A DNA stretch of 64,000 nucleotides from Flavobacterium ovatum (GTDB lineage: Bacteria > Bacteroidota > Bacteroidia > Flavobacteriales > Flavobacteriaceae), in NCBI RefSeq assembly GCF_040703125.1, contig NZ_CP160035.1, positions 3,582,001-3,646,000 on the forward strand, written 5' to 3'. Shown in pieces: positions 1 through 64,000 of this stretch. The notes below the pieces were generated by a model that was given only the letters and a program-made list of their open reading frames with translations, was not told the origin of the DNA and made no database searches. Position numbers and translations under genes: made by a program. Position 1 is the first letter of the stretch. Every line of letters starts with the position of its first letter.

Positions 1-78
1 GAAGATATTGTAGTCATCAACCTTTCGGGGCGTGGAGACAAAGATTTGGACACCTATATCGATTATTTTAAATTATAG
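1..78 (+). CDS. trpB: Tryptophan synthase beta chain, C-terminal end (partial)
   Basis: Only the last 25 codons are in the window. The frame reads into the typical TrpB ending NLSGRGDKD followed by a short tail and TAG. TrpB makes tryptophan from indole and serine in the TrpAB complex. trpA follows about 600 bp downstream on the same strand with one small gene between, so this is the end of a trp operon. The identification rests on the conserved C-terminal motif and on trpA nearby. Confidence 0.85.
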   Translation, partial: EDIVVINLSGRGDKDLDTYIDYFKL

Positions 79-149
79 TTGGGCGTTCCCGCAAAAAAAG
101 CGGGCGGGCATTAAGAAAAGAGTATAAAGTTAAAGGATTTTCGAATGAA

Positions 150-252
150 GATTAACGATTAAAGATTTCAGATTTGGTGGTAATAACTACAATTTCGCCT
201 AGTTTTAATAGTCTCACAGATCAAAAATCGTTAATCAAAAATCTTAGATTTT
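150..252. repeat. Inverted AT-rich intergenic motif (dispersed)
   Basis: The segment GATTAACGATT plus AGATTTCAGATTT-like sequence (150-177) is matched in inverted orientation at 223-252 (AATCGTTAATC then AATCTTAGATTT). A third copy lies at 24571-24593 at the end of the RluE-like gene. The trpB to 316 gap (79-315) holds nothing else that I recognise. This looks like a small dispersed intergenic repeat; its function is unknown. Confidence 0.5.
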
Positions 253-315
253 TTTTTCGCTTCCATCCCTAACGCACACACAACAACATTAAGCATTACA
301 TTAAAAAAAATCATC

Positions 316-636
316 ATGGCAAATTTATTCGCATACGGAACATTAAAAGACGCTGATGTTCATCAAAATATTTTCGGTCGCCTTTTAAAAGGAACTCCAG
401 ATAGCTTAATTGGCTATACCATTACCCAAATAGAAATCGAAGAAGAATTTGGAATGGAAACCTACCCAATCATCACCGCTACAGAAAACCCAAAAGACAT
501 CATCAGTGGTTGGCTTTATGAAGTAACCGACGAAGAAATACAGTTAGCTGACACTTATGAAGGCTTACATTACAAACGTGCTGAGGTAACTGTAGAATCA
601 AACGTAAAAGCTTGGGCTTACATCGTTACCGATTAA
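316..636 (+). CDS. Gamma-glutamylcyclotransferase-like protein (AIG2/GGACT family)
   Basis: This 106-residue protein is close to the usual size for the small cyclotransferase fold. It starts with the family signature FAYGTLK (residues 5-11) and has an acidic residue in ADTYEGLHYKR (Glu82), the position of the family's catalytic Glu. Such enzymes release 5-oxoproline from gamma-glutamyl-amine or gamma-glutamyl-amino acid substrates in the cytoplasm. It sits between trpB and trpA, an insertion with no obvious link to tryptophan synthesis. The substrate cannot be read from the sequence. Confidence 0.8.
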   Translation: MANLFAYGTLKDADVHQNIFGRLLKGTPDSLIGYTITQIEIEEEFGMETYPIITATENPKDIISGWLYEVTDEEIQLADTYEGLHYKRAEVTVESNVKAWAYIVTD

Positions 637-691
637 TAAAAGCAATCACACAAAAGACAGAGATTCCTCTGATAAAAATATAGCCATTACA

Positions 692-1453
692 ATGAACAGA
701 ATCCAACAAAAATTACAAGAAGATAAAAAAATACTATCCATCTACTTTTCGGCTGGATACCCAAATCTGAACGATAGTGTTGCTATTATCCAAGATTTAG
801 AAAAAAACGGCGTTGATTTAATCGAAATAGGCTTGCCATTTAGCGATCCATTGGCCGATGGACCAACAATTCAAGAAAGTTCAACTAAGGCCTTGCGTAA
901 CGGCATGACCACTGAAGTATTGTTCAATCAATTGAAAGACATTCGTAAAACCGTATCTATTCCCTTAATTATCATGGGCTATTTCAACCCAATGATGCAA
1001 TATGGCGTAGAAGCTTTTTGTGCCAAATGTGCCGAAATAGGTATCGATGGATTGATCATCCCAGATTTACCTGTAGACATATATGCCGACGAATATCAAG
1101 CTATTTTTGAAAAATACGGTTTGTTCAACGTATTACTAATCACTCCACAAACCTCAGACGAACGCATTCGTTTCATAGATAGCGTTTCAACTGGATTTAT
1201 TTATATGGTAAGCTCCGCAAGTGTTACGGGTTCACAATCTGGATTTGGCAGCACCCAAGAAGACTACTTCAAACGCATTGCCAACATGAACCTCAAAAAC
1301 CAACAAATAGTAGGTTTTGGAATCAACAATGCAGAGACTTTCAACCAAGCTACTCAATACGCCAAAGGTGCGATTATTGGTAGTGCCTTCATCAAACATT
1401 TAACCGAAGAAGGAACTGGGAAAATCTCAGAATTTGTTAAAGCGATTCGATAG
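692..1453 (+). CDS. trpA: Tryptophan synthase alpha chain
   Basis: TrpA (253 aa) splits indole-3-glycerol phosphate into indole and glyceraldehyde 3-phosphate and passes indole to TrpB. The TIM-barrel motif EIGLPFSDPLADGP carries the expected catalytic Glu45 and Asp56, with the same 11-residue spacing as in the well-studied enzymes. The phosphate-binding end GFGINNAE and GSAFI is also present. The gene ends at a strong terminator, so it is the last gene of the trp operon. Confidence 0.97.
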   Translation: MNRIQQKLQEDKKILSIYFSAGYPNLNDSVAIIQDLEKNGVDLIEIGLPFSDPLADGPTIQESSTKALRNGMTTEVLFNQLKDIRKTVSIPLIIMGYFNPMMQYGVEAFCAKCAEIGIDGLIIPDLPVDIYADEYQAIFEKYGLFNVLLITPQTSDERIRFIDSVSTGFIYMVSSASVTGSQSGFGSTQEDYFKRIANMNLKNQQIVGFGINNAETFNQATQYAKGAIIGSAFIKHLTEEGTGKISEFVKAIR

Positions 1454-1480
1454 GTTTGTTTTTTTTTTATAAAATTTAGA

Positions 1481-1524
1481 AGGCGTTTAATCTCTATTTA
1501 AAAGGAGATTAAACGCCTTTTTTT
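1481..1524 (+). terminator. Rho-independent terminator after trpA
   Basis: A perfect 14-bp stem (AGGCGTTTAATCTC at 1481-1494 with its complement at 1505-1518) closes a 10-nt loop and is followed by a T-run. It lies 28 bp after the trpA stop and ends the trp operon. Confidence 0.92.
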
Positions 1525-1782
1525 ATGTTTGAAAATGAATTGTAATAGTTCAAAAATTGATGCTCGAAGGTAAGAGAAAAGTATTCAAGAAATAAAAAGT
1601 TTCAAATATTTTAGTAAGAAAAAATTAATATATTTGAAAATAAATAAAGCCTAACTGCTTTCATATCTATTCATCCATTTATGGATTGACATATTTAAAG
1701 CTATCAGACACATATATTACTTAGTAGCAAGAATTCATCTACAAGCCAGAAAAAGAAAATTTAAAAAAAAGAAAATACATTT

Positions 1783-2613
1783 ATGAGAAAATATTTTATT
1801 CACAATGGACAAAGTGAAGTTGGCCCATTTGACTTTGAACAATTAAAAACGATGCAGCTTAAAAATGCAACACCAATTTGGTATGAAGGATTGCAAAATT
1901 GGACAACTGCAAACAATATTGAAGAATTGAAATCAATATTAAACTCAAATGTTTCTCCACCTAAATTTGAAAACTTTACTCAACATAATTTAAATGTACA
2001 TCCACCATTATTTTCAAAACCAGTGTATGAAAATAATCAAAACTATGCACCGAAAAAGAAAAAAACATTACGAAATATATTAATTGGCTTTGGTGTTTTA
2101 ACCGTGTTGTTTTTTGGCCTGATAATTTACGCATCTACAAGTTCGGAACCGACTTATATCGAAAACGGAGAATTTATACCAAATGAAAGTATTGATAATC
2201 AAGCCGCAGAAAAAGCCAGAATAAATGCCGAACTAACCGAAAAAAACAGAAGTTATAGAAATAACATCGAACAATATGTTGGAGCAAGTACAAATCGATA
2301 TTCGTATAACGAACTTGGCGGAATTAGTAATTTAGATATTATCGTTACAAATAATACTGAATATTTGCTAAATGAAGTAAATATAGCGGTTGACTATATA
2401 AAAGATAATGGTGGAATTTATAAGACTGAAATAGTAACAATTTATAATATTCCAGCAAAACAAGATAAATCCACATCAGCACCTGAAAGCAACAGGGGAA
2501 CTTCTGTAAATGCAAAAGTTCAATCAATTTCATCTAATAAATTACATATGTGTTATGACAATTCATTTGCACCAAAAGCGGGTGAAATTGACCCATATTT
2601 TTGTAGACAATAA
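1783..2613 (+). CDS. GYF_2 (DUF4339) domain membrane protein
   Basis: The N-terminal 50 residues (YFIHNGQSEVGPFDFEQLK, then TPIWYEGLQNW) are a clear GYF_2/DUF4339 domain, found at the start of many bacterial membrane proteins and thought to bind peptides. A single membrane helix follows at about residues 94-115 after a lysine cluster (KKKKTLRN). The C-terminal part (about 130-276) looks like an exported, mostly beta domain resembling FxLYD/Ig-like modules, with LDIIVTNNTEYLLNEVNIAVDY. The topology would leave the GYF domain inside and the C-terminus outside. No neighbour gives a function. Confidence 0.75.
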   Translation: MRKYFIHNGQSEVGPFDFEQLKTMQLKNATPIWYEGLQNWTTANNIEELKSILNSNVSPPKFENFTQHNLNVHPPLFSKPVYENNQNYAPKKKKTLRNILIGFGVLTVLFFGLIIYASTSSEPTYIENGEFIPNESIDNQAAEKARINAELTEKNRSYRNNIEQYVGASTNRYSYNELGGISNLDIIVTNNTEYLLNEVNIAVDYIKDNGGIYKTEIVTIYNIPAKQDKSTSAPESNRGTSVNAKVQSISSNKLHMCYDNSFAPKAGEIDPYFCRQ

Positions 2614-2776
2614 AAATATAGCCACTAAAAGCCATTTTGATAAATTGGGGTTTTAATGGAATTGCAATCGCGCTTCAACTTTTCTTCATAACCGAAAGTT
2701 GAAAGGTTACTAATTCCCTACCATCTCAAAGCAGCGAAACGGTAGTAATTATACACAACGCACTAAAACAAACATA

Positions 2777-3234
2777 ATGGACTATAAGTTTTGGATTTCA
2801 ATGTACGCTGCATCAATTTCAACTATTGTATTTGTTTGGCGCTTATTTGAATTTTATTATGACCGTGTTGGAAAATTAAACATCTCTATCAAAACCACTT
2901 GGCGGACTAATATATATATAGCACAGGCGAAAGTGGTAAAACTGAGCCATTTTTAATAGTTGTAGTTGTAAATATTGGAAAAAACAAAAGATTTATTGAA
3001 CAACCTAGGTTTCAAAGCAATGCAAATTTTGAAGGTAAAAAGCACCTTAATCTTGTTCGAACCGATGTAATAAAAACCTATCCTATATGCCTCGAGCCTG
3101 GCGAAAAATTTGAATATGATTTACCATATGAGGGAATTGAAAGTGATTTAAAAAAAGCTGGAGTTGCAAAAATAAAAGCAAGAGTTTATGATACGCATGG
3201 AAAAGTGTATTGTTCAAAATGGTTTAATTTATAA
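2777..3234 (+). pseudogene. Frameshifted small membrane-anchored protein gene
   Basis: Frame A starts at ATG 2777 (MDYKFWISMYAASIST, a membrane helix) and runs to a stop near 2956. Frame B is open from 2911 to TAA at 3232-3234 and encodes GESGKTEPFLIVVVVNIGKNKRF and a beta-rich tail ending CSKWFNL. The two frames fit together as one protein of about 150 residues if the shift lies in the dinucleotide run at 2909-2920 (ATATATATATA). I infer a slipped TA repeat. It may be a true pseudogene, a phase-variable gene or a sequencing error. No family recognised. Confidence 0.6.
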
Positions 3235-3254
3235 AAACTGCGTACAATAGCCAA

Positions 3255-3289
3255 AGTTTCGTTGGGCTTGAAAAGCCAACAATGAAACT
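3255..3289. terminator. Hairpin after the frameshifted gene
   Basis: AGTTTC(G)TTGG pairs with CCAAC(A)ATGAAACT around a short loop, and the sequence after it contains CTTTATT. It is probably the terminator of the broken gene at 2777-3234, though there is no clean T-run. Confidence 0.45.
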
Positions 3290-3295
3290 CTCCTT

Positions 3296-3475
3296 TATTC
3301 GAAGTCTTCATCGATCCAATAAATATCATTACGGACTGCTGTGCGAAGTCCCCCCGCTATTCGAAGTCTTCATCCATCCAATAAATATCATTAGAACTGC
3401 TGTGCGATTCCGATAGCTATCGGAACCTGACTTCGTACCCGTTCCAATTGTCACGGCTTATACAAACTTAAAAGA
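3296..3475. repeat. Dispersed intergenic repeat, copies 1 (partial) and 2
   Basis: Two copies lie in tandem: 3296-3357 (partial) and 3358-3475. Both begin TATTCGAAGTCTTCATC, continue with CCAATAAATATCATTA and GACTGCTGTGCGA-like sequence; the second contains the perfect 18-bp palindrome TTCCGATAGCTATCGGAA at 3408-3425 and ends near CAATTGTCACGGCTTATA. A third near-identical copy is at 4282-4400 and a decayed one near 6138-6205. The rest of the 3235-3764 gap shows no gene. Confidence 0.8.
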
Positions 3476-3764
3476 CTGCAACCACAAGCTAATTTGATCC
3501 AATTATACCAGCAAATTGGATTAACTATTAACGGCTGTAATTCTATAAACTTAATTAAATTTTAAAAACAGCAAGAGAAACGACTAAAGTATCTCATTCA
3601 AAAATTAAAATTAAAAGGCTGAATGAGGTAAACCGTAAAACAATCCTAAATATTAACTTTATTTTCGCTCAAATAAAACTGGAGAACAGTAGCAATAATA
3701 TAAACTTATTGATATTGAAGAGCCAAACCAATTACTCAAATAATTAATTTTAAAAAACAGCAAA

Positions 3765-4136
3765 ATGGGCAAGTACATTGACAACAATTTAATCAAAGAT
3801 GAGAAAGTTGAATTAGAAACAACTTATCACTGGATAATTTTCTGCAACTTAAGATCGATAATTACACTGGGGCTAGCGCCAATAATTGACAAATACACGG
3901 ATGAATTCGCAATTACAAACAAGCGTGTTATCATCAAAACGGGTTTAATCAGTAGAAAAACTTTTGAGATGAACCACTCAAAAATTGAAAGTGTCAACGT
4001 TGACCAAGGTATCTTGGGAAGGATATTTGGCTACGGAACAATCAGAATTGTCGGTTCAGGCGGAACAAAAGAAGTTTTTCCAAAAATTAATAGTCCTTTA
4101 GAATTCAGAAAGAAATTCCAAGAAATGTCAAACTAG
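3765..4136 (+). CDS. Bacterial PH-like (bPH_2/YdbS-type) domain protein
   Basis: This 123-residue protein shows the signature of the bacterial PH-like domain once called DUF304: DEFAITNKRVIIKTGLISRKTFEMNHSKIE (about residues 45-75) and GRIFGYGTIRIVGSGGTKEVF (about 84-105). A hydrophobic stretch near residues 24-42 may sit in or at the membrane. These proteins are small, often membrane-linked, and have no defined general role. It stands alone between two copies of the dispersed palindromic repeat and has its own terminator. Confidence 0.8.
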   Translation: MGKYIDNNLIKDEKVELETTYHWIIFCNLRSIITLGLAPIIDKYTDEFAITNKRVIIKTGLISRKTFEMNHSKIESVNVDQGILGRIFGYGTIRIVGSGGTKEVFPKINSPLEFRKKFQEMSN

Positions 4137-4232
4137 TTACCATAACCTTATCAGTAGGGCATCCGTAATAGTTAGCGCATAATAACATACTGTGCCACCA
4201 ACAGTAGTACATTAACAATTGAAATGATTAGA

Positions 4233-4260
4233 AGTACAGTCTAAAGCTGTGCTTTTTTTT
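4233..4260 (+). terminator. Rho-independent terminator after the PH-domain gene
   Basis: AGTACAG (4233-4239) pairs with CTGTGCT (4247-4253) with one wobble pair, followed by a run of seven T. It lies about 100 bp after the stop codon. Confidence 0.75.
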
Positions 4261-4281
4261 GCTTATAGAAATGTACCCCGT

Positions 4282-4400
4282 TATTCGAAGTCTTCATCCA
4301 TCCAATAAATATCATTAGGACTGCTGTGCGATTCCGATAGCTATCGGAACGCGACTTCGTACCCGCTCCAATTGTCACGGCTTATAGACTTAAAAGATTG
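4282..4400. repeat. Dispersed intergenic repeat, copy 3
   Basis: Nearly identical to 3358-3475, with the same 18-bp palindrome at 4332-4349 and the same flanks (TTCGAAGTCTTCATC on the left, CAATTGTCACGGCTTATA on the right). The remaining part of the 4137-4654 gap is AT-rich; I see nothing else in it. Confidence 0.8.
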
Positions 4401-4654
4401 CCCCTTAAAAAAACCTTATACTCCTTATATATTGACATTAAAAACAGGAATTTAAACACTTATTTCTGTCAATTTAATTAAAAATCATATTTAGACTCAA
4501 GCACAATTTAGAAAGTATTTTTCAGTTATTTAAATTTACCTTTTGAATTCCGTTCAAACTAAGTATTGACTCCAAGAGACATATTATATACCCTAGAAAA
4601 CATAATTGATAAATGATTTAATTAAATTTGTTATTAAATAAATTAATAAATATC

Positions 4655-6043
4655 ATGAAAGCATATATTCCTAAATTATTTCGAATTTATTTGGCTTCGG
4701 TTATTTGTGTGTCATTATTTGCTTGCGCATCAGACTCGGAACGTGATTCCAATGAAGAAAAAAAAGTAGTAAATCCATTGGTATATGAAGGAACAACAAC
4801 TTCCGACAGATTAACTGATAACGAAGATAGATTCTATGTAAATAAGATCCCATCTAAAGAAGTAGTTATCGTGCTTAATGGTAACTGTAGCTCGGCGGAT
4901 AGTCAACTATTAAATAAAGAGATCGCCACTTTATCTAGTGCCGGAGGTGGTGTTATTAGAATCCGAAAAGGGACTTATTGTTTAAAAGACATTCTATTAA
5001 GATCCAATATCCATATCAAAATTGACTCAGATGTAACCATTCAGCCAGATTTAACTGGTGTTGTTGCAGGCAGAAACATTAATATGTTTATAGTAGGCGA
5101 AGATTTCTATGTTGAAAATGTAGCTATTACTAATTCAGATGAAAATAGTACAGATTCTTCTACATGGTTTAAGGGTCTTATCCCTGCAGGAGATGATATA
5201 GGCGTAAGATTTGTTGAGTTTGGTTATGTGAAAAATTTCAAGTTTTCTGGTTTAAGCTTAACTGATAATTATTCAAGATTTTCAAATATAGTCCTTAATT
5301 TACCTTCGAGTGAAAATGTAGATGAAGCATCTACTAACGGTATTATAAAGGATATTATTATGACCGGCATGCATGTTGGTTATGGTGTGGTGCAAATGCA
5401 AACTGGAAAAAGTGTTTTATATAAAAACCTTGATGGACAAGGCGGAGTTACTTTAAGAGTAGAAACAGGTGCATCTGCAACTAATCAAGTAAATAAGGTA
5501 ACTGTTGATGATGTTGTTGGAAGAAATATAACCTCACGTTTTGGAGATGCAGCATTTAACATGTCCCCTCATAGAGTGGACCAAGGTAGGGTTGACATAG
5601 AGGGTGTAGTGTCAATTAACTCAACTCATGCAGTACAAATAGCAGCTGGATTCATCAGTACAAAAACAGGTTTAATTAATCGAAAAGGGGTTTTCGATAG
5701 TCGTTCCTATATTGGGAATATAACTGTCTCTGGAGGCTCAGGTGCTCAAATTAAAGGTAAAGATTTTCAATTTTTTGATTGTACGGATAGAAGGGAATTG
5801 ATATTAAAATGTCAAAACCCAGATAATGAAAGCACTCCTGGTCATTCCATCGGAGCAGTTAGAAATAATGCAAGTGCCAATGGAGGTTGTACTAATCCAG
5901 AGGATGGTTGCTATGAAGTGGTTGTAGGTAAGATAACCAAGACCAACACAGATTTTGAACAGGAAGATTTTTTCATTTATCCCACCAATGCCATCAGTGG
6001 CTGCCCACAGGTCACAAAACCCACCAATGGAAGTTGCAACTAG
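4655..6043 (+). CDS. GH82-like (iota-carrageenase family) beta-helix lipoprotein
   Basis: The ATG at 4655 is preferred over an upstream TTG because it gives a lipoprotein signal peptide ending LFAC (462 aa). The rest reads as a right-handed parallel beta-helix: GGGVIRIRKGTYCLKDI, LRSNIHIKIDSDV, NGIIKDIIM, GYGVVQMQTG, GGVTLRVETG, NMSPHRVDQG. Order and spacing fit GH82 iota-carrageenases: Q247, E270 and H306 are 23 and 36 residues apart, as for Q222, E245 and H281 recalled from the Alteromonas CgiA enzyme. The position two after the catalytic Glu, Asp in that enzyme, is Gly272 here. It may cut a sulfated galactan or a related polymer, or be inactive. No sulfatase or SusC/D pair is adjacent. Confidence 0.65.
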   Translation: MKAYIPKLFRIYLASVICVSLFACASDSERDSNEEKKVVNPLVYEGTTTSDRLTDNEDRFYVNKIPSKEVVIVLNGNCSSADSQLLNKEIATLSSAGGGVIRIRKGTYCLKDILLRSNIHIKIDSDVTIQPDLTGVVAGRNINMFIVGEDFYVENVAITNSDENSTDSSTWFKGLIPAGDDIGVRFVEFGYVKNFKFSGLSLTDNYSRFSNIVLNLPSSENVDEASTNGIIKDIIMTGMHVGYGVVQMQTGKSVLYKNLDGQGGVTLRVETGASATNQVNKVTVDDVVGRNITSRFGDAAFNMSPHRVDQGRVDIEGVVSINSTHAVQIAAGFISTKTGLINRKGVFDSRSYIGNITVSGGSGAQIKGKDFQFFDCTDRRELILKCQNPDNESTPGHSIGAVRNNASANGGCTNPEDGCYEVVVGKITKTNTDFEQEDFFIYPTNAISGCPQVTKPTNGSCN

Positions 6044-6130
6044 ATTATTTAATTATCCTTGCTAGTTCAGACGTCTTGCTTTTGCATGCAAAGTTGACTC
6101 GTCCTAAAATAAGCTTACTTATAAAAAACC

Positions 6131-6205
6131 TAATCCCAGTATTTCGAAATCATAGTCCATTCAATAAATAGTATTAGAGTGTTGCGTGAAGTCATCGCTA
6201 TTCCT
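6131..6205. repeat. Decayed copy of the dispersed repeat
   Basis: CAGTATTTCGAAATCATAGTCCATTCAATAAATAGTATTA-type sequence followed by a GTGAAGTCATCGCTATTCC-like stretch resembles the copies at 3358 and 4282, but has lost the palindrome. It lies in the 6044-6324 gap. Confidence 0.5.
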
Positions 6206-6324
6206 GTGAAATATAGGATATTTTAACATACAACTTTTCTGTCTAATACGTCAATTATTTACTTATATTTGAGTCAAATAAACGGAGGTTTTTTCACAGA
6301 CTGACGTTAGCTAAAATTAAAAAT

Positions 6325-6987
6325 ATGAAATTAAAATATTTAATTATTGCATCGACTATTTGCTTAATTACAAGTTGTTCTTCAAGCAAAAAAATCATTT
6401 CTAAATACAAAACAATGAATCTTTCGGAATTGAAAAATAAGAAAGATAGTATTGACAAACAATTAAGTTATTCAAAGTTAGCGTTTTATCTTCAAAACAT
6501 AAAAGAGGGAAAAAGTAGATATTCTTTGGCTACACAAAAAGATAAAAATCTTTTGTGGATTATGCATGAATCGCCTAACTATGAAAACCTAAAAAAAATA
6601 TGGCAGGAAGCTGTTGATGAATATATTGCCTTTGTAGACGAATATTCTCCCCAAATAAAGAAACATCGAAGTTTAAATTACAAAAACAAAGAGAAATCTT
6701 TAAGCAACAGAAATGAATATAATAAAATATATTTACCATTACTTGATGAGTTAAAACATAGAGAATATGAAAAATACATCTATTATGAAAAAAACTTCTC
6801 GGACAAACTTGCAGACATGTGGTATGATGGTGGATCCTACTTATTAAACTTTCACAAATCTAAAAACTTGGAAGTTCCGACAGACTGGTTAAATGATAAA
6901 GATATATTTGGAATTGAAAATTACTCCAACTACAATGAATTAAGGAGGCATTTAAAATATATTAATAAAGCAATCTTAACTAAATAA
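6325..6987 (+). CDS. Lipoprotein of unknown function
   Basis: 220 residues. A lipoprotein signal peptide is clear (MKLKYLIIASTICLITSC, lipobox LITSC at residues 14-18). The mature part is rich in lysine, tyrosine and glutamate and predicted mostly helical, with no motif that I know. A TATATTTG -7-like box at 6264-6271 lies about 50 bp upstream, but I find no good matching TTTG box. A stem-loop at 7002-7030 follows the gene. Confidence 0.7.
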   Translation: MKLKYLIIASTICLITSCSSSKKIISKYKTMNLSELKNKKDSIDKQLSYSKLAFYLQNIKEGKSRYSLATQKDKNLLWIMHESPNYENLKKIWQEAVDEYIAFVDEYSPQIKKHRSLNYKNKEKSLSNRNEYNKIYLPLLDELKHREYEKYIYYEKNFSDKLADMWYDGGSYLLNFHKSKNLEVPTDWLNDKDIFGIENYSNYNELRRHLKYINKAILTK

Positions 6988-7001
6988 CTTTAGTTAACCC
7001 C

Positions 7002-7030
7002 GCTGGCGCAAGAGTCCCGCTTGTGCCAGC
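7002..7030. repeat. Stem-loop of a GC-rich intergenic repeat type
   Basis: GCTGGCGCAAG (7002-7012) pairs with CTTGTGCCAGC (7020-7030) around a 7-nt loop. It is GC-rich against an AT-rich background and lacks a T-run, so it looks more like a mobile intergenic palindrome than a terminator. Similar GCTGGCGCAAG elements are, from memory, common in Bacteroidota genomes. Confidence 0.55.
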
Positions 7031-7111
7031 AAAGTATAACTACAAACAAACTTAAAAGTCATTTATATCTTATTCAGTAAACATTCCAATGATTTACATT
7101 AAACAAATGAA

Positions 7112-7147
7112 GGTCTTTGCGTGATTGCTTAGTTCATCGCAATGACC
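7112..7147. repeat. Intergenic repeat of the GTCATTGCGA...GCAATC type
   Basis: Read on the minus strand this is GGTCATTGCGATGAACTAAG followed by CAATCACGCAAAGACC. That matches a short intergenic repeat I recall from many unrelated bacteria (GTCATTGCGAGGAACGAAGC...). Its ends, GGTC and GACC, are complementary. Confidence 0.6.
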
Positions 7148-7233
7148 CGTTTTGTCGACATACTGTCCCGTTATATAAATACAATGAAGGTATAATTTAT
7201 TATATTAGCTACAAAAACCAACAACCACTCCAA

Positions 7234-8031
7234 ATGAATAAAATAGCAATTTGTATGCTCGCCACTTTGGCACTACTAACAGTTTCATGTGATAAAAAAA
7301 AGGATGCAGCAGCAACTCCTAATTCTGATAAAAAATTATCATTAGGCGAACAACCCATTTTTAAAGTTTCTAACACGACTGAAACTATCGCTATCGATGG
7401 AAAAATGGATGAATCTAGTTGGAGCAAAACCGAAAGCAGAACTTTTGATTACATCTACAATGTTGAGAAACCCACTGATAAACAAAAAACAACTTTTAGA
7501 ATGTTGTGGGACAAAGAGAATTTGTACTTATTTTATGAATTTGAAGATAAGTATCTAACAGCTAGAGAAACCAAACATGATGGCAAGCCTTTTTTTGATG
7601 ATTGCGGCGAAATATTTATCATTCCTGTTCCGGATAGTTTGGATACTCATTTTGGTTTTGAGCTGAATATGTACAAAGCATCAAATGATTTTGTCTTTTT
7701 TAATAATTACTACAAGGGAAATGATTTTGCACTAAAAACTTTTAATCCAGATTTCAGCAGCGGTGTCACCTACAATGGCACAATCAACGATAACTCGGAT
7801 ATTGATAAAGGCTGGACATTGGAACTAAAAATCCCTATTGCTACTTTTGGATTTTTGGGTGAAATAGTTCCGGTTCAAAAAGGTAACAAATGGGCTTTCC
7901 TAGCCATTCGCCAAGATCGAAATGAAGTCGAAGGCGAACGCCGCATTACTTCTACCCTATTTCCTATTTATGATATATCCAAAGATGTACATCAAGCCAA
8001 TCGTTTCGGTCTGATGGAATTTATTGAATAA
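7234..8031 (+). CDS. CBM9-like domain lipoprotein
   Basis: The ATG at 7234 gives a lipoprotein signal (MNKIAICMLATLALLTVSCDKKK); the upstream ATG at 7117 would add 39 residues from a repeat and is rejected. The mature protein (265 aa in all) matches the carbohydrate-binding family 9-like fold: IAIDGKMDESSWSK, FRMLWDKENLYLFYEFED, DDCGEIFIIP, GWTLELKIPI, and RQDRNEVEGERR near the end. Such proteins sit on the cell surface or in the periplasm and bind sugars, or serve as unknown binding modules. There is no fused enzyme domain. The GH82-like gene 1.2 kb upstream makes a glycan link possible but unproven. Confidence 0.75.
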   Translation: MNKIAICMLATLALLTVSCDKKKDAAATPNSDKKLSLGEQPIFKVSNTTETIAIDGKMDESSWSKTESRTFDYIYNVEKPTDKQKTTFRMLWDKENLYLFYEFEDKYLTARETKHDGKPFFDDCGEIFIIPVPDSLDTHFGFELNMYKASNDFVFFNNYYKGNDFALKTFNPDFSSGVTYNGTINDNSDIDKGWTLELKIPIATFGFLGEIVPVQKGNKWAFLAIRQDRNEVEGERRITSTLFPIYDISKDVHQANRFGLMEFIE

Positions 8032-8040
8032 GCAATTTGT

Positions 8041-8185
8041 AGCACTAATTTCGAACAAACTTCCCGATCGCTCGCATATCGACAAGCGTTGGCGCAGAAT
8101 TGCTCCTGAAGATTCAGGACTATGCCCGCAACAGTAGGATATTTATAAATTGAATTCATCAAAAGCACAGTAATAGATGTACATT
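8041..8185 (+). promoter_or_regulatory. Truncated cobalamin-riboswitch-like sequence
   Basis: At 8101-8140 the sequence has the hairpin CCTGA-AGAT-TCAGG followed by GACTATGCCCGCAACAGTAG. This resembles the most conserved core of the cobalamin riboswitch (GGTG..AATCC, then CCCCGCAACTGTA). A GCACAGTA near 8164 may stand for the usual GCCACTG. The downstream part of the motif (the GTCAGGAGACCTGCC type) is not seen. It lies upstream of the TPR gene at 8221, which has no known B12 link, so it may be a relic. Confidence 0.45.
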
Positions 8186-8220
8186 TTTTAGAACGAAACA
8201 GTAAACCAACCACAATAAAA

Positions 8221-9063
8221 ATGAAAAACATTTTTTTACTCCTATCCTTATTCAACAGCCTACTTTTTTTTGGTCAAGACAAATTAGTTTTTGATACTAA
8301 GTTTACGCAAAGCGAAGACAAATGGGTTGCTTTTCCAGCAGATTCTACTGGAGCCTACGGATATGGTTTTATTTACATTGATCTGCAAGCAGGCTTAACA
8401 TTGGATTATGCAGGAAAATTTAAAATAGGAAGTGACGGGAAATTTGAATCTACTACCAAAGCAGCTACTGCCAGCATGAAATATCGACTACAGCCCAACA
8501 ACACGTTGGTAGCCGTTATTCCAGATTCTCATTTTGCAGAACTTAAACTAGCTAAATTCCCAGACTGGTTGAAAATAGACAAAGGAGACGAAAAAAGTAT
8601 TGGCTATTTCTACAAATTGGGCTACATATACAACGGTTTGAAGGAATGCCAAAAAGGATTAGAATTATTACAGAAAGCAGAAAAAATAGATCCTGACTAT
8701 AAAGGATTACGAGTAGAATTGGCTTTTTCGTACAATTGCCTTGGGAATTTTGAAAAGTCGATTGCCATCTTAAAAATGGCCCTCAAAAAAGAACCCAACA
8801 ATGCTTATATAAATAAAGAACTCATTTATTCTCAAATTAACAATAACCAAATTGAGATCGCAATCACTACTTATGAAAAGTCGGTGACGGAGCTTCTAGA
8901 CAAAACCTATAATTCTGAAAATTCATTTAATATTCTTGGTGCCTTTTACCGAAAAGGGAATCTAGATCAATTTAACAAATGGATAGAAAAAACCAAAATT
9001 GATGAAGACCAAAAATTTAAAGGATATATAGCGCAAATGAAGAATGAATTGGAAAAGAAATAA
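8221..9063 (+). CDS. Secreted TPR-repeat protein
   Basis: 280 residues with a Sec signal peptide (MKNIFLLLSLFNSLLFFGQ). Residues 20-110 form an unrecognised beta-rich region. From about 115 on there are two to three TPR units (GYFYKLGYIYNGLKECQKGL, ELAFSYNCLGNFEKSIAILK, and a weaker one after). TPRs mediate protein contacts, and here that would be in the periplasm or at the outer membrane. The partner is unknown. The preceding region holds a riboswitch-like sequence. Confidence 0.7.
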   Translation: MKNIFLLLSLFNSLLFFGQDKLVFDTKFTQSEDKWVAFPADSTGAYGYGFIYIDLQAGLTLDYAGKFKIGSDGKFESTTKAATASMKYRLQPNNTLVAVIPDSHFAELKLAKFPDWLKIDKGDEKSIGYFYKLGYIYNGLKECQKGLELLQKAEKIDPDYKGLRVELAFSYNCLGNFEKSIAILKMALKKEPNNAYINKELIYSQINNNQIEIAITTYEKSVTELLDKTYNSENSFNILGAFYRKGNLDQFNKWIEKTKIDEDQKFKGYIAQMKNELEKK

Positions 9064-9077
9064 TAGCAACTCTAGTT

Positions 9078-10874
9078 TTATTTTGCTTCCAAATACAACA
9101 TTGGCAATAAAAAGGAAGCTAAAATCAGTAATACAATAGATAGCACACCACCGATAATCAAGAAATGTTTGAATTTGTAAATCCCTAAACCGTAAATAAT
9201 CGCATTGGTTTGGTAGCCCATTGGCGTATAAAAACTAAAATTAGCACCAAACATCACGGCATATAATAATGGTTTGGGATCTAGGTTTAATTTGGCTGCA
9301 ATCGCGATTACAATTGGCGCGATGATAATTGCTGTGGCATTATTAGAAACAAAACCACTCATCAACATCGTAAAAGCAAAAATAATCGAAATGGTCACTG
9401 AGGTAGGAACCGACTTCAAAACGCTGTACAGGTGCTCAGCCATATACACGTCTGTTCCGGTATTTTTCATAGCTATTCCCAGTGGAATCATTCCTGCTAA
9501 TAAAAAAATTACTTGCCAATTAATATCTTCATACGCATCTTTGAGTTGAATACAGCCCGTAAATAAGGCTAAAGCCACCCCTAAAAGACAACTTTTGAGA
9601 ATCGAAAAAGTATTTGTTGCTGAAAGAACAATCACTACCAAAATAGCGGCAAATGAAATTACTTTTTTATAAGTAGGAATGTGTGGATTTGTAATTACGG
9701 TAGTGGTAAAAAGTAAATTATTATTATTGGCTATTTTTTGAATTTCACTTAAATTTCCCGTTAGCAAAACACGGTTTCCAGGAATGATAAATTTCTTCGA
9801 AAAGAATTTCTTGAAATAATTACTGCTATGACGATCACTTAAGTTACTACTTACACCTTTCACATACACGTTATCAGGCAAGGTATCGTTAAATTCTTCT
9901 ATAGACATATTGATAAAACGGGAATTAGGTAAAATAATCACCTCATGGTATTCGTTGGTAAAATGTTCTTCGATTAAATCTTGATCTACACCCAAGATAT
10001 TCAATCCTAGACTTTCGGTTTGAGCTGTCAAATCTTCGATTGTCAAGTCAAGCCAGAGAATGTCGTTTTCTTCTAGTATTTCTGACCGTAAATCAGTTTT
10101 CAAATAGTGTTTCCCCCTTTGAATTTTAATTAAATGAATATCATTTTCATTCCAAATCTCGGTTTCATACGGTTTTTTACCTATTAATTTAGAACCTTCT
10201 CTAATTTTCACAGTAGTTATATATCCAAATTTTTTATGCAAATCGATAGTTTCTACCTCTGGAGTTTTGGGCAAAAATTTCTTAGCAAGTATATAAATAA
10301 TCGGGATTGAAATGAGTAAAAAAAGCATACCTGCTGTAGAAAATTCAAAGAAACTAAAACGACCCACGCCACTTTTTCTGGATATATCAGATACAATCAG
10401 ATTGGTACTCGTCCCCATCAAAGTACAACTACCTCCTAAAATTCCAGCAAATGAAATTGGCAATAATACTTTTGCACGATCTATTTTACCTAATTTATCA
10501 AGCTCATTAATTAATTTGATAAAAACAATAACTACCGCCGTAGTTGCAACAAACGAAGATAAAAAGCCAACTATAATCATCAATAAAGGCAGGAAAATCC
10601 AGACTGGTAGTTTAATTAGTGGGATTATTTTTTGAACCATCCAGGAAACAACTCCATTTTTCTCTAACCCAATGGCAATAATCATTAAACACAAAATAGT
10701 CAAAACGGCATTGTCTGAAAATCCAGAAACAGCTTCTTCCGGAGTTACTATACCTGTAAGCAACAAGCTAGTCAATATAAAAAAAGCAGTTTTATCCACC
10801 GTATATTTTTCACTTACAAACAAAGCAAATGCTATAAGCAGAATTGCGATTACGATGGCTATAACTAGTGTCAT
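9078..10874 (-). CDS. SLC13/DASS-type transporter with two TrkA_C domains
   Basis: 598 residues: a first membrane half, two soluble TrkA_C (RCK_C) domains at about 210-370 (FGYITTVKIREGSKLIGKK, ENDILWLDLT, then VIILPNSRFINMSIEEF), and a second membrane half. The paired sodium/substrate motifs GTSTNLIVS (first half) and SNNATAIIIAPIV (second half) are those of the DASS/SLC13 family. Members move sulfate, dicarboxylates or other anions with sodium across the inner membrane. This split layout is common in transporters annotated only as SLC13 family. The substrate cannot be read. It converges on the TPR gene. Confidence 0.88.
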   Translation of the reverse strand: MTLVIAIVIAILLIAFALFVSEKYTVDKTAFFILTSLLLTGIVTPEEAVSGFSDNAVLTILCLMIIAIGLEKNGVVSWMVQKIIPLIKLPVWIFLPLLMIIVGFLSSFVATTAVVIVFIKLINELDKLGKIDRAKVLLPISFAGILGGSCTLMGTSTNLIVSDISRKSGVGRFSFFEFSTAGMLFLLISIPIIYILAKKFLPKTPEVETIDLHKKFGYITTVKIREGSKLIGKKPYETEIWNENDIHLIKIQRGKHYLKTDLRSEILEENDILWLDLTIEDLTAQTESLGLNILGVDQDLIEEHFTNEYHEVIILPNSRFINMSIEEFNDTLPDNVYVKGVSSNLSDRHSSNYFKKFFSKKFIIPGNRVLLTGNLSEIQKIANNNNLLFTTTVITNPHIPTYKKVISFAAILVVIVLSATNTFSILKSCLLGVALALFTGCIQLKDAYEDINWQVIFLLAGMIPLGIAMKNTGTDVYMAEHLYSVLKSVPTSVTISIIFAFTMLMSGFVSNNATAIIIAPIVIAIAAKLNLDPKPLLYAVMFGANFSFYTPMGYQTNAIIYGLGIYKFKHFLIIGGVLSIVLLILASFLLPMLYLEAK

Positions 10875-11208
10875 AATTTTTATTATTAGAAAATTAAAGA
10901 TATTTCTAAATCAATCCTCTAAAGTTATACAATTTTCACTAAAGGTTACAACCTGAAAACTATGTACTTGCATAGAAAAACATACTATTTCACTTAAAAA
11001 TGATTTTAATTATATAAAATCTCGATTGGCCAATTATAAAACTTACTAAAGAATTTAATATACAAAGAAGTAAATTTCATTGCAGTACGTATTTTTCCCT
11101 TCTACAGAACAGTAAAAAGGATGAATTAAATTAAAAATTTCATCCAAAAATAGAAATAGTTCCTTTCAATTATTTTTAAAAATAGCTTCATTAAACAAAT
11201 TACAAAAA
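10875..11208. other. Gene-free AT-rich intergenic stretch
   Basis: Between the divergent transporter gene (minus) and the secreted protein gene (plus) I see no open gene, repeat or stable hairpin. It must hold the promoter of the transporter, which I could not place. Confidence 0.5.
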
Positions 11209-11241
11209 TTTGCAAATAGCTGTAAATAGCACTTATATTTG
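11209..11241 (+). promoter_or_regulatory. Bacteroidota-type promoter for the 11289 gene
   Basis: TTTG at 11209-11212 and TATATTTG (TAnnTTTG) at 11234-11241, 21 bases apart, fit the sigma-factor consensus known from Flavobacterium. The start codon lies 47 bp downstream. Confidence 0.6.
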
Positions 11242-11288
11242 AATAAAAATAGAATTGATTTTTTTCTAAACTTAATATGTCCTAAAAA

Positions 11289-12410
11289 ATGAAAATATAC
11301 ACCTGGATTATAGCACTACTATTTACCTCTGCAGCCATTAGTCAAGAAAAATATACCGTTCAAAAAATAAATATCAATTCTACTCTGTTTGCTGACACAA
11401 AAAACGAAATTCCAAAAGTCGTAGCTCTAAAGAAAGAATATGCAGCTGTTGCGAACATCATAAATAAGCAAATTTTGGAGGAATATAGTTTGACAGGATT
11501 TCAGCTAAATAAAGACGAAGAGTTTCGGTTTTCGGGTTGCACTTTTTCTTATCAAATAAACACCACTCATTTGTTCTTAAAAATTGAAGGCGAATATTTA
11601 GGTCCGTACCCAAGTCAATTTGACAATGAATACATTTTTAATTTAAAAAATGGCGCTTTAGAAAATAATGACAACATTCCGTTTCAAGCTTTCTTTACAC
11701 TCAATGGCTATTTGGATTTTATGGACAACTATTGGTTAAACGATATCAAGAAGCAATTTGATATTTCTATCAAGGATTGTGAGGGCTCAGAACCTTATTG
11801 CACTTATTATGACATTGACAAATATGAAGTTCAAAACAACCAATTAAGTATTTCACTAACCAATGACTGCTATCCTCATGTAGTTAAAGTTTGCACTCCT
11901 TATTTAACCAAATCATTTTCTAAAGAGATTATGAAAAAGTATTTGAGTGAATGGGGATATCGTATTTTATTTAATGCCAATTATGTTGCATACAAAGGAA
12001 TAGAAAAGTTTTTAATCAATCAAAAAGAAAGAGACAATGCCGAAAATAATATTTTCCTTTTTGGAAAAACAAACAAATTGTACCCAATAAGTATGGCATT
12101 ACAACTTTCGAAAAAAGACAATACGGTGAGTGGTTACTACTATTATGATAAGAAAAAAATCAAAATTAAACTCAGCGGAACATTTACAGGAAATTCTATT
12201 TCGTTAAACGAATATACCAACAACCAAAACACAGGGAGTTTTAGTTTAAAATTTGAAGAGAACTATAAGCCCGATGGATTTTCTATTTACGAAAATGATG
12301 ATAAATCAAAATACTTAACTGGAAATTGGTCGAACCAAAAGAGTCAATTTAAAGTTATTTTCAGTGAAGTGTTATTAAATAAAGAGTCGAAAAATATTCT
12401 CGGTAAATAG
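11289..12410 (+). CDS. Secreted protein of unknown function
   Basis: 373 residues with a Sec signal peptide (MKIYTWIIALLFTSAAISQ). The first 230 residues contain conserved-looking segments seen in DUF3298/RsiV-like proteins (FSYQINTTHLFLKIEGEY, GALENNDNIPFQAFFTLNGYLDF), but I would not assign the family. Four cysteines around residues 160-205 may form disulfides. The last 110 residues (PISMALQLSKKDNTVSGYYY, IKLSGTFTGNSISLNEY) look like a small beta domain. A promoter precedes it and a strong terminator follows. Confidence 0.65.
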   Translation: MKIYTWIIALLFTSAAISQEKYTVQKININSTLFADTKNEIPKVVALKKEYAAVANIINKQILEEYSLTGFQLNKDEEFRFSGCTFSYQINTTHLFLKIEGEYLGPYPSQFDNEYIFNLKNGALENNDNIPFQAFFTLNGYLDFMDNYWLNDIKKQFDISIKDCEGSEPYCTYYDIDKYEVQNNQLSISLTNDCYPHVVKVCTPYLTKSFSKEIMKKYLSEWGYRILFNANYVAYKGIEKFLINQKERDNAENNIFLFGKTNKLYPISMALQLSKKDNTVSGYYYYDKKKIKIKLSGTFTGNSISLNEYTNNQNTGSFSLKFEENYKPDGFSIYENDDKSKYLTGNWSNQKSQFKVIFSEVLLNKESKNILGK

Positions 12411-12466
12411 ATTCAATTATAGCAATTACATCTTTCGAACTAAAAAGAAAAATCTACTTTAAACAA

Positions 12467-12500
12467 AAAAATCCTAAGTCAGCAGACTTAGGATTTTCAT
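12467..12500. terminator. Bidirectional terminator
   Basis: ATCCTAAGTC (12471-12480) pairs with GACTTAGGAT (12485-12494) around AGCA, with A-run before and T-rich sequence after. It serves both the plus gene ending at 12410 and the minus gene ending at 12518. Confidence 0.9.
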
Positions 12501-12517
12501 TTTATATAAAATTGTAT

Positions 12518-12856
12518 TTACATCTGAAAATTGACATCGAATACATATTCCTTATCAAGACCTAATTCAAATGACGAGAGTTTTTTATAATTTAAACTTA
12601 CTTTGATATAATTGCTCAATTCAGCATTTGTTGTATTGGTTTGCAACACAACAATTTCATTATCAGCATTAATTCTAATTTTTACTTTCACAACTGTTTC
12701 ATTTTCTAAATCACCTACAGCACCATCAGGAGCTAAAAGGGTAGCGAGTTCACTACTTACATTAGAATATGTTTTTTTGGGTTTTAATTCATTTGCAGAT
12801 ACAAATGCAGTACACATTAATAACACTAAGGCGATTGATACAGATAATTTTTTCAT
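12518..12856 (-). CDS. Small secreted protein of unknown function
   Basis: 112 residues from ATG 12856. An upstream ATG would add 28 very basic residues (RKRKNKKRRKRKKK) from an A/T-rich leader and is rejected, because the internal start gives a clean signal peptide (MKKLSVSIALVLLMCTAFVSA). The mature part (VKVKIRINADNEIVVLQTNT, YIKVSLNYKKL) resembles small TonB-C-like or energy-transducer-like domains often found in Flavobacteria, but I do not assign it. Confidence 0.65.
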   Translation of the reverse strand: MKKLSVSIALVLLMCTAFVSANELKPKKTYSNVSSELATLLAPDGAVGDLENETVVKVKIRINADNEIVVLQTNTTNAELSNYIKVSLNYKKLSSFELGLDKEYVFDVNFQM

Positions 12857-13172
12857 GATTTCTTTTTTTTTACGTTTTCTACGTTTTTTATTTTTTCTTT
12901 TTCGAGTCAAAAGTATCTCCTTTATCAAAGCTTTTTTCATTGAAATAACGAACTTAACACAATGGTAAAACCAACAAAAAATTCTAAAAAACGACGCTTA
13001 GTAATTTAATTCACTTAAAAATATCAAGCGTATAAAATATGAACTACCCAACTGAAAAATGCGCAATAAAAAACCCAAAACATTATCACTTATTCAAAAA
13101 AGAAGTCCTCAATTGAATTAACAATGTCATAACTTTAAAATTCAGTAATGATTGACTTAGCATAAAACAAAA

Positions 13173-13198
13173 AAATCCTGAGTTTTCACCCAGGATTT
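13173..13198. terminator. Terminator after sucC
   Basis: AAATCCTG (13173-13180) pairs with CAGGATTT (13191-13198) over a 10-nt loop. It is flanked by an A-run on the plus strand, which is a T-run in the direction of sucC. The rest of 12857-13242 holds nothing that I recognise. Confidence 0.8.
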
Positions 13199-13242
13199 AA
13201 ATTATAATAAAACTAGCAATACTAGCTAAAAATGTATTTCAA

Positions 13243-14436
13243 TTATGAAAGTGCTTTTTTAACTTGATCTGCTGCTTCTTGAAACTCTACTGCAGATAAA
13301 ATTGGCATACCTGAATTATCAATTAATTCTTTTGCAATTCCAGCATTTGTTCCTTGTAAACGAACAATGATTGGCACTTTAATAGCGTCACCCATATTTT
13401 TGTAAGCATCAACAACTCCTTGAGCAACACGATCACAACGAACGATACCTCCAAAAATGTTGATCAAAATTGCTTTTACGTTTGGATCTTTTAAGATAAT
13501 ACGGAAAGCCGTTTCAACACGTTTTGCATCTGCAGTTCCACCTACGTCTAAGAAGTTTGCAGGCTCAAAACCAGCATACTTAATTAAATCCATAGTTGCC
13601 ATTGCAAGACCTGCACCATTTACCATACATCCAACAGTTCCATCAAGATCTACGTAGTTCAATCCTACTTCTTTAGCTTCAACTTCGATTGGGTTTTCCT
13701 CACGAACGTCACGCATTTCAGCGATTTTTACTTGTCTGTATAAAGCATTATCATCAATGTCCACTTTAGCATCTACAGCCAAAATTTTATCATCAGATGT
13801 TTTTAATACTGGATTGATTTCAAACATAGAAGCATCAGTACCAATATATGCTTTGTATAAAGCGTCGATGAATTTCACCATTTCTTTCAATGCATTTCCA
13901 GAAAGGCCTAAGTTAAAAGCAATTTTTCTTGCTTGAAAACCTTGTAATCCAACTGATGGATCAATTTCTTCTGTAAAAATTAAATGTGGTGTGTGTTCAG
14001 CAACTTCTTCAATATCCATTCCTCCTTCAGTAGAGTACATGATCATATTACGACCAGTACCTCTATTCAAAAGCACGGAAACATAAAATTCAGAAACTTC
14101 ACTTTCACCTGGATAATAAACATCCTCAGCTACTAATATTTTGTGAACTTTTTTACCCTCTGCAGAGGTTTGAGGTGTTACCAATTGCATTCCGATAATT
14201 TCACCAGCAATTTTTTCCACTTCTGCTAAGTTTTTAGCAAGCTTAACTCCACCACCTTTTCCACGTCCACCTGCGTGAACTTGAGCTTTAATAACATGCC
14301 ATCCTGTACCGGTTTCAGCAGTTAATTGTTTTGCAGCAGCAACAGCTTCAACTGCGTTATTAGCAACTATTCCGCGTTGAATGCGAACTCCGTAGCTAGC
14401 TAAAATTTCTTTACCTTGATATTCGTGTATGTTCAT
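13243..14436 (-). CDS. sucC: Succinyl-CoA synthetase (ADP-forming) beta subunit
   Basis: 397 residues from ATG 14436 (MNIHEYQGKEILASYGVRI); a longer start adds 21 residues that do not fit the family. SucC binds the nucleotide and, with SucD, converts succinyl-CoA to succinate in the TCA cycle. ATP-grasp features are present: KAQVHAGGRGKGGGVKLAK, MFEINPVLKT, NGAGLAMATMDLIK, GGTADAKRVE, INIFGGIVRCD. sucD is not adjacent in this window, which is usual in Flavobacteria. Confidence 0.97.
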   Translation of the reverse strand: MNIHEYQGKEILASYGVRIQRGIVANNAVEAVAAAKQLTAETGTGWHVIKAQVHAGGRGKGGGVKLAKNLAEVEKIAGEIIGMQLVTPQTSAEGKKVHKILVAEDVYYPGESEVSEFYVSVLLNRGTGRNMIMYSTEGGMDIEEVAEHTPHLIFTEEIDPSVGLQGFQARKIAFNLGLSGNALKEMVKFIDALYKAYIGTDASMFEINPVLKTSDDKILAVDAKVDIDDNALYRQVKIAEMRDVREENPIEVEAKEVGLNYVDLDGTVGCMVNGAGLAMATMDLIKYAGFEPANFLDVGGTADAKRVETAFRIILKDPNVKAILINIFGGIVRCDRVAQGVVDAYKNMGDAIKVPIIVRLQGTNAGIAKELIDNSGMPILSAVEFQEAADQVKKALS

Positions 14437-14487
14437 AATATAGATTTTATCTGGACTCTGAATTTGTTTCAGAATAAATAAGTGGCA

Positions 14488-14519
14488 CAAAAGTAGCAAA
14501 ATACATCCTAAGAGAGAAA
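14488..14519 (-). promoter_or_regulatory. Bacteroidota-type promoter for sucC
   Basis: On the minus strand TACTTTTG (TAnnTTTG, at 14488-14495) is preceded 20 bases upstream by TTTC (14516-14519), near the TTTG consensus. The start codon is about 50 bases downstream. The remainder of the sucC-gltB gap (to 14852) holds a TAAATTTG box at 14827-14834 close to gltB but no clear partner box. Confidence 0.5.
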
Positions 14520-14852
14520 TATTTTTAAAATTTAAAAATCATTAATTTAATAACAAATGTTAAAAAAAAAGATATTCATTTTTATTTAATGAATTCATAA
14601 TGTTTTAGAAAACAAAGCCCTAATAACGTTTGAATTTTCGTAAAAATTTATAAAAAAACAACTCGAAATTAGTCAAAATAGGCTTTAAAACTGAATTAAA
14701 ATTATGATTTTACCAATACAAACAACAAAAAAACAAATTATTTGCAATTATCACCCTCTTTTATGCTTTTATTACAAAAATACAGCCAACATAACGTTTT
14801 CGATTCATAATGTATAATGAAATCTTTAAATTTGTAAAAAAATTTATCAAGC

Positions 14853-17800
14853 ATGAAACTTAAAGAACAAGGCCTTTATTTGCCAGAATTCGAGCATGAA
14901 AACTGTGGAGCTGGTTTTATTTGCAACCTTAAGGGTGAGAAAACGAATCAAATTATACATGACGCATTAGAAATTCTAGTAAAACTAGAGCACCGTGGTG
15001 GTGTAAGTGCTGACGGAAAAACAGGAGATGGAGCAGGACTTTTAATTGACATACCACATGAGTACTTCAATAGAGTTTGTGATTTCAAACTACCTGCTAC
15101 ACGTGAGTATGCTGTTGGAATGGTATTTTTGCCAAAAATAAAAAACCAATACGTTTTTTGTAAAGACATATTTGAAAAAGAAATCAAAACACAAGGACTT
15201 ACCGTTTTAGGATGGAGAGAAGTTCCTGTAGATTCTACTCAATTAGGTGAAATAGCTCTTGCTTCTGAGCCTGCAATTGAACAATTATTTGTTGGAAAAA
15301 GCGAAACTATTGATGAAGCTACATTTAAAGCTAAGTTATATGCTGCTCGTAAAATTACAGAACATGCTATTGTAGGTTCTAAAATCTCGCAAAGCGATTA
15401 TTTTTACGTTCCAAGTTTATCTACTACTACCCTAATATATAAAGGTATCATTATGCCTGAGGATATTGGTCCATACTATACTGACTTACAACAAACGGAT
15501 TTAGTAACTCGTTTGGCGTTAGTTCACCAACGTTTCTCTACTAATACAATGCCTACTTGGGAATTAGCTCAACCTTTTAGATACATGTGTCAAAATGGTG
15601 AGATCAATACACTAAGAGGAAACGTAAGTAGAATGCGTGTGCGTGAAGAAATCATGAAAAGTGATGTCTTTGGTCCACAAATCGAAAAATTATTCCCAAT
15701 CATTTTACCAGGTAAGTCAGATTCTGCTTCTATGGATATGGTGGTTGAGTTATTAACACATACCGGAAGATCATTGCCAGAAGTAATGATGATGATGATT
15801 CCTGAAGCATGGGAGAAACACAAAACCATGTCTGATGAAAGAAAAGCATTCTACGAGTACAACGCTTGTATCATGGAGCCTTGGGACGGACCAGCTTCTG
15901 TACCCTTCTCTGATGGTGACTACATAGGAGCTTTATTAGACCGTAATGGTTTGAGACCTTCACGTTATACCGTAACAAAAAGTGGTAAATTAATCATGGC
16001 ATCAGAAATTGGTGTTTTTGAAGTTGATCCTGCTGATGTTGAAAGTCATGGTCGATTAGAGCCTGGAAAAATGTTCTTAGTGGACATGAATAAAGGCCGT
16101 ATCATTAATGATGAGGAAATTAAGAGCAAAATTGTTTCTGAAAGACCTTACCAAGAATGGTTGGAGAAGTACCGTTTAAACTTAAAAGACGTTCCTGCAA
16201 CGTCTAAAGTTTGTCCAATCGAAACTATCGATTTAAAAACTAGAGAACGTTTATTTAATTATACATTAGAGGATATTCAAGAAATGATCGTTCCAATGGC
16301 ACAAGCTGGTAAAGAAGCTTTGGGTTCAATGGGAATTGACACACCTCTTGCAGTATTGTCAGACAGACCACAATTAATCCCTAACTATTTCAAACAATTA
16401 TTTGCACAAGTTACTAATCCACCTTTGGATGGTATCCGTGAGGAAATTGTAACTGACATTAGTTTGGCCTTGGGTCAAGACAGAAACATCTTTGATATTT
16501 CTAGTAAACAATGTAGAAAATTAAGAATTCAAAATCCGGTAATCTCTAATGACGATTTAGAGAAAATCAGAAACATCTCTGTAGATAATTTCAAAGCAGA
16601 AACAATTGAAATCTTGTATGCAAAAAGCAAAGGATTAAATGGTCTAGAAAATGCTTTGGAAGACATTATCATCCAAATTACAAAAGCAGTTGAAAGAGGA
16701 ACAAACCTTATTATTTTATCTGATAGAGGTGTAAACCAAGAGTTTGCTCCTATCCCTGCCTTGTTAGCTTGTTCATATGTTCAACACCAAATGAACCGTT
16801 TGCGTAAGCGTTCTTATTTTGATATGATTATCGAATCTGCCGAACCACGTGAACCACATCATTTTGCTACCTTATTTGGTTATGGTGCAAGTGCAATTAA
16901 CCCTTATATGGTTAATGAAATAATTCGTGTACAAGTACAAGAAGGATTCATCACTGGTATCAGCGAACAAAAAGCAGTTGACAACTTCAACAAGGCTATT
17001 GGTTCTGGTATTCTGAAAATCATGAACAAAATTGGAATCTCAACATTACACTCGTATAGAGGTTCTCAAATTTTTGAAATCGTTGGTTTCAACTCTAAAT
17101 TTGTTCAAAAATACTTCCCTTACACAGCTTCAAGAATTGAAGGTATTGGATTGTATGAAATTGAAAGAGAGATCAATGAAAGATACCAATACGCTTATCC
17201 TGATGTATTAGTTCCAAGCCGTTTAGGGTTAAACATTGGTGGAGAATACAGATGGAGACGTAACGGAGAAAGACATATGTTCAACCCTACTACTGTTGCT
17301 AAATTGCAACAAGCAGTACGTTTGAGCGATCAAGATAGTTATGATGTGTATGCTAAAACAGTAAACGATCAAGCTACAAGTTTGATGACCATCCGTGGTT
17401 TATTCGAATTTGACAACCTTGACCCTATTCCATTGGACGAAGTAGAGCCTTGGACTGATATCGTAAAACGTTTCAAAACGGGTGCGATGTCTTACGGATC
17501 TATCTCTAGAGAAGCACACGAAAACTTAGCTATTGCCATGAACCGTATTGGAGGAAAATCCAATTCTGGTGAAGGTGGAGAAGATAGAAAACGTTTCCAA
17601 CCAGATGTAAATGGTGACAGTCGTAACTCGGCTATCAAGCAAGTAGCATCAGGACGTTTTGGAGTAACTTCTCACTACTTATCTAGTGCAAAAGAGATTC
17701 AAATTAAAATGGCTCAAGGTGCAAAACCTGGAGAAGGTGGACAATTACCAGGTGAAAAAGTATTGCCTTGGATTGCTGAAGCACGTAACTCAACTCCATT

Positions 17801-19367
17801 TGTTGGATTGATTTCGCCTCCACCCCACCACGATATTTACTCAATTGAAGATTTAGCACAATTAATCTTTGACTTGAAAAATGCTAACAGAGAAGCTCGT
17901 ATCAATGTGAAATTGGTTTCAGAAGTTGGTGTTGGTACTATTGCTGCGGGTGTTGCAAAAGCAAAAGCAGATGTTGTACTTATTGCTGGTTATGATGGTG
18001 GAACTGGAGCATCTCCACTAACATCGTTGAAACACGCAGGTCTTCCTTGGGAACTTGGATTGGCTGAAGCGCAACAAACATTAGTATTGAACAATTTAAG
18101 AAGTCGTATTGTTGTAGAATGTGATGGCCAGTTGAAAACAGGACGTGACGTAGCTATTGCTTGTCTATTAGGTGCTGAAGAATTTGGTTTCGCTACTGCT
18201 CCACTTGTTGCTTCTGGTTGTATCATGATGCGTAAATGTCACTTGAACACTTGTCCAGTAGGTATTGCAACTCAAGATAAAACATTGCGGAAAAACTTTA
18301 CTGGAACTCCTGAGCACGTTATTAACTTCTTCTTCTATGTTGCAGAAGAGTTAAGAGGTATCATGGCGTCATTAGGTTTCAGAACAATGGAAGAAATGAT
18401 TGGGCAAACGCACAAAATCAATTCTAACAAAGCGATTACACATTATAAAGCAAGAGGTTTAGATTTATCTTCTATCTTACACAGACCAGATACTTACAAG
18501 TATTTGACAGTAAGAAACACAGAAAAACAAGACCATAATCTAGAAAATGTTTTGGATTTCCAAATCTTGAAAGATTCTCACCGTGCTTTGTATAGAAAAG
18601 AAAAAATGACTTTGGATTACCCTATTAGCAATATTAACCGTTCGGTTGGTGCTATTGTGAGTAACGAAATTTCAAAAATATACGGTCACTTAGGTTTACC
18701 TGAGGATACTTTAAACATTAACTTCACAGGTTCTGCAGGTCAAAGTTTAGGTGCATTTAGCGCACACGGATTGACTTTTACAGTTGATGGAAACACAAAT
18801 GATTATTTAGGTAAAGGGTTATCTGGAGCTAAATTAATCATCAAGAAACCAGCTACTGCTACATTTGTCGCTGCAGATAATATCATCGTAGGAAACGTTT
18901 GTTTGTTTGGAGCTGTCGAAGGACAAGCTTACATCAACGGTATTGCAGGAGAACGTTTTGCAGTTCGTAACTCTGGAGCTACTGCGGTAGTTGAAGGTGT
19001 GGGAGATCACGGTTGTGAGTACATGACAGGTGGTAAAGTAGTTGTTCTTGGTAAAACAGGAAGAAACTTTGCAGCAGGTATGAGTGGTGGTATCGCTTAT
19101 ATCTATGATCCAGAAAACAAATTCAAAAATGGTTTATGTAACACAGAAACTATTGAATTTGAAACAATCGAAGGTACTGATGCGGATGAATTAAAACAAT
19201 TAATCGAGAAACATGTCCTTTATACAAACAGTACTCGAGGAGCTGATTTATTGAGTGATTGGAACGTAAGCTTAGAAAATTTTGTAAAAGTAATGCCTAC
19301 TGAATACAAAAAAGCATTAAAACGTTTAGAGACTGAAGAACAAATGGTAGAAGAATTAACAGCATAA
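14853..19367 (+). CDS. gltB: Glutamate synthase (NADPH) large subunit
   Basis: 1504 residues, full length for GltB. The class II amidotransferase domain begins at Cys18 (ENCGAGF), which becomes the N-terminal nucleophile after removal of a short propeptide. Central and FMN-binding synthase domains follow, with [12 protein letters not shown] and [14 protein letters not shown]. The 3Fe-4S motif [15 protein letters not shown] is present, and the C-terminal GXGXG beta-helix domain ends the protein. With GltD it makes two glutamates from glutamine and 2-oxoglutarate in the cytoplasm. gltD starts 4 bp after its stop. Confidence 0.97.
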
Positions 19368-19371
19368 TACA

Positions 19372-20826
19372 ATGGGAAAAGTAACAGGTTTTAAAGAATT
19401 CGAAAGAATAGATGAATCATACACACAAGTTGAAAAACGTGTAGAGAATTATAACGAATTTACAGTTCCTTTGAGTGAAGCTGAAATTACAAGTCAAGGT
19501 TCACGTTGTATGGATTGTGGTATCCCATTTTGTCATAGTGGATGTCCGTTAGGGAATTTAATCCCTGATTTCAATCACATGATACATCAAGGAGAATGGC
19601 AAAAAGCATCTTGGATATTACACTCTACAAACAACTTCCCTGAATTTACAGGACGTTTGTGTCCTGCACCATGTGAAAAAGCATGTGTATTAGGGATTAT
19701 TGCAGAGCCAGTATCTATTGAAAACATAGAAAAAAATATCGTTGAACGTGCCTTTAAAGAAGGATGGATCAAACCACAACCTCCAAAAGTAAGAACAGGT
19801 AAAACTATTGCTGTTGTTGGGTCAGGACCTGCAGGTTTAGCAGCTGCTCAACAATTAAATAGAGCGGGTCATACCGTGACTGTTTTTGAAAGAGACAATG
19901 CAATTGGTGGTTTATTACGTTATGGTATTCCTAATTTCAAATTAGAAAAAGGAATTATCGACAGACGTGTAGCAATCCTTGAACTAGAAGGAATCATTTT
20001 CAAAGTAAACACTAATGTTGGTGTAAACTATGATATTAATGATTTAAAAGCATTTGATTCTATCGTACTTTGTGGTGGTGCTACAGAAAGAAGAAGCTTA
20101 CCTACTCCAGGTATTGATGCTGATGGAGTTGTTCAAGCAATGGATTTCTTGACACAACAAACGAAAGTAGTTTTTGGTGATAAAATTGAAAACCAAGTAA
20201 TGGCTACTGGTAAAGACGTAATCGTTATTGGTGGTGGTGATACAGGATCTGACTGTGTGGGAACTTCAAACCGTCATGGTGCGAAATCAGTGACCAACTT
20301 TGAGATTATGCCAAAACCTCCAGTAGGAAGAAGCGAGACTACTCCATGGCCTTATTGGCCGTTGCAGTTAAAAACATCTTCTTCTCATAAAGAAGGTGCT
20401 AACAGAAACTGGTTAATCAATACCAAAGAATTCGTAAAAGATGCTTCTGGTAAATTAATCGCATTGAAAACGGTAACTGTAGAATGGAAAATCGTTCCAG
20501 GACAACGTCCTGAATTGATCGAAATTGAAGGTTCAGAGAAAACTTGGCCATGTGACTTAGCTTTATTAGCTTTAGGTTTTACAGGTCCAGAGAAAACTTT
20601 GGCAGAACAATTAGGACTACAAACAGATTTCAGAAGTAATTACAAAGCGAACAATTACCAAACTAATGTACCAAACGTATTTACTGCGGGAGATATGAGA
20701 AGAGGTCAATCATTAATTGTTTGGGCTATTTCTGAAGGTCGTGAGGCTGCAAGAGAGGTAGATTTGTACTTAATGGGAACTACTAACCTTCCTACTAAAG
20801 AAGGTGGTGATTTACCAGGAGTATAA
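19372..20826 (+). CDS. gltD: Glutamate synthase small subunit
   Basis: 484 residues. N-terminal cysteine clusters (CMDCGIPFCHSGCPLGN and CPAPCEKAC) hold the 4Fe-4S centres. Two dinucleotide folds follow: GSGPAGLAAAQQLNRAGH for FAD and VIGGGDTGSDCVGT for NADPH. The C-terminal TAGDMRRGQSLIVWAISEGR is typical. GltD feeds electrons from NADPH to GltB. It is translationally close to gltB and ends at a strong terminator. Confidence 0.97.
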   Translation: MGKVTGFKEFERIDESYTQVEKRVENYNEFTVPLSEAEITSQGSRCMDCGIPFCHSGCPLGNLIPDFNHMIHQGEWQKASWILHSTNNFPEFTGRLCPAPCEKACVLGIIAEPVSIENIEKNIVERAFKEGWIKPQPPKVRTGKTIAVVGSGPAGLAAAQQLNRAGHTVTVFERDNAIGGLLRYGIPNFKLEKGIIDRRVAILELEGIIFKVNTNVGVNYDINDLKAFDSIVLCGGATERRSLPTPGIDADGVVQAMDFLTQQTKVVFGDKIENQVMATGKDVIVIGGGDTGSDCVGTSNRHGAKSVTNFEIMPKPPVGRSETTPWPYWPLQLKTSSSHKEGANRNWLINTKEFVKDASGKLIALKTVTVEWKIVPGQRPELIEIEGSEKTWPCDLALLALGFTGPEKTLAEQLGLQTDFRSNYKANNYQTNVPNVFTAGDMRRGQSLIVWAISEGREAAREVDLYLMGTTNLPTKEGGDLPGV

Positions 20827-20845
20827 TATACTTTTATAAAATTTC

Positions 20846-20886
20846 AAAAGGCTGTCTATTTTTTTTAGACAGCCTTTTTTTTTGTT
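20846..20886 (+). terminator. Rho-independent terminator of gltBD
   Basis: AAAAGGCTGTCTA pairs with its complement TAGACAGCCTTTT around a T-rich loop, followed by a long T-run. It lies about 20 bp after gltD. Confidence 0.93.
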
Positions 20887-22222
20887 TACTAGCACCAGAA
20901 TAGGTCATGTTATGCACATTTACATACACACCAGAGTACTTAGCAAAAACCCAGATAAAACAGCAGAGCGCGATGATCTGCAAATAGGTGCCGCACAAAC
21001 GTAATTTTTGAAAATCATAGCACCCTCTCGTTGATCAACTAACCCATATTCGTCGTAACAGCCTATTTATCAACATTTAAATAGCTACCCCCAGTCGTTT
21101 AAATCATCTATTGCCATAATAATACTTGGCTTTTTGTTTAGCTACAAAACTCAGCAAAAGAAACATAAATGTTCTACAATTTGAACTAAGTACTGAAGCT
21201 TGCTTAATGTCGTATTTGTAAAAGAATTAAAAAACCATCAAAGTCTAGGATTTAAACTACCTGTCGTGATATGTGTACTTTACGACTTTAAAACTTTCAA
21301 CTTACTTAAATACATTCATTGAAATTTATTTTTAATCTTTAAATTATTTGTTATTCCAAAAGTAGTTACATACTTCAAAAACTTTGTTGGTAAGGATAAA
21401 GAAAATATTTCTGCGGGTCTCAAATAAGTAAACATAAGGCTTAACAACGCATTTACCAAACGAAATTATAATTTCATCTAACAAGGTAATTGAATTATAT
21501 TGAATATATAATTGGTATTATTTAAACCTTGCCGAATTCATTAGCAATCATTTTAAACATTAATAGTAAGGTTCGCTCTTATTGCTCATTTCTAACATCA
21601 ACATGTTTATATTTCAAAGTTCTATTAAATCTATCTAACACCTTTATAAAACTAAAAACTAATTTCATTGAGAAGTCCTATTCCTTCATAAATCTTTGTG
21701 TCCACTTGCAAAAATAATTTCATTTGCTTTTATCTCAAATTCAGAGACTTATCCATCCCAATTAATTGACTTTATTTTGCATAAAGCTATTATAAATTCA
21801 CAAATGAACTTGCCCCCTTGCTAAATTGAGTTCTACTTTAAAATGCTCTTGTAAGACCTAAATCAAAGCTTTATCTTTGTGCTGAAGACTGGTGTTTTCC
21901 ATTGCTTTGATTATGTAAACACAATCTTGTTATTTGTAAAATAACTATCTTTTTTTACAAATTCATTGTGACTGATTAACTGATTAACTGATTAAAAGCA
22001 AAATATACTTTTATAATGTATTAAAAAGATACAGACAAAGAAATCTATATCTCTAATTGTTTAAAAAACTAATATGAATCTCATTAAAGCAAAACAATTA
22101 AACAATATAGATCATAGAATTGTATACTAAAGTAAACACAACGCTATAGGTCCTATGAGAGAGATACGACTAAATTATTAACCAAGAAAACGGTGTCTCT
22201 ATGTGTTTAAAAATAATATCCA
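20887..22222. other. Gene-free region of about 1.3 kb
   Basis: No frame with coding character is open here. Short open frames (such as one at 21529-21717) lack any recognisable protein features. A perfect 8-bp tandem repeat, ACTGATTA three times, lies at 21971-21994. The length is unusual for this gene-dense chromosome. I find no tRNA, stable RNA fold or transposon ends; it may be a decayed gene remnant. Confidence 0.6.
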
Positions 22223-23005
22223 ATGAATAACAAATCCATCTTACAAGCATCCAACCTAAGCATCGGTTATTTTCATAAAAAAGAAAATACTACCATTGCA
22301 ACCAATATTAGTCTGTCCTTAACACAAAGCAAACTCATTGCTTTGATTGGTGCAAATGGAATAGGAAAATCAACCCTCTTACGCACTTTAACAGGTATCC
22401 AAAAACCCCTTTCGGGCGATGTTTTACTCAATAACAAAAAGATAGAAAATTACAGCCCTCTAGAATTGGCACAAAACCTCAGCGTAGTTTTAACTGAAAA
22501 ACTACCTCCAAGCAATTTGACCGTTTTTGAACTCGTAGCACTTGGAAGGCAGCCGTACACCAACTGGATTGGCAAACTCACCGAAACGGATATTACACAA
22601 GTTAATCACGCCATAGAACTCACGCAAATCAGTCATTTGACAAACAAAAAACATTTTGAAATCAGTGATGGACAATTACAAAAGGTTTTGGTAGCACGAG
22701 CTCTGGCTCAAGATACTCCACTCATCATTTTGGATGAACCTACTACACACTTAGATTTATTACACAAAGTAGCGTTGTTCAAACTCCTCAAAAAATTGAG
22801 TCAGGAAACACAAAAATGCATTCTATTTTCGACCCACGACATTGATATGGCAATTCAACTCAGTGATGAAATGATTATCATGACACCCGAAACAGTGGTG
22901 CAAGATGAACCTTGTAACTTTATTTCCAAAGGAACTTTTAGCACGATTTTCAAGGACGAACACATTAGTTTTGATGCTCAAAAAGGAAAGTTTATTATTC
23001 GCTAA
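22223..23005 (+). CDS. ABC transporter ATP-binding protein, FecE/BtuD type
   Basis: 260 residues. Walker A GANGIGKST (about 44-52), signature ISDGQLQKVLVARAL in place of the usual LSGGQ, Walker B LIILDEPTTHLD and the switch His in STHDIDMAIQ are all present. The closest group is the ATPases of siderophore, haem and vitamin B12 importers (FecE/FhuC/BtuD). No permease or binding protein is next to it. A BtuF-like protein is encoded 36 kb away at 58232-59032 and could be its partner. Confidence 0.88.
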   Translation: MNNKSILQASNLSIGYFHKKENTTIATNISLSLTQSKLIALIGANGIGKSTLLRTLTGIQKPLSGDVLLNNKKIENYSPLELAQNLSVVLTEKLPPSNLTVFELVALGRQPYTNWIGKLTETDITQVNHAIELTQISHLTNKKHFEISDGQLQKVLVARALAQDTPLIILDEPTTHLDLLHKVALFKLLKKLSQETQKCILFSTHDIDMAIQLSDEMIIMTPETVVQDEPCNFISKGTFSTIFKDEHISFDAQKGKFIIR

Positions 23006-23165
23006 TACATGAATCAGCAACTGCATTTTATTTTTATATTAAAACACAAAAACAAACCCATATTCAAGTATTTGAAACTATATTTTTTGTAACTTTATAT
23101 CTCTTTATGGCGCCCCAAATTTAACTTATCTACATTATTATATTAATCTTGTAAATTATTAAATT

Positions 23166-24017
23166 ATGGAAAATTTCATTACGTTATCAAAAAAAATCGC
23201 GCTATTATGCACCGTTTTACTGCTCTATTCTTGTAATCAAGATGAATTCACAAATGTTGAAGTCCTAAGCAACTCGACTTACTCTCTTACTGGTAAAACT
23301 ACTACATCTAAATTGAATGTTTTTAAAGGCCCTGAAGTGACAGTCGGTTTTGGAAAAGCTCGTTCATGGATAAGTTTAAATTCTGAAGGATTTCCAATGG
23401 AAATAGGTATAGAAATCACTCAAAAAGCGTTATTAAACCCCGAAAGAGATAAAAAAATGGCTCCAGAACCAGGATCAATAATTATTCTTCCCTTACATCT
23501 TAAAGCAAAACAAGCCACGCCATTTAATCATATTGGACTAAATTGGAATCCAAATGGGCATGAGCCAGATCATGTTTTTGATGTACCTCATTATGATATT
23601 CATTTCTATATGATCTCAATTGAAGAGCAATTAGCAATACCTAATTGGTCAGCTGAAACAGACGCATTGTTTAACAATTATCCAGCAGCTGAATTTTTAC
23701 CCGCAGATTATTTTACTCCTCCAGGCGCGGATACTGCCGAAGGTCAAATGGGAAAACACTGGCTTCCAGTAAATTTACCAGCTTTTCTTCCTTTCAGTAA
23801 AATAATGATTTATGGGACTTACGATGGCAAAGTAGCTTTTGTGGAACCTATGATTACAGAAGCTCTATTACTCTCTGGAGAAGCTACTAGCGAAAACTAT
23901 TCACAACCAATGAGTTTTCAAAAAAAAGGAAATTATCCCACAAAGTACAATATATACCATGATCCAATAACCGGTAATACCTACATCACGCTAAGCGATT
24001 TTGTTGCTAGAAATTAA
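23166..24017 (+). CDS. DUF5602/TTHB210-like lipoprotein
   Basis: 283 residues with a lipoprotein signal (LLCTVLLLYSC, lipobox at about 19-23). The body contains the histidine-rich run of this family: FNHIGLNWNPNGHEPDH, VFDVPHYDIHFYM, and later GQMGKHWLPVN, then FIEP-like AFVEPMITEALL. Closely spaced His, Asp and Glu residues suggest a metal site, but no reaction is established for the family. It stands alone and ends at a strong bidirectional terminator. Confidence 0.8.
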   Translation: MENFITLSKKIALLCTVLLLYSCNQDEFTNVEVLSNSTYSLTGKTTTSKLNVFKGPEVTVGFGKARSWISLNSEGFPMEIGIEITQKALLNPERDKKMAPEPGSIIILPLHLKAKQATPFNHIGLNWNPNGHEPDHVFDVPHYDIHFYMISIEEQLAIPNWSAETDALFNNYPAAEFLPADYFTPPGADTAEGQMGKHWLPVNLPAFLPFSKIMIYGTYDGKVAFVEPMITEALLLSGEATSENYSQPMSFQKKGNYPTKYNIYHDPITGNTYITLSDFVARN

Positions 24018-24023
24018 CCAAAA

Positions 24024-24066
24024 GAAATGAGGAAGTATTTCCTAAGTACTTCCTCATTTCTTATTT
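24024..24066. terminator. Bidirectional terminator
   Basis: A perfect 14-bp stem (GAAATGAGGAAGTA at 24024-24037 with its complement at 24047-24060) around 9 nt, with A-rich sequence before and T-rich after. It separates the convergent DUF5602 and trmL genes. Confidence 0.9.
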
Positions 24067-24094
24067 TGCAATAAACTAGATTCAATTAAAAAAT

Positions 24095-24550
24095 CTATTT
24101 TTTAAAACTAATCTGCCTCTTCGCTTCTCCAATAACAAATGCCACCGAATTAGCAATATTAAAACTCCTAATTTTATCTGACATTGGAATCGTTAAGTGA
24201 TTCTCAAATTGAGCCAAAACTTCATCACTTAAACCTTTACTTTCTTTTCCAAAAACCAACCAGTCTCCATCTTGAAAATCGATTTCCAAATACGATTTTT
24301 CAGCATGTGAACTCATCAAGAAAACACGAGATAAATCAGGAATTTGAGACTTCCATTCGGTTACATTTTGGTATTCGGTTACATCCAGATGCACCCAATA
24401 ATCCAATCCTGATCGTTTTAAGTTCTTATCATTGATCACAAACCCAAAAGGATGTACCAAATGCAAGCGACTCTCAGTACCGACACAAAGACGTCCAATA
24501 TTTCCAGTATTATTAGGAATTTCAGGTTCTACTAAAACGATATTTAACAT
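24095..24550 (-). CDS. trmL: tRNA (cytidine/uridine-34-2'-O)-methyltransferase
   Basis: 151 residues, the usual size of this SPOUT-class enzyme, which methylates the 2'-OH of the wobble base in certain tRNA-Leu. The SPOUT knot is visible: VEPEIPNNTGNIGRLC at the N-terminus, LVFGKESKGLSDEVL in the middle and RSFNIANSVAFVIGEAKRQ at the end. It lies 31 bp downstream of an RNA pseudouridine synthase on the same strand, so both RNA-modifying genes may be co-transcribed. Confidence 0.93.
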   Translation of the reverse strand: MLNIVLVEPEIPNNTGNIGRLCVGTESRLHLVHPFGFVINDKNLKRSGLDYWVHLDVTEYQNVTEWKSQIPDLSRVFLMSSHAEKSYLEIDFQDGDWLVFGKESKGLSDEVLAQFENHLTIPMSDKIRSFNIANSVAFVIGEAKRQISFKK

Positions 24551-24581
24551 TAGAAAGATTTTTGATTGTTGATTAACGATT

Positions 24582-25169
24582 CTAGATTTCAGAATTTTGC
24601 ATTTTGAAATCCTCTACTTCGATTACTTCTCCAGCTTTTAAGTTTTGCAAATGTACATTTCCTATTCGGACTCTTACCAATCGTAAGGTCGGAAAACCTA
24701 CAGCTGCAGTCATTTTCCGTACTTGTCTAAACTTGCCTTCATTGACAGTTATCGATGCCCAAGTAGTGGGGCCATGACGCTCATCGCGTATCTTTTTACC
24801 TCTTGGACCAAAATCAGGAATTTCGGGAATCAAACGAGCATCACATTTTTTGGTTCTATATTTCCCTCCATCAAAACCTATTTCAACACCTTCTTTTAGC
24901 AAATCAATAGCTTCCTGAGTGATGATGCCGTCTACTTGTACAAAGTATTCTTTATCGACTTTTTTGGAACGTATTTGTTCGCTTACTTTTCCATCAGTAG
25001 TCAAGAGCAAGAGTCCTTCTGAGTCTTCGTCTAATCGACCAATGGCCATCGTACCTTCTGGAAAATCATGCAGCTCACCCAAGAGTTTCTTCTTTCGTTT
25101 TAATTCGTATATGAACTGACTTAAATAACCGTAAGGTTTGTGGATGATGAAGTGGTGGTGATTTGACAT
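24582..25169 (-). CDS. RsuA/RluE-family pseudouridine synthase
   Basis: 195 residues from ATG 25169 (MSNHHHFIIHKPYGYLSQF); a longer frame adds nine residues and is less likely. It lacks the S4 domain, like RluE. The catalytic motif is GRLDEDSEGLLLLTTDG, with Asp as the nucleophile, and EGKFRQVRKMTAAVGFPTLRLVR closes the domain. It makes pseudouridine in rRNA, probably 23S. The tracrRNA terminator lies only about 12 bp upstream of the start codon on the same strand, so read-through from the tracrRNA promoter is possible. Confidence 0.88.
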   Translation of the reverse strand: MSNHHHFIIHKPYGYLSQFIYELKRKKKLLGELHDFPEGTMAIGRLDEDSEGLLLLTTDGKVSEQIRSKKVDKEYFVQVDGIITQEAIDLLKEGVEIGFDGGKYRTKKCDARLIPEIPDFGPRGKKIRDERHGPTTWASITVNEGKFRQVRKMTAAVGFPTLRLVRVRIGNVHLQNLKAGEVIEVEDFKMQNSEI

Positions 25170-25180
25170 GGATATAAAAT

Positions 25181-25280
25181 AAAAAAGCGACACCAATTAA
25201 GACGCCGCTTTGAATGTTTTCACAACGGAATAATCCTTATTGTGAATTGCTTCAAAATTGTACTGCAATAATACAACAAA
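25181..25280 (-). ncRNA. tracrRNA of the type II-C CRISPR system
   Basis: On the minus strand the sequence at 25239-25263 reads as an anti-repeat: TACAATTTTGAAGCAATTCACAAT, which matches the plus-strand repeat text apart from one missing base and the final base. The nexus stem GGATTATTCC follows, then GTTGTGAAAACATTC, then a terminator stem GCGGCGTC-TTAATT-GGTGTCGC (25187-25208) and a T-run at 25181-25186. This is the classic order anti-repeat, nexus, terminator. The 5' end is not defined; about 100 nt is likely. It pairs with crRNA made from the minus strand of the array. Confidence 0.9.
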
Positions 25281-25295
25281 TTTTTTAATGTTGGT

Positions 25296-25326
25296 TTACG
25301 GTTTCCCGTAAGAAAAGTAATTTTCT
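25296..25326. promoter_or_regulatory. Two adjacent inverted repeats between tracrRNA and cas9
   Basis: TTACGG-TTTC-CCGTAA (25296-25311) and AGAAAA-GTAA-TTTTCT (25311-25326) lie in the region shared by the divergent tracrRNA and cas9. They may be operator sites or hairpins in a leader. I could not place a convincing TAnnTTTG promoter for either transcript. Confidence 0.4.
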
Positions 25327-25385
25327 TTTTCTTATTTTTAGAAAATCATAAAACAGAAAAATCATCACAATTAGAAATATATAGA

Positions 25386-28300
25386 ATGAAAAAAATATTA
25401 GGATTGGATTTGGGAACTACATCGATTGGATGGGCATATATCAATGAAGCTGAAAGTGATAATGAAACTTCTGCTATCATAAATTCTGGGGTTAGAATAG
25501 TACCATTAACTACAGATGAAGAAGCCGATTTTAAAAAAGGGAATACAATATCAATAAATGCAGACCGAACTTTAAAGCGTGGCGCTCGAAGAGGATTACA
25601 ACGTTTTAAACAAAGAAGAAATGCTTTATTGCAAGCTTTCAGAGGAATCAATTTTATAACTTCCAATTACGTTTATGCCGAAACAGGTAAACAAACTACT
25701 TTTTCATCTTATAAATTGCGAGCCAAATCTGCCACAGAGCAGATTTCAAAAGAAGAATTAGTTCAGGTTTTACTAATGCTCAACAAAAAAAGAGGTTACA
25801 AAAGTAGTCGAAAAGCAAAAACTGCTGAAGAAGGAGATGCAATTGACGGAATGAAAATTGCCAAAGAATTAAATGATAAGAATCAAACACCTGGCGAATG
25901 GGTTTATAATTTACTATTGAATGGAGGTAAATTTATTCCTGACTTTTATCGCTCGGATTTGCAAACAGAATTAGAAAAAATTATCATTTTTCAAAATCAA
26001 TTTTATCCAGAAATTGTGACTTTAAAACTACTTGAAGAAATCCAAGGTAAAACTAGAACCGCAACTTCACAGCATTTTACTAAATCTTTAAAAATTGAAT
26101 TATCCGAAAATAAAGGTACTAGAGAAGAAACCAAATTACAACATTACAAATGGAGGAATGACGGGCTATCTTGTGCATTAGATATAAAAGTTATAGCGTT
26201 TATTCTAACCGAAATCAACAATCAAATCAACCAATCTAGTGGCTATTTGGGAGCGATAAGCGACCGAAGTAAAGAATTATATTTTAACCAAGAAACAGTT
26301 GGTCAATTCCAATTTAAGCAATTGGAGCAAAATTCACATGCAAAACTAAAAAATCAAGTTTTTTACAGACAAGATTATCTAGATGAATTTGAGCAAATTT
26401 GGGAAACACAATCAAAATTTTATCCTGAATTAGATGAAAAGTTAAAAATTGAAGTTCGAGACATTACTATTTTCTATCAACGAAAATTAAAATCTCAAAA
26501 ACATTTAGTTAGTTTTTGTGAATTTGAGAAAGGGCATAAAGCGATTCCTAAATCGTCACCTCTATTTCAAGATTTTAGAATTTGGCAAAATTTAAACAAT
26601 ATTGTTGTTAAAAACGAAACCACAAAGGAGCCTTTTATTTTGGATGAAGAACTGAAAAAAAATATCGCTCAAGAATTATTGTTTAAAGAAAGTATGACCG
26701 ATGTTCAAATGTTAACTTTTTGTGAGCTAAAGAAAGGAACTTATACCGTTAATTTCAAAAAAATTGAAGGAAACAGGACAAACACTGCACTTTTCAAAGC
26801 TTTTGAAAAAATAGTAGCAATAGAAGGTTATGATTTAGATTTTACTAAAATGTCTCCTTTAGAGATAAAAGACGCCATATCTCCTTTATTTGAAACTATA
26901 GGAATCAATACCAATTTATTATATTTTGACACTTCTATTGAAGGAAATGATTTTGACAAACAACCTTATTATCAACTTTGGCATTTATTATATTCAGCCG
27001 AAGAAGATGAAGTTTTAAAACAAACTTTAATGAAAAAATTTGGTTTCAATGAAAACCACATCCCTTTTCTTTTAAATATAAATCTACAAGCCGATTATGG
27101 TAGTTTGAGTGCAAGAGCAATTAAAAAAGTACTTCCTCATTTGATGGATGGCCATATTTACGACAAAGCTTGTTTACTGACTGGGTACAATCACTCCTCT
27201 TCACTGACTACGGAACAAAATGAGAGTAGAATTTTAAAAAAACAATTGGAATTACTGAAGAAAAATAGTTTACGTAATCCTGTAGTTGAGAAAATACTCA
27301 ATCAAATGATAAACGTTATCAATGCTATTATTGAAGACCCAGCTATGGGTAAACCTGATGAGATTCGAGTGGAACTGGCTAGAGAACTCAAAGCCAATAA
27401 TGAGCAACGTAATGAGATGACTAAAGCAATAAACAATGCTACAAAAACTCATGACGATATTCGTAAATTATTAGCTGTAGAATATGGGATTGCTAGAGTT
27501 ACCCGAAATGACATTATTAGATATAAACTTTGGAAAGAAACTGGTGGAATATCTTTATATACAGGTAAACCAATCGAGCCTTCAAGATTGTTTACCAAAG
27601 ATTATGATATTGAACACATTATACCAAAATCTAGATTATTTGACGATAGTTTCTCCAATAAAACTTTATGTGAAAGAACTTTAAATATCGAAAAGAGCAA
27701 TAAAACTGCTTATTCTTTTCTACAAGAAAAATTTACAGAAGAAGAATTTGACCAATTTGAAAAGAGAATTAAAAGTATGTTCGGTAAAATTAGTAGAACG
27801 AAGCAAAATAAATTATTGATGGCTGACCATCAAATTCCCGAAGGATTCATTGATCGCCAACTAAGAGAAACGCAATATATAGCCAAGAAAGCAAAAGAAA
27901 TTTTACTAGAAGTCTCACGAAATGTAACCGCAACTATCGGAAGTGTAACCGATAAATTACGTGAAGATTGGGAATTGATTGATGTCATGCAAGAACTCAA
28001 TTGGAATAAATATGATACCTTAGGTTTGACCTATGAGGAGAAAGGAAAAAATGGGGAACGCTTGTACAAAATTAAAGATTGGACCAAACGTAACGACCAT
28101 CGCCATCACGCTATGGATGCCATCACCGTAGCTTTTACCAAACCAGCTTACATTCAATATTTGAATAATCTGAATGCCAGAACAAATACAGATAAAAAAG
28201 GGAATTCTATTATTGGAATTGAAAACAAATACTTAAAAAGAGACAAGAACAACAAGCTTCGTTTTATAGAACCTATGCCTAACTTTAGAAGCGAAGCAAA

Positions 28301-29429
28301 AAAACAACTTGAAAGTATTTTGATTTCGTACAAAGCCAAGAATAAAGTAGTTACCAATAATAAAAACATCACCAAGAAAAGTGGCGGTACTAATCAAAAA
28401 ATTCAACTTACCCCACGTGGACAATTGCATAAAGAAACTGTTTATGGTAAAATGCAGCAATATGCCACAAAAGAAGAAAAGGTAAATGCTAATTTCACTC
28501 AAGATTACATAGCCAAAGTAGCAAAAAAAGAATATCGTGAAGCCTTATGGAAACGTTTGTCAGAAAATGATAACGACCCAAAAAAGGCATTCACTGGAAA
28601 AAACACATTAGCTAAAACACCCATTTACATCAGTTTAGAAGATAATATTGTAGTTCCCGAAAAAGTAAAAATGGTTTGGCTAGAAGACAATTATACTATT
28701 CGTAAAGATATTACTCCAGATTTAAAACTAGAGAAAGTAATTGACGTTGGTTTAAGAGAAATTCTTCAAAATCGTTTAAATGAGTTTAAGGGAGATGCAA
28801 AAAAAGCTTTTGTAAACCTTGACGAAAATCCTATTTGGCAAAATAAAGTCAAAGGGATTGCTATGAAAAGAGTAACCATTAGCGGCGTAAGTAATGCGCA
28901 AGCTTTGCACACCAAAAAAGATAATTTTGGAAATGAAATTTTAGATAAAGACGAAAACCCTATTCCTGTTGATTTTGTAAGTACTGGAAATAATCATCAT
29001 GTTGCCATTTATAGAGATGAAAAAGGAAATTTACAAGAAGAGGTTGTTTCTTTTTATGATGCGGTGGTTCGTAAAAACCTTGGTTTGTCTGTAATTAATA
29101 AAACGCATAAAAATGGATGGGAATTTCTTTTTACCATGAAGCAAAATGAATATTTTATTTTTCCATCAGATTCTTTTGAACCGCAAGAAGTTGATTTATT
29201 AAATCCTGAAAATTATCATTTGATTAGTCCTAATATGTTTAGAGTGCAGAAGTTTGGTTCACTTCTCTCGGGATTTTGGTTTAGACATCATTTAGAGACT
29301 CAAATCGAAGTTCCCAAAATTTTAAAAGGTATTACTTTTAAAGTGATTCAAAGTAGTAACAATTTAAAAGATATAATTAAAATAAGAATTAATCATCTCG
29401 GGCAAATCGTCCAAATAGGAGAATATTAG
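25386..29429 (+). CDS. cas9: CRISPR-associated endonuclease Cas9, type II-C
   Basis: 1347 residues. RuvC-I is GLDLGTTSIGWA with Asp8; an arginine-rich bridge helix follows (RTLKRGARRGLQRFKQRR, about 60-78). RuvC-II is RVELAREL with Glu663, HNH is DIEHIIPKSRLFDD with His744, and RuvC-III is HHAMDA with His908 and Asp911. All nuclease residues are present, so it should cut both strands of guide-matched DNA. The C-terminal region includes NNHHVAIYRDE of the wedge/PAM-interacting part. There is no csn2 or cas4, and the gene order cas9-cas1-cas2 marks type II-C. A tandem hairpin array starts within 20 bp of its stop codon. Confidence 0.97.
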   Translation: MKKILGLDLGTTSIGWAYINEAESDNETSAIINSGVRIVPLTTDEEADFKKGNTISINADRTLKRGARRGLQRFKQRRNALLQAFRGINFITSNYVYAETGKQTTFSSYKLRAKSATEQISKEELVQVLLMLNKKRGYKSSRKAKTAEEGDAIDGMKIAKELNDKNQTPGEWVYNLLLNGGKFIPDFYRSDLQTELEKIIIFQNQFYPEIVTLKLLEEIQGKTRTATSQHFTKSLKIELSENKGTREETKLQHYKWRNDGLSCALDIKVIAFILTEINNQINQSSGYLGAISDRSKELYFNQETVGQFQFKQLEQNSHAKLKNQVFYRQDYLDEFEQIWETQSKFYPELDEKLKIEVRDITIFYQRKLKSQKHLVSFCEFEKGHKAIPKSSPLFQDFRIWQNLNNIVVKNETTKEPFILDEELKKNIAQELLFKESMTDVQMLTFCELKKGTYTVNFKKIEGNRTNTALFKAFEKIVAIEGYDLDFTKMSPLEIKDAISPLFETIGINTNLLYFDTSIEGNDFDKQPYYQLWHLLYSAEEDEVLKQTLMKKFGFNENHIPFLLNINLQADYGSLSARAIKKVLPHLMDGHIYDKACLLTGYNHSSSLTTEQNESRILKKQLELLKKNSLRNPVVEKILNQMINVINAIIEDPAMGKPDEIRVELARELKANNEQRNEMTKAINNATKTHDDIRKLLAVEYGIARVTRNDIIRYKLWKETGGISLYTGKPIEPSRLFTKDYDIEHIIPKSRLFDDSFSNKTLCERTLNIEKSNKTAYSFLQEKFTEEEFDQFEKRIKSMFGKISRTKQNKLLMADHQIPEGFIDRQLRETQYIAKKAKEILLEVSRNVTATIGSVTDKLREDWELIDVMQELNWNKYDTLGLTYEEKGKNGERLYKIKDWTKRNDHRHHAMDAITVAFTKPAYIQYLNNLNARTNTDKKGNSIIGIENKYLKRDKNNKLRFIEPMPNFRSEAKKQLESILISYKAKNKVVTNNKNITKKSGGTNQKIQLTPRGQLHKETVYGKMQQYATKEEKVNANFTQDYIAKVAKKEYREALWKRLSENDNDPKKAFTGKNTLAKTPIYISLEDNIVVPEKVKMVWLEDNYTIRKDITPDLKLEKVIDVGLREILQNRLNEFKGDAKKAFVNLDENPIWQNKVKGIAMKRVTISGVSNAQALHTKKDNFGNEILDKDENPIPVDFVSTGNNHHVAIYRDEKGNLQEEVVSFYDAVVRKNLGLSVINKTHKNGWEFLFTMKQNEYFIFPSDSFEPQEVDLLNPENYHLISPNMFRVQKFGSLLSGFWFRHHLETQIEVPKILKGITFKVIQSSNNLKDIIKIRINHLGQIVQIGEY

Positions 29430-29440
29430 TTCAAACACGA

Positions 29441-30775
29441 TTAATTGAATAGGATTGGGTTTTAACCCATTCAACACAATACAAACACACAGAACAGGCT
29501 TTAGCCGAAACATTTGGCTAAAGCCCTTTCTAAAATCAAACCTTTAATCCCTCCATTTAAAAATGGAGGCAATTCAATAATAGAGATCATTCAAAAATCA
29601 GGATGATTTGACAAATAGAAATTAAAATCAAAATTCCATTTTTTGCAGTGCAACAGATTCAATAGGATTGGGTTTTAACCCATTCGATACAATAAAAACA
29701 CACAGAATAGGCTTTAGCCAAAACATTTGGCTAAAGCCTATTCTAGAATCAAATTTTAATCCCTCCATTTAAAAATGGAGGCAATTCAAGAAATAGAGAT
29801 CATTCAAAAAATAGGATGATTTGACAAATAGGAATCAATATCAACAATCATTTTTTTGCAATACAACAGATTCAATAGGATTGGGATTTATCCCATTCAA
29901 CACAATACAAACATACAAAAAAAGGCTTTAGCCGAAACATTTGGCTAAAGCCCATTATAAAATCAAACCTATAATCCCTCCTTTTAAAAATGGAGGCAAT
30001 TCAATAAATAGAGATCATTCAAAAATTAGGATGATTTAACAAATAGGAAATAATCTAAAGATTGTTATTTATTCATAACAACAAATTCAATAGGATTGGG
30101 TTTTAACCCATTCGACACATTATAAACACACAGAAAAGGCTTTAGCCGAAATATTTGGCTAAAACCCATTCTAAAATCAAATTTTTATCCCTTCATTTAA
30201 AAATGGAGGCAATTCAAAAAATAGACACAATGCAAAAATTGGGATTATTTGCCAAATAAAAATCAAGATTCCAATTTGTGCATTACAAAGGATTCAATAG
30301 GATTGGGATTTATCCCATTCAACACAATAAAAACACATAGAATAGGCTTTAGCCGAAACATTTAGCTAAAGCCCTTTCTAAAATCAAATTTTAATCCCTC
30401 CATTTAAAAATGGAGGCAATGCAAAAAATAGACACAATGCAAAAATTGGGATTATTTGCCAAATAAAAATCAATATCAAGATTTCAATTTGTGCATTACA
30501 AAGGATTCAATAGGATTGGGATTTATCCCATTCAACACAATACAGACACACAGAAAAGGCTTTATCCGAAACATTTGGCTAAAGCCCATTCTAGAATCAA
30601 ATTTTTATCCCTCCATATAAAAATAGAGGCAATTCAAAAAATAGATACAATAAAAAAACTTGGATTGTTTGACAAATAGACATCAAGATTCCAATTTATG
30701 CATTACAACAAATTCAATAGGATTGGGATTTATCCCATTCAAACATAAAATATAAATCATTTAAAAACACAATTT
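29441..30775. repeat. Tandem array of six to seven 207-215 bp hairpin units
   Basis: The box AGGATTGGG recurs at 29451, 29664, 29877, 30092, 30299, 30512 and 30719. Each full unit holds three stems: TGGG(T/A)TTTA(A/T)CCCA, GGCTTTAGCC...GGCTAAAGCC, and CCTCCATTTaAAATGGAGG, then a weaker one around ATCATTC...GGATGAT. The seventh unit is cut after its first stem by the transposase gene. The stems resemble REP/IS200-type palindromes used by HUH transposases. The units contain no real gene. Confidence 0.9.
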
Positions 30776-31207
30776 ATGCCTTATATAAAAACCTATATCC
30801 ATTTTGTTTGGAGTACAAAGAATAGAATACCATTTTTGAATAATAAAGAATTAAGACAAAAAGTTTGGCGTCATATCAAAGAAAATGCAGAGAAGAAAGG
30901 AATTTTTGTTGATTTTGTCAATGGTTATTCTGATCACTGCCATTGCTTGATTTCATTGGGAGCAGATCAAACTATCCAAAAAACCATGCAACTGATAAAA
31001 GGAGAATCATCTTTTTGGATTAACCAAAACAAATTCTGCTTGAACAAATTTGAATGGCAGGATGAATATTTTGCGGTTTCTATATCCGAGTCAATGCTTG
31101 ACAAAGTTAGGAACTACATCCGAAATCAAGAAGAACATCATAGTAAACATTCCTTTGAAGAGGAGTACAATGAATTTATTACCAAATATAAATTTCAAAA
31201 AGAATAA
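30776..31207 (+). CDS. REP-associated (RAYT/Y1, IS200-like) HUH transposase
   Basis: 143 residues, complete for the small TnpA fold. The HUH metal site is His54-Cys-His56 in YSDHCHCLIS and the single catalytic tyrosine is Tyr114 in VRNYIRNQEEHH. The N-terminus YIKTYIHFVWSTKNRIPFL is typical of this family. Such enzymes nick and join single-stranded DNA at hairpins. The gene lies inside a split hairpin unit between cas9 and cas1, with like units on both sides, which fits a RAYT/REP pair. No tnpB/iscB gene is attached. It does not look like a Cas protein. Confidence 0.92.
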   Translation: MPYIKTYIHFVWSTKNRIPFLNNKELRQKVWRHIKENAEKKGIFVDFVNGYSDHCHCLISLGADQTIQKTMQLIKGESSFWINQNKFCLNKFEWQDEYFAVSISESMLDKVRNYIRNQEEHHSKHSFEEEYNEFITKYKFQKE

Positions 31208-31392
31208 ATTTGGCTAAAGCCATTGTAACTCTTTCCTATTTCCCCTCCAGCTAAAGCGGGAGGCAATTCAAAAGCAAGAAGGTTCAATATGCCGGTATGC
31301 AATCAATAGGATTGAGTTTTGATCCAATCGACACAAAAAACACTCAATAGGCTTTAGCTAAAATAATTTAAATGCATTTTAAATCTTAAAAA
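31208..31392. repeat. Hairpin-unit remainder downstream of the transposase
   Basis: TTGGCTAAAGCC and a stem CCTCC-AGCTAAAGC-GGGAGG (second half of a unit) follow the transposase stop. A further first-half unit, AATAGGATTGAGTTTTGATC..., with a decayed GGCTTTAGCTAAAAT stem then runs up to about 40 bp before cas1. The pieces show that the transposase gene occupies the middle of a unit. Confidence 0.8.
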
Positions 31393-32286
31393 ATGATAAA
31401 ACGCACCCTATTCTTCGGTAATCCCGCTTATTTAAGCACCAAAAACGAACAATTAGTCATTTCTTATCCTGACAAGAATTTAGAAACCAAATCAGTAGCT
31501 ATTGAAGAAATTGGCGTCATTGTACTTGAAAGCCAACAAATTACCATTACAAATGGTTTATTAGAAAAACTAACCAACAATAATGTAGCATTAATTAATT
31601 GCGACCAATATCATTTACCAATTGGCCTGTTAATGCCTTTGAGTGGTCATACTGAACAAACAGAAAGATTTAGGAACCAAATTAATGCTTCTGTACCGCT
31701 AAAAAAGAATTTATGGCAACAAACCATTAGTGCCAAGATTACGAACCAAGCAGGCTTACTTAGAGAAAAAGGTATTCCCTGTCGTAAAATGGAAATTTGG
31801 GCCAAAGAAGTAAGTTCTGGAGATGCTCTCAATCACGAATCAAGAGCAGCTGTTTTCTACTGGGCTAATCTGTTTACAATTGAAAATTTCACCAGAGGTC
31901 AAAAAGAAATGGCACCCAACAACTTGCTTAACTATGGATATGCTATTCTACGAGGAATTACAGCTCGGGCATTAGTAAGCTCGGGAATGCTACCCACTCT
32001 AGGCATCTTTCATCGCAACAAGTACAATGCTTATTGCTTAGCCGATGATATAATGGAGCCCTATCGCCCGTATGTAGATTTGATTGTGAGTCATATTATC
32101 GAAAATGAAGATACTATAGAAAAACTTACTATCGATATGAAAAAACAATTATTGAGTATTGCTTCTATCGATGTTTGTATTGATGGTAAAAACAGTCCGT
32201 TGATGGTTGCGATGAGTCGAACAACAAATTCATTAAACGAATGTTTTGAAGGCTCCTCTCGAAAACTTTTATACCCTGTTTTTTAA
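31393..32286 (+). CDS. cas1: CRISPR-associated integrase Cas1, type II
   Basis: 297 residues, normal for type II Cas1. The metal-binding triad is Glu149 (ALNHESRAAVFYW), His207 (LGIFHRNKYN) and Glu222 (LADDIMEPYRP). Cas1 with Cas2 inserts new spacers into the array. It is separated from cas9 by 1.96 kb of transposase and hairpin units, so it may need its own promoter, and cas2 follows 30 bp later. Confidence 0.97.
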   Translation: MIKRTLFFGNPAYLSTKNEQLVISYPDKNLETKSVAIEEIGVIVLESQQITITNGLLEKLTNNNVALINCDQYHLPIGLLMPLSGHTEQTERFRNQINASVPLKKNLWQQTISAKITNQAGLLREKGIPCRKMEIWAKEVSSGDALNHESRAAVFYWANLFTIENFTRGQKEMAPNNLLNYGYAILRGITARALVSSGMLPTLGIFHRNKYNAYCLADDIMEPYRPYVDLIVSHIIENEDTIEKLTIDMKKQLLSIASIDVCIDGKNSPLMVAMSRTTNSLNECFEGSSRKLLYPVF

Positions 32287-32316
32287 TTTAATATAAGGAA
32301 TGTTAAATAACGTATT

Positions 32317-32664
32317 ATGTATGATGAACATTACACACGTTTAAACCAATATAGAAGTTTGTGGATATTAGTATTTTTTGACCTGCCGACAGAAACCCGT
32401 AAGGAACGTAAGATAGCTTCTGGATTTAGAAAGAAACTATTGGACGATGGATTTTCTATGTTCCAATTTTCGATTTACATGCGCTTTTGTGCGAGTAGAG
32501 AAAACGCTGAAGTACATACGAAAAGAATAAAAAGCAACCTCCCCGAACATGGAAAAATTGGAGTGATGCAAATTACCGATAAACAGTTTGGAATGATGGA
32601 ATTATTTTACGGGAAAAAGCCTATAGCCCCTGAGAAACCATCTCAACAATTAGAACTTTTCTAA
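32317..32664 (+). CDS. cas2: CRISPR-associated protein Cas2
   Basis: 115 residues. The ferredoxin-like fold begins [18 protein letters not shown] with Asp22 at the usual position, and continues [14 protein letters not shown] and [17 protein letters not shown]. Cas2 is the scaffold that bridges two Cas1 dimers during spacer integration. The array starts 114 bp downstream. Confidence 0.95.
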
Positions 32665-32778
32665 AATAGAATTACAAAACTCCTAACCTACTCTATATCA
32701 GCAACTAAAAGCCACCCATTTTTACAATTCAAAATAAACTCATAACTCACAACATATCAAACGATTAAACCGCGGTAT
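32665..32778. other. cas2-to-array spacer
   Basis: 114 bp of AT-rich sequence with no hairpin or clear promoter. It could hold the integration leader if spacers are added at this end, but it would lie downstream of the crRNA transcript if crRNAs are made from the minus strand. Confidence 0.4.
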
Positions 32779-35481
32779 GTTGGGAATTATAAGCTAAAAT
32801 ACAATTTTGAAAGCAATTCACAACTTTATCCATTTATAGTGAAAGTCGTAAGAGGTTGGGAATTATAAGCTAAAATACAATTTTGAAAGCAATTCACAAC
32901 TTATATCATGTGTTAGGGAATCGGCTTTTTGTTGGGAATTATAAGCTAAAATACAATTTTGAAAGCAATTCACAACTCAAAACCAAAATTCAATAACCAA
33001 TCCTCAGTTGGGAATTATAAGCTAAAATACAATTTTGAAAGCAATTCACAACTGATACTTTATTTTTGTTTTGTTTATTTCAGTTGGGAATTATAAGCTA
33101 AAATACAATTTTGAAAGCAATTCACAACTAACGTGTCGGTTAAATCCTTTTTACATTCGTTGGGAATTATAAGCTAAAATACAATTTTGAAAGCAATTCA
33201 CAACAAGCAATAGAACAACCTAAAAAGACATCAAGTTGGGAATTATAAGCTAAAATACAATTTTGAAAGCAATTCACAACAAGAGAATTGTCGATATTGC
33301 GACCTTCGAGGTTGGGAATTATAAGCTAAAATACAATTTTGAAAGCAATTCACAACAAAAAGGGCATCATCCCGCAACTTTTCAGGGTTGGGGATTATAA
33401 GCTAAAATACAATTTTGAAAGCAATTCACAACTTCACCAAAGCAATGAATTTAGAATCATCCGTTGGGAATTATAAGCTAAAATACAATTTTGAAAGCAA
33501 TTCACAACCATCGATGACGTTCTTTTTGATGAACAAGGGTTGGGAATTATAAGCTAAAATACAATTTTGAAAGCAATTCACAACTCAATCTCATGGTTAA
33601 TTAAAGCAGTCTTTGTTGGGAATTATAAGCTAAAATACAATTTTGAAAGCAATTCACAACTCTTGATTGTGAATAGTCCATAAATACATAGTTGGGAATT
33701 ATAAGCTAAAATACAATTTTGAAAGCAATTCACAACGATACTATCAAAAGTAAACCACAAATCTTCGTTGGGAATTATAAGCTAAAATACAATTTTGAAA
33801 GCAATTCACAACTAAATTAATCGACCATCCCACAATTGAATAGTTGGGAATTATAAGCTAAAATACAATTTTGAAAGCAATTCACAACGAATAGCGTTTT
33901 TTAAAAAAGTTTGCATTGGTTGGGAATTATAAGCTAAAATACAATTTTGAAAGCAATTCACAACTAGAGTTTTTAATCAATGCAAATATTACGTGTTGGG
34001 AATTATAAGCTAAAATACAATTTTGAAAGCAATTCACAACTTCCAAATCATAATGTTTGTCGTTATAAAGGTTGGGAATTATAAGCTAAAATACAATTTT
34101 GAAAGCAATTCACAACGCTCAAATACCACAAGGCGGTTTCCCGACGTTGGGAATTATAAGCTAAAATACAATTTTGAAAGCAATTCACAACAAGGGATTT
34201 TTTTTGGCTCAAATGTTAAAGTTGGGAATTATAAGCTAAAATACAATTTTGAAAGCAATTCACAACTATTGAATACTGTTTTTGTGCAATCCAACCGTTG
34301 GGAATTATAAGCTAAAATACAATTTTGAAAGCAATTCACAACTTTTGCATCCAAAGTAAGCTCTGAGTTATTGTTGGGAATTATAAGCTAAAATACAATT
34401 TTGAAAGCAATTCACAACACCGCCACTAAATGGAATATCCCTACCCATGTTGGGAATTATAAGCTAAAATACAATTTTGAAAGCAATTCACAACTGCCCA
34501 AGTTCTAGTTTTTGATTTATTAGAGTTGGGAATTATAAGCTAAAATACAATTTTGAAAGCAATTCACAACTCTTGCCCTGTTCTTTTACAGTATCCGTTT
34601 GTTGGGAATTATAAGCTAAAATACAATTTTGAAAGCAATTCACAACATATTGATTTAACGACCTGAGCCATTACATGTTGGGAATTATAAGCTAAAATAC
34701 AATTTTGAAAGCAATTCACAACACCAATGGTGAATTCAATAAATATCTTACTGTTGGGAATTATAAGCTAAAATACAATTTTGAAAGCAATTCACAACTC
34801 CCTGACGAAAATCAAACTATTATCTACAGTTGGGAATTATAAGCTAAAATACAATTTTGAAAGCAATTCACAACATTGCATAATCTTTATTTTCGAAATA
34901 ATGAGTTGGGAATTATAAGCTAAAATACAATTTTGAAAGCAATTCACAACTTTCCGGAACGAAGGATTTCAACGTCTTGAGTTGGGAATTATAAGCTAAA
35001 ATACAATTTTGAAAGCAATTCACAACTCAAAGAGCGGTCTTTATGACTTTTACGAAGTTGGGAATTATAAGCTAAAATACAATTTTGAAAGCAATTCACA
35101 ACATGATATCATTCATAATTTTATTTATTTTGTTGGGAATTATAAGCTAAAATACAATTTTGAAAGCAATTCACAACTTATTAGATAATGTATTACGTTG
35201 TTTGGAAGTTGGGAATTATAAGCTAAAATACAATTTTGAAAGCAATTCACAACATAGTGGCCATGTTCGTGATTTGCTTGATCGTTGGGAATTATAAGCT
35301 AAAATACAATTTTGAAAGCAATTCACAACGTACTAAGTGAATAAACACCGTCAAAAACAGTTGGGAATTATAAGCTAAAATACCATTTTGAAAGCAATTC
35401 ACAACGTTTTTTGGGTTTCAGCAAAAACAACTACTGTTGGGAATTATAAGCTAAAATACAATTTTGAAAGCAATTCACAAC
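32779..35481 (-). CRISPR. CRISPR array, 36 repeats and 35 spacers (type II-C)
   Basis: Counting by hand gives 36 repeats of 46 bp and 35 spacers, all 30 bp except three of 29 (ending at 34145, 34220 and 35131). On the plus strand the repeat starts GTTGGGAATTATAAGC and ends GAAAGCAATTCACAAC. Only repeat 9 (33387, A to G at position 7) and repeat 35 (35360, one A to C in the central ACAATT) differ. The minus strand is given because the tracrRNA anti-repeat pairs with the minus-strand repeat, which begins GTTGTGAATTGC, the usual type II crRNA repeat start. The minus repeat also carries TATAAT near its end, a possible internal promoter element. Confidence 0.97.
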
Positions 35482-35534
35482 TAAAAAAGATAGTGTCCTG
35501 CTTAGTGGACACTATCTTTTTTAGTTGTGAATTG
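35471..35534. terminator. 28-bp perfect inverted repeat at the array end
   Basis: The left arm (35471-35498) is the last 11 bases of the final repeat plus CTAAAAAAGATAGTGTCC-type sequence. An 8-nt loop (TGCTTAGT) follows, and the right arm (35507-35534) is its exact complement. The inner part GATAGTGTCC...GGACACTATCTTTTTT is a textbook terminator on either strand. It would stop plus-strand transcripts leaving the array and minus-strand transcripts entering it. Confidence 0.88.
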
Positions 35535-35579
35535 GATGTATAAGAGTTACGAAAAACAATAAACTTTATTAAAAATCTT

Positions 35580-35785
35580 TAGTCCTACTTCGGTGTGACT
35601 TTTCATTTTACAACTATTCTTCTTTCCACACCAATCCCCTAGCCCTGATTGCAACGGAATTCCTTATGCCATAGCCTTGAATTTTTTTCTTGACTATAAA
35701 GAGCGACTGAAAGAAGCTCCTTTAGGGTCTTAGAAAAAACAAGGCTATAAATAAGAATGGAGTGTAAAACGGGAAATAGCTTCTT
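35580..35785. repeat. Recurrent flavobacterial intergenic element (putative)
   Basis: Read on the minus strand this begins GAAGCTATTTCCCGTTTTAC, includes AGGAGCTTCTTTCAGTCGCTC and ends AAGGAATTCCGTTGCAATCAG followed by GGCTAG. From memory, elements with ends like AGCTATTTCC(C/T)G and GGATTTCCGTTTCAATCGGGGCTA are frequent between flavobacterial genes. The match is from recall, not a search. No protein is encoded here. Confidence 0.4.
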
Positions 35786-36820
35786 TTAATTTAAAAAAGC
35801 GATACAGACTGGCGAAATTAGCTCTTGGGTCTGTTGAATAGGATGACAAAGTCCATTGATGTCAATTTTATACGTAATGGTGTCGTTTGAGTTTTGATGA
35901 CAAGCAATTAAAAACTGACCGTTTGGGGTAATATTGAATTCTCGCAGTTCTTGACCTTGGGTTTGAAAACAATCTACTAAAACTAACATATTAGCCTGAA
36001 TTTTAAAAATCGTAATGCCGTCAAAACCTCTATTGGCTACATATAAAAATTGTCCATTGGGATGCAATCGAATAGCGGAGGCACTAGGTAAACCGGTGTA
36101 TGAATTGGGTAAAGAAGGATAAATGACTATTGTTTGCCATTGATTGGATTTGAACTCTAGGACGGTAACCTCTCCTGTTAATTCATGAATTAGATAGGCT
36201 AATAAACCTGAGCTGTTAAAAACGATATGCCTGCAACCTGCACCTGGTTGAGTAATGATATCCAATGTTGGTTTAGGATACAATAGAGCTCCGTTAAACT
36301 CATAAACTTTTACCCTATCGATTCCTAGATCGGGAACATAAACGGTTTTTCCATCTGAATGCAAGACAGCTTGATGCGCATGAGGTGCTTCTTGGCGAAT
36401 CTTATTTAGACTTGAACCAGAATGCTTATGATGAGTCAAAGAAGTTAAAATCTGTCCATTATCGTTAACCGGAAATTGTAACACATTTCCAGAACCATAA
36501 CAAGAAACAATAAGATTAGCATTGCAATAGGCAATATGACAAGGCAAACCCCCTTTTATAGTTTGTTTATTTAAAAAAGTTAGCGAATAATCCGCATTAA
36601 TCTTGAAGGCCTTTATCACCGCATTTTCGATCGTTTCAGTAATAGCGTATAAAAAATGGTTATCATTACTCAGTGTTACATAAGCAGGGTTTTCTGAGGG
36701 CATGGTATGCAAAAGTTTAATTGCCCCAGAGTCATCTATTACTGCACTATAAATTCCTTTTCCTGCACCACCAAATGTTGGTGATATCATATTGGTATAA
36801 CATCCTATAAAAAAGTGCAT
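35786..36820 (-). CDS. Lactonase-family (6-phosphogluconolactonase-like) beta-propeller
   Basis: 344 residues, the usual length of the seven-bladed lactonase family (YbhE/Pgl type). Typical blade pieces are GIYSAVIDDSGAIKLL, NPAYVTLSNDNHFLYAITE, PHAHQAVLHSDGKTVYVPDLGIDRVKVYE and ASAIRLHPNGQFLYVANRGFDGITIF. Enzymes of this family hydrolyse 6-phosphogluconolactone, but several members have other substrates. No pentose phosphate gene is nearby. It has no signal peptide, so a cytoplasmic place is likely. Confidence 0.85.
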   Translation of the reverse strand: MHFFIGCYTNMISPTFGGAGKGIYSAVIDDSGAIKLLHTMPSENPAYVTLSNDNHFLYAITETIENAVIKAFKINADYSLTFLNKQTIKGGLPCHIAYCNANLIVSCYGSGNVLQFPVNDNGQILTSLTHHKHSGSSLNKIRQEAPHAHQAVLHSDGKTVYVPDLGIDRVKVYEFNGALLYPKPTLDIITQPGAGCRHIVFNSSGLLAYLIHELTGEVTVLEFKSNQWQTIVIYPSLPNSYTGLPSASAIRLHPNGQFLYVANRGFDGITIFKIQANMLVLVDCFQTQGQELREFNITPNGQFLIACHQNSNDTITYKIDINGLCHPIQQTQELISPVCIAFLN

Positions 36821-36850
36821 CCTCGTAAATATTAAGTTAAACTCCTCATT

Positions 36851-36888
36851 GTTGTAAATGCTAAAATACTATTTCGAAAGCTAATCGC
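36851..36888 (+). repeat. Solitary CRISPR-repeat-like (or anti-repeat-like) sequence
   Basis: The stretch starts GTTGTAAATGCTAAAATACT and goes on ATTTCGAAAGCTAATCGCC. Against the array repeat, GCTAAAATAC-ATTT-GAAAGC matches at 20 of 22 positions, and the first GTTG matches too, with a 5-6-base deletion between. It is in the same orientation as the plus-strand repeat, 1.37 kb beyond the array, in the divergent gap between the lactonase gene and rmuC. It is too similar to be chance. It may be a relic repeat or an anti-repeat RNA. Confidence 0.65.
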
Positions 36889-37063
36889 CTTATATTTTAC
36901 AACTTTTAAGAATCTTGACTTGAGCCAATTCTGAGTATTAGTTGAAGGACTCGATTTGACAAATGAGTTGTAGCTGAAATTGCCTTTTGCCTTTTGAAAT
37001 TGCTTTTTTGCTTTTTGAACTGAAATATATGTACTTTTACTTTTTATAAAAAACTCACATTAT

Positions 37064-38434
37064 ATGCCTACAACTGTTTCTTTTTTATTGATTTTTATAA
37101 TTGCGCTTGCAATTGGTTTTGTGATTGGCAAAATACTTTCTTCGGCGGGATTCAAGGCGGATGAGAGCAGCTTAAACGAAAGAATTTTTGGTCTCCAGTC
37201 TCAATTAGAACAAGGAAAAGAACAACTAGTTGACGAACGAGCTAATTTTGAAAAGCAACTATTATCTAACCAAACTGAGAAGGAACAATTACGAAACGAA
37301 AAAGAAAGCCTAGTCATTCAGCTATCAAAAAAGGAAGCCGACTTTGAGAACCTTTGGGAACGCAACAAGGATCAAAAAGAAGAGGTAGAGAAATTACAGG
37401 AAAAATTCACCAAGGAATTTGAAAACCTAGCCAATAAAATTCTAGACGAAAAGTCAAGTAAATTTACAGAGCAGAATAAAGAAAACATGAAAAACATCTT
37501 ATCACCACTACAAGATAAAATTCAGTTGTTTGAGAAGAAAGTAGAAGATACCCATAAAGAAAGTATTGATTATCATGCGGCGCTGAGACAGCAAATTATG
37601 GGGCTACGTGAAATGAATTTACAAATGAGCAAGGAAACCTTGAACTTGACCAAAGCGTTGAAAGGCGATAGCAAAATGCAAGGAAACTGGGGCGAGTTGG
37701 TATTGGAACGTGTTTTAGAAAAATCAGGTTTGGAAAAAGGCCGTGAATATGAGGTACAACAAAGTTTTACTACTGAGGAAGGCAACCGTGTGTTTCCAGA
37801 TGTTGTGATTAACCTACCTGATGGCAAAAAAATGATTGTCGATTCTAAAGTCTCCTTAACGGCTTATGAAAAATACATCAATGAGGAAGAGGATGATTTA
37901 AAAGCTAGTTATTTAAAAGAACACGTCAATTCGATCAAGCGACACGTGGAGCAATTGGGCAACAAAAACTACCAAGATTTGTACCAAATAGAGAGCCCTG
38001 ACTTTGTGCTACTATTCATTCCTATTGAACCTGCTTTTGCAATGGCATTGAACGAAGACACTACGTTATACAATAAAGCATTTGAAAAGAATATTGTCAT
38101 TGTTACTCCCGCTACCCTACTCGCTACCTTACGTACTATTGATAGTATGTGGACGAATCAAAAGCAACAAGAAAATGCTTTTGAAATTGCTCGTCAAGCT
38201 GGAGCTCTTTACGATAAATTTGAAGGTTTTGTTGCTGATTTAATGAAAATTGGAAAAAAACTAGAAGAAACAAAAACAGAATACAATGGTGCCATGAATA
38301 AACTGGTTGATGGAAAAGGAAATCTAATAACTAGTGTTGAAAAATTAAAAAAGATGGGGGCTAAAGCAAAGAAATCACTTCCTGAAAACATTTTGTCAAG
38401 AGCAGAAAAAGATGAAAACAAACTCCTCAACTAA
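37064..38434 (+). CDS. rmuC: DNA recombination protein RmuC
   Basis: 456 residues. One N-terminal membrane helix (about 5-24), a long coiled coil rich in Glu/Lys (about 35-180) and the RmuC nuclease-like domain: GNWGELVLERVLEKSGLEKG, RVFPDVVINLPDGKKMIVDSKVS, and FIPIEPAFAMAL. RmuC limits inversions at short inverted repeats in E. coli. The Asp...Asp-Ser-Lys signature is kept. It ends at a terminator. Confidence 0.93.
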   Translation: MPTTVSFLLIFIIALAIGFVIGKILSSAGFKADESSLNERIFGLQSQLEQGKEQLVDERANFEKQLLSNQTEKEQLRNEKESLVIQLSKKEADFENLWERNKDQKEEVEKLQEKFTKEFENLANKILDEKSSKFTEQNKENMKNILSPLQDKIQLFEKKVEDTHKESIDYHAALRQQIMGLREMNLQMSKETLNLTKALKGDSKMQGNWGELVLERVLEKSGLEKGREYEVQQSFTTEEGNRVFPDVVINLPDGKKMIVDSKVSLTAYEKYINEEEDDLKASYLKEHVNSIKRHVEQLGNKNYQDLYQIESPDFVLLFIPIEPAFAMALNEDTTLYNKAFEKNIVIVTPATLLATLRTIDSMWTNQKQQENAFEIARQAGALYDKFEGFVADLMKIGKKLEETKTEYNGAMNKLVDGKGNLITSVEKLKKMGAKAKKSLPENILSRAEKDENKLLN

Positions 38435-38474
38435 CTTTAATCTACTCTGTTAAAACTTAAATTTTCGAAACGTT

Positions 38475-38512
38475 AAAAAAGAACTAAAATTCGTATTTTT
38501 TAGTTCTTTTTT
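38475..38512. terminator. Terminator after rmuC
   Basis: AAAAAAGAACTAAAA (38475-38489) pairs with TTTTTAGTTCTTTTTT, about 40 bp after the stop codon. Confidence 0.85.
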
Positions 38513-38569
38513 ATTTTATAATCATTTAAAAAATCGTAACTTTAAGAAGATCCCAAAAGTATTTCAATC

Positions 38570-39154
38570 ATGAAAAAATCAATACTTTATTTCTTCCTAT
38601 TTTTCACAATTACTACTTATTCTCAAAAAATATTGACGGTCAAGAATGCTATTGTTTTATTTGAAGCATCAGTTCCTTTCTTCGAACCTGTAGCAGCAAA
38701 AAACGAAGTTGTTCAAGTGGCTCTAAATACAAAAAAAGGGTATATCAGTTTTGAAATTCCAATGAAAAAATTTCAATTTGAAAGAAGTTTGATGGAAGAG
38801 CATTTTAATGACAATTATTTAGAGACCAAACGGTATCCAACTGCTACTTTTAAAGGGCTGATTGAAAAATTCGACCTACAAGTTATTTTCAAAACAGCAA
38901 AGTTTTTTTTGATTAAAGGGGAAATCACAATCCATGGGAAATCTAAAAATATTACTGTCGCAGCTAATCTCAAAAAAACAAAAGAAGGAATCACACTCTT
39001 GTCTGATTTTCAACTTTATACAGATGACTATGATATTGAAATTCCATTCTTAATAAGTAATAAAATATCTAAAACAGTAAATGTTACAGTGAATGCTTTT
39101 TTTCTTACTAAATCAACTGAATTAAGTACCCTAGCTATTTCTACGAAACCTTAA
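38570..39154 (+). CDS. YceI-like secreted protein (first copy)
   Basis: 194 residues with a signal peptide (MKKSILYFFLFFTITTYSQ). The body shows the YceI lipocalin-like pattern: ASVPFFEPVAAKNEV, ISFEIPMKKFQFERSLMEEH, then FNDNYLETKRYPTATFKG, and LIKGEITIHGKSKNITV. YceI proteins bind isoprenoid-type lipids in the periplasm. A second homologue with the same LMEEHFN motif lies at 40893. Its stop overlaps the stop of the convergent DUF5777 gene by 4 bp. Confidence 0.85.
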   Translation: MKKSILYFFLFFTITTYSQKILTVKNAIVLFEASVPFFEPVAAKNEVVQVALNTKKGYISFEIPMKKFQFERSLMEEHFNDNYLETKRYPTATFKGLIEKFDLQVIFKTAKFFLIKGEITIHGKSKNITVAANLKKTKEGITLLSDFQLYTDDYDIEIPFLISNKISKTVNVTVNAFFLTKSTELSTLAISTKP

Positions 39155-40026
39155 AATACTCTTACCAGATTAAACCCAAAAGAAATTTCTCCTTTTGACC
39201 AATCGCCTGTGGTTTGCCCTAAGAAACCTGATTCGTGCATTGCGCGTGCATTGGTAAAATGCATTTGAAAGACATGTCCTCCCGTTTCTAAATCTACCCC
39301 TACAGAAAGTGGGTTTTTATAAATAGATTGAGAAGCTCTGTTTAAATGTGCTCCATAATCCATATTTAAAGACCAGCGTTTAGCCAATTTGTATCTACCG
39401 CCTATTCCTAGTGCAAATTGATTATTATCTTGTGGATTAGGTAAAATAACATTGTTACTGGAATCCAGAATATCTCTAACTACATTTTCATGAAAGAAAG
39501 TAGGTGCTAGTTCAAGTGAGAACTTATCGTTTAGTTTTCTTGAAATTAATAATTGGCTCACATAAGTTAAACGATGTTTAAATTCTAGCAAGGGATAAAA
39601 TTGTTTTTTCATCTCTGAATTAATTGCAACACTATTAAACCCAACAATTGTAAACGGAAACCCATTCGAGTCTTGAGACATTAAGCGATATTTTACGGCA
39701 AAATCGTAGGTCTTTTGAAAGCCACTTCTCGAGGCATGAACTGTGACTCCATCAGTCAGTCCGTAGGCGAATTTAATTTGAGTAACAGCGTCATCAATAC
39801 CAAAGAAATCTTCAAAACCATTTTTAATGTAATCGAATCGATGCGCAACCACAAAAAACAAATCTCCTTTACCAACTAATTTGGTTGATTCAAAATTGAC
39901 TATTTTAAGCGATTTAAAAGCTGACATTGTTTTCGTATCTTCTTTTATATCATCAATTTCATCCAATAAATTATTTTGTGAAAACATACAAATAGGCAAC
40001 AACAAAGCGATCCAAAGATTTTTCAT
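39151..40026 (-). CDS. DUF5777-type outer-membrane beta-barrel protein
   Basis: 291 residues with a signal peptide (MKNLWIALLLPICMFSQ). The family-like N-terminal part (FKSLKIVNFESTKLVGKGDLFFVVAHRFDYI, read in two parts around the K-G-D) is followed by alternating hydrophobic beta strands (TQIKFAYGLTDGVTVHASRS, FPFTIVGFNSVAI, LELAPTFFHENVV), consistent with a barrel. These proteins often sit next to YceI and c-type cytochrome genes, as here. Role unknown. Confidence 0.8.
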   Translation of the reverse strand: MKNLWIALLLPICMFSQNNLLDEIDDIKEDTKTMSAFKSLKIVNFESTKLVGKGDLFFVVAHRFDYIKNGFEDFFGIDDAVTQIKFAYGLTDGVTVHASRSGFQKTYDFAVKYRLMSQDSNGFPFTIVGFNSVAINSEMKKQFYPLLEFKHRLTYVSQLLISRKLNDKFSLELAPTFFHENVVRDILDSSNNVILPNPQDNNQFALGIGGRYKLAKRWSLNMDYGAHLNRASQSIYKNPLSVGVDLETGGHVFQMHFTNARAMHESGFLGQTTGDWSKGEISFGFNLVRVF

Positions 40027-40034
40027 AGTATCCT

Positions 40035-40421
40035 TTATTTAATTAATACACATTGATCCATTTTTAACTCTTCAAGTAGTGAGTCAAATCCAATCAATCT
40101 TCCTTTAATCTCAACTTCCTCCCCAATTTTAATTGTTCCGGGTAGGTTATCTACAAATACAGCATGTAATTGATGCTCTAATGCTAATGTTTTTGTTTCA
40201 TGTTCAAATGAACTAATAAAGCCTTTTACAATAATGGTTTTATCTAAATATTTCAAATTGGCATCTATTTCATTTTCTTTGTATGATGTGAACAAGTTTT
40301 CAATTTGTCCGTTATACACTTCGTTTTCATTTTCTATATTTCGATGGACTTTATATATATAGAAATAACCTCCAACCATTACCAAAACCAATATCGTTAA
40401 AATAACTACATATTTTCTCAT
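40035..40421 (-). CDS. Membrane-anchored OB-fold (tRNA_anti-like) protein
   Basis: 128 residues from ATG 40421; the longer frame would begin at TTG. One N-terminal helix (YVVILTILVLVMVGGYFYI) anchors the protein. The rest fits a small OB fold of the tRNA_anti-like group (DANLKYLDKTIIVKGFISSF, IGEEVEIKGRLIGFD). It is 8 bp upstream of the DUF5777 gene on the same strand, so both form an operon. Function unknown. Confidence 0.75.
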   Translation of the reverse strand: MRKYVVILTILVLVMVGGYFYIYKVHRNIENENEVYNGQIENLFTSYKENEIDANLKYLDKTIIVKGFISSFEHETKTLALEHQLHAVFVDNLPGTIKIGEEVEIKGRLIGFDSLLEELKMDQCVLIK

Positions 40422-40513
40422 AATTTTCAATTTAAAATATAAATTTATTACAAAATAATTAAACTTTTAATATTTATTACTAAATTTAACGTACTATTCT
40501 TCAAGATCTATTT

Positions 40514-40891
40514 ATGAAAACTTATCAATTCCTTTTTATTGCTATTGGCTCATTAATAAATGTAAACTGTTCGAATAATTCGGAATCAGATATTACAACA
40601 GGTTCTAATCCAGATCCTATCCCAACAACAATAACTTATACCAATACAATTCAAACTATCATAACATCAAACTGTAATTCCTGTCATGGTACTACTCCTA
40701 CTAATGGAGCTTCTTTTTCATTAAATACATATACCAAAGTTAAAAATGCGATTATTAATGAACAACTTATAGAAAGAATTTCTAAAGCACAAGGTACAAG
40801 CGGTATGATGCCCGATAACGGAACTCGTTTACCTCAAGCAACAATTGATAAAGTAATCAGTTGGAAAAATGATGGTTATAAAGAACAATAA
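40514..40891 (+). CDS. c-type cytochrome lipoprotein
   Basis: 125 residues. A lipoprotein signal ends at Cys19 (SLINVNC). The haem-binding motif is CNSCH (Cys54, Cys57, His58), and SGMMPDNGTRLPQ supplies the likely methionine ligand. This is a short, class I-like domain of the kind that often carries electrons at the cell surface or in the periplasm. The second YceI gene begins 1 bp after the stop, so the two are co-transcribed. Confidence 0.88.
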   Translation: MKTYQFLFIAIGSLINVNCSNNSESDITTGSNPDPIPTTITYTNTIQTIITSNCNSCHGTTPTNGASFSLNTYTKVKNAIINEQLIERISKAQGTSGMMPDNGTRLPQATIDKVISWKNDGYKEQ

Positions 40892-40892
40892 A

Positions 40893-41438
40893 ATGAGATA
40901 CTTAAATTTATATATTATAATACTATTAACCGTTACAAGTGGTTTTTCTCAAAATAGAAAAATCACTAAAACTGGTGAATTAACTTTTGAAGCTTCAGTA
41001 CCCGCCTTTGAAGAAGTGAAAGCTACAAATAAATCTGCGAGTTGTATTTTAAACACGCAAACTGGAGAAATTGCTAGCTTAGCATTAGTAAAAGGATTTC
41101 GATTCAAAGTCGCTTTAATGGAAGAGCATTTTAATGAAAACTACATTGAGAGCAATCGTTTTCCAAAAGCAATATTTAAAGGTTCAATCATTGATTTTGA
41201 TCTAAGTACCCTCAAAAATAACGCCCCTAAAATATATAACTTAACAGGCACATTACAACTTCATGGAAAGATCAAGGAAATTAACACTAAAATTATACTT
41301 CAAAAAAACGGGGAGGATATTCAAGTAAATTGCGAATTCACAGTAAAACCCTCCGATTTTAACATTACGATACCAAAAGTAGTAAGTAAAAAAGTAGCTG
41401 AATCAGTTATGATTAAAGTTGATTACGTACTTAAATAA
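40893..41438 (+). CDS. YceI-like secreted protein (second copy)
   Basis: 181 residues from ATG 40893, directly after the cytochrome stop; a longer frame would overlap that gene. Signal peptide MRYLNLYIIILLTVTSGFSQ. It shares with the copy at 38570 the run GELTFEASVPAFEEVKATNK, LMEEHFNENYIESNRFPKA and LTGTLQLHGK. Pairing with a cytochrome suggests lipid or quinone-like ligand binding linked to electron transfer; that is inference. Confidence 0.85.
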   Translation: MRYLNLYIIILLTVTSGFSQNRKITKTGELTFEASVPAFEEVKATNKSASCILNTQTGEIASLALVKGFRFKVALMEEHFNENYIESNRFPKAIFKGSIIDFDLSTLKNNAPKIYNLTGTLQLHGKIKEINTKIILQKNGEDIQVNCEFTVKPSDFNITIPKVVSKKVAESVMIKVDYVLK

Positions 41439-41443
41439 CGACG

Positions 41444-42352
41444 CTAGATACACTGACGAAGTGCTAAAGACAAATCCTTAAATTGAAAATGAAATCCTAG
41501 ATTTTCTATTTTATCAGACGAAACTCTTCTGCCTTTCAAAATAATTTGAGACATCTCACCCATAGCTAATTGAAGTATAAAAGAGGGAACATTAGGTAAC
41601 CAAATTTTATAACCTAAAACTTTAGCAAGCGTTATTGAAAAAAACATATTCGTCGTATTATCGTTTATAGCAGCATTGTAAGCTCCATCCATTTCCGAAT
41701 TTGTAATTGCTTCTAAATAAATACCACACAAATCATCAATATGAATCCAAGGCATGTATTGTTTCCCGGAACCTAATACAGCACCTAATCTCCATTTAAA
41801 AACGGGCAACATTTTTTTTAAAAAACCTTCATTCTTTCCCAACACTAAACCCGTTCTTACTTTCACAATTCGGTTTGAAAATGGACTTAAAGAATCAGCT
41901 GTATCTTCCCATTTTTGACAAGTATGACCTAAAAAATCATCGGCTAATTTTATGGTTTCGTCACAAATTTCACTTCCGTTTACAGCACCATAAACACCAA
42001 CACCTGAAGCTGAAATAAAGGCTTCTAATTTTTTATTGCGTTTCTTTAAAATAGACCCAATAAGTTGTACGGGTTGTACCCTACTGTCAATGATTGCTTT
42101 TTTTCTTTGGGAAGTCCACTGCTTTCCAGCTATATTTTCTCCTGCCAAATGAATTATATAATCGGCTTCAAGTACGGCTTGTTCATCAATAATTTGTTTA
42201 TCTATATCCCAAATACAATACGAAATTGATGGTTTATTTTCTCTTTTCGATCTGCTCAAAACACTCACCTCATAACCATTCTCAACCAATAATTGTGTTA
42301 GACTACGTCCTACAAAACCAGTTCCTCCTGTTATTAAAACCTTCTTTTTCAT
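41444..42352 (-). CDS. TIGR01777 family NAD(P)-dependent epimerase (YfcH-like)
   Basis: 302 residues from ATG 42352; an earlier ATG at 42370 would overlap the photolyase stop. The Rossmann motif is VLITGGTGFVGRSL, followed by DYIIHLAGENIAGKQWTSQRK (read with a break after the conserved LAGENI), ISASGVGVYG, and MPWIHIDDLCG. These extended SDR proteins are often linked to photolyase or SRPBCC genes. The reaction is unknown. It is the last gene of the carotenoid/photolyase operon, 7 bp after the photolyase gene. Confidence 0.88.
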   Translation of the reverse strand: MKKKVLITGGTGFVGRSLTQLLVENGYEVSVLSRSKRENKPSISYCIWDIDKQIIDEQAVLEADYIIHLAGENIAGKQWTSQRKKAIIDSRVQPVQLIGSILKKRNKKLEAFISASGVGVYGAVNGSEICDETIKLADDFLGHTCQKWEDTADSLSPFSNRIVKVRTGLVLGKNEGFLKKMLPVFKWRLGAVLGSGKQYMPWIHIDDLCGIYLEAITNSEMDGAYNAAINDNTTNMFFSITLAKVLGYKIWLPNVPSFILQLAMGEMSQIILKGRRVSSDKIENLGFHFQFKDLSLALRQCI

Positions 42353-42359
42353 CCTTATG

Positions 42360-43655
42360 TTATTTAACAATTCCTGCTTTATAAGTTGCTATGGCACGGT
42401 CACGAGCAAAAGCATGTTCAACCATTGGTGCTGCGTAGCCTAAATCAAATTCGGGAATCCATTTACGAATATAAATTCCTTTTTCATCAAACTTTTTCAT
42501 TTGAATTTCAGGATTAAACACTCTAAAATACGGTGCAGCATCACAACCTGTTCCAGCTGCCCATTGCCAGTTTCCTACATTGGCAGACAAATCAAAATCC
42601 AATAATTTTTGAGCAAAATAAGCTTCCCCCCATTGCCACGAAATCAACAAATGCTTGCACAGAAAACTAGCTACAACCATACGCACTCTATTGTGCATAT
42701 AACCCGTTGCATTCAATTCACGCATACCCGCATCCACCATGGGATACCCCGTATTTCCTGAACACCAACGTTCAAAATCAGCTTCATTATTGCGCCACTG
42801 AATCCCGTCATAAGAACTTTTGAAATTATGTGTCACTACTTTCGGAAAATGAAATAGAATTTGCATAAAGAATTCTCTCCATATCAATTCACTTAAAAAA
42901 ACGGCATTAGTTTTTGAAGCCCACACTACTAATTTACGAATACTTACTGTACCAAATCGTAAATGAGGAGACAAATAAGAAGTTGTATCCAAAGCTGGAA
43001 AATCTCGGGTATCCTGATAGGTTTTGATTTGGCTTAAATTATGAGCATTAACCTTAATTGTACTTTTCTCAAACCCGATTTCTTCAATGGAAGGAAATGT
43101 GAAAAAATATTTAAAAAAATTAAAAAAATAATCTTCCGTTGTATATTCTATTATTGGCAAACAAGATTTGTGTTTTACCAACCACTTATTTTTAAAAGGA
43201 GTGTAAACCGTATATGGCAAACCATCTGCTTTGGTAACTTCGTTTTCTTCAAAAATGACTTGATCTTTGAAGGAATGACAACTGATGTTTTTCGCCTTTA
43301 ATTTGGTAGCTATAGCCAAATCTCGAGCAATTCCAAAAGGTTCGTAATCTTTGTTCCAAAATACTTCTTGTACATCAAACTCTTGTAACAAAGATTCCCA
43401 AACAATTTTGGTTTCTCCTTTTTTTATCAAAAGGGAACTTCCCACAGCGTCTAGCTCTGCATTTATCTCAGTCAATGATTCATAAATGAATGTCACTCTA
43501 GCGTCATCCTTTGGTAAATTTTCTAAAATAACATCATCATAAATAAATATTGGGATTACTGGGTAAATGGAACGCAATGCATGAAATAACCCTACATTGT
43601 CATCTAACCTCAAATCCCTACGGAACCAAAAAAAAGAAACTTTAGTTTTACTCAT
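42360..43655 (-). CDS. phrB: Deoxyribodipyrimidine photolyase
   Basis: 431 residues, close to class I CPD photolyases. The N-terminal antenna domain starts VSFFWFRRDLRLDDN. The FAD-binding half has TSYLSPHLRFGTVS, ELIWREFFMQILFHFP, WCSGNTGYPMVDAGMRELN (the lesion and FAD pocket), NRVRMVVASFLCKHLLI and ANVGNWQWAAGTGCDAAPYFR. The tryptophans for electron transfer appear conserved. It repairs UV dimers with blue light. It overlaps the SRPBCC gene by 4 bp (ATGA). Confidence 0.95.
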   Translation of the reverse strand: MSKTKVSFFWFRRDLRLDDNVGLFHALRSIYPVIPIFIYDDVILENLPKDDARVTFIYESLTEINAELDAVGSSLLIKKGETKIVWESLLQEFDVQEVFWNKDYEPFGIARDLAIATKLKAKNISCHSFKDQVIFEENEVTKADGLPYTVYTPFKNKWLVKHKSCLPIIEYTTEDYFFNFFKYFFTFPSIEEIGFEKSTIKVNAHNLSQIKTYQDTRDFPALDTTSYLSPHLRFGTVSIRKLVVWASKTNAVFLSELIWREFFMQILFHFPKVVTHNFKSSYDGIQWRNNEADFERWCSGNTGYPMVDAGMRELNATGYMHNRVRMVVASFLCKHLLISWQWGEAYFAQKLLDFDLSANVGNWQWAAGTGCDAAPYFRVFNPEIQMKKFDEKGIYIRKWIPEFDLGYAAPMVEHAFARDRAIATYKAGIVK

Positions 43656-44116
43656 GAGAGACTATTAAAAATTTCATTGACCGCTTTTTCGCGGTAAGCA
43701 AATATTTCTGTCAGTTTGTTTTTGACTACCAATGTATTCATAATACGGCCTAAAAAACCTAAAGGCAAACCGTAATGAACGACATCAGTCATTTTTACCC
43801 CTTGTGCTGTAGCTTCAAAAAAATGTTTGTGATGCCATAATGCATAAGGCCCAAAACGTTGTTCATCAATAAAGTAACTTTTATCTTTTACGACTGTAAT
43901 TTCAGTTACCCAAGGTAATTTGACACCTAAAACTGGAGATACTTTATATTGAATAATTTGACCCGCATACATTTTTTTACCATCATAATCTGTGATTTTA
44001 AATCCCATGGTTTCCGGTGTAATCTTTTGTAGATTTTGTGGACTAGAAAAAAAAGCCCAACATTCTTCTAGACTAGCATTGATGATTTGTACTGATTCTT
44101 TTTTATATAATTTCAT
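43652..44116 (-). CDS. SRPBCC (START-like) ligand-binding protein
   Basis: 154 residues. The family pattern is INASLEECWAFFSSPQNLQKITPE (read in two parts), KVSPVLGVKLPWVTEI, and ALWHHKHFFEATAQGVKM. This fold binds hydrophobic ligands in a deep pocket. Homologues occur beside photolyase and TIGR01777 genes in light-induced operons, but their ligand is unknown. It overlaps the photolyase gene start and lies 12 bp after the cyclase gene. Confidence 0.85.
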   Translation of the reverse strand: MKLYKKESVQIINASLEECWAFFSSPQNLQKITPETMGFKITDYDGKKMYAGQIIQYKVSPVLGVKLPWVTEITVVKDKSYFIDEQRFGPYALWHHKHFFEATAQGVKMTDVVHYGLPLGFLGRIMNTLVVKNKLTEIFAYREKAVNEIFNSLS

Positions 44117-44128
44117 AATATGTGGAAT

Positions 44129-44803
44129 TTATTTCTCTAATTTTTTCATAATTACCAAAGTCATTAATAACATCGAAAATGCATAACCAATATCTTCAAT
44201 AGGAATTGTTCCTAATCGAATGCCTAAATTTTCTGCATCATTATAAAAAACAACGGGTTCGGCTATAAAACTCCCTGTTAGAATTCCATTAACAATTGCA
44301 AATGGAATCAAAATAATGAGGAACGTGATAAAAAAAGTATTCAGAATTTGAGGTGCTTTGAGAACGGTATATGTCACTAAAATTAATAAAAGGCTGTAAT
44401 TAACCGTTGTGTACCATTTGCCCCAATTCCAAATTAATACTGGTAGAACAATTATAACTATGAGTCCATAAATACGAATGACAGTAGTATCGCTCAAGGC
44501 TGCTTTTGGCAAAAAATAATGAAAAGCAAAGTGTATAAATAAACTCGCATAGGGAATACAAATAAAGAACAACCATTCTTCAATGGGTAACCCTAAAATT
44601 TCAATCCCAGTGTGATACCTTGGATTAAAATGCCAAACACCTATTTTGGTGAAAAATATATCCCAAACTATAAAAAAAGCAGCTGTAAGCAACAACGCTG
44701 GAAAAAAAGATTTCCACCGTTTACTGAACTGCATCCTTTTCTCAAAACTGTATAAAAACGGAATGATAAAAGAGGCGATATTTAGAATTAGATATAGTGA
44801 CAT
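44129..44803 (-). CDS. crtYcd: Lycopene cyclase, fused CrtYc-CrtYd type
   Basis: 224 residues with about six to seven membrane helices. Two cyclase repeats are visible: FTKIGVWHFNPRY and GLPIEEWLFFICIPYASLF in the first, and GIRLGTIPIEDIGYAFS in the second. The PxEE/PxE(D) signatures are the family's key acidic residues. It turns the ends of lycopene into beta rings in the inner membrane. A 109-bp gap separates it from crtZ and could hold an internal promoter or nothing. Confidence 0.9.
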   Translation of the reverse strand: MSLYLILNIASFIIPFLYSFEKRMQFSKRWKSFFPALLLTAAFFIVWDIFFTKIGVWHFNPRYHTGIEILGLPIEEWLFFICIPYASLFIHFAFHYFLPKAALSDTTVIRIYGLIVIIVLPVLIWNWGKWYTTVNYSLLLILVTYTVLKAPQILNTFFITFLIILIPFAIVNGILTGSFIAEPVVFYNDAENLGIRLGTIPIEDIGYAFSMLLMTLVIMKKLEK

Positions 44804-44912
44804 TTTTAAAAATTTGTTTTTAAGTTTAAAGTTTGTTTGGTTTAAAGTCGATTACTTGAATCTTTAAATTTAAAGTTATCAAACTAATTTTAAACCTTAA
44901 ACAAAAAATCAA

Positions 44913-45353
44913 CTAGATCTTCCAATACTTAAAAGGTACAAATAACATCCCAAAACATTCTCCTTTCTCTTTTCCTAAATGTTTGTGGTGCACTTTATGC
45001 GCTTTTCTAAGTCCTATTAAATAAGGATTCTTAGTGTTTTTAAACCACTTAAAACGTTGATGGATCAAAACATCATGAATCATAAAATAGCAAAAACCAT
45101 AAATGGTAATTCCCAAACCAATGAAAAATAAATAATTGATTCCTCCCTCAACTCCAAAATAGAATAACAAAATACTTGGAATAGCAAAAATGATAAAGAA
45201 AACATCATTGCGTTCAAAAATGTTGGCGTATTTTGGCTGGTGATGGTCTTCATGAAAATACCACATAAATCCATGCATTACGAACTTATGAGTGAGCCAA
45301 GTAACACATTCCATGAATAAAAAAACAGCTAATGTGATCAAAAATGAAATCAT
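44913..45353 (-). CDS. crtZ: Beta-carotene hydroxylase
   Basis: 146 residues. The histidine clusters of the fatty-acid-hydroxylase superfamily are in place: HKFVMHG, HEDHH, and HKVHHKH, which bind a di-iron centre. Four membrane helices are likely. CrtZ adds 3-hydroxyls to the beta rings, giving zeaxanthin from beta-carotene. Position after crtB and before the cyclase supports this role. Confidence 0.92.
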   Translation of the reverse strand: MISFLITLAVFLFMECVTWLTHKFVMHGFMWYFHEDHHQPKYANIFERNDVFFIIFAIPSILLFYFGVEGGINYLFFIGLGITIYGFCYFMIHDVLIHQRFKWFKNTKNPYLIGLRKAHKVHHKHLGKEKGECFGMLFVPFKYWKI

Positions 45354-45380
45354 TTTTTTTATGTTTTAAATTATCGGTTT

Positions 45381-46220
45381 TTAGACTAATTTTAACTTAT
45401 ACGAAACAAAAGATTTGGCAAGCAATCCCATTTTAGAATAATTTGACACTCGGATTCTACTATTTCCAATTTCATGAGAAGGCGTTTTTTCTAATTTATT
45501 GAGCAACTTTTTGTAATATACATAAGCAGTATAAACCCCAAACTTGGCTTCAATAGGCAGTTTTACAATTCCTTGATACGCCACTCTAAAATCTTCTTGA
45601 ATTTCAGTAATAATAGCTTTTTTAGCCTCCTCATCAAAAGAATTCAAATCAACTCCTGGAAAATAATTTCGATTCAAAATAAGGTTATCATCTTTCAAAT
45701 CTCTTAAAAAATTCACCTTTTGAAAAGCAGATCCCAGTCGCATGGCTTCCATTTTCAAAGATTCATACTTAAGTTCATTCCCTTTGACAAAAACCTTCAA
45801 GCACATCAAACCTACTACATCAGCAGAACCATAAATATACTCATTATAGTCTTCTTTATTATCATAATTGAGTTTAACCAAATCCAATTTCATGCTTTTC
45901 AAAAAAGCTTGCACCAAATCATCTGTAATGTTATACTCCTTAACAGTATGCTGAAAGGAATTCAAAATAGGATTCAAACTAATTCCAGCTTCATATGCTT
46001 TATAATACTCTTTTTCAAAGTCATTAATAAGATATTCTTTGTCATACCCATGAAAAGAATCTACTATTTCGTCAGCAAAACGAACAAAACCATAAATGCT
46101 ATAAATGGCATCCCGAATACTTGGCGACAACATATATACCGCTAATGAAAATGAGGTACTATAATTTTTAGTGACTAACTTACTGCACTTAAACGATACG
46201 GTATCAAATAAATTTTTCAT
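45381..46220 (-). CDS. crtB: Phytoene synthase
   Basis: 279 residues. The squalene/phytoene synthase signature is present as IYGFVRFADEIVDSF (first aspartate-rich region) and RLGSAFQKVNFLRDLKDD (second). It joins two geranylgeranyl diphosphates to phytoene. It starts 2 bp after crtI, so the two are translationally coupled. Confidence 0.95.
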   Translation of the reverse strand: MKNLFDTVSFKCSKLVTKNYSTSFSLAVYMLSPSIRDAIYSIYGFVRFADEIVDSFHGYDKEYLINDFEKEYYKAYEAGISLNPILNSFQHTVKEYNITDDLVQAFLKSMKLDLVKLNYDNKEDYNEYIYGSADVVGLMCLKVFVKGNELKYESLKMEAMRLGSAFQKVNFLRDLKDDNLILNRNYFPGVDLNSFDEEAKKAIITEIQEDFRVAYQGIVKLPIEAKFGVYTAYVYYKKLLNKLEKTPSHEIGNSRIRVSNYSKMGLLAKSFVSYKLKLV

Positions 46221-46222
46221 GT

Positions 46223-47692
46223 TTAAGATTCTAAAAATTGATTAATAATTAATTCTGAAACTAGTTTCCCAGAAATCAATGCCGGCGGAACTCCTGGTCC
46301 AGGAACTGTTAATTGTCCGGTGAAATATAAATTTTTCACTTTGCTACTTTTTAACTTAGGTCGTAAAAAAGCTGTTTGCAATAAAGTGTTTGCCATCCCA
46401 TAAGCGTTGCCTTTATAAGAGTTATAATCTGACACAAAATCATTTTTACAAAATGATTTTTTATACACAATATTCTTCATTACTTTTTGCTGTGTAATTG
46501 TCTCAAATCGTGTCATGATTTTATCGAAATATTCTTCTCTTAATTCCTCAGTATCTGTAATTCCGGGTGCTAGTGGAATTAAGAAAAAAGCGGATTCCAT
46601 TCCTTCTGGCGCTGCCGACTTATCGGTAATGGAAGGAAAATTGGCATAAAACAAAGGATTCTTTGGCCATTTGGGCTCATCATAAATATCCTTGGCATGT
46701 GCCTCAAAATCGACATCAAAAAACAAATCATGATGGGCTACGTTCTTTATTTTTTTATTGAAACCAATATAAAATAAAAGTGACGAAGGAGCAAACACTC
46801 TTGTTTCCCAATATTTTTCAGAATAGACTCTGTGTTGTTTACCCAACAATGTTTCCGTATGGTGGTAATCAGCACCACTTAAGACCAAATCAGAATTGAT
46901 TCGACATCCATTGACTACAATTGCTCTAGCTATTCCATTTTCTACGACAATTTCTTCTATTGATGCATTAGTTTTAAAAACTACTCCAAGATCCGTCGCT
47001 AAACTTTCCATGGCTCTTACTACATCAAACATTCCTGTTTTGGGATGCCAAGTTCCTAAACCAAAGTCGGCATAATTCATAAAACTATAAAAAGATGGCG
47101 TGTCAGATGGTTTGGCTCCTAGAAATAAAACGGGAAATTCTAAAATCTGAACCAGTTTTTGGTTTTTAAACTTCTTACGAACATCTCTTTTGATTGTGCT
47201 AAAAAACTGCCCCAATTTCTTGGTTGTTTCTAGGGTCACTAACTCCAAAGGCGAAACTCCTGGTCGATACACTAAGTCTTTAATCGCAATATCATAATTA
47301 CTTTTGGCTTTGGCAATAAAATCTCGGAGGTGATTTCCACTACCCTTTTCTATTGATTCAAATGTAGTTACGATCTCGTCCAAATTATCTGCGATAGCAA
47401 TAAAATCTTCCTCCCCATAATATACGTTGTAGGCTGGAGAAAGTTTTATCAACTCATAATAATCAGTTGTTTTTTTTCCAAAATCGGCAAAAAAACGTTC
47501 AAAAACATCTGGCATCCAGTACCAACTTGGCCCCATATCAAAAGTGAATCCTTCAGCTTTGAATTGCCTGGCTCTGCCTCCTATGCTATCATTCTTCTCA
47601 AAAACCGTAACTTGAAACCCTGCTTTTGCCAAATAACAAGAAGCCGACAATGCCGAAAACCCAGAGCCTATTATGGTGATGTTTTTTTTCAT
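46223..47692 (-). CDS. crtI: Phytoene desaturase
   Basis: 489 residues. The N-terminal FAD fold is ITIIGSGFSALSASCYLAKAG followed by VFEKNDSIGGRARQF and FDMGPSWYWMPDVFE. The C-terminal family motif is NLYFTGQLTVPGPGVPPALISG. CrtI desaturates phytoene to lycopene at the membrane. It is the second gene of the operon, 35 bp after the carH-like regulator. Confidence 0.95.
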   Translation of the reverse strand: MKKNITIIGSGFSALSASCYLAKAGFQVTVFEKNDSIGGRARQFKAEGFTFDMGPSWYWMPDVFERFFADFGKKTTDYYELIKLSPAYNVYYGEEDFIAIADNLDEIVTTFESIEKGSGNHLRDFIAKAKSNYDIAIKDLVYRPGVSPLELVTLETTKKLGQFFSTIKRDVRKKFKNQKLVQILEFPVLFLGAKPSDTPSFYSFMNYADFGLGTWHPKTGMFDVVRAMESLATDLGVVFKTNASIEEIVVENGIARAIVVNGCRINSDLVLSGADYHHTETLLGKQHRVYSEKYWETRVFAPSSLLFYIGFNKKIKNVAHHDLFFDVDFEAHAKDIYDEPKWPKNPLFYANFPSITDKSAAPEGMESAFFLIPLAPGITDTEELREEYFDKIMTRFETITQQKVMKNIVYKKSFCKNDFVSDYNSYKGNAYGMANTLLQTAFLRPKLKSSKVKNLYFTGQLTVPGPGVPPALISGKLVSELIINQFLES

Positions 47693-47727
47693 TTGTTTAA
47701 CTATTATTGAATTATAAGTAAACGCAA

Positions 47728-48627
47728 TTACAATTTTTGAATTAACTCGAGCATTGAATCGAATACCGTGATTTTGTTTGACAAACTACCTCTTTTTAAG
47801 TTTTGTGTCATTCGACCCAGCAACCAAATTTCTGAGTTATCCTCCAACAATTGAGTTGTCATTTCATTTACATATCCATCCAAATCATCCATAACAGGCT
47901 GTACAGTAAAATAACAAATATAAATGATATCATTAAAATGATTTTTTAAATCTTTTAAGTTTTCAATTGGCATACTTTCACCTAAATAAATCACTTGGTA
48001 CCCTAAATTAGCTATTTCATAATTCAAATAAAGCAACCCCAAATCATGAATTTCATTTAAAGGTAAAGACAAAACAAAAATACGATCAAATTGAGACCTT
48101 TCCTTGAGTTGTGCTTGATGAATATTGAGTATTATTTTTTGTCTAATCAAATGACTAACAAAATGTTCGTGTGCTGGAGTTATGGTATCTGTCTGCCATA
48201 AATGACCTATTTCTTCCATAAATGGAATAAACACTTCTACAAAAATTTGTCTAAAGGTTTTTTCTTGGGTCAACCAATCATATGTCTTTACAAAAAGTTG
48301 ATGATCAAAATTCATCATCGCTATTTTAAAAATATTAATAGCATGATTCTTGGCGTTCTTTTCTGAAACAATAGTACGAACCATAGCGGAAATTTCATCC
48401 TCAGAATAGGTCGCTATCTTAGAAATCTTATAACCGTATTGATGTAAAAAATTAATATTCAAAAGCTTTTGCAAACTTTTTAAATCATAGATTCGTATAT
48501 TGGTATCTGTACGTAGTGGCTGAAACACATCATACCTTTTTTCCCATATCCGAATCGTATGAGCTTTGACTCCTGAAAGATTTTCAAGATCCTTAATACT
48601 AAATGTGGTATTTACTTTGTTTAACAT
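47728..48627 (-). CDS. carH: CarH/LitR-like MerR regulator with B12-binding domain
   Basis: 299 residues. The MerR helix-turn-helix at about 8-70 (SIKDLENLSGVKAHTIRIWEK, read with a break after LSG) is followed by a four-helix bundle and a B12-binding fold. The lower-ligand motif ExHxxG is E192-I-H194-D-L-G197, and the CarH motif W-x9-EH is W144 to E154-H155. The residue after W144, a histidine in Thermus CarH (upper ligand in the light, from memory), is Gln145. Known CarH proteins repress carotenoid genes in the dark with adenosylcobalamin. It is the first gene of the carotenoid operon, so it probably represses itself and the pathway. Confidence 0.9.
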   Translation of the reverse strand: MLNKVNTTFSIKDLENLSGVKAHTIRIWEKRYDVFQPLRTDTNIRIYDLKSLQKLLNINFLHQYGYKISKIATYSEDEISAMVRTIVSEKNAKNHAINIFKIAMMNFDHQLFVKTYDWLTQEKTFRQIFVEVFIPFMEEIGHLWQTDTITPAHEHFVSHLIRQKIILNIHQAQLKERSQFDRIFVLSLPLNEIHDLGLLYLNYEIANLGYQVIYLGESMPIENLKDLKNHFNDIIYICYFTVQPVMDDLDGYVNEMTTQLLEDNSEIWLLGRMTQNLKRGSLSNKITVFDSMLELIQKL

Positions 48628-48645
48628 ATCTGATTAAATATTAAA

Positions 48646-48677
48646 CAAATGTAGTTTATTAATTGACACTAAACAAA
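48646..48677 (-). promoter_or_regulatory. Promoter and putative CarH operator of the carotenoid operon
   Basis: On the minus strand TACATTTG (48646-48653) with TTTG 20 bases upstream (48674-48677) fits the Bacteroidota consensus, 18 bp before the carH start. Half-sites TAAAC (48642-48646), GTTTA (48654-48658) and TAAAC (48670-48674) surround the -7 box and give overlapping inverted repeats. That is what a MerR/CarH-type operator over a promoter would look like; binding is inferred. Confidence 0.6.
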
Positions 48678-48913
48678 AAAGTAATAACATTAGCCTAAAA
48701 TTCCGTCTAATTTTTTCAAGTTTCATTTATCAATTGAATTTCTTGTTAAGCTATTTTACGTGAAAAATAGTCCAGAAGCGTCGGGAAAAAATCTCTTACT
48801 AGAGGCTAATCCACTCTATAATAGAGGCATAGAAAAATAGCTAGACTCGCATTATTAAGCGGAGCATGCCCTAGATGAAATGATTACAAAACAGTAAGTC
48901 CTATTACGAGATA

Positions 48914-49876
48914 CTAACCTAAAACGACAGGAACAAATTCATTTAATTTATCTAAATCCAAAACCGTTTTAGAATGATCAAAATTTCGAGTGTACATGGG
49001 AACAAACTTAGCACCATAAACAATTTCACTAAAAACATAAGATGTCCGAGCGGCAACAGTGCTACTAAACATATCGTCAAACGTTTTTACATATACCAAC
49101 AATTCGCCATGAATAGTTTCAAAATCAGTTTTAGTAAATTGATGCAAAGGACTTTGATCATTAATAGGATGTACTAAAGTCCAACTCAAACTGAGAGAGT
49201 TTATTTTTTGTAATTCCAAGTCTAGTGTGTAAAATTTATTGATCATTTGACCATTTTCCTCAATACTCATCCCTAAAGTCATTTTAGCTTCAGCATCTGT
49301 AAAATTGGTGTTTTTAAAAGGTGTCATTCTAATCATCAATCCCGTTATATTTTCATACGGAGCAATCACAGCATTGTGAGAAAACTTCAAGAAAGCAGTA
49401 GGCTTGCTAAATCTCCCAAAAAATAAACCGGTAGCTATAGCAAAACTCAACAATCCTATCAAGGCCTCGGCAGCTGAGAGTGCACTGGTCATAAATCCTT
49501 TAGGACTAATATGACCGTAACCTACGGTAGTAAAAGTTTGAGCACTAAAAAAATAGGCTTTCCCAAATTTCCCCCAATCACTATCCGAATTTGATATACC
49601 ATCCAAATATTCTATACCTATTCCAAAATAAATAGCTGCAAAAACGAAGTTAATACCAACATAAAAAGCCAAAACAATGGTCATAAACTTCCACATAGGC
49701 ATATCAATCAATGTATGATACCAACTGATGCGATGCAAAATATTCATTCCTTTTTTTTCAATATTGGCTACCCCATTTTTATTGATAAAACGACCTCCAT
49801 AACTACTAGAATTAGTACCGAAACCAGTATTTTTATCGGTTTTTGCTTTTAAATTAATGTGATCTAATAGTGCCAT
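48914..49876 (-). CDS. Inward-rectifier-type (KirBac) potassium channel
   Basis: 320 residues from ATG 49876; the longer frame adds 13 poor residues. The selectivity filter is TTVGYGHISP, between two membrane helices (about 58-83 and 132-157) and a slide-helix region before them (RISWYHTLIDMPMWKFM). The C-terminal half is the cytoplasmic Ig-like Kir domain (LMIRMTPFKNTNFTDAEAKM, ELQKINSLSLSWTLVHPI). Bacterial Kir channels conduct K+ and are gated by ligands or lipids. Confidence 0.92.
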   Translation of the reverse strand: MALLDHINLKAKTDKNTGFGTNSSSYGGRFINKNGVANIEKKGMNILHRISWYHTLIDMPMWKFMTIVLAFYVGINFVFAAIYFGIGIEYLDGISNSDSDWGKFGKAYFFSAQTFTTVGYGHISPKGFMTSALSAAEALIGLLSFAIATGLFFGRFSKPTAFLKFSHNAVIAPYENITGLMIRMTPFKNTNFTDAEAKMTLGMSIEENGQMINKFYTLDLELQKINSLSLSWTLVHPINDQSPLHQFTKTDFETIHGELLVYVKTFDDMFSSTVAARTSYVFSEIVYGAKFVPMYTRNFDHSKTVLDLDKLNEFVPVVLG

Positions 49877-50301
49877 TATAAAGAAGTTTTTATAGTAAAT
49901 ATAGTTAAAATACAAGAGCTTAAAAAAAGGAGTTTATTGGTAAAAAAACCTTCCTACTAAAAATAGTAACTTAAAAATCGCCAAAAACAACATAAAATAC
50001 TAAAAATCAGAATTTTACTTAAAAATTAATTAAAAAAAACAGTCTAATCTAGTCATTTTTAACTACCTTTATACTAGTCTTTATTGTAGTGTACTTATAT
50101 TACAAATAAATCTATTTGAAATAAAATTGAGCCTGGTGGAAATTTTAGAATATCATGAAAATTATTCCAACAATCCTATTTAAAATACAATTTACCTACG
50201 CAATGTTGTTTTTAATATAGATTACAATACAAACATACCTCCTCGAATCTTTTTTGCGCGAATCTACATTCCTAAATTATTCTAATTTAATAATAGTCGT
50301 C
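49877..50301. other. Gene-free gap between divergent genes
   Basis: About 425 bp of AT-rich sequence. I see no gene, repeat or stable hairpin and no convincing TTTG...TAnnTTTG pair. Confidence 0.4.
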
Positions 50302-50955
50302 ATGAAAAAATTCGAAATGGATATCCCTTTGAAATCCGTAATACTAAAAGGAAATATGGTAATTCCCGACAAAGCAACAGGTATGGTTATTTTTTCTAAT
50401 GGGAGTGGCTCAAAAAGGTCAAACTCAAGAAATAAAATTCTTGCAGAATTAATCCAAAACAAAAATATTGGAACATTGGTGTTTAATCTTCTTACAGAGG
50501 AAGAAGATTTGGTTTACGAAAACAAATACAATATAGATCTTCTTGTTAGTAGATTAATAGAAACAACCGAATGGTTGATACAAAATAAGCACACAAAAGA
50601 TCTCCCTATTGGTTACTTTGGCGCCAGTACAGGAGCTGCAGCAGCGATGAGAGCAGCTGCATATTTTGGAAAAATAATTAAAGCCGTAGTTTCACGTGGC
50701 GGAAGACCCGATATGGTTATAAACACCTTAAGTCAGGTTATATCACCCACTTTATTAATTGTTGGAGGTATTGATGTTCCTATTATCGGCATGAATAAAA
50801 TGGCATTTGACGAACTACAATCAGTTAAAGAAATGAAAATTGTACCTAAAGCAACTCAACTTTTTAAAGAACCCGGAAAATTACAAGAAGCCGCAGAATT
50901 AGCCATTGTATGGTTTAAAAGATATTTTATAAAGAAAGAGCAGTATTCTTTTTAA
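50302..50955 (+). CDS. Dienelactone-hydrolase-like alpha/beta-hydrolase
   Basis: 217 residues from ATG 50302 (MKKFEMDIPLKS). The nucleophile elbow is GASTG with Ser109, and Asp158 sits in LLIVGGIDVPI. The usual catalytic His, expected in the ATHLFEEPG-type segment, is Gln186 here (KATQLFKEPG). So the triad looks incomplete unless another His serves. Family members of this type are sometimes fused to phosphoribosyltransferases. The substrate is unknown. Confidence 0.8.
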   Translation: MKKFEMDIPLKSVILKGNMVIPDKATGMVIFSNGSGSKRSNSRNKILAELIQNKNIGTLVFNLLTEEEDLVYENKYNIDLLVSRLIETTEWLIQNKHTKDLPIGYFGASTGAAAAMRAAAYFGKIIKAVVSRGGRPDMVINTLSQVISPTLLIVGGIDVPIIGMNKMAFDELQSVKEMKIVPKATQLFKEPGKLQEAAELAIVWFKRYFIKKEQYSF

Positions 50956-50998
50956 CGCAAATATACCTTTAGGTACATTTGGAATAAATACAATATGA

Positions 50999-51060
50999 AG
51001 AGTCCATCATAGTAAAACGACACCCTAGGTATCGTTTTAATTTGATGGACTCTATTTTTT
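50999..51060 (+). terminator. Large terminator after the hydrolase gene
   Basis: AGAGTCCATCA (50999-51009) pairs with TGATGGACTCT (51043-51053), with an inner stem AAAACGA/TCGTTTT, then a T-run. Confidence 0.85.
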
Positions 51061-51246
51061 ATCATCAGATAAGTCTAGTTCTAAAACATTTGGAGATGCC
51101 GCTTTACGCTTTCCTTTTTATACCTCTAAGGCAACTCAAATGTAGTTTTATCTAAGTTTTTTTATTGAATAGTACCTAAAAATCGATAGCTAATCAACTG
51201 AAAAACAAATGTGATTAAATCTTATTTATAAATAATCTAAATAAAG

Positions 51247-51277
51247 TTTGTGTTTTTAAAATGAGATGCTATCTTTG
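51247..51277 (+). promoter_or_regulatory. Promoter of the DUF4856-imelysin-TonB cluster
   Basis: TTTG (51247-51250), 19 bases, then TATCTTTG (51270-51277) is a near-perfect Bacteroidota promoter 37 bp before the first gene. An AT-rich sequence containing TTATTCATTCTAAATAA follows it and may be a metal-regulator site, but I cannot show a clean inverted repeat. Nothing else stands out in 51061-51314. Confidence 0.65.
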
Positions 51278-51314
51278 CAGAAAATTATTCTTATTCATTC
51301 TAAATAAATCATAA

Positions 51315-52529
51315 ATGACTCGTTCAAATTTACTTTTCACTGCAATAACAGTAGCCACTTTATCTTTAACTTCTTGTACAAATGATAATGAGGATTCAAC
51401 TTTAAATTATAATGTCCCAACGCAATACACTTTTGAAAGAAATAGTTCTACTACAGTAGATTTCTCTGGTCAATCTAGTCGATTATTAATGCTGGGGGAA
51501 ATGGGGACGTACATTAGTACTGCAGCAAAAAACAAAACATTTGCCAGCAATACTGTATTATCTAATATGTATGTTAATTCAAATAATGCTTTTTCGAGCA
51601 CTGATTTAAATACTTCTGGAAAACAGTTAAAAGACAAAACTGCTGCTTCCAAAGATTATTTTTCTACTTTCTTAGGCGGAGGAGGTACAGCAGAGAAACT
51701 TGCAGTACAAGCCTTTTTTGAAACACAATTAACCAATGCTTCTTTTGCAAGTACACTTCCACAGGTAGCTGCATCAGCAGGTGTTGCAGGCGTTTATCTT
51801 GATGGTACATCAAGCAGATTATTTGCAGCAAATGGACTAGAGCCGCAACAAGTATTTTTAAAAGGAATGATGGGTGCTTGTTTTATGGATCAAGTAGTGA
51901 ATAATTACTTAAGCACTGACAAACTAGATGAAGCTTCAAACAGAGAAAACAACACCAATAAGGTAGTGGAAACAGCTAAAAATTATACTACAATGGAGCA
52001 CACATGGGATGAAGCTTATGGCTATATTTATGGTGCTGATGGAGGGAAATACTGGGATAGCTATATCAATCAAGTGAATGCTGATGTTGATTTTAATACC
52101 ATAACTGTTGATCTTAAAAATGCTTTTATTAAAGGTAGAGCTGCAATAGTAGCCAATGATTATGAGACAAGAAATGCTCAAATCGATATTATCAAAACAA
52201 AATTAGCTTTAGTTCCTGCAGTTCGTGCTGTATTTTATCTTCAAGAAGGAAAAAGTAAACTAACTACTAATAATGCTCCAGCATTTCACGCTCTTTCAGA
52301 AGCGTATGGCTTCATCATGTGTCTTCGTTATACCAATAAACCTGGTACAAATGCGCCATATTTTACCAAAGCTGAAGTAGATACAATATTAAGTACACTT
52401 ATTTCTGGAACAAATCAGACAAATGGTTTTTGGGATGTGGATTATTTAAACACCAAATTAGACGTATTATCATTACAAATTGCAACTAAATTTGGTTTCA
52501 CAGTTGCTCAAGCAGCAACAGTAAATTAA
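51315..52529 (+). CDS. DUF4856 lipoprotein
   Basis: 404 residues with lipoprotein signal (ITVATLSLTSC). The sequence matches the DUF4856 group: YTFERNSSTTVDFSGQSSRL near the start, GLEPQQVFLKGMMGACFMDQV, EHTWDEAYGYIYG and GFIMCLRYTNKPG. These mostly helical lipoproteins accompany imelysin genes in Bacteroidota. The reaction is unknown; a role in metal handling at the cell surface is inferred from the neighbours. Confidence 0.85.
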   Translation: MTRSNLLFTAITVATLSLTSCTNDNEDSTLNYNVPTQYTFERNSSTTVDFSGQSSRLLMLGEMGTYISTAAKNKTFASNTVLSNMYVNSNNAFSSTDLNTSGKQLKDKTAASKDYFSTFLGGGGTAEKLAVQAFFETQLTNASFASTLPQVAASAGVAGVYLDGTSSRLFAANGLEPQQVFLKGMMGACFMDQVVNNYLSTDKLDEASNRENNTNKVVETAKNYTTMEHTWDEAYGYIYGADGGKYWDSYINQVNADVDFNTITVDLKNAFIKGRAAIVANDYETRNAQIDIIKTKLALVPAVRAVFYLQEGKSKLTTNNAPAFHALSEAYGFIMCLRYTNKPGTNAPYFTKAEVDTILSTLISGTNQTNGFWDVDYLNTKLDVLSLQIATKFGFTVAQAATVN

Positions 52530-52543
52530 ATCAATAAAATCAA

Positions 52544-52576
52544 AGCAAGAGCAATAATCCCCTCTTGCTTTTTTTT
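52544..52576 (+). terminator. Attenuator/terminator between DUF4856 and imelysin genes
   Basis: AGCAAGAG pairs with CTCTTGCT around 10 nt and is followed by a run of T. It may reduce read-through from the first gene into the rest of the cluster. Confidence 0.8.
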
Positions 52577-52685
52577 GTACTTTTGCACAAATTTTGAGAA
52601 GGTATTTATTAAGGTTCCAATTTTGGTTTTAAGCACCAAAAGCTAGCAATGAAATAATCATTCGATCAAAAATTAATAAAATTCT

Positions 52686-53792
52686 ATGAAAAAAATATTC
52701 TTTTTATTCAGCCTTATTACTCTGATAGCAGCTTGCTCTTCAACTGATGATGGTAGCAGTAGCAACGATGGTTATGACAGAACAGCCCTTTTGACACATT
52801 GGGCAAATAATATTATTATACCAAGTTACACCAATTATCAAACGACATTGCAAACATTAGTTACTGATGCTAATACGTTTACCACGAATCCAACAGAAGC
52901 TAATCTGTTAACTGTTCGAGCTTCATGGTTAGAAGCTTATAAAGCCTTTCAGTATGTTTCACACTATAGTTTTGGAAAATCGGAAGATATTTATTTCAAA
53001 GAAAAAACAAATACTTATCCAACAGATGCAGTTGGAATTGACACCAACATAACAGGTGGAACCTATGATTTTAGTTTAATTTCTCAACGTAACAAACAAG
53101 GGTTGCCAGCTTTAGATTATGTACTTAATGGTTTAGGAACTACGGATGCTTCAATTGTTGCTTTTTACTCAGGAAGCAGTGCCGCAAAATATAAAAAGTA
53201 TTTGACCGACTTGGTTGCTGCTTTAAAAACAAACAATAATACTGTTTTAGCCGACTGGAACGGAAGTTACAAAGCAACTTACATTGCCAACAATGGAAAT
53301 TCAGTAACGAGTGCCGTAAGTGTTACTGTAAATAAATTCTTAAAAAACTTTGAAAAAGATGTTCGTGCAGGAAAATTAGGGATACCAGCCGGCGTATTTT
53401 CTAATGTAACATATCCTGAAAAAGTAGAAGCTTTTTACAAAAAAGATGTATCCAAAACATTATACAACACTGCTATTCAAGCCTCACAAGACTTTTTTAA
53501 TGGTAAAAACTTTGGCAACAGTACTACTGGCCCTGGATTAAAAGCCTATTTGGATTTCTTGAAATCAGTACGTAGTGGACAAAATCTAAGTGATATCATC
53601 AATAATCAGTTTACCACGATTTATGCTAAAAACGACCTCTTGAATGCCGATTTCAGCACGCAAATCACTACGGATAACACAAAGATGATTACCGCTTATG
53701 ATGCCATACAACAAAATGTAGTGTATTTAAAACTGGATATGATGCAAGCGGTAAAAATCACAGTAGATTATGTAGATAATGATGGTGATTAA
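52686..53792 (+). CDS. Imelysin-family (EfeO/M75-like) lipoprotein
   Basis: 368 residues with a lipoprotein signal (ITLIAAC). The imelysin fold is marked by LLTVRASWLEAYKAFQYVSH (read with a break after the SWLEA), VGIDTNIT and RNKQGLPALDYVLNGLG. At the usual GxHxxE metal-like motif this copy has G139-L-P141-A-L-D144, so the His and Glu are Pro and Asp. Imelysins are linked to iron uptake. It sits between a DUF4856 lipoprotein and the HTTM/TonB genes. Confidence 0.9.
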   Translation: MKKIFFLFSLITLIAACSSTDDGSSSNDGYDRTALLTHWANNIIIPSYTNYQTTLQTLVTDANTFTTNPTEANLLTVRASWLEAYKAFQYVSHYSFGKSEDIYFKEKTNTYPTDAVGIDTNITGGTYDFSLISQRNKQGLPALDYVLNGLGTTDASIVAFYSGSSAAKYKKYLTDLVAALKTNNNTVLADWNGSYKATYIANNGNSVTSAVSVTVNKFLKNFEKDVRAGKLGIPAGVFSNVTYPEKVEAFYKKDVSKTLYNTAIQASQDFFNGKNFGNSTTGPGLKAYLDFLKSVRSGQNLSDIINNQFTTIYAKNDLLNADFSTQITTDNTKMITAYDAIQQNVVYLKLDMMQAVKITVDYVDNDGD

Positions 53793-53834
53793 TATTTTCA
53801 TCTAATCCTAAAATTTACAACATACAACAATTTC

Positions 53835-55193
53835 ATGTTTCAAAATTATTTCAAACAATATACATCAGCCGCAACGCTAGCTTTCTTTAGGCTAGCGTTT
53901 GGTTTAATGATGCTATTGAGTTTGATTCGGTTTGCTAGTTATGGCTGGATTGATAAGTTCTATATTGCTCCACAATTTCACTTTACCTATTATGGTTTTG
54001 AATGGGTGAAACCTATCGGGATTTACACTTATCTTATTTTTATAGTTTGCGGTATTGCTGCCCTATTTGTTGCAATAGGCTACCAATATAAATGGGCGGT
54101 TTTTAGTTTTTTCTTGAGTTTTACCTATATCGAACTCATGGATAAAACTACTTATCTCAACCATTACTACTTTATTACCATCGTTAGTTTGGTACTGTGT
54201 TTTTTGCCAGCCAATTGCTACTTTTCTATTGATGCCTATAAAAATGAGAAAATCCGTTTTCAAACGATTCCTCGTTGGAATACTGATATTTTAAAAGTAC
54301 TCTTAGCCATCGTTTATATTTATGCTGGTTTGGCTAAACTCAATTCGGATTGGTTATTAGAAGCCATGCCGCTGAAAATTTGGTTGCCTGACAACACCAA
54401 AATCCCTGGTTTAAGTTACTTAATGAATCAAACATGGGTACATTACGCCTTTAGTTGGATTGGTGCCATTTACGATCTTGGAATTGTTTTTATGATGTTG
54501 AATAAAAGAACCCGAGGATTTGGATTTTTCTTAATCGTAGTCTTTCATTTATTGACTCGTATTTTATTTCCTATTGGAGTTTTTCCGTATGTGATGATTA
54601 TTAGTTCTTTGATTTTCTTTGAAGCTTCGTTACACAAAAAAATATTAAATTTTGTCGCCAAACTCTTTTCGACCAGCCTCTTTTTATTCGAAAACGGGAA
54701 AGAAAAAGTGCAAAGCTTTGATCCTTCTCAACAAATAAAATTGTCGTTTTTAGGGCTTTTTATGGCATTTCAATTGCTGTTTCCTTTTCGTTATTTGTGC
54801 TATCCTGATGAGCTTTTTTGGACTGAAGAAGGATTTCGTTTTTCGTGGCGGGTGATGTTAATGGAAAAAGCGGGTTATACTGAATTTACTGTTTCTGACA
54901 TAAAAAACAATAAAAGCATACAGGTAAACAATACGCTCTTCTTAACTGCGTTTCAAGAAAAGCAAATGTCATTTCAACCCGATTTCATATTAGAATATGC
55001 TCATTTTTTAAAAAAACATTATCAAAAACAAGGTTTTGAAAACCCAGAAGTACACGTAGCCAGTTATGTAGCACTCAACGGACGATTAAGCCAAAAATAT
55101 ATAGACCCAACAATCAATTTAGCCAAAGAAAATGAAAGCTTTAAACACAAAACTTGGATTCTCCCTTTTAATGACACCATCAAAGGTTTATAA
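53835..55193 (+). CDS. HTTM domain membrane protein
   Basis: 452 residues with about eight membrane helices and a soluble C-terminus. It belongs to the HTTM group related to vitamin K-dependent gamma-carboxylase: SAATLAFFRLAFGLMMLLSL at the start, DKTTYLNHYYFITIVSLVLCF and YIYAGLAKLNSDWLLEAMPL in the middle, and GVFPYVMIISSLIFF. Bacterial HTTM proteins have no settled function; those near TonB receptors and imelysins may act in metal uptake. The TonB gene begins inside its 3' end. Confidence 0.9.
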   Translation: MFQNYFKQYTSAATLAFFRLAFGLMMLLSLIRFASYGWIDKFYIAPQFHFTYYGFEWVKPIGIYTYLIFIVCGIAALFVAIGYQYKWAVFSFFLSFTYIELMDKTTYLNHYYFITIVSLVLCFLPANCYFSIDAYKNEKIRFQTIPRWNTDILKVLLAIVYIYAGLAKLNSDWLLEAMPLKIWLPDNTKIPGLSYLMNQTWVHYAFSWIGAIYDLGIVFMMLNKRTRGFGFFLIVVFHLLTRILFPIGVFPYVMIISSLIFFEASLHKKILNFVAKLFSTSLFLFENGKEKVQSFDPSQQIKLSFLGLFMAFQLLFPFRYLCYPDELFWTEEGFRFSWRVMLMEKAGYTEFTVSDIKNNKSIQVNNTLFLTAFQEKQMSFQPDFILEYAHFLKKHYQKQGFENPEVHVASYVALNGRLSQKYIDPTINLAKENESFKHKTWILPFNDTIKGL

Positions 55194-57597
55194 GGTTCTA
55201 CTACTTTTATTGATTTCAATAAATAGTTTCGCACAACATAAAATTTCGGGTACTATCACCGATAATAAAGGAAATAAATTAGCAACTGTAGAAGTCTTCA
55301 ATAAGACAACGGGGGTTAAAGAATTCTCTAAATCAAATGGGGAATTTGAATTTAATTTCAAAAACCAAGGAAGCCATGACTTTGTGTTTTACAAAAACGG
55401 ATTTAGTATCGTGGAGCAAATCAGCATTACAACAGGAAGTCAATTGACGGTTGTTTTGTCTAAAATCAACAATTTATCTGAAGTTATTATTCGAAAACAA
55501 AATGACAGACTACAATCCATTCATAAGCTAAACGACATTGAAGAAACGGCGATTTATGCTGGTAAAAAAACGGAAGTAATCAATATTAGCAAATTGACGG
55601 CCAATAAAGCGACCAATAATGCGAGACAGATTTTTGCTCAAGTTGTTGGTTTGACCATAAACGAAAGTTCTGATGGTGGTTTACAGTTGAGTATTGGTGG
55701 TCGAGGTTTAAACCCTAATAGAACGGCCAATTTCAATACCCGTCAAAACGGTTACGATATTAGTGCTGATGTTTTGGGGTATCCAGAAAGCTATTATGCA
55801 ACTCCAACCGAAGCTTTGGAAGAAATTCAAGTGATTCGTGGTGCTGCCTCTTTACAATACGGAACGCAATTTGGAGGTTTGATTAATTTTAAAATAAAAA
55901 GCCCAACTACAAAACCTTTTGAACTAGTAACCCGCAATACTATTGGTTCTTTTGGGTTGTTTACCAACTATACCTCTGTAAGTGGTACTAATGGGAAATT
56001 TAGCTATTATTCTTTTTTCAATTACAAAAAAGGAGATGGCTACAGACCCAACTCGGAATTTGAAAGTAAAAACTATTTTGCTAATTTGAATTATAAGTTC
56101 AATGACAAAACCTCTTTACATTTTGACTATACGTACTATAATTATTTGGCACAACAACCAGGCGGATTGACAGACGAGCAATTTAATGACGACCCAAGAC
56201 AAAGCAACAGAACCCGAAATTGGTTTGCTGTAGATTGGAATTTATTTGCCTTGCGTTTGAAACACAAGTTTAATGAAGATGCTGATTTCTCCTTACAACT
56301 TTTTGGTTTGGATGCCAGCAGGAAAGCTTTAGGCTTTAGGGACAACCGAATCACTACGCCAGACCCTATGGAAGAACGTGATTTAATTATTGGTGATTTT
56401 GTCAACTGGGGAGCTGAAGCTCGTTACCTAAAACGCTATTTTATTGGTCAACAAAAAAGTGCTTTTTTGATTGGAACCAAATACTATCAATCGCGCAACA
56501 CGCAACAACAAGGCCCAGGAAGTTCAGGTAGCGATGCCAATTTTAATTTAGCGACTGACGAATTTCAATATTACCAAAACCAATCGGATTTCACTTTTCC
56601 AAATTTGAACGTTGCGGTTTTTGGAGAAAATATATTTAAAATCAACAACAACTTCACCATTACCCCTGGTTTTAGAATCGAAAAAATCATTACCAAAGCA
56701 GATGGCTCTTATCGAAAAATCAACCTTGATTTGGCCGGAAATGTAATCCAAGATGACACACAAATTGAAAACACAATTAAGGATAGAAATCTATTTTTGT
56801 TTGGTGTTGGTTTAAGTTACAAGCCCAAAAACGGAATAGAAATATACGGAAACGTTTCTCAAAACTATCGTTCAGTGACCTTTAGTGATATTCGTACTGT
56901 AAATCCAAGTCAAACTATTGACCCAAACATTAAGGACGAAAATGGATATACTTCTGACATTGGAATAAGAGGTAATATTGCTAAAAAATTGACGTTTGAC
57001 ACCAGTATTTTTGGATTGTACTATAATGATAAAATTGGCGATTATGATGGTACTAACTCTTCAAATCAAATTGTAAAAATTAGAGCGAATACAGGAACAG
57101 CAATTACCTATGGGTTTGAAACTTTATTGGATTGGAATATCGCCAAAACTTATTTTGAAGACAAGGAAAATTTGAGCTGGAATCTTTTTACAAACTCTGC
57201 TATAACTGGTTCTAGTTACTTAAAATCGGATGTTCCTACTATTTTAAAAGGGTACAAAGTAGAATTTGTTCCGTTGTACAATATCAAATCAGGTACAAGT
57301 GTTGGGTATAAAAATTTCTTATCTAGTTTGCAATTCACTTATGTTTCCTCGCAACTATCTAGCGCGAGCAGTAATTCGTCTAATAACGTATTAACAGGTA
57401 TTTCCGGACCTATCCCAGCGTATTATGTAGCCGATATTTCTACCTCGTACAAATGGAAAAGCTTTAAACTAGAAGCTGGAATAACCAACTTTACAAACAA
57501 CAGTTATTTTACCCGAAGAGCAACAGGATATCCTGGACCTGGAATCATTCCATCAGATAGTAGAACGTTTTATACAACATTGGAATTTGTTTTTTAA
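55171..57597 (+). CDS. TonB-dependent outer-membrane receptor
   Basis: 808 residues from ATG 55171, overlapping the HTTM gene by 23 bp; an earlier start would add 13 residues ahead of the signal. Signal peptide VYKVLLLLLISINSFAQ, then a CarboxypepD_reg-like domain (ISGTITDNKGNKLATVEVF), a plug (ALEEIQVIRGAASLQYGTQF) and a 22-strand barrel ending TLEFVF. The sequence resembles FecA-type receptors. It probably imports an iron or other metal complex using TonB energy. A strong terminator follows. Confidence 0.92.
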   Translation: MTPSKVYKVLLLLLISINSFAQHKISGTITDNKGNKLATVEVFNKTTGVKEFSKSNGEFEFNFKNQGSHDFVFYKNGFSIVEQISITTGSQLTVVLSKINNLSEVIIRKQNDRLQSIHKLNDIEETAIYAGKKTEVINISKLTANKATNNARQIFAQVVGLTINESSDGGLQLSIGGRGLNPNRTANFNTRQNGYDISADVLGYPESYYATPTEALEEIQVIRGAASLQYGTQFGGLINFKIKSPTTKPFELVTRNTIGSFGLFTNYTSVSGTNGKFSYYSFFNYKKGDGYRPNSEFESKNYFANLNYKFNDKTSLHFDYTYYNYLAQQPGGLTDEQFNDDPRQSNRTRNWFAVDWNLFALRLKHKFNEDADFSLQLFGLDASRKALGFRDNRITTPDPMEERDLIIGDFVNWGAEARYLKRYFIGQQKSAFLIGTKYYQSRNTQQQGPGSSGSDANFNLATDEFQYYQNQSDFTFPNLNVAVFGENIFKINNNFTITPGFRIEKIITKADGSYRKINLDLAGNVIQDDTQIENTIKDRNLFLFGVGLSYKPKNGIEIYGNVSQNYRSVTFSDIRTVNPSQTIDPNIKDENGYTSDIGIRGNIAKKLTFDTSIFGLYYNDKIGDYDGTNSSNQIVKIRANTGTAITYGFETLLDWNIAKTYFEDKENLSWNLFTNSAITGSSYLKSDVPTILKGYKVEFVPLYNIKSGTSVGYKNFLSSLQFTYVSSQLSSASSNSSNNVLTGISGPIPAYYVADISTSYKWKSFKLEAGITNFTNNSYFTRRATGYPGPGIIPSDSRTFYTTLEFVF

Positions 57598-57618
57598 AAA
57601 TTAAGAAGTTCTATTTTT

Positions 57619-57682
57619 TTAACCACTTAAAAAATAATTGATAGGATGTACTTATCATTATTTCTTAAGTGGTTTTTTTTTT
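57619..57682 (+). terminator. Terminator after the TonB receptor gene
   Basis: AACCACTTAA (57621-57630) pairs with TTAAGTGGTT (57665-57674), with further inner pairing, then a run of T. Confidence 0.9.
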
Positions 57683-57786
57683 TGAAGTACATAACCGTAA
57701 ATCCTATAACTTATTTTCTGAATTGTATAAAATATGGATCTATATCTCAAACTATCTTTGACATAACAACTTTAAAACTAAAAATC

Positions 57787-57981
57787 ATGAACCTCAAAAG
57801 AATCTTTGGAACTATATTAACCATATTAGGTATTAGTGGTTTGATCTATACTGCTGTATTATTCAGTACTGCATCTGAAAGTACACATGATATAAAATCT
57901 CTGATTATATATGGTGTCTTAGGAATAGTGTTTTTTAGTTCAGGTATTAGCCTAGTTCGTACCACTAAAGACGAATCATAA
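57787..57981 (+). CDS. Small two-helix membrane protein
   Basis: 64 residues from ATG 57787; the frame upstream is a non-coding extension over the terminator. Two membrane helices: RIFGTILTILGISGLIYTAV and LIIYGVLGIVFFSSGISLV. Such short proteins occur in Flavobacteria near stress genes, but I know no function. A similar small gene follows 28 bp downstream. Confidence 0.7.
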   Translation: MNLKRIFGTILTILGISGLIYTAVLFSTASESTHDIKSLIIYGVLGIVFFSSGISLVRTTKDES

Positions 57982-58009
57982 TATCATTATAAATTTAAAT
58001 TAGAAAATC

Positions 58010-58219
58010 ATGAAAAATACAGGAATAGTATTAATCGTTTTAGGAGCAATTATGATGATTTACACGGGATTTAATTATGTCACAACTGAGAAAATTGTTG
58101 ACATAGGCCCTATAGAAATTAATCATGAAAAGAACAATCCAGTAACTTGGTCCCCCTTAGTGGGCGGAGTACTATTTTTGGGAGGTATTTTTTTCTTAGT
58201 CAAAAATTCAAAAAAATAG
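58010..58219 (+). CDS. Small two-helix membrane protein
   Basis: 69 residues with helices TGIVLIVLGAIMMIYTGF and PLVGGVLFLGGIFFLV, linked by a loop TTEKIVDIGPIEINHEKN. The short IDIGPI(E/Q)I-like loop is common in these flavobacterial proteins. It follows the like-sized gene at 57787 and probably shares its transcript. No function is known. Confidence 0.75.
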   Translation: MKNTGIVLIVLGAIMMIYTGFNYVTTEKIVDIGPIEINHEKNNPVTWSPLVGGVLFLGGIFFLVKNSKK

Positions 58220-58231
58220 TATTCTACTCTT

Positions 58232-59032
58232 TTATTTTAAACTAGAACGTACCATTTTAAAATACTCCAATGCTTTTAATAACCTTGTACCGTACCAAGA
58301 AAACATTTCACCATCGACTAAAATAATTTGAGCGCTAGACAAATCAGGTTGCAACTCATAACCATCTTCTTTCTTGAAAGGATAAGGTTCTGATGACAAT
58401 AAAATAACTTCCGGATTAGCGTCACTTAATTGAGCTATAGAAACTTCAGGATAACGAGTGATTGCTCTAAATACATTTTCAAACCGATTGAGTTGAAGCA
58501 ACTCATGAATATAATTATTCGAACCAGCCACCATATATGGATTTTTCCAAATAAAATAGGCCGTTTTTATTGTCGGTTTATCATGGATAAATTGTTTGAA
58601 ATTGCTCAAGGCAAATGCTAGTTTATCATTCCATTTTCGAGCTTCGACACGACGATTAAAAAGCTGACCGAAATCGGTTATCATTTGAAAATTATCGTCA
58701 ATTGTCAAAATATCTGTTACCCAAACAGGACATATTTCGCTTAGTTTTTCAACAATTTCTTTGGTGTTTTCTTCTTTATTGCAAATGATAATATCAGGTT
58801 CCAATAACCTTATTTTTTCATAATGTACTTTCTTGGTTCCTCCTACCTTAATTTTGGTAGATTTTAGATGATAGGGATGTACACAGAATTTTGTGATTCC
58901 AACAATATACGCTTCTAAACCCAAATCATAGAGCAACTCAGTTTGCGAAGGCACTAATGAAATAATTCGTTGCGGTGCTTTCTCAAAAAAATGTTCAGTT
59001 CCTAGTTGATCTGTAAAAATATTTTTCTTCAA
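58232..59032 (-). CDS. BtuF-like helical-backbone metal receptor
   Basis: 266 residues, apparently from a TTG start; the first ATG is far inside, and the frame closes just upstream. Features of the BtuF/FhuD class III binding fold: RIISLVPSQTELLYDLGLE, VGITKFCVHP, LLEPDIIICNKEENTKEIVE, MVAGSNNYIHELLQLN. Members bind B12 or siderophores for an ABC importer. Unlike a normal binding protein, it shows no signal peptide or lipobox, so it may act in the cytoplasm. The orphan ATPase at 22223 is a possible partner. Confidence 0.85.
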   Translation of the reverse strand: MKKNIFTDQLGTEHFFEKAPQRIISLVPSQTELLYDLGLEAYIVGITKFCVHPYHLKSTKIKVGGTKKVHYEKIRLLEPDIIICNKEENTKEIVEKLSEICPVWVTDILTIDDNFQMITDFGQLFNRRVEARKWNDKLAFALSNFKQFIHDKPTIKTAYFIWKNPYMVAGSNNYIHELLQLNRFENVFRAITRYPEVSIAQLSDANPEVILLSSEPYPFKKEDGYELQPDLSSAQIILVDGEMFSWYGTRLLKALEYFKMVRSSLK

Positions 59033-59201
59033 GTTAATTATTTAAAAAGTTGACCCTAACCTAAAGCTTTGTTTAAAACTCAAACCCTTAAGGAATTTAG
59101 AAAAATTAAGTAAATGTTTGAATTTTAATAATACCTCCGTTAAGCTAAATAAAACTTAATTACTTAATGATAAAAAAATAATATTTATCAGTTTTTAAAC
59201 A

Positions 59202-60023
59202 CTACAACTTCAAGCTCATAATCACTTCCATTTCCTGTTGCATTTTTAAAGCTTCGGCTCTAGCCTTTTCTGCAAAATCAGCTCCTTTAGAAGCATAGAT
59301 AATTCCTCTTGAAGAATTAATCAATAACCCTATTTTGTCGTTCATCCCATACTTACAAACTTCAGAAAGGCTTCCTCCTTGTGCTCCTACTCCTGGTACT
59401 AGCAAGAAACTATCTGGAACAATTTTACGGATTTCTGTAAAATACTCAGCTTTCGTCGCACCCACTACATACATTAAGTTTTGGCTATTGTTCCAAGTTT
59501 TAGACGTTTCTAATACATGCTTGTACAATTCTTTTCCGCCTACATTCAAGGTTTGAAAATCAAAAGCTCCTTCGTTAGAAGTCAGAGCAAGCATGATGGT
59601 ATGTTTGTTTTCAAAAGCTAAAAACGGTTCTACCGAATCTTTCCCCATATAAGGCGCTACGGTCACACTATCAAAATTCAAGTCTTCAAAAAAAGCTTTG
59701 GCATACATCGAAGAAGTATTTCCTATATCGCCACGTTTAGCATCAGCAATAGTGAATACCTCTGGATAATTTTCGTTGATATAATTGATAGTTTTATGCA
59801 AAGACATCCAGCCTTTGATTCCGTATGCTTCAAAAAAAGCAATATTTGGTTTGTATGACACACACAAATCATGTGTTGCGTCAATAATGGCTTTATTAAA
59901 CTCAAAAATAGGATCTTCAAGTGCTAATAAATGTTCCGGTATCTTGTTTAAATCAACATCTAAGCCTACGCATAGAAAAGATTTTTTTAGTTGAATTTGG
60001 TCAAAAAGTTGTTCTGTAGTCAT
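59202..60023 (-). CDS. pyrF: Orotidine 5'-phosphate decarboxylase (type 2)
   Basis: 273 residues, the longer type 2 form. The catalytic segment is [20 protein letters not shown], followed by [16 protein letters not shown] and the phosphate site [14 protein letters not shown] and [12 protein letters not shown]. It makes UMP, the last step of de novo pyrimidine synthesis. It is a single gene here. Confidence 0.96.
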
Positions 60024-60184
60024 CTGTTATATGGATTCAGCTGGCAAATTTACAAACTAGAATCTAAATAACTTGAAATTTTATAATAATCCTAAAAAAT
60101 TGTATAAGTGACATGATACATTACCACAATATCTTTGTAAATCTGGTTTAAATTATAGATTCATTTAACAGCTAATACATAATT

Positions 60185-60370
60185 ATGAATACTACAGAAA
60201 TCAAAGAAAATTGGAACGAATTAAAAAGAAAATTGAAACAAAAACTTGCTGATATAACAGATGACGATTTATTATTAGCCGAAAGAAAACAAGAAGAAAT
60301 ACTTGGAAAACTTGAAGTAAAACTAGGGAAATCTAAAGACAAAATCAGAAAAGTTATTGCCGAGTTGTAG
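60185..60370 (+). CDS. CsbD-like general stress protein
   Basis: 61 residues with the CsbD pattern: IKENWNELKRKLKQKLADIT, then DDDLLLAERKQEEILGKLE and LGKSKDKIRKVI, which should form helices. CsbD proteins are induced by stress in several bacteria; their action is unknown. A TATCTTTG box at 60130-60137 may be its -7 element. A long palindrome follows. Confidence 0.85.
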   Translation: MNTTEIKENWNELKRKLKQKLADITDDDLLLAERKQEEILGKLEVKLGKSKDKIRKVIAEL

Positions 60371-60398
60371 TTTATACTATTTCAACAAAAAAACTAGA

Positions 60399-60449
60399 AG
60401 CCTATTGGTTATTAATTCTTATTTTTAATGAATTAATAACCAATAGGCT
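60399..60449. terminator. 20-bp palindrome between csbD-like and AI-2E genes
   Basis: AGCCTATTGGTTATTAATTC (60399-60418) pairs exactly with 60430-60449 around an 11-nt loop. On the plus strand it is not followed by a T-run; on the minus strand it is, after a few bases. It may end csbD transcription or control the downstream gene, which starts 29 bp later. Confidence 0.65.
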
Positions 60450-60477
60450 AGCTTATCATTTAATAAACAATATAATT

Positions 60478-61584
60478 ATGTCAGGTAAAAATCATATCGC
60501 ACTAGATTTATTAGGGGTTGTCTTAATTGTATTTATAGCATATCTTTTACAAGATTTTATAATCCCTCTATTATTTGCCATTATTCTAAGTGTGTTAATT
60601 TACCCAATTGTACAATTTTTTGAGTCCCGTTTATGCTTTAATCGTATTATTTCAATCACCATAGCTATAATTATTTTCTCAGCAATAATTTTCTTAGTTT
60701 TTGCTTTGATAAGTATGCAATTTGAAGAGATCATGAGCAAAAGCAGTAAATACTATATTCAAATTAAACAAAAAACGATTCCCTTATTTGCACAAATGGA
60801 ACATGACTTAGGAGTTAGCAGCAAGGATATTGTAGGGAATAATAAACTTGAAGTAAAAGAAATTGTAAAACAAAATTCTAATAAAATAATCCCATTTTTA
60901 ACCAAATCAGGAGGAGTGCTTAGTGATTTTATTTTATCTCCTTTGTATATGTTTTTGTTTTTATTATATCGAAATTTCTTGGTGAGTTTTATTTATAAAG
61001 CTACATCAGGATTTTATAACAAAGCCAAAACAAGACAAATTTTAAGCGAGCTTTATAAAGTGCAGCAAAATTACATGCTAGGCTTAGTGAGTGTAATGGC
61101 TATTGTAGGTTTACTCAATAGTATAGGTTTATTGATATTAGGCATTGAATATCCTTTTTTCTTTGGTTTTTTATGCTCCTTATTATTACTTGTTCCATAT
61201 ATTGGTATTATTATAGGTTCTATTTTACCTGCTTTAATAGCCTTAGCAACCAAAGACTCTTATTGGTATGCTGTGGGTGTAATTGGAATTTTTGGATTCA
61301 TTCAATTTATTGAAGGAAATTTCATAACTCCTAAAATTACAGGCAATAAAGTTTCATTAAATGCTTTTGCCTCAATTTTATCTATTGTACTTTTTTCAAT
61401 GCTATGGGGAATTCCTGGTATGATTTTAGCATTGCCTATTACGGCTTCGTTAAAAGTTGTTTTTGACAACACTAAGAACTTAAAAGTCATTGGCTTTCTA
61501 TTAGGTGAAGCTAAAGAAAAGTATTTTAGTAGCAAAGCAAAATACCGATTAAAAATTTGGAATAAAATAAGACTCCAGAAATAG
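60478..61584 (+). CDS. AI-2E family (PerM-like) transporter
   Basis: 368 residues with about eight membrane helices. Family signs are FIIPLLFAIILSVLIYPIVQFFE at the start (in two parts), SPLYMFLFLLYRNFL, YKVQQNYMLGLVSVMAIVG, LLLVPYIGIIIGSILPALIAL and FIEGNFITPKITGNKVSLN. Despite the family name, members export various compounds or exchange ions. The gene runs 88 bp before the AraC-type regulator. Confidence 0.88.
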   Translation: MSGKNHIALDLLGVVLIVFIAYLLQDFIIPLLFAIILSVLIYPIVQFFESRLCFNRIISITIAIIIFSAIIFLVFALISMQFEEIMSKSSKYYIQIKQKTIPLFAQMEHDLGVSSKDIVGNNKLEVKEIVKQNSNKIIPFLTKSGGVLSDFILSPLYMFLFLLYRNFLVSFIYKATSGFYNKAKTRQILSELYKVQQNYMLGLVSVMAIVGLLNSIGLLILGIEYPFFFGFLCSLLLLVPYIGIIIGSILPALIALATKDSYWYAVGVIGIFGFIQFIEGNFITPKITGNKVSLNAFASILSIVLFSMLWGIPGMILALPITASLKVVFDNTKNLKVIGFLLGEAKEKYFSSKAKYRLKIWNKIRLQK

Positions 61585-61672
61585 TTAGTGAGTATTTAAT
61601 TTTAATTAACAAAATAATATCCAATTGATTTTAGATATATATTTGATTAATTTCGTAACAAAAACAAGTAAT

Positions 61673-62239
61673 ATGAAGGTTTTTATAAAATTTGATTTTA
61701 ATAGTATTTGTAATAAAGTTCTTTCGGAAAAACTAGAAAGCTCCCAAATCAAATATAGAGTTTTAGGCTTTGGAGAGGTTGAGTTTTTAAATAATGTATC
61801 TGAAGAACAATTAAAAACTTTTTCAGAATCACTAGTCCCTTATGGAATTGAGATCGTAGAAAATCAAAAAACAATATTGGTTCAAAAAATAAAAGATATC
61901 ATAATTGAAATGGTTTTTTGCGAAGAAGTGAATGTAAACGTGAAAAGCTCTGTATATTTAGCAGAAAAATTAAATCATAGTTATGGTTATCTGTCCAATT
62001 TATTTTCTGAAGTAACTTATACTTCTATTGAGAATTTTATTATTCTTCAAAAAATTGAACATACCAAGCAGTTAATTATCAATAGTGAACTTTCATTGAC
62101 TGAAATTGCATTTAAGCTCAATTATTCGAGCGTAGCTCACCTAAGTTCCCAATTCAAGAATACAACTGGAATTACACCATCGGCTTTTCAAAGAATTATT
62201 AAAAAAAGAAGAGAAATCGCTTCTCAAAATTTAAACTAA
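61673..62239 (+). CDS. AraC-type transcriptional regulator with HMA-like N-terminus
   Basis: 188 residues from ATG 61673. The first 65 residues (FDFNSICNKVLSEKLESSQIK, YRVLGFGEVEFLNN) look like a ferredoxin-like/HMA fold lacking metal-binding cysteines. The C-terminal two helix-turn-helix motifs (SVYLAEKLNHSYGYLSNLFS and SLTEIAFKLNYSSVAHLSSQFK, each read within the 100-residue AraC domain) end in TTGITPSAFQR. It lies directly upstream of the response regulator and sensor kinase, so the three may form a signalling unit. Confidence 0.85.
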   Translation: MKVFIKFDFNSICNKVLSEKLESSQIKYRVLGFGEVEFLNNVSEEQLKTFSESLVPYGIEIVENQKTILVQKIKDIIIEMVFCEEVNVNVKSSVYLAEKLNHSYGYLSNLFSEVTYTSIENFIILQKIEHTKQLIINSELSLTEIAFKLNYSSVAHLSSQFKNTTGITPSAFQRIIKKRREIASQNLN

Positions 62240-62245
62240 AAACAT

Positions 62246-62692
62246 ATGCAACACGATTCTATAATTATAACTCTGGCAGATGATGATGAAGATGACAGGC
62301 TATTTTTCACAGATGCCTTTGATGAGATAAAAATAAATACCGTTATAAACACAGTGAACAACGGGAAGGAGTTGTTGAATTATTTAAATCATCCTGAAAC
62401 TATTTTGCCTAATCTTATTTTCTTGGATTTAAATATGCCCATTTTAAACGGAATTGGATGTTTAGAAGCAATCAAAAAAAATGATGCCTTTAAGGATATT
62501 GCCATCGCAATTTACTCTACCTCTTCTTCTGAAAAGGATATTGAAAACACCTTTGTTTTGGGCGCTAATATCTATATCAAAAAACCGAGTGACTTCAATG
62601 ACTTAAAAAAAATATTATCCGATGTTGTTGTGATCAATTGGCAATACCATACGAATGGTTTGAATAAAGAAAATTTTTTACTCCGATTATAA
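62246..62692 (+). CDS. Response regulator receiver domain protein (Rcp1-like)
   Basis: 148 residues, a stand-alone receiver. The acidic pocket is LADDDEDD (Asp12-14), the phosphoacceptor Asp61 lies in LIFLDLNMPILNG, and YSTSSSE and the Lys in IYIKKPSDF complete the site. No output domain is present, so it may pass phosphate on or bind a kinase. It lies 3 bp upstream of the sensor kinase gene and 6 bp after the AraC-type gene. Confidence 0.92.
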   Translation: MQHDSIIITLADDDEDDRLFFTDAFDEIKINTVINTVNNGKELLNYLNHPETILPNLIFLDLNMPILNGIGCLEAIKKNDAFKDIAIAIYSTSSSEKDIENTFVLGANIYIKKPSDFNDLKKILSDVVVINWQYHTNGLNKENFLLRL

Positions 62693-62695
62693 TTC

Positions 62696-64000
62696 ATGAA
62701 AAATAACAAATATAAATCATCCGTTTATCACAAAATTATATTTGCTATAAGCTTAACGGTATTGCTGTTTATTGGTGTCATTACCGTTAAGCATATAAAA
62801 AACATTTCGGATTCTTCCAAATTGCTCATGCATACTTATGAAGTGAATCTTGAGTTAGAACATTTATTTTCTAATATAAAAGATTCTGAAAACAGCATGA
62901 GGGGTTATTTAATTTCAAAAGATAGTATCTACTTAAAACCTTACCAAACTGCCACTAAAAACATTAATTTCTCTTTCTTACTACTAAAAAAACTTACATC
63001 AGACAATCCTATTCAACAAAGAAAACTAGAATCACTATTTGAAATTATCGATAAGCGTTATGAAACTATTTCCAATTATAATGATATAAACAGCAATGTT
63101 GATCTAAGTAGAAACTATTACTTCAAAAAAAACTTCAGAGAAAGCAGCGAACTTTTAGTTAGAATCAGAAACAAACTGAATGAAATGATTGCGCTAGAAG
63201 AAATGTATCTAAAAAATCGTAATCAACTCTATAAGAACCAAGTTTACCTTACGCCAATACTCACCCTTAGTATCTTATTTATCACTCTACTAGTATTAGT
63301 TTTTGCTTATTATAAAACGAATAAAGATGTAGAAAAACTACAAGCCGCTAATATTGAACTAAATAAATCACAATTTTTGAGTTATCAAGCGGAGATACTC
63401 TCTGAATTTGGAACCTGGGAATGGGATTTAATTAATAATAAAATAATTTATTCTGACAATTTTTATCGAATTCTTGGCGTTGAGCCACAATCATTTGAAG
63501 CAAGTAATGACAATTTCAATCGCTTTGTCCACCCTGAAGACCTAGATATTACAAGTCAAATTGTTCAAAAAATATTAACCAATCAAGACCTACCGTATTC
63601 CTATTTTAGAATTATCCGTCCCGATGGAGAAGTACGATTATTAAGAGCTACAGGTAAATTATTCACTGACAAACTAGAAAACCAAACAGTACTTGGGGTT
63701 ACAGAAGATATTACCTTAGAAGATAATAAAACAAAATTGCTAAAACAGAATTACAACGAACTTAAAATCTTTGAAGAATCCAGTAAGCAGGCAGAAATAT
63801 TGGGAAAATATGGTAGTTGGGTATTAAACTACGATACATTACAATATCTGTTTTCGGACAACCAATATCGATTACTGGGTTTTGAGCCAAAATCCTTTAA
63901 TCCTACAGCCGACCAATTTCTAGAATTTGTACACCCAGAAGACAAACACATCATCACAAATGCACATGAAAAGGCACAGGTAGAACAGTATTTCCCAACA
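62696..64000 (+). CDS. CHASE3/PAS sensor kinase, N-terminal part (partial)
   Basis: The frame starts at ATG 62696 and stays open to the window end (435 codons). It has helices at about residues 15-35 and 185-207 flanking a helical CHASE3-type sensing domain (LFSNIKDSENSMRGYLISKD, in the periplasm). Two PAS_3-type domains follow, with FGTWEWDLINNKIIYSDNFYR and later YGSWVLNYDTLQYLFSDNQYR (each repeated with RFVHPED/FVHPEDK). The histidine kinase domain must lie beyond 64000. It probably signals through the receiver protein directly upstream. Confidence 0.88.
   Translation, partial: MKNNKYKSSVYHKIIFAISLTVLLFIGVITVKHIKNISDSSKLLMHTYEVNLELEHLFSNIKDSENSMRGYLISKDSIYLKPYQTATKNINFSFLLLKKLTSDNPIQQRKLESLFEIIDKRYETISNYNDINSNVDLSRNYYFKKNFRESSELLVRIRNKLNEMIALEEMYLKNRNQLYKNQVYLTPILTLSILFITLLVLVFAYYKTNKDVEKLQAANIELNKSQFLSYQAEILSEFGTWEWDLINNKIIYSDNFYRILGVEPQSFEASNDNFNRFVHPEDLDITSQIVQKILTNQDLPYSYFRIIRPDGEVRLLRATGKLFTDKLENQTVLGVTEDITLEDNKTKLLKQNYNELKIFEESSKQAEILGKYGSWVLNYDTLQYLFSDNQYRLLGFEPKSFNPTADQFLEFVHPEDKHIITNAHEKAQVEQYFPT

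Follow-up and report, generated by a model that had tools for sequence, protein, structure and literature searches.

The interval between cas9 and cas1 in the type II-C CRISPR-Cas locus of Flavobacterium ovatum (assembly GCF_040703125.1, contig NZ_CP160035.1) is filled by a block that we regard, with a probability of about 0.7, as a resident REPtron, a TnpA-type HUH transposase with its own hairpins, which apparently arrived at the cas9|cas1 junction on a single occasion and was subsequently transmitted along with cas1-cas2 instead of moving. The window, i.e. the whole 64,000-nt stretch of DNA analysed (positions 3,582,001 to 3,646,000 of the contig), contains cas9-cas1-cas2, a tracrRNA gene and a CRISPR array, with neither csn2 nor cas4 beside these genes, as in type II-C. 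The interval between cas2 and the array contained no further open reading frame (ORF) of 80 aa or more, and a Flavo-1 RNA (RF01705, 46.4 bits; gathering score 42) was located past the array, at 35637-35780. From the last position of cas9 (29429) to the first of cas1 (31393), the gap measures 1963 nt, and it holds six tandem three-hairpin units of about 213 nt, the gene tnpA for a 143-aa HUH Y1 transposase, and half-units. A preliminary description, made from the sequence alone, had placed a Y1/HUH transposase and hairpin units in this gap, and this was confirmed by Pfam (Y1_Tnp) and by the repeat array. The features, in window coordinates, are as follows.

25180-25262, minus strand: tracrRNA gene (transcription predicted), comprising anti-repeat (25240-25262; 23/24 identical to the reverse complement of the CRISPR repeat), tail, and terminator hairpin with T run; fold z -3.5; left flank of the cas9 exchange slot
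25386-29429, plus strand: cas9, type A of the comparison below, 1347 aa, the exchanged gene (TIGR01865, 563 bits; borders by blastn)
29446-30713, plus strand: six tandem units of 207-215 nt, each with hairpins A, B and C
30714-30740, plus strand: seventh hairpin A, immediately 5' of tnpA, B left arm missing
30776-31207, plus strand: tnpA, 143 aa, HUH Y1 transposase with TnpA subclass 1.2 motifs (Pfam Y1_Tnp, 98 bits; NCBIfam IS200, 62.3)
31212-31269, plus strand: B right arm, then hairpin C, 3' of tnpA; a set conserved downstream of the gene across the family
31303-31359, plus strand: last hairpin A and B left arm, right end of the block
31360-31392, plus strand: A+T-rich cas1 leader, absent in empty loci, where cas1 abuts cas9
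31393-32286, plus strand: cas1, type II (TIGR03639, 303 bits)
32317-32664, plus strand: cas2 (TIGR01573, 72 bits)
32779-35482, no strand assigned: CRISPR array, about 36 repeats of 46-47 nt (RF01363, Tandem Repeats Finder)

Tandem Repeats Finder delimited the tandem array at 29444-30742 (period 213, 6.1 copies, 85% matches, score 1722). The unit is composed of hairpin A (TCAATAGGATTGGG..CCCATTC), hairpin B (GGCTTTAGCC..GGCTAAAGCC) and hairpin C (CCTCC..GGAGGCAATTC), and one unit folded at -52.9 kcal/mol with a z score of -8.0, none of 200 shuffled sequences folding equally well. The first hairpin starts 16 nt after the cas9 stop, and 33 nt separate the last hairpin arm from cas1; the preliminary description gave about 20 and 40 bp. 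The placement of tnpA in the middle of a split unit, also proposed there, held in part: tnpA is preceded by hairpin A and followed by the right arm of B, whereas the window lacks the corresponding left arm. Among 12 cas-locus relatives, tnpA lies between both sides of B in seven, and a whole A-B-C unit stands 5' of the gene in five. The block ends on the right with hairpin A and the left arm of B in the window and with hairpin C in G112 and L106 (G numbers denote sampled genomes, L numbers individual loci), so the candidate rule that it always closes with hairpin A and an arm of B was dropped. Rfam detected no RNA family reaching its gathering score within the block.

The tnpA product contains D53-H54-C55-H56, with C replacing I or V, W94-Q95, and Y114 followed by IRNQ and EEHH. 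As D53-H54-C55-H56 and Y114 were invariant in 10 sequences, the residues named earlier (H54-C-H56 and Y114) were right. TnpA subclass 1.2 is characterized, in the available part of PMC6006769, by DH-x-H, WQ and Y---Q--HH motifs, a length of about 148 aa, low copy number, and hosts among Bacteroidetes or Cyanobacteria. Judged by its motifs, the protein fits this subclass and not the class 2 RAYTs, and the RAYT label of the preliminary description was not borne out, the NCBIfam RAYT model scoring 32.2 bits, below its cut-off of 80. The NCBIfam IS200 model NF033573 scored 62.3 bits, above its cut-off of 55, and ISHp608 TnpA (PDB 2a6m) was the solved relative by sequence profile (E 2.9e-7). In the scan of named genomes, in which the best 80 of 282 matches were kept to give 79 loci, 65 had the right arm of B within 120 nt 3' of the gene, compared with 3 of 526 control windows (Fisher p 3e-69). 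By site, the arm accompanied tnpA at 10/12 cas loci, 17/18 loci between cobT and cobS, 7/9 loci in restriction-modification (R-M) operons and 31/40 other loci (best 80 of 282 matches), and hairpins C and A were readable after it in many of the 65 loci.

The distribution of the block was investigated in 398 Flavobacterium genomes, 117 of which gave a Cas1 match, 35 with at least 74% identity. Among these 35 genomes, 10 possessed the full block (G000, G378, G233, G223, G234, G056, G288, G112, G300 and G294; the contig of G378 runs out before the expected cas9), three carried remnants (units without tnpA in G325, the last 57 residues in G324, and a frameshifted copy in G270), 20 were empty, and the upstream region of G170 and G258 was not covered. 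The comparison of cas9-cas1 gaps in related genomes, which the preliminary description had suggested, thus indicated that most lack the block and have cas9 and cas1 abutting, the spacing in the 20 empty loci ranging from -4 to about 70 nt. Among the best 80 of 282 matches, twelve loci, including those of F. sp. 7A, F. rhamnosiphilum, F. tiangeerense, F. xanthum, F. micromati, F. laiguense, F. frigidarium and F. cellulosilyticum, carried a tnpA of 79-91% identity, all at cas loci; several of the genomes occur both here and in the G-numbered sample. In the flanking DNA examined of the remaining 67 of 79 loci (best 80 of 282 matches), none of cas1, cas2 or cas9 was seen. All 14 intact copies of the clade (window, L106-L117 and G112) are directly upstream of cas1, and cas9 is visible before the block in 13, the contig of L114 ending too early. 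In L077 (G112) and L071 (G378), an ORF of 286 aa with a HIRAN domain (Pfam, 47 bits), 86% alike between the two, stands before tnpA between block units; G112 was its sole match among 299 sampled genomes, and it gave partial PADLOC matches to PDC-M03B.

Beyond the cas loci, the 79 loci (best 80 of 282 matches) comprised 18 with tnpA between cobT and cobS, nine within operons of type I R-M systems and 40 elsewhere. The reference flanks were confirmed by Pfam (DBI_PRT, CobS, N6_Mtase, Methylase_S and EcoEI_R_C), and other loci were labelled by blastp to these. The upstream gene was co-directional in 67 of 77 family loci, and its stop lay within 70 nt of tnpA in 24 of 79 (both from the best 80 of 282 matches). 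At L134, L136, L146, L157 and L166, five of the nine R-M loci among these matches, no more than 1 nt separates the tnpA start from the stop of a type I R-M gene, an arrangement resembling translational coupling. In a tree of 90 rows, the cas rows formed one side of one branch with moderate support (SH-aLRT 86, no bootstrap), the cob rows formed one other branch (78), and the R-M rows were scattered. Six block genomes with cobT-cobS have this gene pair without tnpA; cobS had no match in the window's genome. As the cas and cob rows each occupy one branch and the cobT-cobS pairs of block genomes lack tnpA, tnpA seems to enter a site rarely and then to stay for a long time.

The preliminary description regarded the presence of the same block at many genome positions, with no preference for the cas locus, as evidence against its reading. 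The A-B-C array was found at a single place in the 4.25-Mb complete genome, the cas locus, the remaining matches being short pieces, and the genome contains one tnpA; the 14-member clade is likewise found at cas loci only, and the wider family occurs elsewhere too. Exact B hairpins were present at four other places in the window's genome, and C-type hairpins were dispersed in all 20 genomes searched. In G139, a run of C-type hairpins with a spacing of about 84 nt (C1:2088771-2090015) lies about 6 kb before another tnpA (L051). Searches of phages and plasmids gave no close tnpA match, the weak ones being one of 29% and four of 32-36%. Mutual exclusion between a second tnpA (at least 63% identity) and the cas-locus tnpA was considered and is not claimed (0/10 vs 6/22, p 0.14).

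The reading frame of tnpA was exactly 143 codons in 14 of 14 species. Pairwise dN/dS, calculated with our own Nei-Gojobori script, had a median of 0.063 (range 0.016-0.188) among the 14 copies, indicating purifying selection, compared with medians of 0.030 for cas1 and 0.038 for cas2; as synonymous sites are near saturation, these values are rough. Synonymous distances of tnpA and cas1 were correlated (Mantel r 0.74, p 0.0005), which may partly reflect the species tree, and the window and L106 were discordant, with a synonymous difference of 0.50 in tnpA and 0.28 in cas1. On the cas1 tree, block presence requires at least three changes; therefore, loss, or some transfer, has occurred. The preliminary description had left open whether the block is a passenger or was kept for uncoupling the two cas modules. 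For the gene itself, the intact frames, the low dN/dS and the single branch favour retention, while uncoupling as the reason for it gained no support.

Taken together, these observations suggest the following course for the resident REPtron. TnpA and its hairpins would have entered a Flavobacterium type II-C cas9|cas1 junction, apparently once, and the block would have been passed on with cas1-cas2 since then instead of moving. TnpA may still nick or join single-stranded hairpin DNA. It would probably act in trans on the small number of hairpins dispersed in the genome and be under selection for this or another housekeeping activity. If so, the cas operon would be only an address, supplying read-through transcription from cas9. 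The hairpins of the block now bound the adaptation half on its left and the cas9 exchange slot on its right.

Alternatively, the block could have been kept since its hairpins part cas1-cas2 expression from that of cas9 and give the adaptation genes a dose of their own; uncoupling was one of the two options raised in the preliminary description. This is consistent with the strong folding of each unit and with the A+T-rich leader that cas1 has gained at block loci, cas1 abutting cas9 at empty loci (-4 to about 70 nt); the Bacteroidetes motif TAnnTTTG was also recognized by eye before cas1 in L107, L108 and L113. As these are only three of 14 leaders, the motif was rejected as a common cas1 promoter. 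The block contained no terminator-like site on the forward strand and one on the minus strand (shuffled sequences give 1.0), and promoter-like sites were not above shuffles in a scan that does not cover Bacteroidetes promoters. Arrays comprised 15-75 repeats at 10 readable block loci and 11-73 at 13 readable empty loci, showing no difference (p 0.62 in a test that took three masked arrays as 1 repeat; the ranges omit those three). The same tnpA family, moreover, resides in cobT-cobS and type I R-M operons. The hairpins may possibly slow transcription, or cas1 may start in its own new leader, but uncoupling as the reason for keeping the block appears unlikely.

A further consideration is the replacement of cas9 to the left of the block. 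Four cas9 types, of which A and B share about 26% residue identity, accompany close cas1 genes, and cas9 type requires at least 14 changes on a cas1 tree of 37 loci, near the level of shuffled labels. In four pairs whose exchanged cas9 types are about 26% identical (L109/L111, window/L106, L107/L113 and the weakly supported L115/L117), blastn revealed DNA homology through the tracrRNA gene and 32-59 nt into cas9, absent thereafter except for short patches. Relative to the cas9 stop it returns at positions -8 to +15, either at the first hairpin or immediately before it. The first 50 nt or so of the window cas9 are common to type B neighbours. The tracrRNA core is nearly identical upstream of cas9 types A, B and D, which are mutually 25-39% alike, and was found in 18 of 23 rows with a cas9 start, the exceptions being G112, G149, G066 and the type C loci G224 and G324 (in G149 and G112 the tracrRNA region is near the edge of the stretch examined); the CRISPR repeat is also common across these loci. 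In the available part of PMC3936727, dual-RNAs are described as exchangeable only between close Cas9s, and loci in which Cas9s about 26% identical share tracrRNA and repeat therefore constitute a natural test of that rule. In L116 (G234) and L108 (G300), cas9 is separated from the first unit by about 80 nt derived from a cas1 5' end; these pieces end at nearly one place despite different cas9 types and may be a scar of exchange.

These borders invite the reading that TnpA and the hairpins actively favour breakage or strand exchange at the cas9|cas1 border, promoting cas9 replacement while the array is kept. The return of homology at the first hairpin in the four pairs and the type changes per cas1-tree length (5/1.75 with the block, 7/4.35 without) point in this direction, but the difference in rate was not significant (p 0.24; 0.17 with remnants), and as the cas9 types are dissimilar right up to their termini, the border has to fall at the end of cas9 in any case. 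Block-free loci also exchange cas9, 4 of 5 comparisons placing the border at the cas1 start, which does not identify the block as the cause; the slot for exchange belongs to the locus itself, and the block, at loci that have one, only forms its right edge. On the cas9 trees, block state was unclustered for type A (5 changes; shuffled mean about 5) and weakly clustered for type B (2 changes; empty rows this low in 7/500 shuffles), the result thus differing by cas9 type. We consider promotion of exchange by the block distinctly improbable. Of similarly low probability is the idea that the block could be a domesticated part of the adaptation half, in which TnpA and the hairpins would mark the border 3' of cas9, and might also nick it, letting effectors about 26% alike swap on the same tracrRNA and repeats while cas1-cas2 and the spacer memory stay. 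That the block is an ordinary mobile IS200-like insertion sequence, which landed in the operon by chance and is decaying, agrees with the IS200-type assignment by Pfam and NCBIfam and with the decayed remnants in G325, G324 and G270, but is very improbable given a single copy at one site in 14 species, intact in all and under purifying selection.

Compared with known systems, the resident REPtron shares the HUH Y1 fold family with IS200/IS605 elements, as indicated by the profile match to ISHp608 TnpA; the variable positions among relatives that mark IS200/IS605 mobility were not seen in this clade. Class 2 RAYT/TnpA_REP systems are described, in the available part of PMC8266576, as single-copy, housekeeping-like transposases with flanking and dispersed hairpins and a Y-x-x-NP signature. 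The block has the REPtron structure in common with them, namely a single tnpA, flanking hairpins and copies elsewhere, and differs from them in having Y-IRNQ in place of Y-x-x-NP, few dispersed hairpins and tandem 213-nt units. Published examples include the in situ shuffling of Cas9 at II-C loci of Flavobacteriales (PMC12669027) and a single replacement of this kind in F. psychrophilum (PMC10309648), and in the available text of both, as here, close cas1 genes accompany unlike cas9 genes replaced between tracrRNA and cas1; a TnpA/hairpin block at the cas9-cas1 border is not described in the available text of either paper, the latter mentioning IS982 and IS256 transposases elsewhere in one locus. 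Our search of the open-access literature found nothing on a TnpA/REP block in a cas operon, and "crispr" has no occurrence in PMC6006769, where residence in cas operons is not mentioned for subclass 1.2. The protein agrees with that subclass, as far as the text of PMC6006769 was available, in motifs, length, single copy per genome and a range of loci lying nearly all in Bacteroidota (best 80 of 282 matches), and differs in the conserved hairpin arm right after the gene. As that text describes subclass 1.2 as generally without terminal secondary structures, the hairpins widen its membership rather than exclude the protein from it, and we take A, B and C to be the putative cognate hairpin set of the subclass, of which we saw no earlier description. 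A little-studied transposase subclass thereby gains a recognizable hairpin partner and is found residing long in operons, cas among them, and the analysis locates the precise limits of the Cas9 exchange slot in Flavobacterium. What is new is the place, the cas9|cas1 junction, and a hairpin-bearing member of subclass 1.2, rather than a new kind of system.
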